Positions 1 to 62,181 of a stretch of 62,181 nucleotides of DNA are shown piece after piece. Positions within the stretch are counted from its first letter, which is position 1. Each line of letters starts with the position of its first letter. Under the pieces are notes generated by a model that worked only from the letters and a program-made list of their open reading frames with translations, was not told where the DNA came from and made no database searches. The translations under genes were made by a program, and so were the position numbers. The DNA comes from Lachnospiraceae bacterium (GTDB lineage Bacteria; Bacillota; Clostridia; Lachnospirales; Lachnospiraceae), in contig JAFSBX010000031.1 of assembly GCA_017437065.1 (NCBI GenBank), positions 1 to 62,181 of the forward strand, given 5' to 3'.

Positions 1-328
1 ACAGGGATGCACAGCTGGTTGCAGAGAACATTGCGCAGCAGCTTGAGGGCCGTGTGTCCTTCAGAAGAGCCATGAAGTCCTGCATGGGCAGAACCATGAA
101 GGCTGGCGCTCTTGGTATCAGGCTTGCTGTTCCGGACGTCTGGGCGGTGCTGATATCGCACGTTCCGAGTTCTACAGCGAGGGTACCATTCCTCTTCAGA
201 CTTTAAGAGCAGATATTGACTACGGCTTCGCTGAGGCTGACACCACCTATGGTAAGGTTGGCGTTAAGGTTTGGGTATACAAAGGCGAAGTACTTCCCAC
301 TAAAAATCAGGAAGGGAGCGAGAAATAA
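1..328 (+). pseudogene. rpsC: 30S ribosomal protein S3, 3' part, frameshifted
   Basis: This is the C-terminal part of uS3, which lies at the mRNA entry site of the small subunit. From base 6 the reading is [15 protein letters not shown] and continues into the conserved RRAMK stretch. Around bases 125-140 the frame breaks. The expected VSGRLGGA is recovered only if one T is added, after which [13 protein letters not shown] and the C-terminus run to TAA at 326-328. Several residues just before the break are also unlike the family. The stretch is about 53% GC in the line I counted, far above the genes downstream. A sequencing or assembly error at a contig edge is more likely than a real broken copy of an essential gene. 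Confidence 0.85.
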
Positions 329-330
329 TC

Positions 331-768
331 ATGTTAATGCCTAAAAGAGTAAAACGTCGTAAACAGTTCCGTGGCACTATGGCCGGCAAAGCTTCCAGAG
401 GCAACACTCTTACCTACGGTGAGTTCGGTCTGGTAGCAGCAGAACCTTGCTGGATCAAGTCCAATCAGATTGAGGCAGCCCGTATCGCGCTGACTCGTTA
501 TACAAAGCGTACCGGTAAAGTTTGGATCAAGATTGTCCCTGACAAGCCTGTAACTGCAAAGCCTGCAGAGACTCGTATGGGTTCCGGTAAAGGTACTTTG
601 GAATATTGGGTAGCAGTTGTTAAGCCCGGACGTGTAATGTTCGAAATCGCTGGTGTTCCTGAAGAAGTAGCGAGAGAAGCATTACGTCTTGCAACACATA
701 AGCTTCCATGTAAATGTAAGATCGTTTCTAAAGCAGATTTGGAAGGCGGTGTATCAAATGAAAACTAA
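331..768 (+). CDS. rplP: 50S ribosomal protein L16
   Basis: uL16 is 145 residues, the normal length, and sits near the peptidyl transferase centre and the A-site tRNA. The start [12 protein letters not shown], the central [16 protein letters not shown] and the segment [18 protein letters not shown] are textbook family sequence. The ATG lies two bases after the rpsC stop, and its ribosome binding site is the GGGAG inside the end of rpsC. Base composition changes within this gene: about 50% GC around 541-600, falling to the AT-rich habit of the rest of the window after about 610. The gene may therefore be a join between two sources. Confidence 0.97.
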
Positions 769-961
769 TAAGTATGTAGAAGATTTAAAAGCAAAATCAG
801 CTGCAGAATTAGCACAGGAATTAGTAGCTGCTAAAAAAGAACTTTTCAATTTGAGATTCCAGAACGCAACAAACCAGTTAGATAACACAGCTAGAATCAA
901 AGAAGTTAGAAAAAATATCGCTAGAATTCAGACAGTTATCACTGAAAAAGCTAAAGCCTAA
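758..961 (+). CDS. rpmC: 50S ribosomal protein L29
   Basis: uL29 is a small two-helix protein at the exit of the peptide tunnel. I start it at the ATG at 758, giving 67 residues beginning [14 protein letters not shown], the usual family start. A longer reading from 689 would only add residues from another frame of rplP. The start overlaps the end of rplP by 11 bases, so the two are probably translationally coupled. The core [16 protein letters not shown] is typical. Confidence 0.96.
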
Positions 962-1055
962 TAGAATAAAAAAATTTTGTTAGGTGCATTTGAACAAAAG
1001 TTCAGAGTTGCAAATGTTGAATATAGATGGAGTTTCAAGAAAGGAGATTTTAACC

Positions 1056-1310
1056 GTGGAAAGAAATTTAAGAAAAACACGTGTAGGTAAAGTAACAAGC
1101 AACAAAATGGATAAAACAATCGTTGTTGCAGTAGAAGACCATGTTAAACATCCTCTTTACAAAAAAATCGTAAAGAGAACATATAAATTAAAAGCTCATG
1201 ATGAAAACAATGAATGTAACATCGGAGATACAGTTAAAGTAATGGAAACAAGACCTTTATCTAAAGATAAGAGATGGAGACTTGTAGAAATCGTAGAGAA
1301 AGTTAAATAG
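1056..1310 (+). CDS. rpsQ: 30S ribosomal protein S17
   Basis: uS17 is an OB-fold primary 16S rRNA binder. The start is the GTG at 1056, preceded by AAGGAG at good spacing, giving 84 residues that begin [13 protein letters not shown]. An upstream ATG at 984 would add 24 unlikely residues. Conserved parts include KMDKTIVV and the C-terminal [12 protein letters not shown] 94-base spacer separates it from rpmC and holds only a weak hairpin (TGAAC-loop-GTTCA). Confidence 0.96.
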
Positions 1311-1349
1311 TTTAGTCATAAAAGACTATAAACTGGAAGGAGAATTAGC

Positions 1350-1718
1350 ATGATTCAACAGGAAAGCAGACTTAAAGTTGCTGATAACACAGGTGCTAAA
1401 GAATTGCTTTGCATCAGAGTTATGGGTGGATCTACAAGAAGATACGCAAATATTGGTGATGTAATCGTTGCTTCAGTTAAAGATGCAACACCCGGAGGTG
1501 TTGTAAAAAAAGGTGACGTTGTAAAAGCCGTAGTTGTTCGTTCTGTAAAAGGCGCTCGTCGTAAAGACGGTTCTTATATTAAATTTGACGAAAATGCTGC
1601 TGTTATCATTAAAGATGATAAGACTCCAAGAGGAACTCGTATTTTTGGACCGGTAGCAAGAGAGCTTCGTGAAAAACAGTTTATGAAAATTGTTTCCTTG
1701 GCTCCGGAAGTATTATAA
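1350..1718 (+). CDS. rplN: 50S ribosomal protein L14
   Basis: uL14, 122 residues, lies at the subunit interface and helps form bridges to 16S rRNA; it is also the docking site of the RsfS silencing factor. The start [18 protein letters not shown], the [10 protein letters not shown] stretch and the end IVSLAPEVL are canonical. It follows rpsQ by 39 bases and has GGAGA upstream of its ATG. Confidence 0.98.
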
Positions 1719-1730
1719 GGAGGAAGCCGT

Positions 1731-2042
1731 ATGTCAACTATGAAAATTAAAAAAGGTGATACAGTTAAAGTTATTGCCGGTAAAGACAAAGATAAAGAAG
1801 GCAAAGTTGTTGCAGTAGATGCAAAAAACAGCAAAGTATTAGTTGAAGGTGTAAACATGATTACAAAACATGCAAAACCGTCAGCAGCTAATGCAAATGG
1901 TGGAATTATCCAGAAAGAAGCTCCTATTGATATTTCAAACGTTATGTATGTTCACAAAGGAAAAGCTACAAGAGTTGGCTTTAAAATGGATGGAGACAAA
2001 AAAGTACGTTTCGCAAAATCAACAGGCGAAGTTATTGATTAA
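1731..2042 (+). CDS. rplX: 50S ribosomal protein L24
   Basis: uL24, 103 residues, is an assembly initiator of the large subunit with an N-terminal KOW motif ([18 protein letters not shown]) that binds 23S rRNA near the tunnel exit. Its ATG is preceded by AAGGAGGAAG that begins within the rplN stop codon. The conserved segment [14 protein letters not shown] lies at about residues 62-75. Confidence 0.98.
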
Positions 2043-2065
2043 TTCTAAGGAAGGAGGTCTGGAAC

Positions 2066-2608
2066 GTGAGTAGTAGACTTAAAGATATGTATAAAAACGA
2101 GATCGTAGACGCTATGGTCAAAAAGTTTGGATATAAAAACATCATGGAAGTGCCGAAGCTTGATAAAATTGTTATCAACATGGGTGTAGGCGAAGCAAAA
2201 GATAATGCAAAAGTATTAGAATCTGCTGTAAAAGATATGGAAACAATTACAGGTCAGAAAGCAGTTCTTACAAGAGCTAAAAATTCTGTTGCTAACTTCA
2301 AAATCAGAGAGGGTATGCCAATCGGTTGTAAAACAACTCTTCGTGGCGAAAAAATGTATGAGTTCCTTGATCGTTTAGTGAACCTTGCATTACCTCGTGT
2401 ACGTGACTTCAGAGGTGTAAACCCTAACGCATTCGATGGTAGAGGAAATTATGCTCTTGGTATTAAAGAACAGATTATCTTCCCTGAAATCGAATATGAT
2501 AAGGTTGATAAAGTAAGAGGTATGGATGTTATTTTCGTAACTACTGCGAAAACTGACGAAGAAGCACGCGAATTGTTGAAATTATTCAACATGCCGTTCG
2601 AGAAATAG
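2066..2608 (+). CDS. rplE: 50S ribosomal protein L5
   Basis: uL5, 180 residues, binds 5S rRNA and contacts P-site tRNA in the central protuberance. It starts with GTG at 2066 behind AAGGAGGT. The signatures NMGVGEA near residue 40, KIREGMPIG near 75 and the C-terminal [12 protein letters not shown] are typical. It sits between rplX and rpsN as in nearly all bacterial spc operons. Confidence 0.98.
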
Positions 2609-2621
2609 AGGAGGTAAGTTC

Positions 2622-2807
2622 ATGGCTAAGACATCAATGAAAGTAAAACAGCAGCGTAAACAGAAATTCTCTACAAGAGAATATACACGTTGCAAAATTT
2701 GTGGACGTCCACATGCTTATTTGAGAAAATACGGAATTTGCAGAATTTGCTTCCGTGAGTTAGCATATAAAGGTCAGATTCCTGGCGTTAAAAAAGCAAG
2801 CTGGTAA
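2622..2807 (+). CDS. rpsN: 30S ribosomal protein S14, zinc-binding type
   Basis: uS14 of the short zinc-ribbon class has 61 residues. The four cysteines are visible as CKIC near residues 24-27 and CRIC near 40-43, so it is the C+ type rather than the longer zinc-free paralogue. It binds the 3' major domain of 16S rRNA in the head. The ribosome binding site GAGGAGG overlaps the end of rplE. A 179-base structured spacer follows before rpsH. Confidence 0.97.
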
Positions 2808-2808
2808 A

Positions 2809-2944
2809 AGGACAAAAAGTATTTCTAAGGCGTCAAAGGACGCCGCCTAAGAAATGCTATGTTTTGTCCTGGGAAAATGCAAAGCATTTTTCCAGTGCAG
2901 ACGAAAGGTGATTTGCATGTGCAAAGAGCATTCTTTCGTTTGCA
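2809..2944 (+). ncRNA. Structured spacer with three stacked hairpins between rpsN and rpsH
   Basis: No ORF fits here, but nearly every base can pair. Hairpin 1 has outer arms AGGACAAAA (2809-2817) and TTTTGTCCT (2862-2870), and an inner 15-base stem 2818-2832 with 2844-2858 that has one A-A mismatch, ending in GCGTC-AAAG-GACGC. Hairpin 2 is a 12-bp stem 2869-2880/2884-2895 that shares two bases with hairpin 1. Hairpin 3 pairs 2896-2907 with 2933-2944 and encloses TTTGCA-TG-TGCAAA. No U-run follows, so these are not simple terminators. Hairpin 1 has a relative at 12176-12236. The role may be processing, stability or autoregulation. Confidence 0.7.
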
Positions 2945-2986
2945 GGCATGATTCAAGTCAAGATTATATAAGGAGGATACTAAATC

Positions 2987-3388
2987 ATGACAATGAGCGA
3001 TCCGATTGCAGATATGCTTACAAGAATTCGTAATGCAAATACTGCAAAACACGATACAGTAGATGTTCCGTCATCTAAAATGAAATTAGCAATTGCACAG
3101 ATTCTTTTAGACGAAGGTTATATTAAAAAATTTGATGTTATCGAAGATGGTAACTTCAAAACAATCCATATCACATTAAAATATGGTGCAGATAAAAACG
3201 AAAAAATTATTTCCGGTATCAAGAGAATTTCTAAACCGGGACTTCGTGTTTACGCTAACAGAGAAGAACTTCCGAAAGTTCTTGGTGGACTTGGTGTAGC
3301 AATCATCTCTACAAACCAGGGTGTAATCACAGATAAAAAAGCAAGACAGCTCGGCGTAGGTGGAGAAGTACTTGCATTTGTATGGTAG
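2987..3388 (+). CDS. rpsH: 30S ribosomal protein S8
   Basis: uS8, 133 residues, is a primary 16S rRNA binder of the platform and in E. coli is the translational repressor of the spc operon. The start [16 protein letters not shown] and the C-terminal motif [20 protein letters not shown] are canonical. GGAGG lies nine bases before the ATG. The highly structured spacer immediately upstream could be relevant to its regulation, but that is inference. Confidence 0.98.
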
Positions 3389-3440
3389 TATTGTTTAGGT
3401 AACTATAGATTAGTTAACATATAATTTAGGAGGTACGGGC

Positions 3441-3983
3441 ATGTCACGTATAGGAAGAATGCCAATCGCGGTTCCTGCAGGCGTAACTGTAGAAATTGCA
3501 GAAAATAACAAAGTGACCGTTAAAGGTCCTAAAGGAACTCTTGAAAGAGTTTTACCATCTGAGATGGAAATTAAATTAGAAGGTGCTGAAGTAGTTGTTA
3601 CAAGACCTAATGATTTAAAGAAAATGAAATCCTTACATGGTTTAACAAGAACTTTAATCAACAACATGGTAATCGGTGTTACAGAAGGTTACGAAAAGAA
3701 ACTTGAAGTAAACGGTGTTGGTTACAGAGCAGCAAAAGCTGGCAAAAAGTTAAGTTTAGCTTTAGGTTATTCTCATCCGGTAGAGATGGAAGATCCTGAA
3801 GGAATCGAAACAGTTGTTGAGGGACAGAACCTCATCATTGTTAAAGGTATTGATAAAGAAAAAGTTGGCCAATTCGCAGCTGAAATCAGAGATAAGAGAA
3901 GACCTGAACCTTACAAAGGAAAAGGTATTAAATATGTTGATGAGACTATCAGACGTAAAGTTGGTAAAACTGGTAAGAAATAG
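3441..3983 (+). CDS. rplF: 50S ribosomal protein L6
   Basis: uL6, 180 residues, has two similar domains and sits near the GTPase-associated region and sarcin-ricin loop. It starts [15 protein letters not shown] behind TAGGAGGT. The family signature [13 protein letters not shown] occurs near residues 153-165, followed by a basic tail. It is 52 bases downstream of rpsH. Confidence 0.98.
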
Positions 3984-4000
3984 ATAAGGAGAGTGTAAAA

Positions 4001-4369
4001 ATGGTTAGTAAGAAGTCAAGACAAGAAGTTCGTGTAAAAAAACACAATAGAATGCGTAACCATCTTAATGGTACTACTGAAAGACCACGTTTAGCAGTGT
4101 TCAGAAGTAATAATCATATGTATGCTCAAATTATTGACGATACAGTTGGAAATACATTAGTAGCTGCTTCTACTCTTGAAAAAGAAGTAAAAGCAGAACT
4201 TGAAAAAACTAACAACGTTGATGCAGCAGCATATTTAGGAACTGTAATTGCCAAGAGAGCATTAGAAAAAGGTATTAAAACAGTTGTTTTTGATAGAGGC
4301 GGCTTTATATACCAGGGTAAAATCGCAGCATTAGCTGACGCAGCTAGAGAAGCTGGCTTGGAATTCTAG
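4001..4369 (+). CDS. rplR: 50S ribosomal protein L18
   Basis: uL18, 122 residues, binds 5S rRNA together with L5 in the central protuberance. The basic N-terminus is followed by [20 protein letters not shown], and the C-terminal half carries [20 protein letters not shown], both typical. A ribosome binding site AAGGAGAG precedes the ATG. Confidence 0.98.
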
Positions 4370-4385
4370 GAAGGGAGAAACACAC

Positions 4386-4895
4386 ATGAAACGTACAATC
4401 ATTGATGCAAGTCAATTGGAATTAACAGAAAAAGTAGTTTCCATTAAACGTGTTACTAAGGTTGTAAAAGGTGGTCGTAACTTCCGATTCACAGCTTTAG
4501 TAGTAGTTGGAGATGGTAACGGACATGTAGGTGCCGGTTTAGGAAAGGCTACTGAAATTCCGGATGCTATCCGTAAAGGAAAAGAAGATGCAACAAAGAA
4601 CCTTGTTTCTGTTGCACTTGATGAAAATAAGAGTATTACACATGATTTTATCGGTAAATTCGGTTCTGCTTCCGTTCTCTTAAAGAGAGCTCCGGAAGGT
4701 ACTGGTATCATTGCAGGCGGTCCTGCTCGTATCGTATGTGAACTTGCCGGTATTAAGAATGTTCGTACAAAATCTTTAGGTTCAAACAACAAACAGAACG
4801 TAGTACTTGCTACAATTACTGGTTTGAGTCAGTTAAAGACTCCTGAAGAAGTAGCTAAGAATCGTGGCAAATCTGTTGATGAAGTAATGGCATAG
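4386..4895 (+). CDS. rpsE: 30S ribosomal protein S5
   Basis: uS5, 169 residues, contributes to decoding accuracy and mRNA helicase activity at the entry tunnel. The N-terminal double-stranded RNA-binding-like domain contains [20 protein letters not shown], and the second domain has [21 protein letters not shown]. It follows rplR by 16 bases with AAGGGAG upstream. Confidence 0.98.
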
Positions 4896-4908
4896 GGAGG
4901 TTGTAAAG

Positions 4909-5097
4909 ATGGCAGATAATAAAATGTTAAAAGTTACTTTAGTGAAATCTACTATCGGTGCTGTTCCAAAGCATAAAGCAACCGTAGAAGCTATGGGACT
5001 CAGAAAGCTTAACAAAACAGTTGAGCTTCCTGACAACGAAGCTACAAGAGGTCAGATTCAGCAAGTAAGACATTTAGTAAAAGTAGAAGAAGCTTAA
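4909..5097 (+). CDS. rpmD: 50S ribosomal protein L30
   Basis: uL30 is a 62-residue protein of the large subunit. The core LVKSTIGAVPKHKATVEAMG and LRKLNKTVELPD matches the bacterial family, including the conserved histidine-lysine-alanine stretch. GGAGG precedes the ATG and the gene is tightly packed between rpsE and rplO. Confidence 0.97.
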   Translation: MADNKMLKVTLVKSTIGAVPKHKATVEAMGLRKLNKTVELPDNEATRGQIQQVRHLVKVEEA

Positions 5098-5116
5098 TAG
5101 ATAAGGAGGTGTCAGA

Positions 5117-5557
5117 ATGGAATTATCAAACTTAAGACCTGCAGAGGGTTCTAAACACAGTGATAATTTTAGAAGAGGTCGTGGACACGGTTCAGGAAAT
5201 GGTAAGACAGCCGGTAAAGGTCACAAAGGTCAGAAAGCTCGTTCAGGAGCACCAAGACCAGGCTTTGAAGGTGGTCAGATGCCTTTATACAGACGTATTC
5301 CTAAGAGAGGTTTCACTAACAGAAACACAAAGGAAATCGTTGCAATCAATTTGAGTGCTCTTGAAAGATTCGAAGACGGAGCTACAGTTGATGTAAATAC
5401 ATTAATCGAAGCAGGAATCGTTAAAAATCCTAGAGATGGTGTAAAAATCCTTGGAAATGGAGAATTAACCAAAAAACTCAATGTAAAGGTTGATGCTTTC
5501 AGTGCATCTGCAAAAGAAAAGATTGAGGCACTTGGTGGAACAGCAGAGGTGATGTAA
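5117..5557 (+). CDS. rplO: 50S ribosomal protein L15
   Basis: uL15, 146 residues, has the long extended glycine- and lysine-rich N-terminal part ([20 protein letters not shown]) that threads into 23S rRNA, then a globular C-terminal domain. The last base of its TAA is the first base of the secY ATG, so translation of secY is probably coupled. Confidence 0.98.
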
Positions 5558-6876
5558 TGTTTACAACCTTAAAAAATGCTTTCAAAGTCAAAGAAATAAG
5601 AAGTAAATTGTTCTTTACTTTTTTGATGATAGTTGTGATCCGTATAGGATCACAGCTCCCGGTTCCGGGTGTAGACAGAGAGTATTTTGCTGCCTGGTTT
5701 TCACAGCAGACATCAGATGCTTTCAGTCTTCTTGATGCTTTTACGGGTGGATCATTTTTAAATATGTCTATCCTGGCATTGAATATTAATCCATATATTA
5801 CATCTTCCATTATTATGCAGCTTTTAACTATCGCTATTCCGAAGTTAGAGGAAATGCAGAAAGATGGAGAAGACGGAAGAAAGAAAATACAAACTATTAC
5901 ACGTTATGTGACAGTAGCACTTGCAATACTTGAAGCTTCTGTTATGGTTATCGGATTTGGTAATCAGGGACTTTTAGAACAATTTAATGCAATGAATGTT
6001 ATTACAGCAATTGTTGCTTTGGTTGCAGGTAGTACATTCATTATGTGGATTGGTGAAAGAATTACAGAAAAGGGTATTGGAAACGGTATCTCTATTGTAC
6101 TTGTAATCAATATCATTTCCAGAATGCCACAGGAAATCAGCGGTCTTTTTGAACAGTTTGTTATCGGAAAGAAAGTGGCAATTGCTGTTGTTGCGGCAGT
6201 TATTATTATCGCTGTGATTGTAGGTATGACTGTACTTGTTGTAATCCTGAATGGTGGTGTTCGTAAGATTCCTGTTCAGTATGCAAAGAAAGTACAGGGA
6301 AGAAAAATGGTAGGTGGACAGACAACAAGTATTCCGCTGAAAGTAAATACTGCCGGCGTTATTCCGATTATCTTTGCTTCATCCATTATGCAGCTTCCGA
6401 TTATTATCAGTTCTTTTGCAAAATATAACGGAACAGGTGTATGGGCAGAGATTTTGAAAGTATTAAATTCCGGTTATTGGTGTAAGTTTACAGCAGGACA
6501 GTGGTATTATTCCGTTGGATTGCTTGTGTATGTAGTATTGGTAGTATTTTTTGCCTACTTCTACACATCCATAACTTTTAATCCGCTTGAAATTTCAGAA
6601 AATATGAAAAGACAGGGTGGTTTTATTCCGGGTATCAGACCTGGTAAGCCGACAAGTGAATATCTGACAAAAGTTTTAAATTACATTATTTTTATCGGTG
6701 CGATTGGTTTAACAATTATAGGTGTGTTACCATTTTTAATTAACGGCGTATTTAGTACAAGTATAACCTTCGGTGGAACAAGTCTTATTATCGTAGTAAG
6801 CGTTGTTCTTGAAACGGTAAAACAGATTGAATCTCAGATGCTTGTTAGAAATTACAAGGGATTTTTAAATGACTAA
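5557..6876 (+). CDS. secY: Preprotein translocase subunit SecY
   Basis: SecY is the membrane pore of the Sec translocon. The 439-residue protein shows about ten hydrophobic segments. It has the N-terminal IRSKLFFTFLMIVVIRIGSQ, the plug-region sequence SLLDAFTGGSFLNMSILAL, the cytosolic loop QYAKKVQGRKMVGGQ, and the C5 loop region NPLEISENMKRQGGFIPGIR that binds SecA and the ribosome. Its place at the end of the spc operon, followed by adk and map, is the standard Firmicutes arrangement. A 14-bp hairpin follows in the spacer to adk. Confidence 0.99.
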   Translation: MFTTLKNAFKVKEIRSKLFFTFLMIVVIRIGSQLPVPGVDREYFAAWFSQQTSDAFSLLDAFTGGSFLNMSILALNINPYITSSIIMQLLTIAIPKLEEMQKDGEDGRKKIQTITRYVTVALAILEASVMVIGFGNQGLLEQFNAMNVITAIVALVAGSTFIMWIGERITEKGIGNGISIVLVINIISRMPQEISGLFEQFVIGKKVAIAVVAAVIIIAVIVGMTVLVVILNGGVRKIPVQYAKKVQGRKMVGGQTTSIPLKVNTAGVIPIIFASSIMQLPIIISSFAKYNGTGVWAEILKVLNSGYWCKFTAGQWYYSVGLLVYVVLVVFFAYFYTSITFNPLEISENMKRQGGFIPGIRPGKPTSEYLTKVLNYIIFIGAIGLTIIGVLPFLINGVFSTSITFGGTSLIIVVSVVLETVKQIESQMLVRNYKGFLND

Positions 6877-6886
6877 TTGAAAAATA

Positions 6887-6917
6887 CAGTTCGGACGGGG
6901 AATTCCTGTTCGGACTG
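6887..6917 (+). other. 14-bp hairpin between secY and adk
   Basis: The 31-base stretch pairs end to end: every base from 6887 to 6900 can pair with its partner in 6904-6917, with four G-U wobbles and a three-base loop. There is no U-run after it, so it is not a standard intrinsic terminator. It could mark an mRNA processing point between membrane-protein and enzyme messages. Confidence 0.6.
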
Positions 6918-6947
6918 AATTTGTATTTAAGAGAAGGAGAGAAGCAC

Positions 6948-7589
6948 ATGAAAATTATTATGTTAGGTGCACCTGGTGCAGGAAAAGGAACACAGGCAAA
7001 AATGATTGCGGACGAATATAAAGTACCGCATATTTCTACAGGCGATATCTTCAGAGCAAACATTAAAGAAGGTACAGAGCTTGGAATGGAAGCTAAAAAA
7101 TACATGGATCAGGGTCTTTTAGTTCCGGATGAGCTTACAGTAAAAATTCTTCTTGACAGAGTTGCTAAAGATGATTGCAAAAATGGTTATGTATTGGATG
7201 GTTTCCCAAGAACAATTCCGCAGGCAGAAGTTTTAGACAAAGCCTTGACAGAATTGGGGGATAAAATTGACTATGCCATTAATGTGGATGTACCGGATGA
7301 GAATATCATTAACAGAATGTCCGGAAGACGTGCTTGTTTAGCTTGTGGGGCTACATATCATATCGTTCATATTCCGCCAAAAACAGAAGGTGTATGTGAC
7401 CGTTGTGGAAAAGATCTTGTATTAAGAGATGACGATAAAGAAGAAACTGTAAAAAATCGTCTGAATGTATATCATGAGCAGACACAGCCGCTTATTGATT
7501 TCTATACAGCAAAAGATGTGTTGAAAACAGTAGACGGAACAGTAGATATGATGGATGTATTTGCTGCTATTAAAGCAATTTTAGGCTAA
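6948..7589 (+). CDS. adk: Adenylate kinase with zinc-binding lid
   Basis: Adenylate kinase interconverts ATP plus AMP with two ADP. I start at the ATG at 6948 behind AAGGAGAG, giving 213 residues that begin MKIIMLGAPGAGKGT; the P-loop GAPGAGKGT spans residues 7-15. The LID holds four cysteines, C130, C133, C150 and C153, the zinc-lid form usual in Gram-positives. DGFPRT near residue 84 contacts AMP. The order secY-adk-map is conserved. Confidence 0.98.
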   Translation: MKIIMLGAPGAGKGTQAKMIADEYKVPHISTGDIFRANIKEGTELGMEAKKYMDQGLLVPDELTVKILLDRVAKDDCKNGYVLDGFPRTIPQAEVLDKALTELGDKIDYAINVDVPDENIINRMSGRRACLACGATYHIVHIPPKTEGVCDRCGKDLVLRDDDKEETVKNRLNVYHEQTQPLIDFYTAKDVLKTVDGTVDMMDVFAAIKAILG

Positions 7590-7621
7590 TCAGAAAGTGT
7601 GATATAGAGGTGTTTGGAAAA

Positions 7622-8374
7622 ATGGCTGTTTCAATTAAATCTGCAAGAGAAATAGAGTTAATGAGGGAATCATGCAGACTGCTTGCACAAGTACATGAAG
7701 AACTCGGAAAAGCAATCAGACCGGGAATGTCTACTTTGGAAATTGATACTCTTGGAGAAAAAATGATACGTGAGTTAGGATGTGTACCAAATTTTAAGGA
7801 TTATCATGGATATCCGGCATCTGTCTGCGTGTCTGTAAATAATGAAGTCGTACATGGAATTCCTAGTAAACACAGAATTTTAAAAGAAGGTGATATTGTA
7901 AGTCTTGATGCAGGACTTATATATCAGGGCTATCATTCTGATGCTGCAAGAACCCATGCGGTAGGAAAAATATCGCCGGAAGCAGAAAAGCTGATTGAAG
8001 TAACGAAACAAAGCTTTTTTGAAGGAATAAAAATGGCAAAAGCCGGAAATCATTTATTTGATATTTCCAATGCTATTGATGCGTATGTTTCGCAGTTTGG
8101 ATATGGTATTGTTCGTGATCTGTGTGGACATGGAATCGGTACAAGTTTGCATGAAGATCCGCAGATTCCGAATTTTGCACAACGCAGAAGAGGGATGAAG
8201 CTGCGTCCGGGAATGACACTTGCCATTGAACCGATGATAAATGCCGGAACGTGGGAAGTGGAATGGCTGGAGGATGACTGGACAGTTGTATCCGCTGATG
8301 GTTCTTTATCAGCACATTATGAAAATACAGTGCTGATTACAGAGGGTGAGCCGGAAATACTGACACTGGTTTAG
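7622..8374 (+). CDS. map: Type I methionine aminopeptidase
   Basis: This enzyme removes the initiator methionine from nascent proteins using a two-metal centre. I prefer the ATG at 7622 (MAVSIKSAREIELMRES) over a GTG at 7610, because the family begins there. The pita-bread fold motifs are present: SLDAGLIYQGYHSDAART with the two metal-binding aspartates, CGHGIGTSLHEDP with the catalytic histidine, and the glutamates in LAIEPM and YENTVLIT. The length is 250 residues, normal for the family. Confidence 0.96.
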   Translation: MAVSIKSAREIELMRESCRLLAQVHEELGKAIRPGMSTLEIDTLGEKMIRELGCVPNFKDYHGYPASVCVSVNNEVVHGIPSKHRILKEGDIVSLDAGLIYQGYHSDAARTHAVGKISPEAEKLIEVTKQSFFEGIKMAKAGNHLFDISNAIDAYVSQFGYGIVRDLCGHGIGTSLHEDPQIPNFAQRRRGMKLRPGMTLAIEPMINAGTWEVEWLEDDWTVVSADGSLSAHYENTVLITEGEPEILTLV

Positions 8375-8394
8375 AAAGCGTGGAGGATATTTTG

Positions 8395-8673
8395 GTGACA
8401 GGGAAATTTGCGACGTCAAAAGCAGGTCATGACAAATTAAAGGTATATGTCATAATAAAAGAAGAAACAGAATATGTTTATCTTGCTGACGGAATTTACA
8501 AGACGATTAATAAGCCTAAAAAGAAGAATAAAAAGCATATTCAGATTATTAACAAATGCCAGGATGAAAATTTGACAAAAAAGCTTCTTAAGAAAGAGCA
8601 TGTTTCTGACGAAGAAATAAAAAGAGCAATTAAAATCTATGAAGGCAGAGAAAAGCCGGAGGAAGGCAGATAG
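8395..8673 (+). CDS. KOW-domain RNA-binding protein (L14e/L27e-like)
   Basis: This small basic protein of about 92 residues occurs between map and infA in many Clostridia and is annotated there as a KOW-domain RNA-binding protein. The first ~50 residues (GKFATSKAGHDKLKVYVII) form the KOW-like barrel. A lysine-rich middle and a helical tail follow. I choose the GTG at 8395, eight bases after GGAGG at 8382-8386; a GTG at 8380 is in frame but has no site before it. Its role is unknown, probably ribosome- or RNA-associated given the operon. Confidence 0.8.
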   Translation: MTGKFATSKAGHDKLKVYVIIKEETEYVYLADGIYKTINKPKKKNKKHIQIINKCQDENLTKKLLKKEHVSDEEIKRAIKIYEGREKPEEGR

Positions 8674-8692
8674 AAAGGAAAGGTTGTAATAT

Positions 8693-8911
8693 ATGTCTAA
8701 AGCAGATGTAATTGAAATTGAAGGAACTGTAATTGAAAAATTACCGAACACAATGTTTCAGGTAGAACTTGAAAACGGGCATAAAGTACTTGCACATATC
8801 AGTGGTAAACTCAGACAGAATTTTATTCGTATTTTACCGGGAGACAAAGTAACATTGGAGCTTAGCCCGTATGATTTGTCTAAAGGTCGTATTATCTGGC
8901 GTGACAAGTAG
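8693..8911 (+). CDS. infA: Translation initiation factor IF-1
   Basis: IF-1 is a 72-residue OB-fold protein that occupies the ribosomal A site during initiation. [20 protein letters not shown] at the start and the [13 protein letters not shown] end are canonical. The stop codon lies inside the 5' arm of a strong hairpin (8908-8931), which may set the 3' end of this part of the transcript. Confidence 0.98.
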
Positions 8912-8955
8912 CTGGCTCGGCAGCCAGCTACTTAAGAGAATGCTTACGCATTCTC
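8908..8955 (+). other. Two perfect hairpins directly after infA
   Basis: The first hairpin pairs GTAGCTGGCT (8908-8917) with AGCCAGCTAC (8922-8931) around CGGC, a perfect 10-bp stem that includes the infA stop codon. The second pairs GAGAATGC (8936-8943) with GCATTCTC (8948-8955). No U-run follows. A weaker pair GTACG/CGTAC lies at 8962-8993. The AATGC-loop-GCATT shape also occurs at 2877-2887 and 12242-12255, so it may belong to a family of small spacer hairpins in this genome. Confidence 0.6.
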
Positions 8956-9045
8956 CCTAATGTACGGTAGTTGGCTCGCGCATGTTAACGTACGGGAATT
9001 GGCTTGCACGGATAAATAATATGCGAAAATATAGTAATTTCTTGG

Positions 9046-9070
9046 AAAAACCTCTTGTCAAGAGGTTTTT
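9046..9070 (+). terminator. Intrinsic terminator before rpmJ
   Basis: AAAAACCTCTT (9046-9056) pairs with AAGAGGTTTTT (9060-9070) around GTC, an 11-bp stem whose 3' arm ends in five Ts and is followed by CTT. It would end the transcript coming from the spc operon. The -35 box of the next promoter lies in its loop. Confidence 0.75.
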
Positions 9071-9083
9071 CTTGTGTTATAAT
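9055..9083 (+). promoter_or_regulatory. Sigma-A promoter for rpmJ and the alpha operon
   Basis: TTGTCA at 9055-9060 and TATAAT at 9078-9083 are exactly 17 bases apart. The -35 box overlaps the terminator hairpin. This gives rpmJ-rpsM-rpsK-rpsD-rpoA-rplQ its own promoter in addition to any read-through. Confidence 0.75.
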
Positions 9084-9116
9084 TCAAGACGGTCTTTTTT
9101 GAAAGGAGGTTTAACA

Positions 9117-9230
9117 ATGAAAGTTAGATCATCAGTAAAACCAATTTGCGAAAAATGCAAAATTATTAAAAGAAAAGGAAGAATCAGAGTTATCTGTGAG
9201 AATCCGAAACACAAACAAAGACAGGGATAA
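9117..9230 (+). CDS. rpmJ: 50S ribosomal protein L36
   Basis: bL36 is the smallest ribosomal protein, 37 residues here, binding 23S rRNA near the base of the L7/L12 stalk. The sequence [20 protein letters not shown] shows the zinc ligands C11 and C14, with C27 and H32 later. The ATG at 9117 is behind AAAGGAGGT. A longer in-frame reading from 8982 crosses the promoter and is not real. Confidence 0.96.
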
Positions 9231-9543
9231 TACCGAACTTTAATCTTTAAGTGAGGGTTCTCGTCTCGTAAGTAAATATGAAGCGGCTGATAGTGCAAGT
9301 CACTATTTTTTATATAGATTACGAATAAGAGCCAACAGAGAGATTACTTTTTGGTACCGAATATTCTTCGGAAAAATCGGACTGATCCTGTCCGATTGGG
9401 CTTAATGACCGCCCCAATCAATCAGTAACGGCTACACATAAAGTGTAGCAAAGTAGTGACAAAATGTCATGAACCGGCGCATAAGCGCAAGCGTAATAGC
9501 ACAGCGTAAAACGCGTGTGCAGCAGAAAATGGAGGAAACGTAA
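9231..9543 (+). promoter_or_regulatory. Structured leader before rpsM with seven or more hairpins
   Basis: This 313-base gap has no ORF but a dense series of perfect stems: ATAGTG/CACTAT followed by seven Ts (9290-9312, a weak terminator shape), CCGAA/TTCGG (9357-9371), AATCGGAC/GTCCGATT (9375-9397), GATTGGG/CCCAATC (9394-9419), GCTACAC/GTGTAGC (9431-9449), TGACA/TGTCA (9457-9469), GCGC/GCGC (9477-9488) and a bulged 9-bp stem 9499-9520. The third and fourth share bases 9394-9397 and cannot form together, as in attenuators. In E. coli, S4 represses the alpha operon at the rpsM leader; a similar function here is inference. Confidence 0.65.
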
Positions 9544-9912
9544 ATGGCTCGTATCGCAGGTGTTGATTTACCTAGAGAAAAACGTGTAGAAATCGGTTTA
9601 ACTTATATCTACGGAATCGGTAGAGTAAGTGCAACAAAGATTTTAGCTGAGGCAAATGTTAATCCTGACACTCGTTGTAGAGATTTAACAGATGACGAAG
9701 TAAAGAAAATCAGCGAAGTTATTGATGCAACAATGACTGTAGAAGGTGATTTAAGAAGAGAAATCGCTCTTAACATCAAGAGATTACAGGAAATTGGATG
9801 CTACAGAGGAATCCGTCATAGAAAAGGACTTCCGGTTCGTGGTCAGAAGACCAAAACAAATGCTAGAACTCGTAAGGGTCCAAAACGTACGGTAGCTAAT
9901 AAGAAGAAATAA
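9544..9912 (+). CDS. rpsM: 30S ribosomal protein S13
   Basis: uS13, 122 residues, lies in the head of the small subunit and contacts P-site tRNA and large-subunit bridges. [21 protein letters not shown] opens the protein and [19 protein letters not shown] and a basic tail close it, as usual. GGAGG precedes the ATG. The last codons are repeated just downstream (see repeat at 9884-9964). Confidence 0.98.
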
Positions 9913-9964
9913 TTTAGTCTTTGGTACGTTTTCAACGTACAGTAGCAAATAAGAAGAAATAATT
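9884..9964 (+). repeat. Direct repeat of the rpsM 3' end
   Basis: The 31 bases 9884-9914, covering the last nine codons and stop of rpsM, recur at 9934-9964 with only two substitutions, 50 bases further on. The second copy lies in the spacer and even keeps the TAA. This looks like a local tandem duplication that left a vestigial gene end. Confidence 0.85.
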
Positions 9965-9965
9965 A

Positions 9966-10003
9966 ATTCAATGAGAATTGAATGTCGTACACTATGTATA
10001 GTG
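9966..10003 (+). other. Two small hairpins before rpsK
   Basis: ATTCAAT (9966-9972) pairs with ATTGAAT (9977-9983), and CACTAT (9990-9995) pairs with ATAGTG (9998-10003). They fill the spacer between the duplicated rpsM end and rpsK. No U-run follows either stem. Confidence 0.45.
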
Positions 10004-10030
10004 AATTTTGAGAAAGTAGGTTAGTTTAAA

Positions 10031-10426
10031 ATGGCTAAAAAAGTTGCGAAAAAAGTAACAAAAAAGCGTGTAAAGAAAAACGTTGAACGCGGACAGGCAC
10101 ATATTCAGGCATCTTTTAACAATACAATTGTTACATTAACAGATACTGAAGGTAATGCTCTTAGCTGGGCAAGTGCCGGTGGTCTTGGTTTTAGAGGTTC
10201 AAAGAAATCTACTCCATATGCAGCACAGATGGCTGCTGAAACAGCTACAAAGGCTGCTTTAATTCATGGTTTAAAATCAGTAGATGTTATGGTAAAAGGT
10301 CCTGGTTCAGGACGTGAAGCAGCAATCCGTGCACTTCAGGCTTGCGGACTTGAAGTTACATCTATCAAAGACGTAACTCCGGTACCACACAACGGATGCC
10401 GCCCACCAAAACGTCGTCGTGTTTAG
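10031..10426 (+). CDS. rpsK: 30S ribosomal protein S11
   Basis: uS11, 131 residues, sits on the platform near the Shine-Dalgarno helix. A lysine-rich N-terminus precedes [18 protein letters not shown], and the end carries the conserved [15 protein letters not shown]. The upstream site is a weak AGTAGG, unlike the strong AGGAGG sites of its neighbours. Confidence 0.98.
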
Positions 10427-10505
10427 TCGTAAATAAGCAAAACGAAAACCCATTTGGACGAAGGCGCAATCCTTCATATTGTCGGTTTGCGTTGTAAACA
10501 ATAGC

Positions 10506-10536
10506 AGGAGAGCAACTCTCCTTTAAAAGAAAGGAG
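10506..10536 (+). promoter_or_regulatory. Two mutually exclusive hairpins at the rpsD ribosome binding site
   Basis: AGGAGAG (10506-10512) pairs perfectly with CTCTCCT (10516-10522). Alternatively CTCCTTT (10518-10524) pairs perfectly over seven bases with AAAGGAG (10530-10536), which is the ribosome binding site of rpsD. The two stems share 10518-10522 and exclude each other, so the first leaves the site open and the second hides it. Further pairing (GAAGG/CCTTC at 10460-10475) lies upstream. S4, the product of rpsD, is a known autogenous repressor in other bacteria, so it is the natural candidate ligand. Confidence 0.7.
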
Positions 10537-10542
10537 CCAACA

Positions 10543-11136
10543 ATGGCAGTTAATAGAGTACCCGTACTTAAAAGATGTAGAACACTTGGTTTAGAACCAT
10601 CTTATTTAGGATATGACAAAAAATCCAATAGAACAAATGCAAGAGCAGGTAAAAAAGTAAGTGAATATGGTCTTCAGTTAAGAGAAAAACAGAAAGCTAA
10701 ATTCATTTATGGTGTTCTTGAAAAACCTTTCAGAAACTACTATGAAAGAGCTGACAGAATGAAAGGCCAGACAGGTGAAAACCTTATGGTTATTCTTGAA
10801 AGAAGACTTGACAGCGTAGTTTTCAGAATGGGATTCGCTAGAACAAGAAGAGAAGCAAGACAGATCGTTGGACACAAACACGTTTTAGTAAACGGTAAAT
10901 GTGTAAATATTCCGTCTTACTTAATCAAAGCTGGTGACGTAATCGAAATCAGAGAAAAATCCAAAGGATTACAGAGATATAAAGATATCCTCGAAGTAAC
11001 AGCCGGAAGATTATATCCGGAATGGATGGACGTAGAGAAAGAAGCATTCAAAGGAACAGTTAAAAATCTTCCTACAAGAGAAATGATTGATGTTCCGGTT
11101 GACGAAATGCTTATTGTCGAATTATATAGTAAGTAA
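10543..11136 (+). CDS. rpsD: 30S ribosomal protein S4
   Basis: uS4, 197 residues, initiates 16S rRNA assembly and in E. coli and B. subtilis represses its own synthesis. The N-terminal region starts [19 protein letters not shown], followed by the S4 RNA-binding domain [20 protein letters not shown] near residues 90-110. Placement within the alpha operon differs from B. subtilis, where rpsD stands alone. The 116-base spacer upstream can form alternative structures at the ribosome binding site. Confidence 0.98.
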
Positions 11137-11214
11137 TAGGAATCGAGCGGAGAGTCTCCGCTCATTTTCCACCTACATTACCAAATTAAAAGTTCGTAAA
11201 GGAGGGTATTTGCA

Positions 11215-12174
11215 GTGTTTGATTTTGAAAGACCAAATATTACGGTTGAAGAAATTTCGGAAGACGGAAAAGTGGGCAAATTCGTAGTAGAACCTTTAGA
11301 AAGAGGATATGGTATTACATTAGGTAATTCCTTAAGAAGAATTATGCTTTCTTCTCTTCCGGGAGCTGCTGTAAGTCAGGTGAAAATTGAAGGTGTTCTT
11401 CATGAGTTCAGTTCTATTCCGGGCGTAAAGGAAGATGTTACTGAAATTATTATGAACATTAAGAGTTTGGCTATTAAAAATAATAGTGATACAAATGAAC
11501 CGAAGACTGCATATATTGAGTTTGAAGGTGAAGGTGTAGTACGTGCTTCCGATATCCAGGCAGATCAGGACATCGAGATTCTTAACCCTGATTTAGTAAT
11601 CGCTACTTTGAGCGGTGGTAAAGACAGTAAATTATACATGGAACTTACCATTACAAAAGGTAGAGGTTATGTAAGCGCTGATAAAAACAAACATGAAGAT
11701 TTACCAATTGGTGTAATCGCAGTTGATTCCATCTACACACCTGTAGAAAGAGTTAACGTTACTGTACAAAATACTCGTGTTGGTCAGATTACAGACTATG
11801 ATAAACTTACACTTGACGTGCGTACGAATGGAACATTAGTTCCGGACGAAGCAGTAAGTTTAGCTGCAAAGGTACTTAGCGAACATTTAGGTCTTTTCAT
11901 CGACTTATCCGAAAATGCTAAAACTGCAGAAGTTATGGTAGAAAAAGAGGATGACGAGAAAGAAAAAGTATTGGAAATGAGCATTGATGAGTTAGAACTG
12001 TCAGTTCGTTCCTATAACTGCTTAAAACGTGCCGGTATCAACACAGTAGAAGAATTAACAAATAAAACTTCAGAAGATATGATGAAAGTTCGTAACCTCG
12101 GACGTAAGTCTTTAGAAGAAGTTTTAGCAAAATTGAAAGAATTAGGCTTACAGCTTAATCCATCAGAAGAGTAA
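11215..12174 (+). CDS. rpoA: DNA-directed RNA polymerase subunit alpha
   Basis: Alpha dimerises to nucleate RNA polymerase assembly. The GTG at 11215 behind AAGGAGGG gives 319 residues. The N-terminal domain (about 1-225) includes [20 protein letters not shown] and [12 protein letters not shown], followed by an acidic linker. The C-terminal domain from about 255 ([20 protein letters not shown]) binds UP elements and activators. It lies between rpsD and rplQ as usual. Confidence 0.99.
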
Positions 12175-12175
12175 A

Positions 12176-12256
12176 GCAGGAAAAGTTATTCTAAGGCATG
12201 AAAGAACCCTGCCTAAGAACAACTACAGTTTCCTGCAGAAGAATGCTTTAGCATTC
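12176..12256 (+). ncRNA. Second copy of the spacer hairpin family, between rpoA and rplQ
   Basis: The outer arms GCAGGAAA (12176-12183) and TTTCCTGC (12229-12236) enclose a 15-base inner stem, 12184-12198 with 12210-12224. The inner stem contains the same TTCTAAGGC/GCCTAAGAA core and the same A-A mismatch as the element at 2809-2870, while the flanking and outer arms differ but still pair. A smaller hairpin GAATGC/GCATTC (12241-12256) follows, as in the first copy. About 140 further bases lead to rplQ with no ORF; there a TACC-TTTC-GGTA hairpin is visible. Confidence 0.65.
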
Positions 12257-12396
12257 CTCGAAATTGTTATGATGCATGTCTAATAAGTCTAAAATGCGTA
12301 GGCGTGTTACTCATATAATGGAAACTATTAATACCTTTCGGTAAGTAAGTCCAAAGAGCGTGGCCGGAGGGAAGCCCATTAAAAGGAGATAGAAAA

Positions 12397-12933
12397 ATGG
12401 CAAAATACAGAAAACTTGGAAGAACATCTTCCCAGAGAAAAGCATTACTTAGAAACCAGGTAACAGCACTTTTAAACAACGGTAAAATCGTTACTACAGA
12501 AGCAAAAGCTAAAGAAGTTAAAAAAATCGCTGAAGGTCTTATCGCTTTAGCAGTAAAAGAAAAAGATAACTTTGAAATGGTAAAAGTTACTGCAAAAGTT
12601 GCTCGTAAAGATGCAGACGGTAAGAGAGTAAAAGAAGTTGTTGATGGTAAAAAGAAAACTGTTTATGATGAAGTAGAAAAGGAAATCAAAAAAGATATGC
12701 CTTCCAGACTTCATGCAAGAAGACAGATGCTTAAAGTTTTATATACAGTAACAGAAGTTCCTACTACTAACGCTGGTAAGAAGAGAGGAACAAAAGAAGT
12801 TGATTTAGTAGCTAAATTATTCGATGAATACGGCGCTAAATATGCTGATCGTAAGGGCGGTTACACAAGAATCGTTAAAATCGGACAGCGTAAAGGTGAC
12901 GGTGCTTTAGAAGTACTTCTTGAGTTAGTATAA
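12397..12933 (+). CDS. rplQ: 50S ribosomal protein L17, extended form
   Basis: bL17 lies near the peptide tunnel exit. MAKYRKLGRTSSQRKALLRNQV is the normal start. At 178 residues it is about 50 longer than the E. coli-type protein. The extra part, about residues 68-125, is lysine- and glutamate-rich (GKRVKEVVDGKKKTVYDEVE), and the typical ending GGYTRIVKIGQRKGDGA follows. Similar long forms exist in Clostridia, so this is an insertion rather than an error. A strong terminator follows. Confidence 0.95.
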   Translation: MAKYRKLGRTSSQRKALLRNQVTALLNNGKIVTTEAKAKEVKKIAEGLIALAVKEKDNFEMVKVTAKVARKDADGKRVKEVVDGKKKTVYDEVEKEIKKDMPSRLHARRQMLKVLYTVTEVPTTNAGKKRGTKEVDLVAKLFDEYGAKYADRKGGYTRIVKIGQRKGDGALEVLLELV

Positions 12934-12946
12934 TGATAATAAAAGC

Positions 12947-12982
12947 AAGCGGTGAGTGAAATATAACTCGCCGCTTTTTTTT
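12947..12982 (+). terminator. Terminator after rplQ
   Basis: AAGCGGTGAGT (12947-12957) pairs with ACTCGCCGCTT (12966-12976) in an 11-bp stem with one G-U, followed by a run of eight Ts. It ends the alpha operon and, less strongly, could act on the converging M15 peptidase gene. Confidence 0.88.
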
Positions 12983-12989
12983 GAATTGT

Positions 12990-13838
12990 TTATTTTGCTT
13001 TCTGGAAATGCTGGTAATCTTTACATGAATTCCAGTCGCCACCCCAAGTAAAGCCATGTTCTTTAAATAGTTTATAACACAAATCATTTTCATCAATTTT
13101 ATAAGGAAAGTCTGAGGAGCGGTCTGTATACGCTTCACTGCCTTTCGGGGAAATATAGGTACTGCCATCTGATTGAAATACAACATAGGGGTTGTAAAAT
13201 GGGTTGATATCAATAGCAAGTCCATAGGCATGTTTTGATAATTTTGTGGTTCCGTCAACAACACGGTAGTTAAAACAGGATGTATTATTATCCTCCATGG
13301 AAGCAGTATCGTTACCATCATATTCATCAATTAAGCGTACTTTTTCAATTTTATATTCTGCCAAATACAATTCATAAAATATTTCCAGTAAATCCTGTGC
13401 AATTGCTTCATTGCAGATTAATTCACCTTCTACTGCTTCACTGTCAAAATTATAATGAAGAATATGCACGTATCGTAAATCATCCAAGGATATATTTTCG
13501 TTTTCAACATAGGAGATTCCTGTTATTTTGTTAATCAATTCATCAGACAAAGGTTCATAATAAAAAGAGAGTGTAACATCAACTGTTTCTTCGTTTGTAG
13601 AAGCTGTGTCGGTTACAGTATTAGACTCTGCCGTAGGAGAAGTTGTAGTTGCCTCTTGCTCATTAGAAGTTTCCGGTTGTAATTCAGTAGAAAGTTCGGT
13701 TGATTCAGCAGAGTGAGTTGCTTTGTCGCGTGCCGCATACTCTGTCAGTGTTTCGGATTTATTTAAAACTTTAGATATGACAGAGGCTATAATGATAATA
13801 CCAATTAAAATTAAAACAGGCTTTAAAAATTGTTTCAT
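12990..13838 (-). CDS. Membrane-anchored M15-family peptidase (VanY/D-Ala-D-Ala carboxypeptidase-like)
   Basis: This 282-residue protein probably trims cell wall peptides outside the membrane. Residues 5-25 are one hydrophobic anchor. Residues 30-90 are a low-complexity Thr/Ser/Glu linker, and the C-terminal domain carries the M15 zinc signature SKHAYGLAID (H203, D210) and DYQHF (H277). The domain resembles the M15_4/M15C group, which includes L-alanyl-D-glutamate peptidases as well as VanY, so the exact bond is uncertain. It stands alone on the minus strand, converging on rplQ. The start MKQFLKPVLIL has a plausible AAAGG site upstream. Confidence 0.85.
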   Translation of the reverse strand: MKQFLKPVLILIGIIIIASVISKVLNKSETLTEYAARDKATHSAESTELSTELQPETSNEQEATTTSPTAESNTVTDTASTNEETVDVTLSFYYEPLSDELINKITGISYVENENISLDDLRYVHILHYNFDSEAVEGELICNEAIAQDLLEIFYELYLAEYKIEKVRLIDEYDGNDTASMEDNNTSCFNYRVVDGTTKLSKHAYGLAIDINPFYNPYVVFQSDGSTYISPKGSEAYTDRSSDFPYKIDENDLCYKLFKEHGFTWGGDWNSCKDYQHFQKAK

Positions 13839-13959
13839 AGTATACCAACCTTTTAAATTAATATTTTTAATGCTTTTGTCATTATAACATAGGTAGTTTT
13901 TGATATAAAATACTTAATTTAAAATGAAAACTATGGAAGTTTAAATAAATAACAACACC

Positions 13960-13988
13960 TTGTAATTAGCAGGATAATTTAGTACAAT
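13960..13988 (+). promoter_or_regulatory. Promoter for the ecfA1-ecfA2-ecfT-truA operon
   Basis: TTGTAA (13960-13965) and TACAAT (13983-13988) are 17 bases apart. A small hairpin AGTTTC/GAAACT (14019-14037) lies in the leader before the ATG at 14061. No riboswitch that I recognise is present. Confidence 0.55.
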
Positions 13989-14060
13989 TAAGTCCGTAAA
14001 TGGTCAGATAGACAGCATAGTTTCTGAGAGGGAAACTGACAGATAGAAACGAGGTCATAA

Positions 14061-14921
14061 ATGGGAATCATTAGTGCCAGTAAAGTGATATTTGAATATA
14101 TAAGACGGGATGAAGAAGGAAATGTAGAAGGGGTTACCCGTGCGGTAGACAATGTGGATTTGGATGTAAAAGAGGGGCAGTTTATTGCCATACTTGGACA
14201 TAACGGTTCAGGAAAATCCACGCTTGCAAAACATATCAATGCAATTCTTGTTCCAACAGAAGGAACCATTTGGGTCAACGGAAAAGATACAAAGGATATG
14301 GATAAAATCTGGGATATCCGTCAGGAAGCAGGTATGGTATTCCAAAATCCTGACAATCAGATTATTGGTCAGATTGTGGAAGAGGACGTAGGATTCGGAC
14401 CTGAGAATATGGGAGTTCCAACAAAAGAAATTTGGGAAAGAGTCGAAGAAAGTCTGAAAGCGGTAGGAATGTATGAATTTCGCAAGCATTCTCCGAATAA
14501 GTTGTCAGGTGGACAGAAGCAGAGAGTTTCCATTGCAGGTGTGATTGCCATGCATCCCAAATGTATTATTTTAGATGAGCCTACGGCAATGCTTGACCCA
14601 AACGGACGAAAAGAAGTTATTAGAGCCATTCGTGCATTAAATGATGTAGAAGGTATTACCGTTGTGTTGATTACGCACTATATGGAAGAAATTATTCATG
14701 CAGATAAGGTATTTGTTATGGACAAAGGTCATGTGGAGCTGGAAGGAACTCCGCGGGAAATCTTTTCACAGGTGGAGAAACTGAAATCTTTGCGTCTGGA
14801 TGTGCCACAGGTAACTTTGCTTGCACATGAATTACGGCAGGGTGGATTGGATATTCCGGAAGGAATTCTAACAACAAAAGAGCTGATAGAAGCATTAAAA
14901 GAGGTAAAACAGCCAAGCTAA
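14061..14921 (+). CDS. ecfA1: ECF transporter ATPase EcfA1
   Basis: This is one of two ATPases of the energy-coupling factor module that powers vitamin uptake by exchangeable S-components. The 286-residue protein has Walker A GHNGSGKST at 46-54, a Q-loop QNPDNQIIG typical of EcfA, signature LSGGQKQR near 148 and Walker B CIILDEPT near 171. The companion ATPase and the membrane coupling protein follow immediately. No S-component is linked here, so the module probably serves several, as in other group II ECF systems. Confidence 0.95.
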   Translation: MGIISASKVIFEYIRRDEEGNVEGVTRAVDNVDLDVKEGQFIAILGHNGSGKSTLAKHINAILVPTEGTIWVNGKDTKDMDKIWDIRQEAGMVFQNPDNQIIGQIVEEDVGFGPENMGVPTKEIWERVEESLKAVGMYEFRKHSPNKLSGGQKQRVSIAGVIAMHPKCIILDEPTAMLDPNGRKEVIRAIRALNDVEGITVVLITHYMEEIIHADKVFVMDKGHVELEGTPREIFSQVEKLKSLRLDVPQVTLLAHELRQGGLDIPEGILTTKELIEALKEVKQPS

Positions 14922-14984
14922 CTAAGACGTACAAAATGTTTGTGGCTTAAATCGGCATGTTACAGGAAAGGTATGGTTATTTAG

Positions 14985-15836
14985 ATGTCAATTATTTTGA
15001 ACCATGTAAATCATATATATGACGGGGATACAGAGATGCCCGTAAAAGCACTGGATGATGTTTCCCTGACCATAAATGACGGTGAATTCATTGGTCTGAT
15101 TGGACATACCGGTTCGGGGAAATCTACGCTTGTACAGCATTTAAATGGTCTGATGAAACCTACAAGTGGCGGAGTTTATTATAATGGTGCAGACATTCAT
15201 GAAGCCGGTTATAATCTGAAAGAATTACGTAGTAAAGTTGGATTAGTATTTCAGTATCCGGAGCATCAGCTTTTTGAAGTAGATGTTTTTTCGGATGTAT
15301 GTTTTGGACCAAAGAATTTAGGATTGTCTAAAAAGGAAGCAGAGTTTCGTGCATTTGAAGCGTTACGTCTTGTAGGATTTCCGGAAGAGTATTTTTATCA
15401 GTCTCCGTTTGAATTATCCGGTGGTCAGAAAAGAAGAGTAGCGATTGCAGGTGTGCTTGCCATGAAGCCGGAGGTGCTTATTTTGGATGAACCTACAGCA
15501 GGACTGGATCCGAAAGGGCGGGATGAAATTCTGGATCAGATAAAAAAACTGAGAGAAGAAACGAATATGACAGTAGTTTTGGTATCGCACAGTATGGAAG
15601 ATGTAGCGAAATATGTAGGACGAATTATTGTTATGAATCGTGGAAAAGTTATGTTTGACGATACGCCAAAGGAAGTTTTCAGGCATTATAAAGAATTGGA
15701 AACGGTAGGATTGGCAGCGCCTCAGGTAACTTATATTATGCATGCCTTAAAGGAAAACGGATTTTCGGTAAATTCGGATGCAACTACGATAACAGAAGCC
15801 AAGGAAGAGATTTTGAGGCTGTTTAAAAAGAAATAA
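14985..15836 (+). CDS. ecfA2: ECF transporter ATPase EcfA2
   Basis: The second ATPase of the ECF module has 283 residues, with Walker A GHTGSGKST at 40-48, Q-loop QYPEHQLFE, signature LSGGQKRRVAIAG and Walker B LILDEPT. QYPEHQLF is the usual EcfA2 Q-loop form. It pairs with EcfA1 as a heterodimer and docks on EcfT. The gap to ecfA1 is 63 bases; ecfT follows after seven. Confidence 0.95.
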   Translation: MSIILNHVNHIYDGDTEMPVKALDDVSLTINDGEFIGLIGHTGSGKSTLVQHLNGLMKPTSGGVYYNGADIHEAGYNLKELRSKVGLVFQYPEHQLFEVDVFSDVCFGPKNLGLSKKEAEFRAFEALRLVGFPEEYFYQSPFELSGGQKRRVAIAGVLAMKPEVLILDEPTAGLDPKGRDEILDQIKKLREETNMTVVLVSHSMEDVAKYVGRIIVMNRGKVMFDDTPKEVFRHYKELETVGLAAPQVTYIMHALKENGFSVNSDATTITEAKEEILRLFKKK

Positions 15837-15843
15837 GGAGCAG

Positions 15844-16677
15844 ATGTTACAGATGCTTAGAGATATTACAATAGGACAATATTATCAATCCGATTCGGTT
15901 ATCCACAAACTTGACCCGAGAGTAAAACTGATAACCACACTTGTATTTATTGTTTCACTTTTCGTGGTGGATAATTTCATCGGTTATGTCATTGCGGCAC
16001 TTTTTCTTGCAATCGTTATCAAGATTTCAAAAGTACCTTTTAAATTTATGGTAAAAGGTATGAAATCCATTATGGTGCTGTTGATGATTACAGTTATATT
16101 TAATCTGTTTTTGACACCCGGTGAAGCACTTTTTACGGTATGGAAACTTACGATTACAAAAGAAGGAGTGAGGACTGCGGTATTCATGGCAATCAGGCTG
16201 ACATTTTTAATTATTGGTTCTTCTGTCATGACACTGACTACCACCCCGAATAATTTAACGGATGGATTGGAGAAAATGCTTAAACCATTGAAGGTAATTC
16301 ATGTGCCGGTGCATGAAGTGGCAATGATGATGGCAATTGCACTTCGGTTTATTCCGATTCTTTTGGAAGAAACAGATAAGATTATGAAGGCACAGATTGC
16401 AAGAGGTGCAGATTTTGAAAGTGGTAATCTGATAAAAAAAGCAAAGAGTCTGGTTCCGTTGTTAGTACCGTTATTTATTTCGGCATTTCGTCGGGCAAAT
16501 GACCTGGCAATGGCGATGGAAGCAAGATGTTACCGTGGCGGGGACAAACGTACAAAAATGAAACCGATTCAATATAAAAAGCGTGATGCCCTGGCATATA
16601 CAATTACGGCAGTTTATCTTGCAGTATGCATCATAGCAGGTAATATTCTTCCCGAAATTCTGGGATTGGGAATCTAA
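15844..16677 (+). CDS. ecfT: ECF transporter membrane component EcfT
   Basis: EcfT couples the ATPases to the vitamin-binding S-components. The protein has about 277 residues with hydrophobic segments spread along its length. It shows the two family coupling motifs, IARGADFESG near 183 and the AMEARCYRGG-type motif near 227 with the Ala-Arg-Gly/Ala-Arg-Cys cores that contact the ATPases. A start at 15853 is possible, because GGAG lies only three bases from the first ATG. Confidence 0.95.
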   Translation: MLQMLRDITIGQYYQSDSVIHKLDPRVKLITTLVFIVSLFVVDNFIGYVIAALFLAIVIKISKVPFKFMVKGMKSIMVLLMITVIFNLFLTPGEALFTVWKLTITKEGVRTAVFMAIRLTFLIIGSSVMTLTTTPNNLTDGLEKMLKPLKVIHVPVHEVAMMMAIALRFIPILLEETDKIMKAQIARGADFESGNLIKKAKSLVPLLVPLFISAFRRANDLAMAMEARCYRGGDKRTKMKPIQYKKRDALAYTITAVYLAVCIIAGNILPEILGLGI

Positions 16678-16711
16678 AGTTGCGATAAGAAATAAATGGC
16701 AGGGAGAAGGA

Positions 16712-17494
16712 ATGGAAGTTGCAGATTTGAAAAAGCAGAAAAAACGTGTATTGCTTGTTGTGGCATATGATGGAACAAATTATTGCGGATGGCAGGTACA
16801 GCCGAATGGGATTACCATTGAAGGAGAATTGAATCGTTGTCTGTCTGAATTATTAGGAGAAGAAATTAAAGTAATAGGTGCAAGCCGAACAGACTCAGGG
16901 GTACATGCATTAGGAAATATTGCAGTATTTGATACAACTGCCAGAATGCCGGCGGAGAAATTTACTTATGCGCTAAATCAACGCTTACCGGAAGATATTC
17001 GTATCCAGAAGTCATGTCAGGTAGAGGCAGATTTTCATCCCCGTCATTGTGATTCAAAAAAAACATATGAATATCGTATTTATAATGCAGAGTTTCCCAT
17101 GCCGTTAAAAAGGCTTTATTCCCATTTTACTTATGTACCGCTTGATGAAGGGAAAATGCAGGAGGCAGCAAAGTATCTTGTTGGAGAACAGGATTTTAAA
17201 AGCTTTTGTGCAGCAGCGGCGGTAGTAGAAACAACCGTAAGAACGATTTATGAAGCCTCTGTGTTCAGAGAGGGAAAGGAAATTGTTATTCGTATTTCCG
17301 GGAGTGGTTTTTTATATAATATGGTCAGAATTATTGCAGGAACGTTGATGGGAGTCGGAAGAGGCAATTTAGAACCGGTACAGGTGAAGGATATTATAGA
17401 GAAATGTGACAGAAGTTTCGCGGGACCTACGGCACCGGCATGTGGATTAACATTATACAAATACGAGTTTCCGGATATTGCCGAAATTTCCTAG
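16712..17494 (+). CDS. truA: tRNA pseudouridine synthase A (positions 38-40)
   Basis: TruA converts uridines 38, 39 and 40 of the anticodon stem to pseudouridine. The 260-residue protein has the catalytic aspartate D61 in GASRTDSGVHA, plus AYDGTNYCGWQ near residue 18 and FLYNMVRIIAGTLMGVG in the C-terminal half. It closes the ecf operon, and the rplM promoter begins 18 bases after its stop. This order is conserved in Clostridia. Confidence 0.97.
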   Translation: MEVADLKKQKKRVLLVVAYDGTNYCGWQVQPNGITIEGELNRCLSELLGEEIKVIGASRTDSGVHALGNIAVFDTTARMPAEKFTYALNQRLPEDIRIQKSCQVEADFHPRHCDSKKTYEYRIYNAEFPMPLKRLYSHFTYVPLDEGKMQEAAKYLVGEQDFKSFCAAAAVVETTVRTIYEASVFREGKEIVIRISGSGFLYNMVRIIAGTLMGVGRGNLEPVQVKDIIEKCDRSFAGPTAPACGLTLYKYEFPDIAEIS

Positions 17495-17512
17495 TTTTTC
17501 TTGAAAAAGGCA

Positions 17513-17541
17513 TTGACACGCGGGGGTGCGTATAATATAAT
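17513..17541 (+). promoter_or_regulatory. Strong promoter for rplM-rpsI
   Basis: A perfect TTGACA (17513-17518) is 17 bases from a perfect TATAAT (17536-17541); another TATAAT overlaps just upstream at 17531. This is among the best promoters in the window, as expected for ribosomal genes. Confidence 0.85.
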
Positions 17542-17797
17542 ATCTAACTGTGACAATGTTTAAATGTATCGAAACCAAAGCCCCGGTGACGATATATTAA
17601 ATATAGTAATAACTTAAGTTCGTGGAATTTTCGGAGTGTGGCCGGACATCTGCACAAAGAAAAGGAAAAGAACAAAATGAGGAAAGTCAAACGACTTGAT
17701 TTATGATTAAGGAAAAAGATTAAAAGGATAATTCTTTTAATCGCAAATTCGCGCTAAAGGCACGGATTCGCAGGCTAAGGAAGGAGCAAGTGTAACT
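17542..17797 (+). promoter_or_regulatory. Long leader of rplM, possible L13 leader RNA
   Basis: About 245 bases of transcribed leader separate the promoter from rplM. It holds AAGTC-AAAC-GACTT (about 17686-17700) and a perfect 9-bp hairpin GATTAAAAG/CTTTTAATC (17718-17742). Near the start codon is a GC-rich segment in which ATTCGC occurs twice (17748 and 17766). L13 leader RNAs are established in Firmicutes. The location fits, but I cannot confirm the consensus by eye. Confidence 0.5.
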
Positions 17798-18226
17798 ATG
17801 AAAACATTTATGGCTAGTCCAGCTACAATCGATAGAAAATGGTATGTAGTAGACGCTACAGATATGACACTCGGACGTTTAGCATCCGAAGTTGCTAAAG
17901 TTTTAAGAGGTAAAAACAAAGCGATTTTTACACCACATATTGATACAGGTGATTATGTAATCGTTATCAACGCTGAAAAAATTAAAGTAACCGGTAAGAA
18001 ATTAGACCAGAAAATTTACTATCATCATTCAGACTATGTTGGTGGTATGAAAGAAACAACATTAAGAGAAAAATTAGCTAAAAAACCTGAACAGGTTATT
18101 GAACTTGCTGTAAAAGGTATGCTTCCAAAAGGACCTTTAGGAAGACAGATGTATACTAAACTTCATGTATACGCAGGACCGGAGCACAATCATGCAGCTC
18201 AGAAACCTGAAGTATTAACATTTTAA
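17798..18226 (+). CDS. rplM: 50S ribosomal protein L13
   Basis: uL13 is an early assembly protein, 142 residues here. [20 protein letters not shown], the central [18 protein letters not shown] and the late [20 protein letters not shown] are standard. AAGGAGCAAG precedes the ATG. rpsI follows after 27 bases as in most bacteria. Confidence 0.98.
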
Positions 18227-18253
18227 TTAAAGGACTGAAAGGAGAAAATTAAA

Positions 18254-18649
18254 ATGGCTAACGCAGCAAAATTCTACGGAACAGGTAGAAGAAAAAAATC
18301 TATCGCTAGAGTATATTTAGTACCTGGAACAGGTAACATTACAATTAATAAAAGAAGTATCGATGAATATTTTGGATTAGAAACATTAAAGGTTATCGTT
18401 CGTCAGCCTTTAGCAGCTACAGAAACAGCTGATAAATTTGATGTTCTTGTAAACGTACATGGTGGCGGATACACAGGACAGGCAGGTGCTGTAAGACATG
18501 GTATCGCAAGAGCTTTATTACAGGCAGATGCTGATTTCAGACCAGTTCTTAAAAAAGCAGGATACTTAACAAGAGATCCAAGAATGAAAGAAAGAAAGAA
18601 ATACGGTCTCAAAGCAGCTCGTCGTGCTCCACAGTTCTCAAAGAGATAA
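18254..18649 (+). CDS. rpsI: 30S ribosomal protein S9
   Basis: uS9, 131 residues, has a C-terminal tail that reaches P-site t[22 protein letters not shown] and the end [17 protein letters not shown] are canonical, including the terminal arginine. The last codons are echoed just downstream (TTCTCAAAGAGA at 18635-18646 and 18656-18667). Confidence 0.98.
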
Positions 18650-18671
18650 TATTTTTTCTCAAAGAGAAAAT
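18635..18671 (+). repeat. Echo of the rpsI 3' end
   Basis: The 16 bases ending rpsI (18635-18650) recur at 18656-18671 with one change, which turns the stop codon TAA into AAA. It is a short version of the duplication seen after rpsM. Confidence 0.6.
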
Positions 18672-18684
18672 TCACAGAACATTC

Positions 18685-18720
18685 AAAACCCTTGTAAACA
18701 CTGGTTTGCAGGGGTTTTTC
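18685..18720 (+). terminator. Terminator after rpsI
   Basis: A 13-bp stem pairs 18687-18699 with 18704-18716 (AACCCTTG.../...GGGGTT, two G-U pairs), ending in a run of Ts at 18715-18719. It closes the rplM-rpsI operon ahead of the restriction genes. The next 115 bases contain no gene that I can support. Confidence 0.85.
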
Positions 18721-18837
18721 TTTATCCAATTCCAAGCAGTTGTATTTGTACGGTATTTCTTGAGTAATGCAACAAGGTTAGGGATGGTTTTAGAAGGTAA
18801 GATTACTAAGAACTACTATGAAATCCCATAAAACACA

Positions 18838-18866
18838 TTGAAAAAACAGAACATATGTGCTATACT
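18838..18866 (+). promoter_or_regulatory. Promoter of the restriction-modification genes
   Basis: TTGAAA (18838-18843) and TATACT (18861-18866) are 17 bases apart, about 68 bases before the ATG at 18934. The promoter lies inside the longest reading frame, which argues that the 5' extension of that frame is not translated. Confidence 0.65.
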
Positions 18867-18933
18867 TTTGGCAGTGTTTCGAAGAATAGGAACTAATGTG
18901 ATGGATAATTATATGCAGGGAGGAGATTGTTAT

Positions 18934-21900
18934 ATGTGCATTGATAGATTAAGGCAATTAATAATGCAATATAAAGAAAGCATGAGTTATTATCGTGATG
19001 CTAAAAATGCATATAATGAGACGGAATGTCGAGATGAATACATTAGTCCTCTGTTGGAGTGTTTTGGCTGGGATGTACATAATAAAAAAGGAAAGTTGCC
19101 ACAATATAAAGAAGTTGTAGTAGAAAAGTTTTCCAGTAGTTCAGAAAGACCGGATTACACATTGACATTGAATGGTGTGTCTAAAATTTTTGTTGAGGCA
19201 AAGAAACCAAGTGTAGATATAACTACTGAACTTGAACCGGCAATGCAGACCAGGAAATATGGTTGGAATGCTAATCATGCATTAGCAATACTGACAAACT
19301 TTGAAAATCTTCTTATTTATGATACAACTAATAAACCGGAAGAAGGGGATAATGCAAGTACTTCTTTGTATCGAAAATATAGCTATGAAGATTATGTAGA
19401 AAAGTACCACGAAATTGCTGATTTGATTTCCAGAGACAATGTATATTCGGGACAATATGATGAATTTGTTAAATCAAATTTTCAGAGTGAGACCAGATTT
19501 AGTACAGAGATTGATGAAACCTTTCTTAAGCAGATTAATAAATGGAGACTTGAAATAGGAAACTATTTGTATGAAGGAAAGGAAGAATATAGAAATATTA
19601 GTGTACTTAATGATATTGTACAAGATTTTATCAATCAAATAATTTTCTTGAGAATTTGTGAAGACAGAAAATTGCCGTTGTACATGAAATTGTATGAAAC
19701 AGTGGAAGACAGAGCGGCATTGCAGAAGGTATTAACTACTGTTTTTAAGGAAGCGGACAAACGGTATAATTCAGGCTTGTTCAAAAATGATAGTCTTATT
19801 TTCGATTTGAGTTGTGACATTATTTTTGAAATGATAGAGTCGTTGTATTATCCTAAGACACCGTATATGTTCACAATTATTGAACCAAGTATTTTGGGGA
19901 AAATATACGAATCCTTTTTAGCAGAAAGTCTGATATTGGAGGACGGAAAAATTGTTCTGGCGCAAAAAAAGGAATATATATATAAATCAGTGGTCAGTAC
20001 ACCGGTGGAAATAGTGAGATATATGGTAAAAAATGCATTAGAACCATTATGTAAAGGAAAGACTCCGGAAGAAATATTATTATTGAAAATTGCCGATATT
20101 GCATGCGGTTCAGGTGTTTTTTTAGAAGAAGCATATCAATATTTGGTTGATTATTGTACTGAATGGTACAAGGTAAATGATAAAGAACATTTGTTGATGG
20201 TGGAAGATGGTATTGAGAAATTGCCGTTAGTTGATAAGAAAGAAATTTTGACAAATTGTATTTATGGTGTAGATATTGATATACATGCAGTAGAAGTTAG
20301 TAAATTTTCCTTATTACTAAAATTAATTGAGAACGAAACCGAGCCATCTGTTATGAGCAGTAAACCTATATTACCGGAATTGGAGGACAATGTTAAATGT
20401 GGCAATTCATTGGTGACAAGTGAAGATATTGATGGATTGACAATTACATCAGAAGATTTAATAAATATAGGTCCGTCTGATTGGCAGGAAATAAATGGTG
20501 GAAATAAGTTTGATGCAATTATTGGAAATCCGCCTTATGTTAAGACAGAAGATATTAAAAAACTTCATACTAATGCGGAAGTTACAATTTATAAGAAATA
20601 TGGAAGTTCTCATAAACAGTACGATAAATACTATTTGTTTATCGAGAAAGCATTAAATTTGATTAACAGGAACGGTTTAGTGTGTTATATTGTACCGAAT
20701 AAATTTTTACATACTGAATCGTCAGAAAAGCTTCGTCTTATGCTTAAAGATAAGATTATCAAACTGGATGATTTTGGAGCCACTCAGTTATTTAAAGATA
20801 AGACGATATATAGTTCAATTCTTACAGTGGGTACAAACAATGTAGAACATTTGGCATATAGGACAGTAGATAAGGTGGCTCACTTGTGGAATGATGAAAA
20901 GGAACAATATACCCTGATTTCTAAAAAAAGTTTGAACTGTATGCCATGGAATGATACCTCAATTATTAATGATGGTTCACCGTGGTTTGTATCGGATGAT
21001 AATGAGTATGTTAAAATGCTGAAAAATGCGGAAACAAAAATAGTTTCATTGTCCGATATAGTAGAGATATATAATGGAATTCAAACAAGTGCAGAAAAAG
21101 TATATAAGATTGAAGGAAAAACAATTGTATCTGAGGATGAGAACTATGTGAAGTTCAGGGTTCAAGGTAAGGAATATATGATTGAAAGAGGAATTTTGAG
21201 ATTATATTTTAAACCTTCGAGAACCGAACAAGGTATGTTGAATACATATAGCAATATTAATCAGGTTAAAATTAACTATAATATTTTTCCGTATGACCAG
21301 AATGGCAATTTTATGACAAAGGATATAATGAAAGAACAATATCCGTATGCATGGGAATATTTATTAGAACACAAAGATAAGTTATTACCAAAGTCATTAG
21401 GCGGAAATCGAGATGTGCAACCGGCAGTTTCCGATGAAGATGAATGGTATCGTTATGGAAGAAGTCAAGCAATTACAAGCCTTAATAATAGGGACAAAAT
21501 AATTGTCGGAGTTAATCGTAAAAAAGATGATCCGTTATATCTTATGGATACAACTCACTATTTAATTGCTTCCGGTGGAACAGCAGGTTATGTGGGAATA
21601 TCCCTGAAAGAAAATAGTGAATATCAGTTGGAGTATATACATGCATGGTTATCTCATCCATGGACAGATTTGTATTTACAATTAATTGGTAGTGATTTTG
21701 AGGGTGGATTTATAGCAAGAGGAACATATACATTACCTATGGTTCCTTTTATCAAGTTGGATTTTTCGGATAGAAAGCAAAAGGAGTTATATGACCAGGT
21801 TGTAGATAATACGAAGCGGGTTGGCAAATTAAATGAAGAATTATTAGGTAAGACGGATAAGGCCACACGGAATGTGCTGGAAAAGGAAAAGAATAGGCTG

Positions 21901-21951
21901 ATAAAGAAGATTAAAGAAATGATAACAAAAGTTTATCAGCAGAATTTTTAG
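18934..21951 (+). CDS. Type IIG restriction-modification enzyme, Eco57I-like
   Basis: One 1005-residue chain appears to both cut and methylate DNA. The N-terminal nuclease domain has a PD-(D/E)XK site: D74 in ERPDYTL and E88-A-K90 in FVEAKK. The adenine methylase core has motif I ADIACGSG near 386 and motif IV NPPY at 532-535. The last ~300 residues are the probable target recognition domain, ending in a lysine-rich helix. I start at ATG 18934 with GGGAGGAG upstream; an in-frame TTG at 18838 would include the promoter. A separate methylase follows after eight bases, matching the Eco57I layout of a ~1000-residue bifunctional enzyme plus a ~540-residue methylase. The recognition sequence cannot be predicted. 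Confidence 0.9.
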   Translation: MCIDRLRQLIMQYKESMSYYRDAKNAYNETECRDEYISPLLECFGWDVHNKKGKLPQYKEVVVEKFSSSSERPDYTLTLNGVSKIFVEAKKPSVDITTELEPAMQTRKYGWNANHALAILTNFENLLIYDTTNKPEEGDNASTSLYRKYSYEDYVEKYHEIADLISRDNVYSGQYDEFVKSNFQSETRFSTEIDETFLKQINKWRLEIGNYLYEGKEEYRNISVLNDIVQDFINQIIFLRICEDRKLPLYMKLYETVEDRAALQKVLTTVFKEADKRYNSGLFKNDSLIFDLSCDIIFEMIESLYYPKTPYMFTIIEPSILGKIYESFLAESLILEDGKIVLAQKKEYIYKSVVSTPVEIVRYMVKNALEPLCKGKTPEEILLLKIADIACGSGVFLEEAYQYLVDYCTEWYKVNDKEHLLMVEDGIEKLPLVDKKEILTNCIYGVDIDIHAVEVSKFSLLLKLIENETEPSVMSSKPILPELEDNVKCGNSLVTSEDIDGLTITSEDLINIGPSDWQEINGGNKFDAIIGNPPYVKTEDIKKLHTNAEVTIYKKYGSSHKQYDKYYLFIEKALNLINRNGLVCYIVPNKFLHTESSEKLRLMLKDKIIKLDDFGATQLFKDKTIYSSILTVGTNNVEHLAYRTVDKVAHLWNDEKEQYTLISKKSLNCMPWNDTSIINDGSPWFVSDDNEYVKMLKNAETKIVSLSDIVEIYNGIQTSAEKVYKIEGKTIVSEDENYVKFRVQGKEYMIERGILRLYFKPSRTEQGMLNTYSNINQVKINYNIFPYDQNGNFMTKDIMKEQYPYAWEYLLEHKDKLLPKSLGGNRDVQPAVSDEDEWYRYGRSQAITSLNNRDKIIVGVNRKKDDPLYLMDTTHYLIASGGTAGYVGISLKENSEYQLEYIHAWLSHPWTDLYLQLIGSDFEGGFIARGTYTLPMVPFIKLDFSDRKQKELYDQVVDNTKRVGKLNEELLGKTDKATRNVLEKEKNRLIKKIKEMITKVYQQNF

Positions 21952-21959
21952 GTGATTGT

Positions 21960-23594
21960 ATGAAGTTAAAAGAAGATAGTTCTGCACAGAAGCTTAGAGG
22001 TGCCTATTATACACCATTACCATTAGCAAGAATGATGGTTGAATTGTTTACAGGCAGAACTGACTGTAAGAGTGTTTTGGAGCCAAGCTGTGGTGACGGT
22101 GTGTTTTTGGATGCATTGATTAAGGCGGATTGTGTGAAAAAGTATACCAATATTGATGCTGTTGAAATTAACGGAACAGAGGCGAAAAAGGTCAAGGAAA
22201 GAATGAAAGCTTATGAAAATGTCAAAGTGATAAATAAGGATTTCTTTGACTTTTATAGAGCGAATAAGGATTCTGTTGAGTATGACTTGATTTTAGGGAA
22301 TCCGCCATATATCAGATATCAATATTTGGAAGAAAATCAACGTGATTTAATGTCGGAGATATTGACATCTCAAGGAATGAAAGCGAATAAGCTCGTAAAT
22401 ACATGGGTTGGGTTTATTGTTTCCTGTGTAAATTTGTTGAGTAAGAACGGCAAAATAGCGTTTGTAATTCCGGCAGAGATTATGCAAGTTGCATATGCAG
22501 AAGATTTAAGACTTTTTTTGTCAGATAATCTTTCTAAAATTACTCTTATTACGTTTGAAGAGCTTGTTTTCCCGGATATAGAGCAGGAAATAGTTGTTTT
22601 TATTGGTGAAAAGGGTGACGAAGAAAAAGGAATTCGAATTGTAGAACTGAATAATTTGGAGGATTTAAAGTCATTTGATATTGAGGCGAATGATTTTCAA
22701 AAATTACAGCATGTTCATGAGAAGTGGACAAAGTACTTCACTAATGTTGAAGAAAACGCATTAGTTAAACGCATCAGAGAAGATAAGCGTTTTCAAAAGT
22801 TATCAGATATTGCTTTAATCAATGTTGGGATTACAACAGGTAATAATAAGTATTTTTCTGTGGAACAAAAAGTAGTTGAAAAATACCGGTTGCAGGATGT
22901 TGTACGACCATTAATTGGGAGAAGTGCTCATGCAAATAGTATATATTTTACACATGAGGATTGGATGCTGAATGTAAATAATAATAAAGCAGCTTTTTTG
23001 ATTGATTTTCCGGATGTTGAGTATAAGCGTTATCCTAAAAAGCATAAGGAATATATTAAGAAAGGTGAAAAGAACGGGGAGAACAAAGGTTATAAATGCT
23101 CTATTAGAGACAGATGGTATCGTATTCCGTCAATATGGGTACCGGATGCGTTCTTTTTGCGTAGAAATAATTTGTATCCAAAGTTTGTCTTAAATCAGTG
23201 TGATGCAGTATCTACTGATACGATGCATAGAATTAAATTTAATGAAGGAATTGAGCCGGAGCGGGCAATTTTGTCTTACTATAACAGCATTTCTTTTGCG
23301 TTTACGGAACTCTGTGGAAGAAGCTATGGCGGTGGAGTGTTAGAAATTCTTCCGGGTGAAGTGGGAAATATAATTGTTCCAAGATTAGATGATATTCCTA
23401 TAAAAAAAGTAAGAGAAGTACTAACAAGGGTTGACTCTTTTATTAGAAAAGGTGATGATATAGAAAAAGTTTTAGATATTGTGGATAATGAAATTTTGGT
23501 ATCATTACTGGGGATAGATGACATAATGTGTAAAGATGCACGTATTATTTGGAAAAAAATGCAGAAAAGAAGATTGAAGAGAGGATGGAATTAA
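21960..23594 (+). CDS. Companion N6-adenine DNA methyltransferase
   Basis: This 544-residue protein protects the host site of the neighbouring type IIG enzyme, probably modifying the second strand. Motif I is LEPSCGDGVF (40-49) and motif IV is NPPY (114-117), so it is a gamma-class adenine methylase. The YYTPLPLARMM segment before motif I is a typical motif X. A recognition domain follows from about residue 280, with CGRSYGGGVLEILPGEV near 460. No nuclease domain is visible. It is separated by eight bases from the upstream gene, so the two are co-transcribed. Confidence 0.9.
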   Translation: MKLKEDSSAQKLRGAYYTPLPLARMMVELFTGRTDCKSVLEPSCGDGVFLDALIKADCVKKYTNIDAVEINGTEAKKVKERMKAYENVKVINKDFFDFYRANKDSVEYDLILGNPPYIRYQYLEENQRDLMSEILTSQGMKANKLVNTWVGFIVSCVNLLSKNGKIAFVIPAEIMQVAYAEDLRLFLSDNLSKITLITFEELVFPDIEQEIVVFIGEKGDEEKGIRIVELNNLEDLKSFDIEANDFQKLQHVHEKWTKYFTNVEENALVKRIREDKRFQKLSDIALINVGITTGNNKYFSVEQKVVEKYRLQDVVRPLIGRSAHANSIYFTHEDWMLNVNNNKAAFLIDFPDVEYKRYPKKHKEYIKKGEKNGENKGYKCSIRDRWYRIPSIWVPDAFFLRRNNLYPKFVLNQCDAVSTDTMHRIKFNEGIEPERAILSYYNSISFAFTELCGRSYGGGVLEILPGEVGNIIVPRLDDIPIKKVREVLTRVDSFIRKGDDIEKVLDIVDNEILVSLLGIDDIMCKDARIIWKKMQKRRLKRGWN

Positions 23595-23665
23595 AATGTC
23601 ATTATAAGATGAAGTTCAACTATGATAATCTTTTTCAATAAGAAATACGAAAGAAGTGATGAAGT

Positions 23666-25027
23666 TTGAAAACACAAACTAATAAAATTACAGAAAATAC
23701 TTCCTTGTTGCTTTTGGCGGGACCGATGTTTCTGGAAACCTTTTTGAATATTCTGGTACATAATGTAGATACACTGATGCTCAGCCATTATTCTGAAAAT
23801 GCAGTAGGTGCCGTAGGAAATGCCAATCAGTTAATGAGCCTCATTATATTAATGTTTGGGATTATATCCACGGCAACATCAGTAGTAGTGGCACAGTATT
23901 TGGGAGCAAAACAGTACGACAAAATGAACATGATTTATACATTAGTACTGGTTGTTAATTTTGTGTTTGGCTTAGCGCTAAGTGTGTTGGTTGTTTTGTT
24001 AAAAGTACCATGTATGCAGTTGTTGCAGGTATCAAAAGAAATGATGCCCGATGCATTGACATACTTGAATTTTGTGGGTGGATTTTTGTTTCTTCAGGCT
24101 TGTTATAATGTCATGCTGCAAATTTTACGCTGTAATGGGCATACAAAGGTTGGAATGTATATTTCTCTAATTATTAATGTGATTAATATTGTAGGAAACT
24201 ATCTGTTTTTATATGGTCCGTTGAAATTCTTAAATCTTGGTGTGGCAGGAGTTGCAATCTCTACCGTAATAGCAAGAGTTGCGGCGTTGGTCATGGCGCT
24301 GGTAGTATTTTATCGTTACCGTTTAGGAAAGGTTTCCCTTAGATTTCTCAATCCATTTCCGGGGAAATTGCTGGCACAGATGATTAAAATCGGACTTCCT
24401 TCCGCGGGGGAAAGTATGTCTTATAATATGTACCAGATGGTGCTTCTTTCCTTTGTCAACAGTATGGGAAATGAGGCGGTTAATGCAAGAATATATTGTA
24501 ATTCACTAATTTCGCTGGCAAATGTATTTTCTAATTCGGTGGCTATGGCAACGCAGATTATCACAGGACATCTTGTGGGTGCGGAAAAAGAGGATGAAGC
24601 ATATAAAAGGGTGTGGAAAACGCTACGAATTTCTTTGCCTATTACTATTGGACTAACTACGATAAATTGTATTATATCTCCATATTCGCTCAGACTGTTT
24701 ACTTCCAATGAGAAGATTATTCAACTTGCATTCTGGATTATGTTTGTGGATATTTTCTTAGAAATCGGCCGTTGTCTGAATATGACATTTGTATGCAGTC
24801 TGAAAGCTGCCGGTGATTATATGTTTCCGCTTCTCGTAGGATTGTTTACTATGTGGTGTCTCGGTGCTACAGGAGGATATTTGTTTGGGATTGTGGCAGG
24901 ACTTGGCGTAGCAGGTGTCTTTATGGGAACTGCAACGGATGAATGTATCAGAGGACTGATTGTTATGGGACGGTGGAAAAGCGGAAAATGGAGAGGAAAA
25001 TCCATAGTAAAAAAGGAAATAAACTAA
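23666..25027 (+). CDS. MATE family efflux transporter (first copy)
   Basis: This 453-residue membrane protein has about twelve hydrophobic segments in two similar halves and belongs to the MATE/DinF family, which expels drugs or metabolites using an ion gradient. Visible signatures include MFLETFLNILVHNVDTLMLS at the start and VGAVGNANQLMSL. It begins with TTG at 23666; the ATG at 23659 is out of frame and stops at once. The substrate cannot be inferred. A second MATE gene at 33950 is clearly different. Confidence 0.9.
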   Translation: MKTQTNKITENTSLLLLAGPMFLETFLNILVHNVDTLMLSHYSENAVGAVGNANQLMSLIILMFGIISTATSVVVAQYLGAKQYDKMNMIYTLVLVVNFVFGLALSVLVVLLKVPCMQLLQVSKEMMPDALTYLNFVGGFLFLQACYNVMLQILRCNGHTKVGMYISLIINVINIVGNYLFLYGPLKFLNLGVAGVAISTVIARVAALVMALVVFYRYRLGKVSLRFLNPFPGKLLAQMIKIGLPSAGESMSYNMYQMVLLSFVNSMGNEAVNARIYCNSLISLANVFSNSVAMATQIITGHLVGAEKEDEAYKRVWKTLRISLPITIGLTTINCIISPYSLRLFTSNEKIIQLAFWIMFVDIFLEIGRCLNMTFVCSLKAAGDYMFPLLVGLFTMWCLGATGGYLFGIVAGLGVAGVFMGTATDECIRGLIVMGRWKSGKWRGKSIVKKEIN

Positions 25028-25082
25028 AGAAATCATTTTAAGAAGTACAAATTTTATGATACAAGAAAGAGAGGGGACAATT

Positions 25083-26210
25083 ATGGTTTACAAAGAGTTT
25101 CAGGGAAAGAAGTTATCTGCATTAGGTTTAGGAACAATGCGCCTTCCTGTTATTGACGGTAATGATTCTGCAATTGATGTGAAAGCAGCAGAAGAAATGG
25201 TTGCGTATGCAATGGAAGCAGGAATTAATTATTATGACACGGCGTGGGGGTATCATAATGGCAATTCTGAACTTGTAATGGGTGATATTCTTAGTAAATA
25301 TCCAAGAGAAAGTTTTTATCTTGCATCAAAGTTTCCGGGATATGATTTAGCGAATATCGGAAAAGTAGAAGAAATTTTTGAAAAACAGTTAGAAAAATGT
25401 AAAGTGGAATATTTTGATTTCTATCTTTTTCACAATGTATGTGAATTAAATATTGATGCTTATCTGAATGAAGAATATGGAATTTATGATTATCTGATGA
25501 AACAGAAGAAAAACGGAAGAATTAAACATTTGGGATTTTCCGCACATGGAAGTTTGGAAGTAATGGAGCGTTTCTTAAATGCTTATGGAAAAGATATGGA
25601 GTTTGGGCAGATTCAGATAAACTGGCTGGATTATGAGTTCCAGAAAGCGAAAGAAAAGGTAGATCTGTTGAATAAATATCAGATTCCGGTATGGGTAATG
25701 GAACCTCTCAGAGGTGGAAAACTGGCAGCATTGGACAAAGAAAAAGAAGATATTTTAAAACAGTACCGTGATGAAAAAACTGTTGCATGGGCTTTCCGGT
25801 TTTTGCAGACCATACCGGAAATTACAGTTACGTTATCCGGAATGTCAAATTTTGAGCAATTAAGAGAAAATATTGAAATATATAAAGAAGATAAACCGCT
25901 TGCAGAGAAAGAAATGAATGTGTTACTTGGATTTGCTGATGAAATGACGAAAAAAACAATGCTTCCATGTACCGCATGTAAGTATTGTATAACACATTGT
26001 CCAAAAGGAATTAACATTCCGCATTTGATAGAACTTTATAATGAGCATATTTTTACCGGTGGTGGATTTATTGCACCTATGGCAATGGGAGCAATTCCGA
26101 AGGAAAAACAGCCTTCTGCGTGTGTAGGATGCAGAAGCTGCGAACAGGTATGCCCGCAACAGATAAAAATTTCAGAAATGATGAAAGATTTTACTGAAAA
26201 ATTAGGATAA
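25083..26210 (+). CDS. Aldo/keto reductase with C-terminal 2[4Fe-4S] domain
   Basis: The first ~280 residues form an aldo/keto reductase barrel with INYYDTAWGYHNG carrying the catalytic Asp and Tyr, and FYLFHNV with the histidine. The final ~90 residues hold two 4Fe-4S motifs: CTACKYCITHCPKG, then CVGCRSCEQVCPQ. This architecture is common in clostridia, where electrons are thought to come from ferredoxin as well as or instead of NADPH. I start at ATG 25083 behind GAGAGGGG, giving 375 residues. Its substrate is unknown. Confidence 0.93.
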   Translation: MVYKEFQGKKLSALGLGTMRLPVIDGNDSAIDVKAAEEMVAYAMEAGINYYDTAWGYHNGNSELVMGDILSKYPRESFYLASKFPGYDLANIGKVEEIFEKQLEKCKVEYFDFYLFHNVCELNIDAYLNEEYGIYDYLMKQKKNGRIKHLGFSAHGSLEVMERFLNAYGKDMEFGQIQINWLDYEFQKAKEKVDLLNKYQIPVWVMEPLRGGKLAALDKEKEDILKQYRDEKTVAWAFRFLQTIPEITVTLSGMSNFEQLRENIEIYKEDKPLAEKEMNVLLGFADEMTKKTMLPCTACKYCITHCPKGINIPHLIELYNEHIFTGGGFIAPMAMGAIPKEKQPSACVGCRSCEQVCPQQIKISEMMKDFTEKLG

Positions 26211-26240
26211 TAAGGATAGTTGTGGAAGGAATAAGAAGTG

Positions 26241-26897
26241 ATGAAAATTCTTTACGGTACAGGAAATCCGGCAAAACTGGAGGCTATGCGAAAACGTCTA
26301 AAATGTCTGAATATTCAAATTATTGGATTAAAAGAAATAAATATGGAAATACCTACAATAGAAGAAGACGGAGTGACGCCTTTGGAAAATGCGAAAAAGA
26401 AAGCATTAGAATATTATAGGGCATTTCAGATGCCGGTATTTTCCTGTGATTCCGGGCTATACATAAATCAAATACCTGAAAGTGAACAACCGGGAGTTCA
26501 TGTGAGGACGATTCGGGGGAAGTATCTGTCGGATGATGAAATGATAGAGCATTATACGAAACTGGCAGAAAAGTATGGAGACTTGACAGCAAGATATAGA
26601 AACGCGATTTGTCTTGTCTTGGATGAAGAGCATATTTATGAAGCAATGGAGGAAAGTATGGCAAGTGAGCCGTTTATCATTACTTCAAAGCCACATGCAG
26701 TAAGAAAAAAAGGATTTCCACTAGATAGTCTTTCGATTGATATTAAGACGGGAAAGTATTATTACGATTTAGAGGAAAATGAGCTGGAGCAACTTGCTGT
26801 GGAGGATGGATTTTTGGAATTTTTTAAGCAACATTTAGGAGGCAGCAGGGATGGACTACAGATTAGCCACAGAGCAGGAAATCGAAGAAATATATAA
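26241..26897 (+). CDS. RdgB/HAM1-like non-canonical purine NTP pyrophosphatase
   Basis: Enzymes of this family hydrolyse ITP, XTP and similar nucleotides to keep them out of DNA and RNA. MKILYGTGNPAKLEAMRKRL opens with the family GTGN-K motif, and VTPLENAKKKALEYY and VFSCDSGLYI correspond to the metal-binding E and D. It is more divergent than typical RdgB and lacks the usual C-terminal SHR motif in its normal context, so the substrate may differ. The 218-residue frame runs 47 bases into the next gene, so its last residues could be non-functional. ATG 26241 is chosen over the adjoining GTG. Confidence 0.75.
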   Translation: MKILYGTGNPAKLEAMRKRLKCLNIQIIGLKEINMEIPTIEEDGVTPLENAKKKALEYYRAFQMPVFSCDSGLYINQIPESEQPGVHVRTIRGKYLSDDEMIEHYTKLAEKYGDLTARYRNAICLVLDEEHIYEAMEESMASEPFIITSKPHAVRKKGFPLDSLSIDIKTGKYYYDLEENELEQLAVEDGFLEFFKQHLGGSRDGLQISHRAGNRRNI

Positions 26898-27657
26898 TAT
26901 AGTACAGCAAACAATTAAAATCATTTATCCTAAGTATTATCCAAAGGAAGTAGTAGACTTTTTCTGTAATCATCATAATTTTGAGACCGTATCAAAAGAT
27001 ATAAAAGCGGGGAATGTAAGTGTATTAGTTGTGGATAATGTACTTGTGGGAACGGGGAGCTTTGTGGATAACCACATTACGAGAGTGTATGTGTCACCAA
27101 AGCATCAGGGAAAGGGCTATGGTACATATATAATAAAAACAATCGAAAATGAGATTGTAAAAAATCATGACAAGGCGGTTTTAGATGCGTCCCTGCCTGC
27201 GGCACATCTTTATGAAAAATTGGGTTATACGACTGTAAAGCATGAAAAATATCCGGTGAAAAATGGCGTGATTCTTGCTTATGAAGTTATGGAAAAAGAA
27301 TTGCATCAGACTGATACAACAATTAATTATGATGGAAAATGTTTTGTACCGAAAATGAACTCAGAGAATGGAGAAGTAGACGGACAGACATTGTTTACAT
27401 ATTACCAAAATGGCAATATTCTGTGGGCTGAATATAGCGGCGGAGATGTTATCAGTGGAACAATAATAGGAACTGTTGCCCGGGATGGAAGTTTGGATTT
27501 TCAATATCAACATATGAATACAGAAAAGCAGCTTAGGGCAGGAATATGTCATAGTACCCCGAGGGTAATGAGTAATGGGAAAATTGAGCTTAGTGAAGAA
27601 TGGCAGTGGATGACTGGAGATTGTTCTAAGGGAGTGTCTGTGCTGGAAGAAGTGTGA
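26851..27657 (+). CDS. GNAT acetyltransferase fused to a C-terminal beta-rich domain
   Basis: Residues 1-150 form a GNAT N-acetyltransferase; the acetyl-CoA loop is HQGKGYGTYI near residues 89-98. Residues ~155-268 (FTYYQNGNILWAEYSGGDVI and GTVARDGSLDFQYQH) form a separate domain found alone in proteins often labelled N-acetylglutamate synthase-like. That label is unreliable, and the domain looks like a small beta-sheet ligand sensor. The start has GGAGGCAGCAGGG upstream, and the gene overlaps the previous one by 47 bases. The acceptor is unknown. Confidence 0.8.
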   Translation: MDYRLATEQEIEEIYNIVQQTIKIIYPKYYPKEVVDFFCNHHNFETVSKDIKAGNVSVLVVDNVLVGTGSFVDNHITRVYVSPKHQGKGYGTYIIKTIENEIVKNHDKAVLDASLPAAHLYEKLGYTTVKHEKYPVKNGVILAYEVMEKELHQTDTTINYDGKCFVPKMNSENGEVDGQTLFTYYQNGNILWAEYSGGDVISGTIIGTVARDGSLDFQYQHMNTEKQLRAGICHSTPRVMSNGKIELSEEWQWMTGDCSKGVSVLEEV

Positions 27658-27671
27658 GGCGTTTATTGCAA

Positions 27672-27703
27672 CAACCTCTCAGGATGGTTTTCGTGAGAGG
27701 TTG
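27672..27703. terminator. Hairpin at a convergent gene junction
   Basis: CAACCTCTCA (27672-27681) pairs with TGAGAGGTTG (27694-27703). It lies between two converging genes and is the likely bidirectional terminator, although the T-runs on both sides are weak. Confidence 0.5.
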
Positions 27704-27716
27704 CTTGTTAGCATAT

Positions 27717-28844
27717 TTAGTAGTTATTATCGGTCTTGCAGAGCTTGCAAAGCTCATGAACCATTTCCATCTGCATAGAAGTATCCTTGCAAAACAATCT
27801 AACTGCAATTTCTATAGAAACAGGCGTAATAGTGGTGTTATGCTCCATAAATTCAAAATCTTCCTTGCAGGAAAATCCATTGATAAAATTGGTAACTGCA
27901 GAATTTAACCAGCTGAAATGCTCGATTAAACTATGATAATCACGAAAAACATCTAAAATACATCGTCCATAAGTTTCGTCTTCAAATTTACAGGTAGAAA
28001 TAATCTGCATACAGAGCCGCAGTTCTCCGGTTACATCAGATGCTTCCATAAGCACATCAGGTCGTTTCTTATAGCATTCCAAAAAATAATTTTCAGCCGA
28101 CGTATAATCCCTCTTTTCAAAAAATGCAGCCAACTGTTCCTTTAATTTTCTTGTTTCATACTTTTCGCCAACCATACCAACCATACATTCGCACACGGAC
28201 AGATTGTTGTAACGTATCCATACGGTCTGAAGAAATTCAGAAAGAAATCCGAAAAGTCGCTTTTGGTAGCCATTATATCCCGTAAAATCTGTCCGTTTCT
28301 GTACCTCAAATAAAATATCAAACAGCCATTCACAGTAACGATTGTAATTTTCCTTAGAAGTAATAAAAATGTTTCCGAAATAAGTGTGTGGACCGTGTAC
28401 CAGTTCGTCAAAAATAATCTTGTATTCCGGATATTTTTCTTTTAATACGTCCCCCGTGGTAATCAAATCTTTACTATGATGGTTGGCTTTAAATCCGTTA
28501 TAATAGGAGCCGGGCAAAGTCAGTAGTTTCGTTGTGAGAATGTCATATTTTTTCAGCATCGTTTCTAATTGTGTCTCGGTAAAAATGGAACCGTTTTCAT
28601 TAAGGAGATACCGCCTATAATGGCAAATGCCAATATAATCAGCCTCATGGTAATTTTTCCAAAGCCAGTACATTCCGGTTAACTCACAGAAGTAGGGATT
28701 CAATTGAGAGATGGAATCTCCGGTGTCATCTCCTAAAAAGCCCAAATCTTCTGCGTTTACACGCCCCACATGAAGAGGTATATACATGGAGTCCTTAGGC
28801 GGCGTAAAAGCTTTGTGTGTTATGGTAAATAATTTTATGGACAT
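27717..28844 (-). CDS. DUF4422 family protein (capsule glycosyltransferase-like)
   Basis: Residues 1-225 match the DUF4422 type: YIPLHVGR near 20, LTGMYWLWKN, YIGICHYRRY and ILTTKLLTLPGSY. Proteins with this domain are often found in capsule or exopolysaccharide loci and are presumed glycosyltransferases. The remaining ~145 residues are helical with no match I recognise. I start at the ATG at 28844 (MSIKLFTITHK), since AAAGGA sits six bases upstream, rather than at 28859. It stands alone here, with no other polysaccharide genes beside it. Confidence 0.75.
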   Translation of the reverse strand: MSIKLFTITHKAFTPPKDSMYIPLHVGRVNAEDLGFLGDDTGDSISQLNPYFCELTGMYWLWKNYHEADYIGICHYRRYLLNENGSIFTETQLETMLKKYDILTTKLLTLPGSYYNGFKANHHSKDLITTGDVLKEKYPEYKIIFDELVHGPHTYFGNIFITSKENYNRYCEWLFDILFEVQKRTDFTGYNGYQKRLFGFLSEFLQTVWIRYNNLSVCECMVGMVGEKYETRKLKEQLAAFFEKRDYTSAENYFLECYKKRPDVLMEASDVTGELRLCMQIISTCKFEDETYGRCILDVFRDYHSLIEHFSWLNSAVTNFINGFSCKEDFEFMEHNTTITPVSIEIAVRLFCKDTSMQMEMVHELCKLCKTDNNY

Positions 28845-28988
28845 AAGTAATCCTTTCATATTTCATAGTTATAGATATAGGGTATAGGGAGATGGAGAGA
28901 TTGTCAAATAAAACTGAGAAAGGAAAAAATGTAGTGGAGCAACACCTGGCAGATTTCGTGCGCAGGTGCAGTCCATTGATTTTGCTGT

Positions 28989-29786
28989 TTAAGAAGTATA
29001 GTGTTTGCCCTTTGGAACAATAAGAGGCGTTTTGGATACAGGATCTTCCATAACAAGACAATCCAGCCCGTATACCTGATGAATCAGTTTAGGCGTAATG
29101 ATTTCTTTAGGGGAACCTTGTGCAATCAAGTCGCCTTTTGCCATGGCAAAAAGGTAATCCGCATAACGGGCAGACAAATTAATATCATGCAGGATCATTA
29201 CAATGGTTGTTTGATGTTTGTGGTTTAAATCGGTCAGTAAATCCAGAATTTCAACCTGATAAGCAATATCTAAGAAGGTAGTCGGCTCATCAAGGAGAAG
29301 AATGTCTGTTTGTTGAGCAAGTGACAGAGCAATCCATACGCGTTGGCGCTGGCCGCCGGAGAGCTCGTCTACATAACGGTTGGCAAGTTCAGTAATTCCC
29401 ATCATTTCCATAGCCTCTTCCACAGCTTTGAAATCTTGTGCAGATGACCCCTTTAACAGTTGACGATAAGGGAAACGTCCCCGCATAATCAGGTCAGTCA
29501 CTTTGATTCCTTCAGGAACTATGGGAGACTGGGGAAGCAGGCCGATTGTCCGTGCAACCTGCTTTGGCGGATAGGTGTAGACGTTTGTACCGTCGAGAAG
29601 TATCTGTCCTGCAGAAGGTTTCAGTAATCTGGAAAATGTTTTTAACAGCGTCGATTTCCCGCATCCGTTTGCGCCGATAATGACGCTGATTTTATTTGGC
29701 GGAATCGTAATGTTAATATCGGAAAGAATGGTCCGGTTATCATATCCTGCCCGAATATGAGTTGTAGAAAGTATATGTTGATTCAT
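28989..29786 (-). CDS. Iron-siderophore ABC transporter ATPase (FecE/FepC type)
   Basis: The ATPase subunit of a siderophore-type importer has 265 residues, with Walker A GANGCGKST (38-46), signature LSGGQRQRVWIALSLAQ near 142, Walker B ILLLDEPTT and the H-loop ILHDINLSARYAD. It overlaps the upstream permease by four bases (ATGA) and is the last gene of a four-gene operon read on the minus strand. Cobalamin transporters share this design, but the binding protein points to siderophores. Confidence 0.93.
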   Translation of the reverse strand: MNQHILSTTHIRAGYDNRTILSDINITIPPNKISVIIGANGCGKSTLLKTFSRLLKPSAGQILLDGTNVYTYPPKQVARTIGLLPQSPIVPEGIKVTDLIMRGRFPYRQLLKGSSAQDFKAVEEAMEMMGITELANRYVDELSGGQRQRVWIALSLAQQTDILLLDEPTTFLDIAYQVEILDLLTDLNHKHQTTIVMILHDINLSARYADYLFAMAKGDLIAQGSPKEIITPKLIHQVYGLDCLVMEDPVSKTPLIVPKGKHYTS

Positions 29787-30817
29787 GATACACGCTCTCC
29801 TTTATGGTTGATACGAAGCAATAAAAAGATAAGGTAGGGGGCACCTAAAATACCGGTAATTATACCTACCGGAAATCTTGTGGTAAAGGCATATTGTCCG
29901 ACCAAATCAGAAATCAGTACCAGGATGCTGCCAATCAGACCGGAGGAGAGATTGTTGTTCCGTCCACTGCCGGAAATACGGGAAGCAATTGGTCCCGACA
30001 AAAATGCCACAGAAGCAATCGGACCACTGACAGATGTTGCAAAAGCCACAAGTAAAAGGGCAAATAGTATGAGGAAAAGACGAATAAGCTTTATTCGAAC
30101 ACCGAGTGCCGTTGCATAGGCATTTCCTAATTGAAGAACCTTCAAGTGACGACCAAGTGCAATGATTGCTACAGAGGAAATGAGGACAGTCAACAAGAGT
30201 CTTGGTACATCATTCATTTTTACACCGTTCAGACTGCCATTTAGCCAGCGTAATGCTGTTGCTACATCATATTCAGAAGCTTTTAGTAATAACCAGGAAA
30301 TCAAGGCATTCAGAAAAGCCTGAGCACCGATACCGGTTAAGATAAGTCTTTCGTTAGAAACTCCGTTACTTTGTGATACTGCGTAAATGATTCCGGCAAC
30401 AAGCAGACCGCATAGAACGGACAAAACAGAAACAATCGTACCATTCAGGCCGAGAATCAGTATGGAAAATACGGCAGCAACACTGGCACTTGATGTAACA
30501 CCGATAATATCGGGACTTGCAAGCGGGTTACCAAGAAGTTTCTGGAAAGTATTTCCTGACAGACCAAATGCAAAACCACAAAGAACAGCGGTAAACATTC
30601 TTGGAAAACGCAGGGTTTTAATCGTAAAACTTCCATCTAAATCTTCTCCCAAAAGAATACGAAAGACGGTATCCGGTGAATAAACAGTGTTTCCGTAAAT
30701 CATCGTAACAGACGCAAGTATCATAACGAGCAGAAACAGTATTACGACAGTTATCAAATATTGCCGCTGCCTGTTTTTATAGCCCAATAAAATGTTGTTG
30801 TTTCCAGTTGTTTTCAT
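29783..30817 (-). CDS. Iron-siderophore ABC transporter permease (FecD type, second)
   Basis: This permease has 344 residues and about nine hydrophobic segments. Family marks are GNTFQKLLGNPLASPDIIGV near 95-115, the ATPase-contacting ATALGVRIK-type loop, and GPIASVAFLSGPIASRISG. It overlaps both neighbours by four bases, so translation is coupled. With the other permease it forms a heterodimeric channel. Confidence 0.92.
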   Translation of the reverse strand: MKTTGNNNILLGYKNRQRQYLITVVILFLLVMILASVTMIYGNTVYSPDTVFRILLGEDLDGSFTIKTLRFPRMFTAVLCGFAFGLSGNTFQKLLGNPLASPDIIGVTSSASVAAVFSILILGLNGTIVSVLSVLCGLLVAGIIYAVSQSNGVSNERLILTGIGAQAFLNALISWLLLKASEYDVATALRWLNGSLNGVKMNDVPRLLLTVLISSVAIIALGRHLKVLQLGNAYATALGVRIKLIRLFLILFALLLVAFATSVSGPIASVAFLSGPIASRISGSGRNNNLSSGLIGSILVLISDLVGQYAFTTRFPVGIITGILGAPYLIFLLLRINHKGERVS

Positions 30818-31812
30818 AGGGTACTAATTTTCACCTTTCGAATAATAAATATAAATACAGGTGCACCAAGCAGTGCAGTAATAATACCTGATTCCAGTTC
30901 ACCGGGACGACCGAGTATGCGTCCCAAAACATCAGCAATCAATAAAAGTGTGCTGCCATAGATTGCGGACAGCGGAAGAATTTTACGGATGTCAGGCCCG
31001 TAAAGAAAGCGTACCAGATGGGGAACCATAAGCCCTATAAAGCCGATGGGACCTGCAAGTGCCGTTGCGGAAGCACACAAAAGGATGCCGGCGAGGGCGG
31101 CAAGTCCTCTTGTACGTGTCACATGAATACCTAATCCTGTGGCAAGCTCGTCCCCTAGTGCCAGTGTATTTAATGATGGTGTCAAAAAAGCTGCCAGAAT
31201 AAATCCGATGATAAGGTACGGAAGGATAAGTTGGATATCTTCCCAGGTTGCACCGCTGATACTTCCTACCTGCCAAAAGCGAAATCGATCCATAACCTGT
31301 GTTTTGGGCATCATAATGGTATTGACTAAAGATTGTAGGGAAGTGCTTGCGGCAGCACCGGCAAGAGCCAGTTTTATTGGCGTGGCACCATCCTGTCCGA
31401 CAGATGCCAGTCCATACACAAGAACAGCGGTAATGGCGGCACCGAAAAAGGCAAGCCATATATATTGAGTGCCGGTATTTATATGAAAAAATGCAATTCC
31501 AATAACTACAAATAAAGAAGCACCGGTATTGACACCGAGAATACTCGGGTCTGCAATGGGATTGCGGGTAATGGACTGCATTAAAGCACCGGAGACTCCC
31601 AATGCACAGCCTGCAAGTATACCGAAAACAGTCCTTGGAATACGTGCGCGAATGACGTTTATGTCAAAGCTGTTGTTGTCCGGATGAAAAAGTGCCTGTA
31701 TGACCTTATCAAAACCTACGGATTTTACTCCGTAGGTTATAGAAAGTAACACACTAAGCAACAGACAGGCTATTGCAATTATACTTACAAAGAAGATGTG
31801 TTTGTTTTTCAT
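30814..31812 (-). CDS. Iron-siderophore ABC transporter permease (FecD type, first)
   Basis: The 332-residue permease has the family marks GVSGALMQSITRNPIADPSI near 87-106, LGDELATGLGIHVTRTR (coupling loop) and AGPIGFIGLMVPHLVR. It is the partner of the adjacent permease and overlaps the binding protein gene by four bases. About nine hydrophobic segments are visible. Confidence 0.92.
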   Translation of the reverse strand: MKNKHIFFVSIIAIACLLLSVLLSITYGVKSVGFDKVIQALFHPDNNSFDINVIRARIPRTVFGILAGCALGVSGALMQSITRNPIADPSILGVNTGASLFVVIGIAFFHINTGTQYIWLAFFGAAITAVLVYGLASVGQDGATPIKLALAGAAASTSLQSLVNTIMMPKTQVMDRFRFWQVGSISGATWEDIQLILPYLIIGFILAAFLTPSLNTLALGDELATGLGIHVTRTRGLAALAGILLCASATALAGPIGFIGLMVPHLVRFLYGPDIRKILPLSAIYGSTLLLIADVLGRILGRPGELESGIITALLGAPVFIFIIRKVKISTL

Positions 31813-32876
31813 TTAACTTTACCATGTGCTTCATTCAGCAGACTGAGATATTCGTCAATTGTATACGGAATGGAAAGAATTGACGGTGTACATGCACCGG
31901 CAAGAGCAGTAGTGCTGTCTACAAGGACAACCGCACCGTTTTTAACAGCCGGTATCTGGGACATCAGTTCATCTGCCAAAAGAGCATCCAGTAATGTCTG
32001 ATCGCCATAAACAACCATCATTTCCACATCGCTAAGCTGGTCTGTGTTTTCACGACTTAAAGTAATGGAGAAATCGGATGTACTGTTTGCCATGTCTAAT
32101 ATACTATCAGGGAATTCAAGTCCAAGGTCTGTCAGATAAGCTGCTCTTGGGTCTGCCGGCAAATATACATAAAAGGTACTGAAATCATCCGGACTGATCC
32201 AGAAGAATGCAGTTTTCGTTCCTGCAAGGTCAGGGTATTCGCTTACTTTTTCAGCAATGACAGCTTCAATCTCAGCAACCTTTGCTTCGCCTTCAGCTCT
32301 CATTCCCATACCGGTTGCATTGATAATTGTCTGGTCACGCCAGTAGGTCTGCCACGGTGCATCGGGATAAGCAACAACCGGAGCAATTTCACTTAAAACA
32401 GTGTATTCTTCTTCTGTCATGCCGGAATATGCAGCAAGAATAACATCAGGATTTGCATCACTTATTGCTTCAAAGTCAAGCCCATCTATATCATCAAAAA
32501 CAACAGGATTTTTTTCACCTAAAGCTTCATATGCTTCTGCTGTCCAAGGATGAATATTGTCTTCTGTGACAAGTCCGTAATTGGCAGCAGATGTACCGGT
32601 TGGAACAACGCCTAAGGCAAGAGGAGTATCCTGATTTTCCCAGCCAACAGTTACGATATTTGTAGGTTTGCTTTCGATAATGGTTTCACCAAAAGCATGA
32701 GAAATAGTAATCGGAAATTCTGTGCTGTCTGTTACAGCAGTTTCTGTTGTGAAATCCTCAGTGGAATTCTCAGAAGCAGGGGGAGTTTTCAGTGTGTCAG
32801 AGCTTCCGCATCCTGTTAAGCACATAGCTGACAGGGAAAGTCCTAAAAATAAATGTGTCAGATGAAATCGTTTCAT
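31809..32876 (-). CDS. Iron-siderophore binding lipoprotein (FecB/FepB type)
   Basis: This extracellular receptor of the importer has 355 residues. I start at the ATG for MKRFHLTHLF, behind GGAGGT, rather than the longer frame. A signal peptide ends in the lipobox LTGC with C23 as the lipidated residue, then a Thr/Glu-rich linker. VTVGWENQDTPLALGVVP and DGLDFEAISDANPDVILAAY are typical of the class III binding-protein fold for Fe3+ siderophores. It is first in the operon, directly behind a promoter with a DtxR-like operator. Confidence 0.92.
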   Translation of the reverse strand: MKRFHLTHLFLGLSLSAMCLTGCGSSDTLKTPPASENSTEDFTTETAVTDSTEFPITISHAFGETIIESKPTNIVTVGWENQDTPLALGVVPTGTSAANYGLVTEDNIHPWTAEAYEALGEKNPVVFDDIDGLDFEAISDANPDVILAAYSGMTEEEYTVLSEIAPVVAYPDAPWQTYWRDQTIINATGMGMRAEGEAKVAEIEAVIAEKVSEYPDLAGTKTAFFWISPDDFSTFYVYLPADPRAAYLTDLGLEFPDSILDMANSTSDFSITLSRENTDQLSDVEMMVVYGDQTLLDALLADELMSQIPAVKNGAVVLVDSTTALAGACTPSILSIPYTIDEYLSLLNEAHGKVK

Positions 32877-32896
32877 AATACCTCCAAAAAATTTAA

Positions 32897-32952
32897 TTGA
32901 GTTAGCATAAACTAACATGGAAAAATATAATATAGGTCACACGAAAAGTCAA
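32897..32952 (-). promoter_or_regulatory. Promoter and DtxR-like operator of the siderophore operon
   Basis: On the minus strand TTGACT (32952-32947) is 17 bases from TATATT (32929-32924). Just downstream, 32915-32897 reads TTAGTTTATGCTAACTCAA, which matches the DtxR/IdeR consensus at about 14 of 19 positions by eye. The position near the transcription start fits repression by an iron-loaded DtxR-family protein. Confidence 0.6.
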
Positions 32953-33110
32953 TTACTGAATTTTGGTAAAAAGTTTTATTAAAAAAATTTATGTGAAAGG
33001 ATAATAAAGTGATATACTATAAAAAGTAGATGAGATTTATAGGATTACAGAAAGATATAGGTGATGTATTTTGTCCGTATACTACAGACATGAGGAGGAA
33101 GATATATAGA

Positions 33111-33905
33111 ATGAAAAAAATTGCTTTTTTTGATATTGATGGAACACTTACTTCAGAAAAAAATGGTTCCATACCGGACAGTGCAGTTACAGCAATCCGT
33201 GCTGCCCGTGCACAGGGAAATTTAATGTTTATTAATACAGGACGCTGTTTTCAGAATGTAGAAGAACGATTTCAGTCGATTGGATTTGATGGTTATGTGT
33301 GTGGCTGTGGGACGAATATTTACTACAATAATCAGGAGCTTTTGTACGTAGGACAAACACACGATGTGACCATGCAGATTTTGGAACAGGCCAGAAAAAC
33401 AAATGTGGATATTCTTTTTGAATCCAGACTGGAAGTAGTGTTTGATACGACAAGACCATTGCAACATCCGGATGCAGAGAGACAGTATTATTCTTTTAAA
33501 GCCAAACACTATGATATGTCACATAATCCGGAGGCGGAGGATTTTGCCTGTGACAAATTTGTTATCTGGTACAGAGATGAGGAACAATTGAAGGAATTTA
33601 GAAAAGTCAGTGACTTATATTTTGAGTGTATTGATAGGGGAGGTACGTTTAGGGAGTTTGTTCCGTATCAATATTCTAAAGCGACCGGAATACAGTTTTT
33701 ATTGGATTATTTTAAGATTTCAAAGGAAAATGCCTATGCATTTGGAGACAGTAATAATGATCTTTCCATGCTTACATTTGTTCCGAACAGTGTTGCGATG
33801 GGAAATTCTCTGCCAAAATCTTTGTTTGAAAAGGTATCCTATGTAACGGCAAATGCAAGTGAAGATGGTATAGAAAAAGCGTTGAAACATTTTTCATTTT
33901 ACTAA
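33111..33905 (+). CDS. HAD-superfamily (Cof-type) phosphatase
   Basis: The Cof-type HAD phosphatase has 264 residues. Motif I is FFDIDGTLTS with nucleophile D8 and acid D10; motif II is INTGRC; motif IV is FGDSNNDLSML with the Mg-binding aspartates; and the C2B-type cap lies between. These enzymes dephosphorylate small sugar phosphates or FMN-like compounds. I start at ATG 33111 behind GAGGAGGAAG; the frame extends upstream but without a site. A MATE exporter follows after 44 bases and may be co-transcribed. Confidence 0.9.
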   Translation: MKKIAFFDIDGTLTSEKNGSIPDSAVTAIRAARAQGNLMFINTGRCFQNVEERFQSIGFDGYVCGCGTNIYYNNQELLYVGQTHDVTMQILEQARKTNVDILFESRLEVVFDTTRPLQHPDAERQYYSFKAKHYDMSHNPEAEDFACDKFVIWYRDEEQLKEFRKVSDLYFECIDRGGTFREFVPYQYSKATGIQFLLDYFKISKENAYAFGDSNNDLSMLTFVPNSVAMGNSLPKSLFEKVSYVTANASEDGIEKALKHFSFY

Positions 33906-33949
33906 TGTAAAATTATTACGATGTATAAGAAAGAAGGACGTGATTTGAA

Positions 33950-35308
33950 GTGAACAGGATAAAAGAAAAAGTATCGGGTGATATTGTAAAAGAGGCATTA
34001 CATATGGCATGGCCGGCTGTATGTGAGTCCTTTTTTGTGGCATTGGCTGGTATGGTAGATTCTCTGATGGTTAGCTCTATAGGTTCCTATGCGGTTGCGG
34101 CAGTTGGGCTGACGGCACAGCCAAAGTTTATGGGGCTGGCTCTTTTTATTGCAATCAACGTGGCGGTATCTGCACTGGTGGCAAGAAGGCGGGGCGAACA
34201 GAAAAAAGAAGAGGCAAACAAAATTCTGGTAACAGCCATGTTGTTTATTTTAGCAGGTGTAGTAATCGTATCTGTCTTATGTGTAGGTTTTGCAGATCCA
34301 ATTATGCGTTTTTGCGGTTCAGCAGAAGATACGCATGAAACAGCAGTGACATATTTTCGGATTATTATGGGTGGGATTGTATTTAATGTTATTTCCATGG
34401 GAATCAATGCGGCACAACGTGGTGCCGGAAATACTGTCGTTGCCATGCGGACAAATCTTGTTTCAAATATAGTGAATATTATTGGTAACTATATTTTAAT
34501 TAACGGAAAATTTGGATTTCCTGCAATGGGAATTAAAGGTGCGGCAATTGCCACTGTATTTGGTACGGTTGTGGCTTGTATTATGAGCATTTTATCTCTG
34601 ATGAAAAAGGATGGTTTTGTCAGCATACCATATATTCTTCAAAATAAAATTAAACCTGCACTTGAGCCCTGTGTCAGTATCGTAAAGCTGGGATATTCGG
34701 TATTTATCGAGCAGCTTTTAATGCGTGTGGGATTTATGTCAACAGCCATGATGGCCGCAAAAATGGGAACGGATGCCATGGCAGCCCATCAGGTGGGGAT
34801 GAATATTTTGGGCCTGACCTTTTCCTTTGGAGATGGCATGCAGGTGGCAGCAGTTGCATTGATTGGAAAAAGTCTGGGAGAAGGCAGCCCGGAGAAAGCG
34901 AAGCTTTACGGAAAGACATGCAGAAGGATAGGACTGTGTATTTCCTGTGTGCTTGCAGTGGTGTATTTCCTTGGAGGGGAAACATTGTACAGGCTGTTTT
35001 TTGAGGAAGAGGAAATTGTTGCCTATGGTGTGCAGATTATACGATTAATTATTGTAATTGTATTGTTTCAGATTTCACAGGTTATTTATATGGGATGTCT
35101 ACGAGGAGGTGGAGATACGACTTATACGGCGATTGCATCTACGGTCAGCGTGACGATTATTCGTACGGCGGGGTCTTATATTTTCGGGTTTGTGATGGGA
35201 CTCGGTATGGCCGGTATATGGATGGGAATATTGGCGGATCAGATTTCCAGATTTATTTTTGCGTCTACGAGATTTCGGTCGGGGAAGTGGACGGGGATAA
35301 AGATATAA
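33950..35308 (+). CDS. MATE family efflux transporter (second copy)
   Basis: This 452-residue, twelve-segment membrane protein begins with GTG and AGAAGGA upstream. HMAWPAVCESFFVALAGMVD and NIIGNYILINGKFGFPAMGI are typical of the MATE branch related to multidrug exporters. It differs greatly from the MATE protein at 23666, so the two are not a recent duplication. Confidence 0.9.
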   Translation: MNRIKEKVSGDIVKEALHMAWPAVCESFFVALAGMVDSLMVSSIGSYAVAAVGLTAQPKFMGLALFIAINVAVSALVARRRGEQKKEEANKILVTAMLFILAGVVIVSVLCVGFADPIMRFCGSAEDTHETAVTYFRIIMGGIVFNVISMGINAAQRGAGNTVVAMRTNLVSNIVNIIGNYILINGKFGFPAMGIKGAAIATVFGTVVACIMSILSLMKKDGFVSIPYILQNKIKPALEPCVSIVKLGYSVFIEQLLMRVGFMSTAMMAAKMGTDAMAAHQVGMNILGLTFSFGDGMQVAAVALIGKSLGEGSPEKAKLYGKTCRRIGLCISCVLAVVYFLGGETLYRLFFEEEEIVAYGVQIIRLIIVIVLFQISQVIYMGCLRGGGDTTYTAIASTVSVTIIRTAGSYIFGFVMGLGMAGIWMGILADQISRFIFASTRFRSGKWTGIKI

Positions 35309-35447
35309 AATCATACAGTTGACAAATATATCAAAGCATTTTAGCGGATATATGTGTAGTTCTTTTTATGATGTGCTTTGTATTCACATTTTCCCTTTTG
35401 GTGGTTTTAGTGTATTGATTTGGAAAAGAAAAAAGAAAAATAATCTT

Positions 35448-35500
35448 GTCAGAAAAAGTGCTTTGTGATAAAGTAAATGTCACAAAGTACTTTTTCTGAC
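35448..35500. other. Near-perfect 21-bp inverted repeat between MATE and nuclease genes
   Basis: Arms 35448-35468 and 35480-35500 pair over all 21 positions with one G-U, around an 11-base loop. It lies in a 306-base gap with no gene and no clear promoter. Neither side has a clean T-run, though the arms contain A5/T5 tracts. It may be a bidirectional terminator for the MATE gene or the remnant of a small mobile element. Confidence 0.7.
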
Positions 35501-35614
35501 ACAGAAGTTACTTTATTTCATAATGCTTTTGTGTTTTCGATAAGCGTATCTAAGAATATCAGGCATTTCTGCCGTAGATTCAAGGAAATTTAAACAAAAG
35601 AATAGGAGAATATT

Positions 35615-36544
35615 ATGGGTGAGAAGAACCATGCCATGTGTAGTTATCTGGCAATACCAGAAATTTTTGCAGATTTTATTAATGGGGCTTTATTTGACGG
35701 CAGGAGTCAGATAGAGGAAGAGGATGTGATGAGCTATGATGGTGTATATCATGAAAAGGTTAAGGATGGGAATGGAGAAAAAATTAAACTGGAGCGGACA
35801 AGAGATGTAGTTAAGGGAATTGCAAAAGGAAACAAGTATGCAGTTGTAGGAGTGGAAAATCAGAATAAAGTTCATTATGCTATGCCCTTTCGATGTATGG
35901 AATATGAAGTTGCTGAGTATATTAAACAGTTAAGATTTATTCATAAAAACTATCAAAAGAAGGAAAGAACCACTGAAGAGTTTCTGTCAAAAATGAGCAG
36001 GGATGAAAGATTAAATCCGGTAGTCGTTATTATGTTTTATCATGGAACTGGGGAATATGAGGGATGTACGGATTTATACGGTATGTTGGAATTGGATGGA
36101 GAGAATGCAGTCTACAAAGAGTTTATTACAAATTACCGGATGAATTTAATCACGTTACAAGACATTAAGGAAGAAAAATTTAAAACGGGTTTAAAGCAGC
36201 TTATTGGTGTTATGAAATGTAGTAAGGATAAAAATGCATTGCAGGAATATATGGAAGAGAACTTTGAAGAGTTTTCTCACATGGATGAAGAGACATTTGA
36301 CACAATAAGCGTTATGGTGAATCAAAAAGATTTAATAAAGTATAAGAAAAAATGTCAAAATGAGGAGGGAATGGTAAATATGTGCCGTGCGATTGAGGAT
36401 ATTAGAGAAGAAGGTATACAGGCTTTTATAGATTTATGTAAAGAATTTTCAGTATCAAAGGAAGAGGCAATATCTAAACTGATGCAAAAACTTTCTATTG
36501 CACACAAAAAGGCAGCAGAATATGTAAATAAGTATTGGGAGTGA
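35615..36544 (+). CDS. Rpn family PD-(D/E)XK nuclease / putative transposase
   Basis: Proteins of this family (Rpn/YhgA-like) promote RecA-independent recombination and are present in many copies in Lachnospiraceae. The 309-residue protein shows the catalytic pattern as D64 in RDVV and E81-N-Q83 in GVENQN. LNPVVVIMFYHGTG near 130 and a helical C-terminal region follow. TAGGAG precedes the ATG. A strong terminator follows. It is not part of the carbohydrate cluster and may mark a recombination point at its edge. Confidence 0.82.
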   Translation: MGEKNHAMCSYLAIPEIFADFINGALFDGRSQIEEEDVMSYDGVYHEKVKDGNGEKIKLERTRDVVKGIAKGNKYAVVGVENQNKVHYAMPFRCMEYEVAEYIKQLRFIHKNYQKKERTTEEFLSKMSRDERLNPVVVIMFYHGTGEYEGCTDLYGMLELDGENAVYKEFITNYRMNLITLQDIKEEKFKTGLKQLIGVMKCSKDKNALQEYMEENFEEFSHMDEETFDTISVMVNQKDLIKYKKKCQNEEGMVNMCRAIEDIREEGIQAFIDLCKEFSVSKEEAISKLMQKLSIAHKKAAEYVNKYWE

Positions 36545-36571
36545 GAAAAATAAATACATAATTTGTTAGAA

Positions 36572-36614
36572 AAAAACAGACATTTTCAGATAAGAAAGGT
36601 GTCTGTTTTTTATT
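36572..36614 (+). terminator. Terminator after the Rpn nuclease
   Basis: AAAAACAGACA (36572-36582) pairs with TGTCTGTTTTT (36600-36610), an 11-bp stem with a T-rich tail. It isolates the carbohydrate cluster from upstream transcription. Confidence 0.85.
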
Positions 36615-36626
36615 TTCTGTGAAAAT

Positions 36627-36687
36627 AAAAAAATGATACCAAACTAACAAAAGACACCTTAATTCAAAAATCAAATTTTACTAAAAT
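36627..36687 (+). promoter_or_regulatory. Activator-type promoter P1 of the glucan cluster
   Basis: TAAAAT (36682-36687) is the likely -10; the -35 region (TTAATT) is poor. AAAAAAATGATACC (36627-36640) lies 41 bases upstream of the -10, exactly as at 45793. A related GACACC occurs 18 bases after GATACC. This pattern fits positive control by the AraC-type regulator encoded at 53286. Confidence 0.5.
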
Positions 36688-36697
36688 AGGAGTAGAA

Positions 36698-38547
36698 ATG
36701 TATATTAGGAAATTGCTCGAATGTAGTGAGGAAGCTATAGAGTCGTCGCTGCCGAGCGACGATTTTTTATTAGATTGCACAGGAGTACTGTATATGCCAA
36801 TAAAAACAGGAAAAATATACGATTACAGGAGTCATCGCACCAAAAATTATACAAGTAAACTGTTTGGAGAAAATACATACATTTTTTCACCGGATGATAC
36901 ACCTGCGGAAGTTAACCAAATATTAGATGAAATTTGGAGCAGGCAGGAAGCAGCTCAATTTGGAAAGGAACGTTTTCAGTTTATTTCCTGCCGGGAACGT
37001 ATGATAAGTCTATTGCCGTCAAGGTGGGATTTTATACGCAGATAGCGGGATTAGGTGCACTGCCTACAGATACAAAGCTTGCGTCCTTACAGTGTGATGC
37101 GAGATGGCTTTGGAAAGATTCGGATAACAACAATGCTCTTTGTAATTTCTGGCGTGGCGTGGAAAATCTGGAAATTGACAGCGATACTGTGTGGGCCGTC
37201 TCACAGGCAACATTTATGCGCAGGGTTCAAATTGAAGGTGAATTAGTTCTTCATGATGAGCTTGGATGGTGCAGTGGAGGTTTTCTGGCAGATTCCAGAG
37301 TGAAGCTTGCGATTGATTCCGGTACGCAACAGCAATGGCTGTCGAGAAATAATGAATTTGAGGCATGGCAGGGTGACAATTGGAATATGGTATTTCTTGG
37401 TGATAAAAAAGGGTGTGACCCGGTGGAAACATGGCCGGAGAGAGCTTATACGTCTGTACCCGTGACACCAATCATACAGGAAAAGCCTTTCCTTGTGTAT
37501 GATGAAAAAGAAGGCTTCATGGTTTATGTACCAAAGCTGCGAAAAGAGGCAACAGGGATTTCATGGAAAGATGGAGCAACAGAAGGGAAGAAAATATCAT
37601 TAGATACATTTTATATAGCCAGACCGGAAACGGATACAGCAGAAACCTTAAATGAAGCGTTGACAAATGGAAAGAATCTGTTGTTTACACCGGGGATATA
37701 TTTACTGGATGAAGCCTTAAAAGTAAATAATGCAGATACAATTGTACTTGGTACAGGACTGGCAACGTTACAGCCAACAAACGGAAATGCATGTATAGAA
37801 ACAACAGATGCAGATGGCATTAATATTTCAGGTATCTTATTCGATGCAGGAGAGAAAGAAAGTGACAATCTTCTGGTTATCGGAGAAGAGAATAGCAGTG
37901 CAGAACATGTCGAAGCACCGATTTGTCTGTCGGACGTATTTTTCCGGATTGGCGGAGCGGATACAGCATTTGCGGCAATGGCAAAGAACTGTGTAAAAAT
38001 AAACAGTAATAACGTTATAGGAGATAATTTCTGGGTGTGGCGTGCGGATCATAGTCATAATGTGGCATGGGACAAAAATACCGCTGCAAACGGAATTATT
38101 ATAAATGGCAATGATGTGCATATGTATGCATTGATGGTGGAACATTTTATGGAATACCAGACGATCTGGAATGGTGAGAACGGTAAACTGATTATGTATC
38201 AGAGTGAAATGCCGTATGATGTACCCACGCAGAAGGACTGGCAGAGCCATGGCGGGCGGATGAATGGTTATGCATCTGTGTATGTGGATGAAGCAGTTGA
38301 AAACTTTGAAGCATGGGGCATCGGTATATATTCTTACCATAGAGATGCGGCAGTAGAAGCCTTTTGTGCAATGGAACTGCCGGAAAAAGACAATGTAAAA
38401 GTACACAACGTATGTGCCATTATGATTACCGGAAATCCGGGAATCAGTCATGTAATTAACGATAAAGGAGAGCCGGCCAATACGGCAGGAACACGCTCCA
38501 TTATCATAGAGTATGCAAATGGAATACAAAATAGGGAGGAGCAATAA
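36698..38547 (+). pseudogene. GH55-like beta-helix protein, frameshifted
   Basis: The protein resembles the GH55-type double beta-helix family, often mislabelled adenylyl cyclase in databases; characterised GH55 members are exo-beta-1,3-glucanases. The first frame carries YIFSPDDTPAEVNQILDEI to GKERFQF. The second picks up at VYFLPGTYDKSIAVKVGFYTQ and runs to the stop. They join if one T is added near 36981. Conserved stretches include GTQQQWLSRN and WNMVFLGDKKG. There is no signal peptide, so it would act in the cytoplasm. The start may be ATG 36794 (AGGAG at 36781) rather than 36698, because P1 would begin transcription near 36694. The shift could be a sequencing error in a T-run. Confidence 0.75.
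36743..36768 (+). terminator. Intrinsic terminator in the leader of the glucan cluster
   Basis: TCGTCGCT (36743-36750) pairs perfectly with AGCGACGA (36755-36762) around GCCG and is followed by six Ts. It lies between P1 and the ATG at 36794, so it could act as an attenuator. GCTCG (36715-36719) can pair with CGAGC (36753-36757) and would break the stem. Confidence 0.6.
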
Positions 38548-38548
38548 A

Positions 38549-41269
38549 ATGGCAAGTTACCAGTTTTTAGACGAGAAAGGAACATTTACATTAGAAACAC
38601 CGGAGAATTACAGTTACCAGTATTTTCCGGTAGCAGGAGAAAACGGAATAAAGAGTGCAGTGACTCCAAACTTAGGCGGTGACAGCAAAATCAATCAGAA
38701 TGTATTTATACTGGAGCCGGTCAGCGTAGAAAATTTACATAATAACCGTTCTACAAGAAACTTCTGGTGTCAGGTAGAAGGTGTGGGAAGCTGGTCAGTA
38801 ACCGGAGCATCCGCAGAAGAAGAAAGCCGTAAATTTACGGACAGTCAGGATGAAAGCGAATTAACAGCCGGACTTATGTGGCAGAGCGTAACAAGAAAAT
38901 CAAGAAAATATCAGTTGGAAGCAAAAGTAACATCTTTTGTACCATTAAATCATAATGTAGAAATCATGCATGTGGAAATTACAAATGCAGCAAAAATGAG
39001 AGTGGAATTTACTCCGATAGCAGCAGTTCCGATTTACGGAAGAAGTGCAGATAATATCAGAGACCACAGACATGTAACTGCATTATTACATCGTATTTCC
39101 ACAAGAGAGGAAGGCGTTGTTGTAAAACCGACTCTTTCTTTTGATGAAAGAGGACATCAGGTAAATGATGTAAGCTACTTTGTATGCGGTGTAACAGGAG
39201 ACGGAAAGAATCCTGTATCCTTCTATCCGATAGCAGAAGATTACATCGGCGAAGGCGGAAGCTATACAAGACCACTTGCAGTAATCGAAAATCAGCCGGG
39301 AGTGAAAGCCGGTACTGAATTAGAGGGAAAAGAAGCAGTAGGCGGACTGAAATTTGATAAAGTAGCTTTAGAGCCGGGCGAATATGTTTCCTATACAATC
39401 CTTATCGGTGCACTGGAAAATCAGGACGAAATTACAGGTATTGTAGAAGCATATAACTCTGCGGAAAAAGTAGAAACAGCACTTAATGATACAAAAAATT
39501 ACTGGCAGGAAAAAGTAAACATTACATATCATACAGGAGATAAAAACTTCGATAATTATATGCGTTGGGTAAGCTTCCAGCCGATCTTAAGAAGAATTTA
39601 CGGTTGTTCTTTCCTTCCGCATCATGATTACGGAAAAGGCGGAAGAGGCTGGAGAGATTTATGGCAGGATTGTCTGGCACTTCTTTTAATGAATCCGGAT
39701 GGCGTAAGACAGATGCTTCTAGACAACTTCGGCGGTGTGCGTATGGATGGTACAAATGCAACAATTATCGGTTCTAAACAGGGCGAATTTATTGCTGACC
39801 GTAACAACATTACCCGTGTATGGATGGATCATGGAGTATGGCCATTCTTTACTACAAAACTTTACATTGACCAGACAGGTGATATTGAACTTCTCAACCA
39901 GAAAGTAACCTATTTCAAAGACAAACAGGTAGAAAGAGGTACGGCAGTTGATGAAAAATGGAGCGAAGATTACGGTAACCAGCAGAAAACTGCGGATGGT
40001 ACTGTTTACTCAGGAACTGTATTAGAGCATCTGCTTTTACAGAACTTATGCGCATTCTATGAAGTAGGCGAACACAACCATATCAAACTTCGTGGTGCAG
40101 ACTGGAACGATGCACTTGATATGGCAGATAAACGCGGTGAAAGTGTTGCATTTACAAATGCGTATGCAGGAAACTTAAGAGATATCGCAGATTACGCAGA
40201 GCTTTTAGCAAAAGCAACAGGAAACGATGAAGTTGTGATTGCGGAAGAAATGTTAAACCTTCTGAAAAATGATGAAGAATTATTAGAAAATATTGAAGCG
40301 AAAAATAAACTTCTTTCCCAGTACGGACAGGAATGCAGACATACTATCAGCGGTAAGACAGTAAGCGTGAAAGTAAGTGAACTTGCAGAAAACTTAAGAA
40401 AGAAATCCGACTGGATGATGGAACACATTCGTAAAACAGAATGGGTAACAGATAAAGAAGGAAACGGCTGGTTTAACGGTTACTATGATAATAGCGGAAG
40501 AAGAGTAGAAGGCGACCATGAGAACGGAGTGCGCATGATGCTTACAGGTCAGGTATTCTCTATTATGAGTGGTACAGCAACAGAAGACCAGATTAAAGAA
40601 ATCACAAAGAGTGCTGACATGTACTTATATAATAAAAAACAGGGTGGCTACCGTCTGAATACAGACTTCCACGAAGTAAAGAAAGACCTGGGAAGAATGT
40701 TCGGATTTGCTTATGGTGAAAAAGAAAACGGTGCGGTATTCTCCCACATGGCAGTAATGTATGCAAATGCTTTATATAGAAGAGGCTTTGCAAAAGAAGG
40801 ACATAAAGCATTACAGGCGCTTGCAGATGCGGCAATGGATTTTGAAACAAGTAAAATTTATCCGGGTATTCCTGAATACTTTAATGCAACAGGAAGAGGA
40901 ATGTATCATTATCTGACAGGTGCGGCAAGCTGGTATATGCTTACTATGATTACAGAAGGCTACGGAGTAAAAGGTTCTGTAGGTAATTTGGAAATCAGCC
41001 CGAACCTGATGAAAAATCAGTTCGACGAAGCTGGTAATGCAGGATTGGAGCTTCCATTTGGTGGCAAACGCTTCCGGATTGTTATAGAAAATCCGGAAGG
41101 TTTGGAATTTGGAGAATATTCCATCAAGGCAGCAGTTATGGAAGGAAGAACACTGGAAATAACAAATAAGGCAAAACAGGGATGTGCTGTCTTGGATAAA
41201 CAGATGATTGATAAACTGTCAGACGAAACACATAGAATAGAAGTAACCTTGGGAAGAGCGGAGGCGTAG
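38549..41269 (+). CDS. GH94-clan glycoside phosphorylase
   Basis: This protein has 906 residues. The first ~280 are the beta-sandwich domain (QNVFILEPVSVENLHNNRST), a helical linker follows, and then an (alpha/alpha)6 barrel carries GGRGWRDLWQDC near 375 and RGADWNDAL at 515-523. The latter is the GDWND-type motif holding the catalytic acid Asp in GH94 enzymes. Families GH94, GH149 and GH161 share this layout and release sugar-1-phosphate from beta-glucosides or beta-glucans. I cannot tell which family or linkage applies. There is no signal peptide. The ATG at 38549 lies one base after the previous stop, with GGAGGAG upstream. Confidence 0.82.
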   Translation: MASYQFLDEKGTFTLETPENYSYQYFPVAGENGIKSAVTPNLGGDSKINQNVFILEPVSVENLHNNRSTRNFWCQVEGVGSWSVTGASAEEESRKFTDSQDESELTAGLMWQSVTRKSRKYQLEAKVTSFVPLNHNVEIMHVEITNAAKMRVEFTPIAAVPIYGRSADNIRDHRHVTALLHRISTREEGVVVKPTLSFDERGHQVNDVSYFVCGVTGDGKNPVSFYPIAEDYIGEGGSYTRPLAVIENQPGVKAGTELEGKEAVGGLKFDKVALEPGEYVSYTILIGALENQDEITGIVEAYNSAEKVETALNDTKNYWQEKVNITYHTGDKNFDNYMRWVSFQPILRRIYGCSFLPHHDYGKGGRGWRDLWQDCLALLLMNPDGVRQMLLDNFGGVRMDGTNATIIGSKQGEFIADRNNITRVWMDHGVWPFFTTKLYIDQTGDIELLNQKVTYFKDKQVERGTAVDEKWSEDYGNQQKTADGTVYSGTVLEHLLLQNLCAFYEVGEHNHIKLRGADWNDALDMADKRGESVAFTNAYAGNLRDIADYAELLAKATGNDEVVIAEEMLNLLKNDEELLENIEAKNKLLSQYGQECRHTISGKTVSVKVSELAENLRKKSDWMMEHIRKTEWVTDKEGNGWFNGYYDNSGRRVEGDHENGVRMMLTGQVFSIMSGTATEDQIKEITKSADMYLYNKKQGGYRLNTDFHEVKKDLGRMFGFAYGEKENGAVFSHMAVMYANALYRRGFAKEGHKALQALADAAMDFETSKIYPGIPEYFNATGRGMYHYLTGAASWYMLTMITEGYGVKGSVGNLEISPNLMKNQFDEAGNAGLELPFGGKRFRIVIENPEGLEFGEYSIKAAVMEGRTLEITNKAKQGCAVLDKQMIDKLSDETHRIEVTLGRAEA

Positions 41270-41272
41270 TAC

Positions 41273-44200
41273 ATGGGGCGTAAGGAAGAAGAGTTTGTAA
41301 TGAGTCAATACGGCAAGAAATCTACGTTCGCAAGTTTCTTGCCGGGCATTGCCGGAATGCGGGGCATTCCAATCTGGTGTTACTATGTAAATCGGGGGCA
41401 ATGTGTTGTCAGCTTCGGCGTGGATAATAAAGACCATGCAATCATGGAATTCTATCCGGCACATGTAGCATACCAGAATGTAAAGCGAACAGGCTTCCGT
41501 ACGTTTCTTCGTAAAAACGGTAAATATATGGAGTGTTTTGCGGATGAAAACAAAAATCACGATATGATGATTCGTATGAACAGTCTTTCCATTCAGGAAG
41601 AAAATAAAGAAGAACAGCTTTTGACTCAGGTAGACTATTTTATATTACCGGGTGAAAAACTTGGTGGTCTGGTAAGAAAAGTTACTGTATCTAATCAGGC
41701 AGAGGAAGATATTGAATTAGAAGTGCTTGATGGTATGCCGGCGGTAATTCCATACGGAGTAGACTTAAGTAATATGAAAAATATGACCCAGACGGCAAAG
41801 GCGTGGATGCAGGTAGAAGATGTAGATATAAAAGTGCCTTTTTACCGTGTAAGGGCAAGTATGGCTGATACTGCAGCCGTAAGTGCTATTGAAGGCGGTA
41901 ATTTCTCCATCGGCTGTCTGGAAGATGGAGAGAAACTTGCACCAATTGTTGATCCGGAAGTAGTTTTCTCCTATGATTGTTCCTTGCAGAATGCTGTGCG
42001 TTTTGCAGAAGAAGGATTGGATAGTGTTCTTTCTGCAAGTCAGATTACTATGAACAATTTACCATGTAGTTTCTATGGTGTGAAGAAGACTTTGACGGCA
42101 GGCGAGTCTGTAACAATTTACGAACTTATTGGACAAGTTGAGAAGAAAGAATATTTGCAGGCATTCCTGAAAGAGCAAAAAGATTCAGGGTACTTCGATG
42201 CAAAAAAGGAAGAGGCAGAAGAACTGACAAACGAGCTTTGCAGTGGTATTGGAACAAAGACTGCTTCGCCGGAATTTGATACATATTGTAAATATACATA
42301 CATGGACAATGTATTAAGAGGCGGTTATCCGGTTCAGCTTGGAAATAATAAACTGTTTTATGTATATTCCAGGAAACACGGCGATTTAGAAAGAGATTAC
42401 AACTATTTCTCCATGCTTCCGGAATTCTATTCACAAGGAAACGGGAATTTCCGTGACGTAAATCAGAATCGTCGTTGTGATACATTCTTTGCGCCTTTTG
42501 TAGGCAGAGAAAATATAAAAGAATTTTACAGTTTAATCCAGTTAGACGGTTACAATCCGTTAGGCGTGGAAAAACTGACATACCGGATGGAGAGAGAAAA
42601 GGCAGCTGCTTTGTTTAAGGAATTTCCGAAGGGAAAAGCAGAGGAATTGATACAGTTTACAGAAAAACCTTTCACTCCGGGGGCCCTTTGGTCAAAACTG
42701 GATGAAGTTTTGGGAGAATGGAAAGAAGCACTGTTCTATCATATTATTGACTTCTCAGACAGTCTGGTAAACGGTAACTTTGGAGAAGGTTACTGGAGTG
42801 ATCATTGGACTTACAATTTAGACTTAATAGAAGATTATTTGGAAATAAACCCTGAAAAAGAAAAGGAAATGCTGTATGAAGAAGAGTATACTTATTTCCT
42901 TTCCCAGATTAATGTAAACCGTAGAAGTAAACGTTATGCGGAAACAGAGCAGGGACTTCGTCAGTATTATGCATTAAATGAAAGCAGCAGACGAAATACA
43001 ACAGAAAAACTGGTAAGAGCAGATTTCGGTAAGGGAGAAGTTCTTAAAGTTACATTGATGGAAAAACTACTGCTTTTATGTGCTACGAAATTTGCTACGC
43101 TGGATGCTTACGGTATGGGTATAGAAATGGAAGGCGGCAAACCGGGCTGGTACGATGCATTAAATGGGTTGCCGGGAATCTTCGGGTCTTCCATGGCAGA
43201 AACATATGAACTTAGCAGAACAATGCAGTATACAATTTCTGCATTGGAAAAATATGCAGAAGAAGTATGTATTACAGAAGAACTGGGCAATCTGATTGAT
43301 GAATTGCATTTAATTAACCGTTTGGAAAAAGAAAATCTTTTCGGAGATGGCGAGGTACTTTCTTTCTGGAATCGTATTAATGATGTTAAAGAAATATACA
43401 GGGATAAAACATTCTCAGGTGTGTCCGGTAAGAAGAACACTTATCAGAGTAAATCGTTAGCAGCTGTTTTAAAGGAATGGAAACAGACCGTAGATTATGG
43501 TATTGAAAAAGCATGTAAATTGAGTGGTGGAATTTGTCCTACATATTTTGCTTTTGAAGTACCTGAGTATGAAAAGCAGAAAGAATGCATTAAACCGCTT
43601 CGTTTTGAGGTGAAGCAGGTACCTTACTTCTTAGAAGGACCGGTACGATATCTGAAACTGGAACAGCCTGCAGATAAGAAAAAAGAACTGTATTTTAATG
43701 TGAAAAACAGTGATTTATATGATGAAAAGTTATCCATGTACAAAGTAAATGCTTCTCTTGAGAAGGCGTCTTATGAACTTGGAAGAGCAAGAGCGTTTAC
43801 ACCGGGCTGGTTGGAGAATGAGTCTGTCTGGCTTCATATGGAATACAAATATCTGCTGGAGCTTTTAAGAAGCGGTATGTATGAAGAATTTTTTGAAGAC
43901 TTTCATAAAGCAGCAGTACCATTTCTTAATCCACAGGTTTACGGAAGAAGTATTTTTGAAAACTCTTCCTTTATTGCAAGCAGCAAAAATCCGAATGAGA
44001 AATATCATGGTAAAGGGTTTGTGGCAAGACTTTCAGGTTCTACAATTGAGTTTATCAGTATGTGGAAGTTAATGATGTTCGGAAAAAATATCTTTACAGT
44101 GAAAAAAGGAGAGCTTGCGTTCATGCCAAGACCTTCTATTCCTGAATACTTGATTCCGGATACAAAGAAAATTACAGCAACGCTTCTTGGCGGAATTGAA

Positions 44201-44380
44201 GTGGAATACCTGTTGGAAGAAAAGAAGAATTATATTCCGGGAAGTTATCAGGTAACAAATATGCACTTTATTTATAAAAATCGTAATGAGGCGGATACCG
44301 CAGCTGATTATGTATCAGGTAAAATTGCCGAAGATATCCGTGAACAGAAAATTGCTAAAATTGAAATTACACTTGCATAA
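41273..44380 (+). CDS. Second GH94-clan protein, divergent
   Basis: This 1035-residue protein is related in layout to cellobiose phosphorylase-like enzymes but lacks close similarity to its neighbour. The N-terminal half is beta-rich ([20 protein letters not shown]). The barrel half has [19 protein letters not shown] near 505 and [15 protein letters not shown] near 625-639, where D628 sits where the GDWND acid Asp would be. Arg- and Trp-rich loops follow. No signal peptide is visible. GGAGG lies eight bases from ATG 41273; ATG 41300 is an alternative. The activity is unknown: a phosphorylase, or a hydrolase acting on the same oligosaccharide. Confidence 0.7.
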
Positions 44381-44395
44381 GGCAGGTGAAAAGAG

Positions 44396-44424
44396 GGAGT
44401 AAGAATGCAGTCGCTTCTTACTCC
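44396..44424 (+). other. Hairpin before the GH30 gene
   Basis: GGAGTAAGAA (44396-44405) pairs perfectly with TTCTTACTCC (44415-44424). No U-run follows. It may protect or process the mRNA between the two enzyme genes. Confidence 0.55.
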
Positions 44425-44456
44425 TGATTTGTAAAAAAATGAATGGAGGGACATTT

Positions 44457-45794
44457 ATGAGTACAAAAAAATTAAAAATGATTGTAACTGATTCAGTGGG
44501 CAGAAAGTTCTGGGAAGAAACAAAACATGAAATGAAAACTATGCAGGATTGTATGCATGTTGTTAATGTGTATCCGGAAGTGACCTATCAGAAAGTACGT
44601 GGATTTGGCGGTGCATTTACAGAAGCGGCTGCCCACAATTACGCAGGCATGAGTGATGAAAAAAAGAAAGAGCTTACGACAGCTTATTTTGGTGAAGAGG
44701 GACTTCGTTACAATCTTGGAAGAGTTCATATGAACAGCTGTGATTTCGCATTGGGAAATTACACTTATGTAGAAGAAGGTGACGCAGATTTAAAAACGTT
44801 TTCAATTGCTCATGACTTTGAGAAGATCATTCCTATGGTAAAAGATGCACAGGCTGAAAGCAAACAGGATATGGAATTTTTAATGTCTCCATGGTCACCG
44901 CCTGCGTTTATGAAAACGAACGGAGAAATGAATCATGGTGGAAGTCTGAAAAAAGAGTATTATCAGGCATGGGCAAATTATTTTGCACGTTTTATAAAAG
45001 CTTATAGAGAAGCCGGAATTCCCATCGAATATTTAACAGTGCAGAATGAACCTATGGCAGTTCAGACATGGGATTCCTGTATTTATACTTCAGAGGATGA
45101 GAGTCTGTTTGTAAAAGAATACTTAGGACCAACTTTGGAAAGAGAAGGACTGTCTGATGTGGGAATCTTTGTATGGGATCACAATAAAGAGGAGGCTTAT
45201 CAGAGATTCAAAGAAACTATTGCAGATGAAACAACTAAAAAATATGTTAAAGGTGTAGCGCTTCATTGGTATACCGGTGATCATTTTGAAGCAATTGAAC
45301 TGATTAAAAAACAATATCCTGATAAAGAAGTATTTTTTACGGAAGGCTGTGTAGAATACTCCCGTTTTGCGGATTCCGGTGAAGTGGATAAGGCAGAAAT
45401 GTATGCCCATGACATCTTAGGAAACTTAAATGCCGGAATCAGTGCATCCTTGGACTGGAATCTCCTTTTAGATGAAAAAGGCGGACCAAACCATGTTGGA
45501 AATTTCTGTGCGGCACCAATTATGTGCAATGCAGCAGAGGACAGCTATGAAAAAAGATTAACATATTATTATATTGGGCATTTCAGCCGCTATATCAAAC
45601 CTGGGGCTGTCAGAATCGGAGCAACCCGTTATACAGACAAAATAGAAGCAACAGCATTCTTAAATCCTGATGGGGAAAGAGTACTCGTTTTGTTAAATAA
45701 GACGGAAAAAGAAGTTCCTGTAACGGTGCGTGAGGCAGGTTGTGGAATAGAGATAGGTATAAATCCTCATTCTATCTATACAATATGCTACTAA
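44457..45794 (+). CDS. GH30 family glycoside hydrolase
   Basis: This 445-residue enzyme resembles the glucosylceramidase/beta-glucanase family GH30. The catalytic acid/base is E198 in TVQNEP and the nucleophile is E296 in FFTEGC. VRGFGGAFTEAAAHNYAG near 48-65 and MSPWSPPAFMKTNG near 143-156 are family hallmarks. The last ~75 residues form the beta-sandwich that completes the fold. There is no signal peptide, unlike secreted xylanases and beta-1,6-glucanases, so it probably acts on imported oligosaccharides. Known specificities are beta-glucosidase, beta-1,6-glucanase and beta-fucosidase/xylosidase. Start ATG 44457 is behind GGAGGG. Confidence 0.9.
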   Translation: MSTKKLKMIVTDSVGRKFWEETKHEMKTMQDCMHVVNVYPEVTYQKVRGFGGAFTEAAAHNYAGMSDEKKKELTTAYFGEEGLRYNLGRVHMNSCDFALGNYTYVEEGDADLKTFSIAHDFEKIIPMVKDAQAESKQDMEFLMSPWSPPAFMKTNGEMNHGGSLKKEYYQAWANYFARFIKAYREAGIPIEYLTVQNEPMAVQTWDSCIYTSEDESLFVKEYLGPTLEREGLSDVGIFVWDHNKEEAYQRFKETIADETTKKYVKGVALHWYTGDHFEAIELIKKQYPDKEVFFTEGCVEYSRFADSGEVDKAEMYAHDILGNLNAGISASLDWNLLLDEKGGPNHVGNFCAAPIMCNAAEDSYEKRLTYYYIGHFSRYIKPGAVRIGATRYTDKIEATAFLNPDGERVLVLLNKTEKEVPVTVREAGCGIEIGINPHSIYTICY

Positions 45795-45853
45795 AAAAAT
45801 GATACCTTTTTAAAATTTGAGTCATTATAACTAATTAAGTGTAAAGCTATAAT
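45793..45853 (+). promoter_or_regulatory. Activator-type promoter P2 before the sugar-binding protein
   Basis: TATAAT (45848-45853) is a perfect -10, but the -35 position (TTATAA) is poor. AAAAAAATGATACC (45793-45806) ends 41 bases before the -10, the same 14-mer and distance as at P1. The transcription start would be near 45860, giving a 40-base leader. Confidence 0.55.
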
Positions 45854-45899
45854 ACAATTATCAACGAAAGAGATGTTGAACAAAAAAGGAGGATCTTTT

Positions 45900-47372
45900 A
45901 TGAAACTGAAAAAACTTATTTCAGCTATGTTAGTTGGTACTATGGTTTTATCCCTCACAGCTTGTGGCGGTGACAAAGCAGCTGACAGCACAGCAACAGA
46001 ATCAAAAGCAACAACAACAGATGACGCAGCAGCTACAGATGATGCAGCAACAACAGATGATGCAGCAACAGACGACGCAGCAGCTACAGATGATGCAGCA
46101 GCACCGGCAGGTGATGGCAAATTAGTAGTTTGGACACTTGCAGCAGACTTAGAGCAGTTCGCAGACAAATACATGGAAGCTAATCCGAATGTAGCAATTG
46201 AAACAGTAGTTATTGAGCCTGCAAACTATGTAACAAAAGTTCAGACAGCTCTTAACGGCGGACAGACAGAACCGGATATCATCGTAGGTGAACCACAGAT
46301 GTTGGAAGATTTCTATGATGCAGGTTACTTCGAAGATTTGAATCAGGCTCCTTACAATGCACAGGATTACGCTGGTCAGATCGTAGACTATGTATGGAAA
46401 GTTGGTCAGGACTCCGAAGGAATCCAGAGAGCAATTTCTTACCAGATTACACCGGCTGGTATCTACTACAGAAGAGATATCGCTACAGAAGTATTCGGAA
46501 CAGATGATCCGGTTGAAGTAGGTAAATTATTTGCTGATTACCCAACAATTCTTGATACAGCTCAGAAATTAAAAGATGCCGGATACAGAATCTTCGCATC
46601 TGACTCTGAAATCAACTATTTCTCAGGTGACTCAGCTTGGGTTGTTGACGGAACATTAAATGTAGATCAGGGTAGATTTGATTACATGGATCTTGTAGTT
46701 TCTTTATATCAGAATGATTTAACAGCTTATGCAGCACAGTGGGCAACTCCTTGGTATCAGGCTATGGCTGGTGAAGTACCGGTTCTTACAGCTGAAACTC
46801 AGTGGGGAACAGATGAAATGAACATCTGGGATGCTGAATCATTCAACGCTGCTACAGAAGGTATGGAAACAACACAGGTATTTGCATTCGGACTTCCTTC
46901 CTGGGGTGTATTAACATTAAGAGACAACGTTAAAGAAACATCCGGTAAATGGGGTGTATGTTCAGGTCCTGCTTACGGATTCGGTGGTGGTACATTCATC
47001 GGTATCTCTGCACAGTCTGAAAGAAAAGATGTTGCTTGGGACTTCTTGAAATTCTGTACATTAGACGAAGAAACAGCTAACTGGTGGATTGAAGCTTCTC
47101 AGGGTGATACAGTATCCTTAATCCCTGTATTGGAAGCACACGCTGAAGATGCAAACGAAGTATACGGCGGACAGCAGTTATACAAATTCTGGTTAGAGCA
47201 GGCTAAAGGAATTGACTACTCTAAAGTAACAAGATATGACAAAGTTATCGGTGATGCTTGGGGTGCAGCTATTTCATCTATCAAAACTGGTGAAATGACA
47301 AAAGAAGATGCACTTGCAACATTCTATGATACAGTTGAATCTACATATCCGGAAATTACAGTAAATAGATAA
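45900..47372 (+). CDS. Sugar ABC transporter substrate-binding lipoprotein
   Basis: The 490-residue family-1 extracellular binding protein captures the oligosaccharide. The signal peptide ends in SLTAC with C22 lipidated. Residues ~35-72 are a repetitive TDDAA linker, then the mature domain starts KLVVWTLAADLEQF. NVAIETVVIEPANYVTKVQTAL is typical of carbohydrate-binding proteins. AAAGGAGGATC precedes ATG 45900. A stem-loop follows the gene, which would let it be expressed above the permeases. Confidence 0.93.
   Translation: MKLKKLISAMLVGTMVLSLTACGGDKAADSTATESKATTTDDAAATDDAATTDDAATDDAAATDDAAAPAGDGKLVVWTLAADLEQFADKYMEANPNVAIETVVIEPANYVTKVQTALNGGQTEPDIIVGEPQMLEDFYDAGYFEDLNQAPYNAQDYAGQIVDYVWKVGQDSEGIQRAISYQITPAGIYYRRDIATEVFGTDDPVEVGKLFADYPTILDTAQKLKDAGYRIFASDSEINYFSGDSAWVVDGTLNVDQGRFDYMDLVVSLYQNDLTAYAAQWATPWYQAMAGEVPVLTAETQWGTDEMNIWDAESFNAATEGMETTQVFAFGLPSWGVLTLRDNVKETSGKWGVCSGPAYGFGGGTFIGISAQSERKDVAWDFLKFCTLDEETANWWIEASQGDTVSLIPVLEAHAEDANEVYGGQQLYKFWLEQAKGIDYSKVTRYDKVIGDAWGAAISSIKTGEMTKEDALATFYDTVESTYPEITVNR
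46020..46106 (+). repeat. Coding repeat for the TDDAA linker
   Basis: Units close to ACAGATGATGCAGCA recur about five times in tandem and encode the acidic-alanine linker of the lipoprotein. Such repeats vary in length by slippage without breaking the frame when units are multiples of three. Confidence 0.75.
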
Positions 47373-47391
47373 TAAAATTATGAAACATATA

Positions 47392-47425
47392 GGTAGTGGG
47401 CAGACTGATGTCTGCCCGTACTGCC
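47392..47425 (+). other. Stem-loop between binding protein and permease genes
   Basis: GGGCAGAC (47398-47405) pairs with GTCTGCCC (47410-47417), extended by a six-pair outer stem (47392-47397 with 47420-47425). No T-run follows. Stem-loops in this position are known to stabilise the binding-protein mRNA relative to the permeases. Confidence 0.65.
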
Positions 47426-47446
47426 CTTAGAACGGAGGTAATGAAA

Positions 47447-48361
47447 ATGGCAAAAGATCAGGTCGCGGTCAAGAAAAAAAGGAATATTAACAACATAGCC
47501 TATCCGTTTGTATTGCCTTTTGTAGTTGTATTTCTTATTTTTTGTATTTATCCGGTACTCAGAACTTTTTACTTAAGTTTTACAAATTACAGAGGATTTG
47601 GAGAAGCTGCTTTTAACGGTATAGCAAACTACACACGTGTTATCGGTGACAAATTCTTTTGGAAGGGACTTTGGAATACATTGAAAATGTGGGGTGTGAA
47701 CATTGTCCTTCAGTTAGGACTCGCATTCGTACTTACAATTGTATTCAGTGATATTAAATATAAAATGAGAGGTCTTGCAATATTTAGAGCAGTTTATTAT
47801 CTGCCTAACTTAATTGCAGCTACTTCTGTAGCATTCCTGTTTAAAACATTATTAGACTGGAAATACGGAAGTGTCAACCAGATTTTGATGTCTATTGGAC
47901 TCATTGATGAGCAGATTAACTGGTTAGGCTCTATGCATACAGCACCTTATGTTATATCAGTTATTCAGACATGGATGTGGTTTGGTAACTCATTTATTAT
48001 GTTAATGGCAGGTGTTCAAGGTATTCCAAAAGATTATTTTGAAGCAGCAGCAATCGACGGTGCAGGAAGATGGACAGTTTTCGCGAAGATTACTTTGCCA
48101 TTGTTAAAACCAATTATGTTATATGTATTTATTACATCCTTAATCGGTGGTATACAGCTCTTTGACTTACCGTTCTTGATTAGTGGTACAACTGCAGGTA
48201 CTCCTTCGGGAAGCTTACAGACAGCAGTTATGTACTTATACAAATTTGGATTTGAAACAGGTCAGGTTGGATATGCTTCTGCAATTGCGTATACAATGTT
48301 TGCGATTATCCTTATTTTATCATTAGTTCAATTTAAACTTCTTGGAAAGGAGAACAAATAA
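47447..48361 (+). CDS. Sugar ABC transporter permease (MalF/UgpA type)
   Basis: This permease has 304 residues with six hydrophobic segments. The EAA loop that docks the ATPase reads EAAAIDGAGRWTVFAKITLP near 203-222. The ATG at 47447 lies eight bases after GGAGG; an ATG at 47441 is too close to the site. It pairs with the permease encoded two bases downstream. No ATPase gene lies in the window. Confidence 0.93.
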   Translation: MAKDQVAVKKKRNINNIAYPFVLPFVVVFLIFCIYPVLRTFYLSFTNYRGFGEAAFNGIANYTRVIGDKFFWKGLWNTLKMWGVNIVLQLGLAFVLTIVFSDIKYKMRGLAIFRAVYYLPNLIAATSVAFLFKTLLDWKYGSVNQILMSIGLIDEQINWLGSMHTAPYVISVIQTWMWFGNSFIMLMAGVQGIPKDYFEAAAIDGAGRWTVFAKITLPLLKPIMLYVFITSLIGGIQLFDLPFLISGTTAGTPSGSLQTAVMYLYKFGFETGQVGYASAIAYTMFAIILILSLVQFKLLGKENK

Positions 48362-48363
48362 TT

Positions 48364-49200
48364 ATGGTTAGAGCATGGAATAACACGAAAAAAGCTATTT
48401 TGTACATACTTTTAATTGCTCTTGGATTAACTTGTCTTCTTCCGTTTGTTTTGATGATAGTAAACTCAACAAGAAGTGGTGTAGAGATTACTCGTTCCTT
48501 TAGTTTTATACCGGGAAGCAGTTTGAAAGAGAACTGGGAAGTATTGTTTGATTATGTAAATTTATTCCAAGGTATGAAAAACAGCCTTTTGGTAGCAATA
48601 CCTTGTACAGTACTTTCATCATATTTTTCAGCACTTACAGCGTATGCAATGGCAATTTATAAATTCAAAGGAAACAACATTATTTTTGGAGTTATTGTTG
48701 TATTTATGATGATTCCAAGCCAGTTGAGTCTGATTGGTTTCTATAACCTTTGTCAGAGTTTAAAATTAGTTGACTCATATGTACCATTGATTATACCATC
48801 CATTGCGTCAGCAGGAACAGTATTCTTCTTAAGACAGTATGTACAGTCATCTCTGTCACCGGCACTTTTGGAAGCTGCCAGAATTGACGGAGCAAGAGAA
48901 TTACATATTTTCCACAAAATTGTTCTTCCAATTATGTCACCCGGTATTGCTACAATGGCAATCGGTGCTTTCATTGGAAACTGGAACAACTACTTAACAC
49001 CATTGATTTTGTTAAATACACCTTCAAAAATGACATTACCTGTTATGATTACAACGTTGAATGCATCACAGGATATTCAGAGAAACCAAGGTGCAATTTA
49101 CTTAGGTGTTTCTATTTCAGTAATACCGATTCTTATCGCGTTCTGCTTCCTCTCAAAATACATTATTAGTAGTATTTCAGCAGGCGGCGTTAAAGAATAA
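48364..49200 (+). CDS. Sugar ABC transporter permease (MalG/UgpE type)
   Basis: This permease has 278 residues and six segments, with the EAA loop EAARIDGARELHIFHKIVLP near 177-196. AAGGAGAAC precedes the ATG inside the end of the first permease gene. It completes the membrane channel of the oligosaccharide importer; energy probably comes from a shared MsmX-like ATPase encoded elsewhere. Confidence 0.93.
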   Translation: MVRAWNNTKKAILYILLIALGLTCLLPFVLMIVNSTRSGVEITRSFSFIPGSSLKENWEVLFDYVNLFQGMKNSLLVAIPCTVLSSYFSALTAYAMAIYKFKGNNIIFGVIVVFMMIPSQLSLIGFYNLCQSLKLVDSYVPLIIPSIASAGTVFFLRQYVQSSLSPALLEAARIDGARELHIFHKIVLPIMSPGIATMAIGAFIGNWNNYLTPLILLNTPSKMTLPVMITTLNASQDIQRNQGAIYLGVSISVIPILIAFCFLSKYIISSISAGGVKE

Positions 49201-49323
49201 CAATTTTTATATTTTATAAAAATGCCAATCACTATTTTTGCTTTCATATTTTAAATATTGCATCAAGGCAGCATTCTTCCCCTAAGGATGTTGTCTTGTT
49301 TGCGTTTTGAACGGAGGAAAACA

Positions 49324-49758
49324 ATGGAAGAAATGAAAAAAACAGATATTACATGTGAACACGGAGTTGAACAGATCGGATTCCCTAAGGAAGATTATCT
49401 GCCGTTAAAAGATTATGAAGCGTGGAGAGTAGCAGTGCTGAAATCATGTGAAAATACAAATCTGGAGAAAATCGACTGGATGCAAAAACATATGCTTACA
49501 GATGAAGTATTTGTTTTATTGGATGGAAATTGTACATTATTACTTGGTGGTAATGGAGAAAAGCCGGAAAATTTTAAAGCGATTGAAATGAAACCGCATA
49601 AGTTATATAATATAAAAAAAGGATACTGGCATAATCATATGTTAGATGGAAAAGGTGAAGTTCTGATTGTAGAAAATCAGAACACAAATGATGATAACTC
49701 ACCTACTTATAAAATGAATGCGGATGAAATCAACAGTCTCAGAGCATGTGTAGAATAA
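49324..49758 (+). CDS. Small cupin-fold protein
   Basis: This 144-residue protein has the beta-strand pattern of a single cupin: DEVFVLLDGNCTLLLGG near 61-77 and IKKGYWHNHMLDGKGEVLIV near 99-118, with histidines in WHNH. It has no signal peptide. Cupins in sugar operons may be isomerases or sugar-binding accessory proteins, and the function here is unknown. ATG 49324 is behind ACGGAGGAAAAC. The 123-base gap before it has no clear promoter, so it may belong to the transporter transcript. Confidence 0.6.
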   Translation: MEEMKKTDITCEHGVEQIGFPKEDYLPLKDYEAWRVAVLKSCENTNLEKIDWMQKHMLTDEVFVLLDGNCTLLLGGNGEKPENFKAIEMKPHKLYNIKKGYWHNHMLDGKGEVLIVENQNTNDDNSPTYKMNADEINSLRACVE

Positions 49759-49808
49759 TAAAACACACTGGAAAGAAGCAGAAATATGGCGAAAGGGATA
49801 CACAGGGG

Positions 49809-51452
49809 ATGAATAGAATAAAGATAAAAAGTACGAAAGCGGGAATGATTTCGGCCTCCATTGCAATGGGGGCTTTCCTGCTTTTTTCTGCTTGTGGAAA
49901 AAATACAGAAAATGTTGTGTCTGAAAAGGAACAAGTGACGACAAAGGGCGAATATGCATGGCAGGAATATGCAGATGAGCCAATAACTTTTGACTGGTAT
50001 ATTAATTATTCCTGGTTTAATCAGGGATGGGGAGAGAATGTAGTTTCTAAAAAAATTACGGAAGAGACAGGGGTAAGTATTAATTTTATTACGCCGGGAG
50101 GGAATGAAAGTGAAAAAATAAATGCACTGATTTCATCCGGTTCATTACCTGATTTTATTACGTTAGGCTGGTGGGAGACACAGGTAAATGAAATGATAGA
50201 TGGAGACATGGTGTATGCCCTGAATGAGCTGGCGGACGAATATGATATGTATTTCTGGGATGTTACAAATCCGGAGGTAGTAAAGTGGTATACAAAAGAG
50301 GATGGTAATATATACTGTTATCCCAATTCAAGCTGGACAATTAGTGATTTTGAAAATAATACAGTCAGTTCTAATCAGACCTTTCTTGTGAGAAAAGATA
50401 TTTATGAGGCCATAGGCAGTCCGGATATGTCAACACCGGAAGGTTTTAAAAGAGCGGTGAAAAAGGCAGCTGAAATGTTTCCGGAAGTAGATGGAGAGCC
50501 ATTAATTCCGGTAGGGGCGCATGTTTTTAATGAACAGGGAAATGAGTCATTTGATGATTATCTGATGAATTTTCTTGCAATACCATTTGAAAAAAATGGA
50601 GAAATTTACGACAGATATACAGATTCGGACTATATTACATGGTTAAAGATGTTTAGAGAATTGGGGGATGAAGGATTTCTTGCAAATGATATTTTTATAG
50701 ACCGTCGTTCGCAAATGGAAGAAAAAATGGCAAATGGAAGATATTTCTGCATGCTGTATCAATATACGGATATGGTGGGACAGCAGAAAGAGTTGCATGC
50801 AAATCATCCGGAAAGAATTTATATGGCGGTAGAAGGTCCTAAAAATGCAGCCGGTGATAATCATACACTTACAACAACCGGTATTAGTGGATGGACGGTA
50901 ACATTAATATCCAAAAATTGTGAAAATCCGGAACGTGCAATTACATTTTTAAATTACATGCTTAGTGAGCAGGGGCAATTGAGAATTTATCTGGGAGTTG
51001 AAGGAGAAACTTTTGATTATGTGGATGGCAAACCGGTTGTAAAGGAAGAGGTCAAGGAACTGTTAAATACAGATCGTGTGGAATATGATAGAATATATGG
51101 TGCCGATGGAACCTATTGGATGTTACAGAATAATGTAATGCAGCAACAATGGTTGCAGGAGGAACCGGAAATGCTGGCACAGTTGAAAAAATGGGGGCAA
51201 CCGTATGCCGTTTATAATGGGCAATATGACGCTTTTTTACCGTTGGGCTCGGAGGAAGCATATATTGATACAGAAATATCATTATTATGGAGCGAAACAT
51301 TGCCGAAACTTTTACTGGCGGATTCAGAAGAAGAATTTGATAAAATATTTGAAGAATTTGTTGAGAAAAGAGAGGCTTATGGTTACGAGACATTAAAAAA
51401 AGCAAAAAATGAATTGATGAAGCAGGCAAAAGAAAAGTTGGGAATAGATTGA
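49809..51452 (+). CDS. Second extracellular solute-binding lipoprotein
   Basis: This 547-residue binding protein has a signal peptide ending LFSAC with C29 lipidated. It is longer than the transporter-linked protein and resembles the LplA/YtcQ-type group that often sits beside YesM/YesN two-component genes. PITFDWYINYSWFNQGWGEN opens the mature domain. It lies directly before the kinase gene (four-base gap), so it may deliver the ligand signal to the kinase rather than to the permeases. AGGGG is only one base from ATG 49809, a poor spacing; a longer start at 49746 lacks a signal-peptide-like beginning. Confidence 0.85.
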   Translation: MNRIKIKSTKAGMISASIAMGAFLLFSACGKNTENVVSEKEQVTTKGEYAWQEYADEPITFDWYINYSWFNQGWGENVVSKKITEETGVSINFITPGGNESEKINALISSGSLPDFITLGWWETQVNEMIDGDMVYALNELADEYDMYFWDVTNPEVVKWYTKEDGNIYCYPNSSWTISDFENNTVSSNQTFLVRKDIYEAIGSPDMSTPEGFKRAVKKAAEMFPEVDGEPLIPVGAHVFNEQGNESFDDYLMNFLAIPFEKNGEIYDRYTDSDYITWLKMFRELGDEGFLANDIFIDRRSQMEEKMANGRYFCMLYQYTDMVGQQKELHANHPERIYMAVEGPKNAAGDNHTLTTTGISGWTVTLISKNCENPERAITFLNYMLSEQGQLRIYLGVEGETFDYVDGKPVVKEEVKELLNTDRVEYDRIYGADGTYWMLQNNVMQQQWLQEEPEMLAQLKKWGQPYAVYNGQYDAFLPLGSEEAYIDTEISLLWSETLPKLLLADSEEEFDKIFEEFVEKREAYGYETLKKAKNELMKQAKEKLGID

Positions 51453-51456
51453 GAAT

Positions 51457-53271
51457 ATGATAAAAGAACAGAAAGATAAACTGAATGGATTAAAATTGAA
51501 TAAAAAGTTTACTCTGGTTATTATATTTTTGGTTGTTATACCAATCTCGATATTAGCCGGAGTGTTATTCCGTAATATGGAACAGAATGTAAAAAACGAA
51601 AATATAAATTATATGCAGTATACCATCGAGCGTCAACGGGACAATATCAAAAAAAATGTCGATTCAGTGAGTATGACTACCCAGTTTTTTTTGAGTGATA
51701 CATCCCTGAAAAGAGTGTTGGAAGCTTCTGTAAATGGCAAACAGCTGACTACCGAAGAAATCTTTGAATTGTATAATTCAGACATAGCTTCATTAGAGCG
51801 TCTTGTAAATAATAATTTGCTTTTGCACGGAGTAAGGGTTTATGCTATAAATGATAATGTGCAGGAGATGATGCCGATTCTGTATAATAGTACCCGTATG
51901 AAGCGTATGAAATGGGCAGAGAAAGAAAATTATGCAGGATGGAACTTTAATTATAGTGATGTCCTTTTTGAAACGCAAAGTACTGTGGAAAAAGATAAAA
52001 TAGCATCGTTAGTAACACCAATTGAAAATTATGAAAGCGGGCAAATAGGTGTTATTGAGGCAGCTGTCAGTATGGAAAATTTATTTCCTTCTTTATATGA
52101 AGATATCGAAAATGAATGGAGCTGTTTTGTTTCTGATGACGGTAATATTTATTTCGGTGATAAGTTTTTGGAAGATTCAGAAGAGTTTGTACGCAGGGAA
52201 CTGGAGGGAAAACGTAACAAAGGTGAAGTATGTACGAATTATATAAAACAGGGGCGGGAGCATTTAATTGTATCTTATACATATATAAAAGAAATTGGCG
52301 GTACATTATTTTCCGTACAGAATATAACTGAAAATATGTGGAATGTATACAAAATGCGTAACAGTTTTTTGGCAATTTTGTTTGTACTTATTATCGGACT
52401 CGGTTATTTGATAAATTTGGTAGTGAAAAGTTTCCTGAAACAATTTTATAATGTATTAAAATCTATCCGAAAAATACAAAAAGGTGATTTAACGGTAAGA
52501 ATTGATAATTGCGGAACGGATGAAATAGGTGAGCTTGGCAACCAGATTAATAAAATGCTGGATCTGATTGAACGTTTGATGAAAGAGAGTATCGATAGAG
52601 AAGTATTAGTTAAAAATTCGGAAATCCGTGCACTTCAGAATCAAATTAATGCACATTTTATTTATAATGTGTTGGAATCCATAAAAATGATGGCAGAAAT
52701 TGATGAGGAGTATGCAATTTCTGATGCGATAACATCACTCGGAAAACTGTTGCGTTACAGTATGCGATGGGTTTCGGGAAATGTGTTGGTAGAAGAAGAA
52801 GTTGAGTATATAAAAAATTACCTTGCACTGATTAATTTAAGATTTGACTATGAAATATATTTATCCTTAAACATACCGCCAATGATTATGCGGCAGGAAA
52901 TACCGAAAATGTCTCTGCAGCCGATTATAGAAAATGCCATTTGTCATGGTGTGGAAGAGCTTGCAGAGGATACAAATATTTATATGAAAGGGTATGTGCA
53001 GGGAACAGATTGCATTATTGAAATTACAGATGCAGGGAAAGGTATGACTGAGGAGGAAGTAGAAAAGCTCAGAAAAAAAATTGCAGGAGAAATAGAAACA
53101 AGTGGCGGTTCAGGAAACGGAATCGGCCTGAAAAATGTACAGGATAGAATTCGTATCAGTTTTGGAGAAGAATATGGAATTGGAATTGATTCCAAACTCG
53201 GCTGTTATACGAAAATTACGGTACGTATACCATTGCAGGAAAACTTGCAAGAAGGTAAAATCACTTATTAG
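51457..53271 (+). CDS. YesM-type sensor histidine kinase
   Basis: This membrane kinase has 604 residues. Hydrophobic segments near 18-40 and 303-323 flank an extracellular sensor domain of about 260 residues. A HAMP domain follows (FYNVLKSIRKIQKGDLTVRI), then the His_kinase domain with H400 in NQINAHFIYN, the N-box PIIENAICHG near 486-495 and the ATP-lid motif GGSGNGIGLKNV near 549. This is the LytS/YesM class that phosphorylates AraC-type regulators. The regulator gene follows after 14 bases. The ligand is presumably the same glucan oligosaccharide. Confidence 0.93.
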   Translation: MIKEQKDKLNGLKLNKKFTLVIIFLVVIPISILAGVLFRNMEQNVKNENINYMQYTIERQRDNIKKNVDSVSMTTQFFLSDTSLKRVLEASVNGKQLTTEEIFELYNSDIASLERLVNNNLLLHGVRVYAINDNVQEMMPILYNSTRMKRMKWAEKENYAGWNFNYSDVLFETQSTVEKDKIASLVTPIENYESGQIGVIEAAVSMENLFPSLYEDIENEWSCFVSDDGNIYFGDKFLEDSEEFVRRELEGKRNKGEVCTNYIKQGREHLIVSYTYIKEIGGTLFSVQNITENMWNVYKMRNSFLAILFVLIIGLGYLINLVVKSFLKQFYNVLKSIRKIQKGDLTVRIDNCGTDEIGELGNQINKMLDLIERLMKESIDREVLVKNSEIRALQNQINAHFIYNVLESIKMMAEIDEEYAISDAITSLGKLLRYSMRWVSGNVLVEEEVEYIKNYLALINLRFDYEIYLSLNIPPMIMRQEIPKMSLQPIIENAICHGVEELAEDTNIYMKGYVQGTDCIIEITDAGKGMTEEEVEKLRKKIAGEIETSGGSGNGIGLKNVQDRIRISFGEEYGIGIDSKLGCYTKITVRIPLQENLQEGKITY

Positions 53272-53285
53272 GGGACAAAATAAAT

Positions 53286-54752
53286 ATGAAAACAATATTA
53301 ATAGTGGAAGATGAAAAAATGATACGGCAGGGGATTCGCACAATGATACAGCGAAGTGGTGTACCTGTAGAAGTAATTATGGAATGCAGTAATGGTGAAA
53401 TGGCTCTGGAAATATTACAAAATCAGAAAATCGATGTAATGTTTACGGATATTCGTATGCCGAAAATGAACGGCATTGAGTTAGTACAAAAAATACAGGA
53501 GTTAGAAAATAAACCGATTGTAGTCGCTATCAGCGGATTTGCAGACTTTTCTTATGCGGTGGAAATGTTGCGGCTTGGAGTCAGAGAATATATACTAAAG
53601 CCTGTTGAAAGAGCTAAATTGCAAGAAATATTGCAAAAACTGGAAAAAGAAGTAACTGCGGGGCAGGTAAGCAGTGAAAACAGTAAGCGGCTTGGACAAC
53701 AGCAGTTAAAGTACATGATGCTGAATGAGCAGATTACAGAAGAAGAAATGGATACTTTGCAATCAGAATATGAAAATGATTTTGGTTTACATAGATTTTA
53801 TGTCTGTGTTTTAAATCCAAAAGAAGTGGAAAGAGTCAGAGAGCAGTATGTTTATTTGAATAATATTGAAGAAAATGATGTTTATCTTGTATCAGAAGAA
53901 AATTTAGAATTACTTTTAAAAAATGAACTTTTGTCGGAATATGTTGGAATCAGTGCTGTGCATAATGGAATTAAAGAGCTTAGGCTTGCTTATGAGGAAG
54001 CACTGGATGCAAGACACCGTGCATTTTGTCTTAATAGAGAGTGTATTCGTTTTGAAGAGCAGGAAAAACGAGTACCGGAAGCCTTGCAGGCAGAGGCAGA
54101 AAAATATATTGAAACAGAAAGTAAGCTGCAGAGAGTACAGCTGTTAGGTACGGATAAAACAGAAGAAATTGTACGTGTCTGGAACGGTTTTTTCCATGCT
54201 GTAAAAACGGGAAGAATCAGACCGGAAGATTTTAAAGTGTGTATGGACAGTTTTTTTGAAGAAGTGAAAAAAACATATCGAAATATATTAGCAGATGATA
54301 TGGAAACGATAAAGCAGTTTTTATGTTACTATAAGTATAGAAAAATTGATGCTTATGAAGCAGAGTTTATGGAATGGCTTTTAAATTTACATGAAAGAAT
54401 TAATAGTCAGTTTGATACGAATAAAAACAAGCAGAAAATCAGACAGGCGATGGACTATATTCAGGAAAATTTTGATAAAGACCTGAACATGGCAGTTGTT
54501 TCCAATCATATTTCCATGAATTACTCCCTGTTCTCATATTTGTTTAAAGAGTATACCGGAAATAATTTTGTTAACTATTTGAAAGCTATACGCATGGATG
54601 AAGCGAAAAAGCTGTTGGAGGAAACAGATATGCGTATTATTGAAATCAGTCAGCAGGTTGGTTATGATAATGAAAAACATTTTATGAAAACCTTCAAAGC
54701 ATCGATCGGCGTGTCACCGAGTGAGTATAGAAAAAATACCAGATTACAGTAA
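53286..54752 (+). CDS. YesN-type response regulator with AraC DNA-binding domain
   Basis: This regulator has 488 residues. The receiver domain (1-120) has the acidic pocket EDE, phosphoacceptor D55 in FTDIRMPKMNG and K105 in YILKP. The middle ~250 residues are helical. The C-terminal AraC domain has AVVSNHISMNYSLFSYLFKE and the second helix-turn-helix IIEISQQVGYDNEKHFMKTF. It is the likely activator of promoters P1 and P2. A strong terminator follows. Confidence 0.94.
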   Translation: MKTILIVEDEKMIRQGIRTMIQRSGVPVEVIMECSNGEMALEILQNQKIDVMFTDIRMPKMNGIELVQKIQELENKPIVVAISGFADFSYAVEMLRLGVREYILKPVERAKLQEILQKLEKEVTAGQVSSENSKRLGQQQLKYMMLNEQITEEEMDTLQSEYENDFGLHRFYVCVLNPKEVERVREQYVYLNNIEENDVYLVSEENLELLLKNELLSEYVGISAVHNGIKELRLAYEEALDARHRAFCLNRECIRFEEQEKRVPEALQAEAEKYIETESKLQRVQLLGTDKTEEIVRVWNGFFHAVKTGRIRPEDFKVCMDSFFEEVKKTYRNILADDMETIKQFLCYYKYRKIDAYEAEFMEWLLNLHERINSQFDTNKNKQKIRQAMDYIQENFDKDLNMAVVSNHISMNYSLFSYLFKEYTGNNFVNYLKAIRMDEAKKLLEETDMRIIEISQQVGYDNEKHFMKTFKASIGVSPSEYRKNTRLQ

Positions 54753-54765
54753 ATACTAAAACAAT

Positions 54766-54814
54766 AATCAGCTCACGGATTTACATTTTCAATAAGTAAA
54801 TCTGTGAGCTGATT
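54766..54814. terminator. Bidirectional terminator after the regulator gene
   Basis: A 19-bp stem pairs 54766-54784 with 54796-54814 (AATCAGCTCAC.../...GTGAGCTGATT). T-rich sequence flanks it on both strands, fitting the converging genes on each side. Confidence 0.85.
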
Positions 54815-54852
54815 TATTTCTATAATGATAATTGAATGAAAAAGCAACAATT

Positions 54853-56766
54853 TTACTTGTGATGTTCAGCATGGTATCTTGCCTTGTTTTCATACATCAT
54901 TTTATCTGCCAGTGCAAATAACTCCTGTATATTGTCAGAAGTAAAATCAGCATCAGGCAATGTGGAAGCAAAGCCACAGCTGCATGAAACAGTGTATTCT
55001 TTATTGCTTAATTTATTATAATTTTCCAAATACACCTGAATCTTATCAATAAGTGATTTGGCCTCGTTATTTGCCTTGCCTAATGAAAGCAGATAGAACT
55101 CATCTCCGCTAAAACGGGCGCAGATATCATTTTCTCCGGCGGCACTCTCTAAAGCATGCCCCAGTACCTGAATAGCAAAATCGCCTTCAAGATGACCAAA
55201 GTTGTCATTAATTGATTTAAGTCCGTTCATGTCAATTAAAAAGGCGCATATTGGCTGATTCTCGGCAATTGCACGGTTTAAGAGAAGTTCTTCGTGGTGA
55301 TTGTAACCGTGTTTATTAAGTAATCCTGTTAAAGAGTCTTTCATATAAATATCTTCCAGCCTTGTAACGAGCAGACCGGTACGTTTTGCTTCGCATATAC
55401 TTTGAAGCATCTGATTAATATTAATCTGCCATTGAATCAGCTGAAAATGGAATGCAAGCCGATTGCCTTCAAAGGCCAGAGCAATGTAACCGAACTCTTT
55501 ATCACCGAAAAATAATGGTGTATACATATAAGCACAGTCAGAATTCTCATAAATATATTCCGGTAGCAGATATTTTTTCTGATAACTGCATTCGGGTAAT
55601 CGTTTGCCGTTTTTTAAGGCAAGTTTTAACAATATGTTGTCGTTACTTACCAGTTCCTCCTGTGAATCTGTTAATTCAAGAATATGGCTGGAAACAGAAT
55701 CCCAGTCGGAATACAGACAGAGATAAAATTCCCGGCAACGTTCAATTTTACGGATATATTCTTCTAATAAATCAATACCTTCATCAAGATCAGTAACATG
55801 TTGCAGCGTGGCAGACATATTCATGGAATTTAAAATAGAGTTTTCCAAGGTGGTAATCCGTTTTGATAATTTATGTGTAAAAAAGACAGAATTCATATCA
55901 GGATTTGTCTTACAACCACAGGAATTATGAATAAGAGGTTTTGCAGTAACTGTAGTAACTGTAGGAATTTCATTTCCACGGATTTTGGAAATCAGGTTTT
56001 CCACTGCGGTTATACCAAGCTCATAAACCGGAAAAGAGATGGTTGAAAGCATTGGTGAAATATTTTGTCCTTCCGGAGTATCATCACAGCCTGTGAGAGC
56101 GATATCTTCAGGAATTTTGTACCCCTCCGTAAGTGCATTTTCCATAAATAAAAGTGCCAGACGATCATTATAACAGACAACTGCTTCCGGTGTACCTTCT
56201 TCACAAAAGAACTGAAGAGCATCCTGTACAGAGTCTTTGCTGTAATCACTGTTATATATATCATGTGTTCCAACAGTCATATGATGTTTAGCCATTGTTT
56301 CTTTATAAAACGATTCTCTTTGGTCTGAAAAGAAAGCTTCTGCGGAACAGCCAAGATAGCAGATTCGTTTATAGTTATGTACTTTGATAAAATGCTCTGT
56401 TAAATCTTTGACAATAACGCTGTTTTCTAAAGAAACTGTAGGAAAATGGTAATTATTTACTGCAATTTCAACAATAGGACAAGTACACATCGTTTGAAGC
56501 TGGGTAAGGATTTTCTGTCTGAGTTCCGGAGCAAGGTAGGTTTCAGAAGCAAAAATAACACCTTCCAGACTGTCGTAATTTGGCACACGTAAGATACTTT
56601 CTTCTCCGATTCCATAGGTACCCAGATTTTCACCGTCTAAAGAAGTGAAAATTTCTGCAGTATAGCCATATTCTAATGCTTTATCAATAATGCCCTGACA
56701 AACATTCTTTTGATAGTGACCAAAAATATGAGAAATAAATACCCCGATTTTTTTTGTATGATACAT
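54853..56766 (-). CDS. LacI-like sugar sensor fused to a GGDEF diguanylate cyclase
   Basis: This 637-residue cytoplasmic protein starts directly with a periplasmic-binding-like LacI sensor domain (1-290; IGVFISHIFGHYQKNVCQGI) and has no helix-turn-helix. A middle region of 300-460 may be GAF-like. The C-terminal GGDEF domain has DSLTGLLNKHGY near 468 and the active site SGDEF at 553-557. No RxxD inhibitory site precedes it. It would make cyclic di-GMP in response to a sugar or similar ligand. GGAGGT lies nine bases before the ATG. It adjoins the carbohydrate cluster but is transcribed separately. Confidence 0.88.
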   Translation of the reverse strand: MYHTKKIGVFISHIFGHYQKNVCQGIIDKALEYGYTAEIFTSLDGENLGTYGIGEESILRVPNYDSLEGVIFASETYLAPELRQKILTQLQTMCTCPIVEIAVNNYHFPTVSLENSVIVKDLTEHFIKVHNYKRICYLGCSAEAFFSDQRESFYKETMAKHHMTVGTHDIYNSDYSKDSVQDALQFFCEEGTPEAVVCYNDRLALLFMENALTEGYKIPEDIALTGCDDTPEGQNISPMLSTISFPVYELGITAVENLISKIRGNEIPTVTTVTAKPLIHNSCGCKTNPDMNSVFFTHKLSKRITTLENSILNSMNMSATLQHVTDLDEGIDLLEEYIRKIERCREFYLCLYSDWDSVSSHILELTDSQEELVSNDNILLKLALKNGKRLPECSYQKKYLLPEYIYENSDCAYMYTPLFFGDKEFGYIALAFEGNRLAFHFQLIQWQININQMLQSICEAKRTGLLVTRLEDIYMKDSLTGLLNKHGYNHHEELLLNRAIAENQPICAFLIDMNGLKSINDNFGHLEGDFAIQVLGHALESAAGENDICARFSGDEFYLLSLGKANNEAKSLIDKIQVYLENYNKLSNKEYTVSCSCGFASTLPDADFTSDNIQELFALADKMMYENKARYHAEHHK

Positions 56767-56869
56767 TGAAGCAATACCTCCTGATGTAGCTATAAACCCT
56801 AAACATATTGTAAGATAAAATAGAAAAATTTACAACCAAAACAAGTAAGTATTATTATAAAAAATGTCA

Positions 56870-56898
56870 AAAAAAAGAAGCAATAAGCTTCTTTTTTT
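56870..56898. terminator. Terminator of the Na/Pi cotransporter gene
   Basis: Twelve pairs, AAAAAAAGAAGC (56870-56881) with GCTTCTTTTTTT (56887-56898), with A/T tracts on both sides, directly after the stop of the minus-strand gene. Confidence 0.85.
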
Positions 56899-56905
56899 GT
56901 ATGCT

Positions 56906-58534
56906 TTAATTATTTATTTGTGCATATGCCTGAGCAATATTTAATAAATGATCACCGATACGCTCATAATCTGTCAGCATTTCCGAATATAAAATGGAAG
57001 TTTCTATGTCACAGGAGCCTTTTTTGATACGGGTAATCTGATTTGTACGATATTGAGCAGTTGTATCATCAATCTGTTGTTCCCAAACAGTTGCTTCTCC
57101 CAGTACCTTAAGGCGGTTTTGAGGAGTCGTATCAAAAAGTTCATGTAAGGAATCCAGACAGATTTTTTTCATCTGTGCAATTTCCTCCAGTGCGGCTTCG
57201 GAAAAATGAAGACCTTTTGATTTCATAACGGCAGAGTATCCCGCAACATTCATGGCATGGTCGCCAACACGTTCAATATTTCCGATAATTAAAAATAAAT
57301 GATTTAAAATATTAGTGCTTTCGGCCGAATGTTCTAAAGAAAGTGTTTTGGAAATTTTTCGGGAAACTCTTGCATTGTAAAGATCTATTTTTTCCTCACG
57401 TTCTTCAATTTCCGAAAGTAAAACGTCATGAGAACCCATCGTGATGTCAAAGCTTTGTTCTATATTTTTTATAGCAAGTTCAAGCATGGAGTGGACATCT
57501 TCTTTCAAACTGTTGATGGCAACGATGGAACTTCCGAGAACATGAGTGGAGGAAGCAATTTCTTCAAACCACTTATCTTCATCTGTTTTATCCTGAGTCT
57601 TATTCGGTAAAATAAGGGTCGCAGTTTTAGCAAGTAATGTACCGAAAGGAAGCAGGAGCAATGTTGTAACTATGTTAAAGGTTGTATGTATATTGGCAAT
57701 CTGAGCAGCAGGATTGTCAGGAGACATGTTCTGCATAAAGGAAGTAAATGGTGTAATTAAGCAGATTGTAACAAAAATGCATGTTCCTATAATGTTGAAC
57801 ATCAGATGGATAAGTGTTGTACGTTTCGCATTACGGTTTGTACCGATAGATGCAAGTACCGCAGTAATACAAGTACCGATGTTTTGTCCAAAAAGTACAT
57901 AAACCGCACCATCAAGTCCGATTAAACCGCTCATCATCAGTGCCTGTAAAATACCGACGGAAGCGGAGGAAGACTGAATAATTGCCGTAAAGACAGCACC
58001 CGCTAAAATTCCCAGGAACGGATTGCTGAAATTAGTCATAAAGTCAATAAACACCTGAGAGTCACGAAGGGGCATCATGGCATCACTCATCATTCCCATA
58101 CCGATGAAGAGAATACCCAGACCGGCAATAATGCCACCTACATATTTGGCTTTTGTGTTTTTTACGAAAGTAATAAGTACTACGCCTAAGAAGGCAATAA
58201 ACGGAGCGATAACGCCCATATCAAGAGCAATTAACTGTCCGGTAATTGTGGTTCCGATATTAGCACCCATAATAATCCAGACAGCCTGATTTAAAGACAT
58301 AAGTCCGGAATTTACAAAACCGACAACCATAACGGTGGTAGCGGACGATGATTGAATGACTGCAGTAATGACAGCACCTGCAATAACACCTAAAATACGG
58401 TTGGCGGTCAGTTTTTCCAAAATGTCTTTCATGCGATTCCCGGCGGCTGCTTCCAGATTTGTACTCATCATCTGCATACCGTATAAAAACAGTGCAAGAC
58501 CTCCAAGAAGCATTAAAAATAACTCGATACTCAT
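56906..58534 (-). CDS. Na+/phosphate cotransporter with C-terminal PhoU domain
   Basis: This NptA/PNaS-family protein has 542 residues. The membrane part (1-~310) has two inverted repeats, each with the QSSSATT-type motif: VIQSSSATTVMVVGF near 60 and IIQSSSASVGILQAL near 190. The cytoplasmic part (~340-542) is a PhoU-like helical bundle with ERVGDHAMN and ERIGDHLLN. It imports phosphate with sodium. The start MSIELFLMLLGG has AAAGGA upstream on the minus strand. Confidence 0.94.
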   Translation of the reverse strand: MSIELFLMLLGGLALFLYGMQMMSTNLEAAAGNRMKDILEKLTANRILGVIAGAVITAVIQSSSATTVMVVGFVNSGLMSLNQAVWIIMGANIGTTITGQLIALDMGVIAPFIAFLGVVLITFVKNTKAKYVGGIIAGLGILFIGMGMMSDAMMPLRDSQVFIDFMTNFSNPFLGILAGAVFTAIIQSSSASVGILQALMMSGLIGLDGAVYVLFGQNIGTCITAVLASIGTNRNAKRTTLIHLMFNIIGTCIFVTICLITPFTSFMQNMSPDNPAAQIANIHTTFNIVTTLLLLPFGTLLAKTATLILPNKTQDKTDEDKWFEEIASSTHVLGSSIVAINSLKEDVHSMLELAIKNIEQSFDITMGSHDVLLSEIEEREEKIDLYNARVSRKISKTLSLEHSAESTNILNHLFLIIGNIERVGDHAMNVAGYSAVMKSKGLHFSEAALEEIAQMKKICLDSLHELFDTTPQNRLKVLGEATVWEQQIDDTTAQYRTNQITRIKKGSCDIETSILYSEMLTDYERIGDHLLNIAQAYAQINN

Positions 58535-58722
58535 GTGATTTTTATCCTTTCTTTTGTAGTGTAACCTGAAACATTGTTATATTTTAGTTTTATAGAAGAA
58601 TCAGGCAACGTAATTTTATAGTAAATCGAGATGTTAAGAATACAGCATGATTATATAGGAAAGAAAAATGAAAAGCCCGCAAAAATAGTGTTAAGAATTA
58701 TTGTTCTGATTTCTTATTAGGG

Positions 58723-58809
58723 AAAAAAGAGTAAAAATTTACAAAAAAGAGTAAAAAGCAACAGATATTAGCAAAAAAATTAACAAAAGATCGAGTAATG
58801 TGATATAAT
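58723..58809 (+). promoter_or_regulatory. Promoter with tandem 15-mers before the hydrogenase-like gene
   Basis: TTAACA (58780-58785) and TATAAT (58804-58809) with 18-base spacing form a promoter. Upstream, AAAAAAGAGTAAAAA occurs at 58723-58737 and again at 58743-58757, a 20-base period that puts both copies on the same DNA face. This suggests a regulator site. The rest of the 327-base gap (58535-58861) has no gene; its left part must hold the minus-strand promoter of the phosphate gene. Confidence 0.55.
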
Positions 58810-58861
58810 GGATATTATATTTTCATTTTTACGTTTATATTGTTTAAGGAGGAAGTTAGTG

Positions 58862-60814
58862 ATGGCAGTAGTACAAAAGGGGTTAGTGTATACAAATGAA
58901 AATTGTATCGGCTGTAATAAATGTATTTCGGTATGTCCGGTGATTACAGCAAATAAAGCAATTGAAAAAGATGGTAAGGCAGTAATTGAAGTAAATGCGG
59001 ATAAATGTATCGGATGTGGAGCGTGTTTTGATGCATGCGAACATAATGCAAGGAGTTTTTATGATGATACGGAACAGTTTTTTGAGGATTTGAAAAGAGG
59101 AGAAAAGATTTCTCTTTTGCTTGCTCCTGCATTTGCGGCAAATTATCCGAAGGAATATAAAAGCATTTTAGGCGGCTTGAAAAAACTGGGGGTAAATCGC
59201 ATTATCAGCGTGAGCTTTGGTGCGGATATTACCACATGGGCTTATGTGAAATATATTACAGAGAATAACTTTACGGGTGGGATTTCTCAGCCTTGTCCGG
59301 CAGTAGTGAATTATATTGAAAATTATATACCGGATTTGATTCCAAGACTGATGCCTGTGCACAGTCCAATGATGTGTTCTGCAATTTATGCAAAAAAATA
59401 TATGAATATTACGGACAAGCTGGCATTTATCAGTCCTTGTATTGCGAAAAAGTCAGAAATTGAAGATGAAAATAATAAAGGATATGTTTCTTACAATGTT
59501 ACTTTTGAACATTTAATGGAATATGTGCGTAAAAATAACATCAAAGGAGAGCCGGTGTCAGATGAAATTGAATATGGTTTAGGTTCTGTTTATCCAATGC
59601 CGGGCGGTTTAAAAGAGAATGTGTACTGGTTCTGCGGTGAGGATGTATTTGTGCGCCAGATTGAAGGAGAAAAGCATGTATACCATTTCCTTGAAGAATA
59701 TAAAAATAGAGTATTTGGTAACAAAGAATTACCATTTATGGTAGATGCGTTAAATTGTTCTATGGGATGTATTTATGGAACAGGTATCGAGTCTAAGAAG
59801 TCAAAATCAGAAGACACTCTCTACGAGATGCAGCGGATCAAACGTGCAAGTAAGAAAAATAAGCCGGGAAGTGCATGGCAGCCAAAGAGCAGTCCAAAAC
59901 AGCGTCTGGCTGCATTAAACAGACAGTTTAAAGCGTTGAATCTGAATGATTTTCTGCGTAAATATACGGATAAATCGGCAGGAAAAGCACCAAAGATTCC
60001 AAATCAGCAGGAAGTGGAAGCAATTTTTAAGAGACTTCATAAAGATTCTGCCGTACAGAGAACCATTGATTGTGGTTCCTGTGGTTATGAAACTTGTATG
60101 GATATGGTAACAGCAATACATAATGGAAATAATATTCGCAGAAACTGTATTCATTATTCAAAAGGTGCCGTAGAACGTGAAAGAGAAGAAATTAGAGAAA
60201 TTTCTGCAGAGATCGAAGCAAAGAATAAAGAGATTATTGAAAAACAGGATGTCATTCGAGAGATGATAGATGACTCAGGCAACGATTTCAGTACTTTAAA
60301 TGCTTCCATTTCGGAAATGGTTCATGGTAATAATTCCAATGCGGAAGAGAGTAGCAATATCAGTAGTGCGATGGCAGATGTGGTAAACTTCTGTAACAAT
60401 ATGAAGGCATCTTTTGAAAACATAAATATGTTGCTTGGACAGCTCGAGAGCAATAATAACAGTATTACTCAGGTTGCAAACCAGACGAATTTACTTTCAC
60501 TGAATGCTTCTATTGAAGCGGCGAGAGCCGGAGCAGCCGGAAAAGGCTTTGCAGTTGTAGCCGAAGAAATAAAGAATTTAAGTGAATCCAGTAAAAATAC
60601 AGCATTAGACAGCAACAGAAATAAGGAAGAAATTGTAAATGCAATGGATGTACTGGCAACAGAAGCGGATCATTTGATGGAAATTGTAGATGAAGTAAAT
60701 GAAAGAATCAACAATCTGGCTGCCAGCACCGAAGAAATTGCTGCATCAGCAACCATGGTTGGAGAAGTTGCGGATGAATTAAAACAAAAATTTGATGAAA
60801 TAAGCAGATTATAA
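58862..60814 (+). CDS. [FeFe]-hydrogenase-like sensor fused to a chemotaxis signalling domain
   Basis: This 650-residue cytoplasmic protein has two 4Fe-4S motifs (C15, C18, C21, C25; C49, C52, C55, C59). A hydrogenase large-subunit C-terminal domain follows with H-cluster cysteines C145 (SQPCPA), C193 (SPCIAKKSE), C299 and C303 (NCSMGC). Next come a further Fe-S domain (C404, C407, C412, C429) and an MCP signalling tip, [20 protein letters not shown], near 536. The proton-transfer cysteine that precedes C145 in catalytic enzymes is proline here. This fits the sensory group of [FeFe] hydrogenases. It may report hydrogen or redox state to CheA. AAGGAGG precedes ATG 58862. Confidence 0.88.
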
Positions 60815-60892
60815 TTCAAAAAAGATCTTTTGGCAGATTTGTATGAATACAAATTTGCAGGTTATGCGTGATGTATTTGTGTGGAGGCGATC

Positions 60893-61903
60893 ATGGTCAC
60901 ATTCAGTCTATGTATGATAGTAAAAAATGAGGAACGTGTTTTGGAGCGCTGTTTAGGCAGTGTAGCAGATTTGATGGATGAAATTATCATTGTGGATACA
61001 GGTTCCGATGATAAAACCAAACAGATTGCTGCTGAATTTACTGATAAAATTTATGATTTTGTGTGGACAGGCAGTTTTTCCGATGCAAGAAATTTTGCAT
61101 TTTCTAAGGCTGGATGTGATTATATTTACTCTGCTGATGCGGATGAGATTCTGGATGAAGAAAACCGTCAGAAATTGAAAATTTTGAAGAAGACCATTCT
61201 TCCTGAAATCGATATTGTACAGATGAAATATACGAATCAGTTGGAATTCGGAACAATTTACAATTTTGATGAAGAACTTCGACCGAAGCTGTTTAAGAGA
61301 GTACGCACCTTCCGATGGGAAGAGGCAATTCATGAGATGGTAGTTTTGGAACCTGTGATTTATGACAGTGACATTGCCATTATTCATAAGCCGGAACAAA
61401 GTCATACTTCCAGAGATATTTCCGCATTTGAGCGAATTATTAAAGAAGGGAACAGGTTATCCAAAAGACTTCATAATATGTATGCAAAAGAGTTGTTTGT
61501 ATCAGGAAGTGATGAAGATTGTATACGGGCAGTTTCGTTTTTTGAAGCGTCTGTGTTGGATGGGGCTCGTAGTATTGATGAAATAAAAGAGGCATGCTGT
61601 GTGGCTGCAAGAGGAAACAGATTATCAGGAAACATTCCGGCCTTTTTTAAATATGCTTTAAAGAATGTGGCAGCGGACGGTTGTGCGGAAATCTGTTACG
61701 AGATTGGTTCATATTATATGGAAGCCGGAGATTACGAAGAAGCAATTTTGTGGTTATACAACGCCGCTTTCGAAACAGAATGTATTTTAAATATTCATTA
61801 TGGTGGAAAGCTGCCGCTGCAGGCATTGGCAAAATGTTATGAGAAATGCGGGAATGAGGAACTTGCAGAGCAATATAGAAAGTTGGCGGAAGAGAAGGGC
61901 TGA
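60893..61903 (+). CDS. Family 2 glycosyltransferase with C-terminal TPR-like region
   Basis: This 336-residue protein starts MVTFSLCMIVKNEERVLERC, the SunS/SPBc2-type GT2 pattern, with DEIIIVDTGSDDKTK and the metal-binding YSADADEIL near 85-93. FRWEEAIHEMV follows. The last ~140 residues are helical repeats (GSYYMEAGDYEEAILWLYNA), probably TPR. Relatives glycosylate peptides or cell-surface molecules. ATG 60893 lies behind GTGGAGG; a start at 60881 is less likely. A terminator follows. Confidence 0.87.
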   Translation: MVTFSLCMIVKNEERVLERCLGSVADLMDEIIIVDTGSDDKTKQIAAEFTDKIYDFVWTGSFSDARNFAFSKAGCDYIYSADADEILDEENRQKLKILKKTILPEIDIVQMKYTNQLEFGTIYNFDEELRPKLFKRVRTFRWEEAIHEMVVLEPVIYDSDIAIIHKPEQSHTSRDISAFERIIKEGNRLSKRLHNMYAKELFVSGSDEDCIRAVSFFEASVLDGARSIDEIKEACCVAARGNRLSGNIPAFFKYALKNVAADGCAEICYEIGSYYMEAGDYEEAILWLYNAAFETECILNIHYGGKLPLQALAKCYEKCGNEELAEQYRKLAEEKG

Positions 61904-62009
61904 TACTTGTTTGGTGTTGGTTGGGCATTTGGTATATCAGGCTTTACAGAAAAAGTTTCCTGTGATAAACTGACACTACCCGATAAAATGAATCTCTGAA
62001 AATATAAGT

Positions 62010-62041
62010 CTGTCATGGATGGAAATGTCCATGGCAGTTTT
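62010..62041 (+). terminator. Terminator after the glycosyltransferase
   Basis: CTGTCATGGA (62010-62019) pairs with TCCATGGCAG (62028-62037), ten pairs with one G-U, followed by TTTTA. It ends the glycosyltransferase transcript about 105 bases after the stop. Confidence 0.75.
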
Positions 62042-62061
62042 ATTATGGACTTTAGTCTGTT

Positions 62062-62181
62062 GAGCGCGTCGGAGTTTTTCTAAATTGAAAAATGGAGATG
62101 CGCGAAACAATAAACCACCTGCTATGCGGGTGGTGCAATAAGTGCTTAAAGCACAATCACCTTTCCTGTATAATAGAGGTG
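62062..62181 (+). mobile_element. Possible left end of an IS200/IS605-type element, cut by the window edge
   Basis: No ORF is visible, but three structures follow each other: a stem closing GCGCGTC (62065-62071) with GATGCGC (about 62098-62104), ACCACCTGC/GCGGGTGGT around TAT (62114-62134), and the near-palindrome GTGCTTAAAGCAC (62142-62154). A TATAAT (62169-62174) then stands just before the end. Subterminal hairpins ahead of tnpA are typical of IS200/IS605. The contig would break here because such elements are repeated in a genome. Confidence 0.45.

Follow-up and report, generated by a model that had tools for sequence, protein, structure and literature searches.

Organization of the rpsK-rpsD spacer

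The window, meaning the whole stretch of 62,181 nt of Lachnospiraceae DNA analysed here, carries rpsD, the gene for ribosomal protein S4, within an alpha operon of the order rpmJ, rpsM, rpsK, rpsD, rpoA, rplQ, where the genes other than rpsD are what we take them to be from their translations. An annotated Agathobacter record shows the same gene order. The features of the rpsD leader, and a sub-cut-off leader match further upstream, are listed in Table 1.

Table 1. Features in and upstream of the rpsK-rpsD spacer of the window
Feature	Positions	Strand	Basis
rpsD (S4), 197 aa	10543-11136	+	translated ORF
rpsK-rpsD spacer, 116 nt, contains the leader	10427-10542	+	
Shine-Dalgarno of rpsD, AAAGGAG	10530-10536	+	
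16S helix-16-like putative S4 site	10454-10501	+	model R1, covariation, likeness to 16S helix 16
Helix-16-like site, outer helix (UUG / CAA)	10454-10456 / 10499-10501	+	
Helix-16-like site, internal loop (GACGAAG vs UGUAAA)	10457-10463 / 10493-10498	+	
Helix-16-like site, inner stem	10463-10468 / 10488-10493	+	
Hairpin A, between helix-16-like site and Shine-Dalgarno	10506-10522	+	perfect 7-bp stem
Hairpin B (CUCCUUU / AAAGGAG), closing the ribosome site if formed	10518-10536	+	perfect 7 bp
Weak start-codon hairpin (GCCA 10536-10539 / UGGC 10544-10547)	10536-10547	+	predicted minimum-energy folds
S4-Clostridia-like leader (RF03140), 5' of rpsM, sub-cut-off	9371-9422	+	31.6 bits vs cut-off 37.5, E 3.8e-5

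A first-pass annotation of this DNA had described two mutually exclusive hairpins in front of rpsD and proposed that they form an S4-linked translational switch. The letters and coordinates of both pairings are correct and were seen directly in the sequence. In hairpin A, AGGAGAG (10506-10512) is perfectly complementary to CTCTCCT (10516-10522), and in hairpin B, CTCCTTT (10518-10524) is perfectly complementary to the Shine-Dalgarno; only one of the two can form because 10518-10522 are used by both. Among 53 window ORFs of at least 60 aa with a Shine-Dalgarno-like site (not all of them real genes), rpsD was the only one with more than five contiguous Watson-Crick pairs between its Shine-Dalgarno and the 60 nt upstream. 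When the 28 nt separating the helix-16-like site from the Shine-Dalgarno were permuted, A arose at a frequency of 0.0047 (20,000 shuffles) and B at 1.45e-4, while A and B together arose in none of 200,000 shuffles. Both pairings are beyond what composition produces by chance.

Calculated energies of the single hairpins were -9.1 kcal/mol for A and -7.0 kcal/mol for B, and the best fold containing A reached -14.1 kcal/mol vs -9.2 kcal/mol for the best fold containing B. The predicted probability of B was about 0.10 in the window and 0.29 in the congener (L003). By calculation the open state (A) is favoured without S4. A third, weak pairing at the start codon (Table 1) covers part of that codon and the last G of the Shine-Dalgarno.

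A conserved structure upstream of rpsD resembles 16S helix 16

Directly upstream of hairpins A and B lies a conserved element of the form UUGGANGAARG-stem-UGUAAACAA, with the consensus (G)UUGGANGAARG, variable stem, YUGUAAACAA in relatives. The relatives were the best 80 of 583 rpsD relatives plus one congener; with L056 and L081 left out because they lacked usable upstream DNA, the 80 rows compared comprise 78 loci, L003 and the window. A letter pattern found the motif in 60 of the 80 upstream regions, including that of the window, and a covariance model (E<=0.01) recovered it from 67 of the 82 sources, 47 of these 67 being training rows. Letter conservation was drawn from the 67 model matches, because the invariance of the 60 pattern hits is partly forced by the pattern itself; UGUAAAC was present in all 67 and GGANGAA in 66. 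In nine loci lacking the motif the rpsK-rpsD spacer was just 16-19 nt long. The sequence GGAGCC, which accompanies the weak start-codon pairing, was observed in 34 of 95 distinct upstream regions positive for the letter pattern vs 5 of 46 negative ones, and four of these five (L010, L017, L021, L149) bear the motif according to the covariance model.

The training alignment (A2) held 47 of 59 N-free motif sequences, namely those of 50 nt or less, and the covariance model R1 was built from it; the window is absent from A2 because of this length limit. Two helices accounted for the alignment, with 94.1% of cells paired vs 29.5-63.3% in slid controls, both-side changes in 7 of 10 pairs, and a covariation score of 0.454 vs 0.053-0.178 when slid. 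RNAalifold recovered the same two helices unprompted, and the motif shows the covariation by which ribosomal leaders are recognized. In the window, R1 scored 35 bits at positions 10449-10504, with an E of 8.6e-8 across the 62 kb; this was the best match in that genome, with the next at 21 bits.

A position-blind search of 397 genomes of the same family with R1, under strict filters, returned 49 matches in 47 genomes, and the context of all 49 was checked. Forty-three were directly 5' of rpsD, between rpsK and rpsD, and 38 of these differed from the exact training sequences. All 41 matches of at least 31 bits were at rpsD, compared with 2 of 8 weaker ones. The remaining six family matches (23.9-30 bits) were taken as chance, with no rpsD, rpsK, rpsM or rpoA within flanks of about 1.5 kb. 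Among 391 class-level genomes R1 matched in 16, of which nine belonged to the same family and had the match at rpsD in every case. The seven out-of-family matches (23.3-30.1 bits) had no rpsD, rpsK, rpsM or rpoA within about 1.5 kb on each side and were likewise taken as chance for want of an alpha-operon gene there. The structure stands consistently 5' of a ribosomal protein gene, as is expected of a ribosomal leader. With 43 of 397 family genomes having an R1 match at rpsD, most members of the family must manage without the motif or have forms that the model misses.

The internal loop of the motif, GANGAAR opposite UGUAAA, equals the loop of 16S helix 16. A loose core pattern had a single fit in E. 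coli rrsB (GAAGAAGGCCUUCGGGUUGUAAA at 410-432) and a single fit, in the same helix, in the 16S of a family member. In the 62-kb window this pattern has eight fits counted over both strands, one of them the leader, so the letters alone prove little. R1, which was trained on mRNA leaders only, was used to search E. coli 16S together with three Bacilli loci (8.3 kb). Its top match was E. coli 16S nt 410-432 with 15.2 bits (E 0.0097), followed by a match of 8.8 bits. On the one same-family 16S sequence searched, helix 16 ranked only fourth (5.8 bits, E 3.4); its loop there reads GAGGAAG. We also compared 18 distinct helix 16 strings from Clostridia 16S, leaving out L213 and L219, which had no anchor. 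GUAAA was present in all 18, the loose core in 15 and the strict core in 8, and the three strings that failed the loose core differ in the GANGAAG strand. A 16S gene was searched for in the window's own genome and not found, and a search of 21 family genomes found it in one. Helix 16 is one of the helices of the S4 site in 16S and the only one copied in the leader. The full site is a five-way junction located in the 16S 5' domain (PMC10931766).

Hairpins A and B among relatives

Three genomes of the genus were available and rpsD was found in two of them, that of the window and G001. The congener G001 has kept both pairings; the sole change in the arms is C10516 to T, which makes one G-C pair of hairpin A a G-U. 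For the wider family we used 94 non-redundant motif-bearing leaders chosen by the letter pattern, with the variants L010, L017 and L021 outside the set though positive with the model. The start codon was 20-29 nt past UGUAAAC in 66 of these leaders (short tails), a tail too short to leave room for a spacer hairpin, while 28 had longer tails. A perfect 7-bp anti-Shine-Dalgarno was observed in four leaders: the window, L003, and the Candidatus Eisenbergiella leaders L028 and L042, whose layout resembles that of the window. The remaining 90, including 24 long tails, had at most four contiguous Watson-Crick pairs to the Shine-Dalgarno; when G-U pairs were allowed, L006 and L019 also reached seven. 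The first-pass annotation had suggested checking relatives for conservation of both pairings and had named the uncompensated loss of one of them as evidence against a switch. At family level that loss is what we found, hairpin B being confined to 4 of 94 leaders.

Spacers of long-tail leaders nevertheless fold, and in 26 of the 28 they fold better than their own shuffles (z < -2), with clade-specific sequences such as CAGAUG..CAUCUG in Butyrivibrio and GAAGAGG..CCUCUU elsewhere. Given these clade-variable spacers and the confinement of B to four leaders, we read hairpin A most readily as a variable spacer helix that separates the helix 16 copy from the ribosome site, and hairpin B as a possible additional lock in two lineages. 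The Shine-Dalgarno had predicted accessibilities of 0.71, 0.37, 0.31 and 0.23 in the four B-bearing leaders; across the 66 short tails the median was 0.75. The value for L003 changed with the segment chosen for folding, averaging 0.59 or 0.37 over 7 positions, and two other long tails were also low (L041, 0.46; L019, 0.56). A tree of S4 and part of alpha, in which leaders with S4 identity below 74% or a short or missing rpoA were left out, put the four B-bearing leaders in two places, needing two changes; a single origin of the layout was not rejected (p-AU 0.405). In L117, 221 nt separate the S4 motif from rpsD (about 1535-1755), and this stretch is full of predicted large hairpins.

These data bear on three explanations of the hairpins. 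Read as a switch, S4 or ribosome loading would flip hairpin A (open) to hairpin B (closed) as the regulatory event, which is compatible with an S4 site next to it. The occurrence of A and B beyond chance, their retention in the congener, the similar layout in the two Candidatus Eisenbergiella leaders and the lower predicted accessibility of the Shine-Dalgarno all speak for such a switch, but it could operate in only 4 of 94 leaders, 66 are too short to accommodate it, and the window favours A by 2-5 kcal/mol. Moreover, the putative S4 site shares no bases with either arm, so the sequence does not reveal how S4 would flip it. We consider a switch as the regulatory event unlikely. Chance is a stronger contender, with a probability only a little below even: the A/B complementarity, as distinct from the S4 site, may be an accident of repeated GGAG in the spacer, since a 5' arm of A that looks like a Shine-Dalgarno brings B with it, and B is absent from 90 of 94 leaders. 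Yet such complementarity is unusual within the window, is kept in the congener and is present at a second place in the tree. Hairpin A, a 7-bp stem followed by UUU, could also be taken for an intrinsic terminator, or an attenuator, in the rpsK-rpsD spacer. We rejected this candidate, which appears highly improbable, because the consensus scan gave no + strand terminator there, only one on the - strand (10522-10506), and most spacer hairpins of relatives have no subsequent U run.

The proposal of an S4-linked translational switch therefore divides. The conserved 16S helix 16 look-alike directly upstream makes the site very probably an S4-controlled translational leader; a switch between A and B as the general mechanism did not hold up. 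Because B is rare and 66 of 94 tails are too short, the A/B switch can be no more than a lineage-specific addition, and it may be one in the leaders of the window, L003, L028 and L042. The motif might instead be a ribosomal leader with another operon product as its ligand, as S11, S13, L17 and alpha are all encoded in the same operon and the choice of S4 comes from mimicry. This seems very unlikely to us, however, since the strong R1 matches all adjoin rpsD and the copied helix is part of the S4 site in 16S.

Proposed S4 control and relation to known leaders

Our preferred reading is that the rpsK-rpsD spacer probably contains an internal S4 leader, in which a copy of helix 16 would be bound by free S4 and S4 synthesis lowered. 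The core of this leader would be the copy itself, made up of the outer helix, the loop GANGAAR opposite UGUAAA, and the inner stem. S4 in excess of new 16S rRNA would bind the copy in its place, a few bases from the rpsD Shine-Dalgarno and within the expected footprint of an initiating 30S subunit. In 54 of the 66 short tails the Shine-Dalgarno begins 6-9 nt past UGUAAAC, a distance at which S4 on the copy would be expected to keep the 30S subunit out or to trap it. We infer S4 binding, repression and this steric block, which would leave the cell with less S4; rpoA and rplQ, 3' of rpsD, would perhaps be lowered too. In long tails the spacer hairpin may hold the ribosome site near the helix 16 copy by stacking, the start-codon hairpin may help, and hairpin B, as a lineage-specific alternative, may add to repression in four leaders.

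We compared the motif with known leader families by scanning the rpsD leader of the window and ten motif members against Rfam 15 at E<=10. Nothing matched the rpsD leader of the window, and the sole overlap in the ten members was a snoRNA family at the rpsD leader of L047 (E 7.8), which was taken as chance. The motif looks like a family absent from Rfam 15. One known system is RF03140, which belongs to the same operon and related hosts and has S4 as its proposed ligand. It differs in consisting of two adjacent hairpins 5' of rpsM that are not clearly rRNA-like, whereas the motif lies between rpsK and rpsD, and it had no match at the rpsD leader of the window or the ten members at E<=10. RF03140 matched 96 of the 397 family genomes, including 19 of 43 with the rpsD motif vs 77 of 354 others (Fisher p 0.002, with related genomes not independent), and 18 of the 19 pairs were on one contig within about 1.2 kb by coordinates. 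Two leaders are therefore often found in one operon. RF03140 is the Clostridia leader reported 5' of rpsM, and S4 was assigned as its ligand from the analogy to other lineages (PMC7247131).

Autorepression of the alpha operon by S4, as proposed here, is also the function of the E. coli Alpha_RBS (RF00140). That element is a pseudoknot over the rpsM start, while the rpsD motif is instead between rpsK and rpsD, and RF00140 had no match at the rpsD leader of the window or the ten members. A weak RF00140 match was observed at the rpsM start of the window (9482-9576; 26.4 bits vs a cut-off of 38), partly over conserved coding letters, and weaker matches were found at rpsM of several relatives.

The S4 leader of rpsD in Firmicutes (Bacilli) reportedly goes back to Grundy and Henkin. 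It shares with the motif an rRNA-imitating GUAA and a position 5' of rpsD, and the GUAA imitating 16S by which it is recognized was found in the motif as well (UGUAAAC in 67 of 67 model matches, together with the likeness to helix 16). However, rpsD of Bacilli lies apart from the alpha operon, whereas the rpsD of the motif is within it, and the motif, unlike the Bacilli leader, also copies the opposite strand of the helix 16 loop. None of the three Bacilli rpsD loci searched had an R1 match in its leader, and Rfam returned no S4 family on them. S4 autorepression is known from B. subtilis (PMC10931766), the GUAA of the Firmicutes leader has been described as imitating rRNA, and the text of PMC7247131 gives this earlier leader as absent from Clostridia. 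The S4-Fusobacteriales leader is similar in its GUAA, also thought to imitate rRNA (PMC7247131), but the genes it regulates start with rpsM (PMC7247131, Table 1) and the motif precedes rpsD. For this leader the empty Rfam 15 scan of the window's rpsD leader (E<=10) is telling only if Rfam includes it.

A search of open papers turned up no account of an rpsK-rpsD leader in Lachnospiraceae; the main text of PMC11109978 does not name rpsD or rpsK. The motif is best read as a new class of S4 leader, one that mimics rRNA and lies within the alpha operon. As far as the text of PMC7247131 goes, RF03140 is the sole leader described for S4 autoregulation in Clostridia, and analogy is the basis on which its ligand was named. 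The motif, short and visibly modelled on one helix of the S4 site, stands before rpsD in dozens of genomes and is a small object for a direct test of rRNA mimicry, and it also bears on independent control inside a ribosomal protein operon and on the ligand of RF03140. A broader picture, which we regard as rather doubtful, would have many Lachnospiraceae carry two unrelated leaders in one operon, RF03140 at rpsM and the helix 16 copy at rpsD. S4 could then adjust expression of its own cistron independently of S13 and S11, the assignment of S4 to RF03140 would be in doubt, and the bistable Shine-Dalgarno hairpin would have been wired on in this genus and some Eisenbergiella.

Other spacers of the operon also contained features of note. 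The rpsM-rpsK spacer contains a partly duplicated rpsM tail: the 31 bases around the rpsM stop (9884-9914) recur 19 bases on, at 9934-9964, with 2 mismatches. The rpoA-rplQ spacer (12175-12396) is 222 nt long and may hold another leader. Between rpsD and rpoA, a GC-rich 9-bp hairpin followed by TTTT on the + strand (11144-11164), scored by the terminator scan on the - strand only, could be an attenuator separating the two genes.
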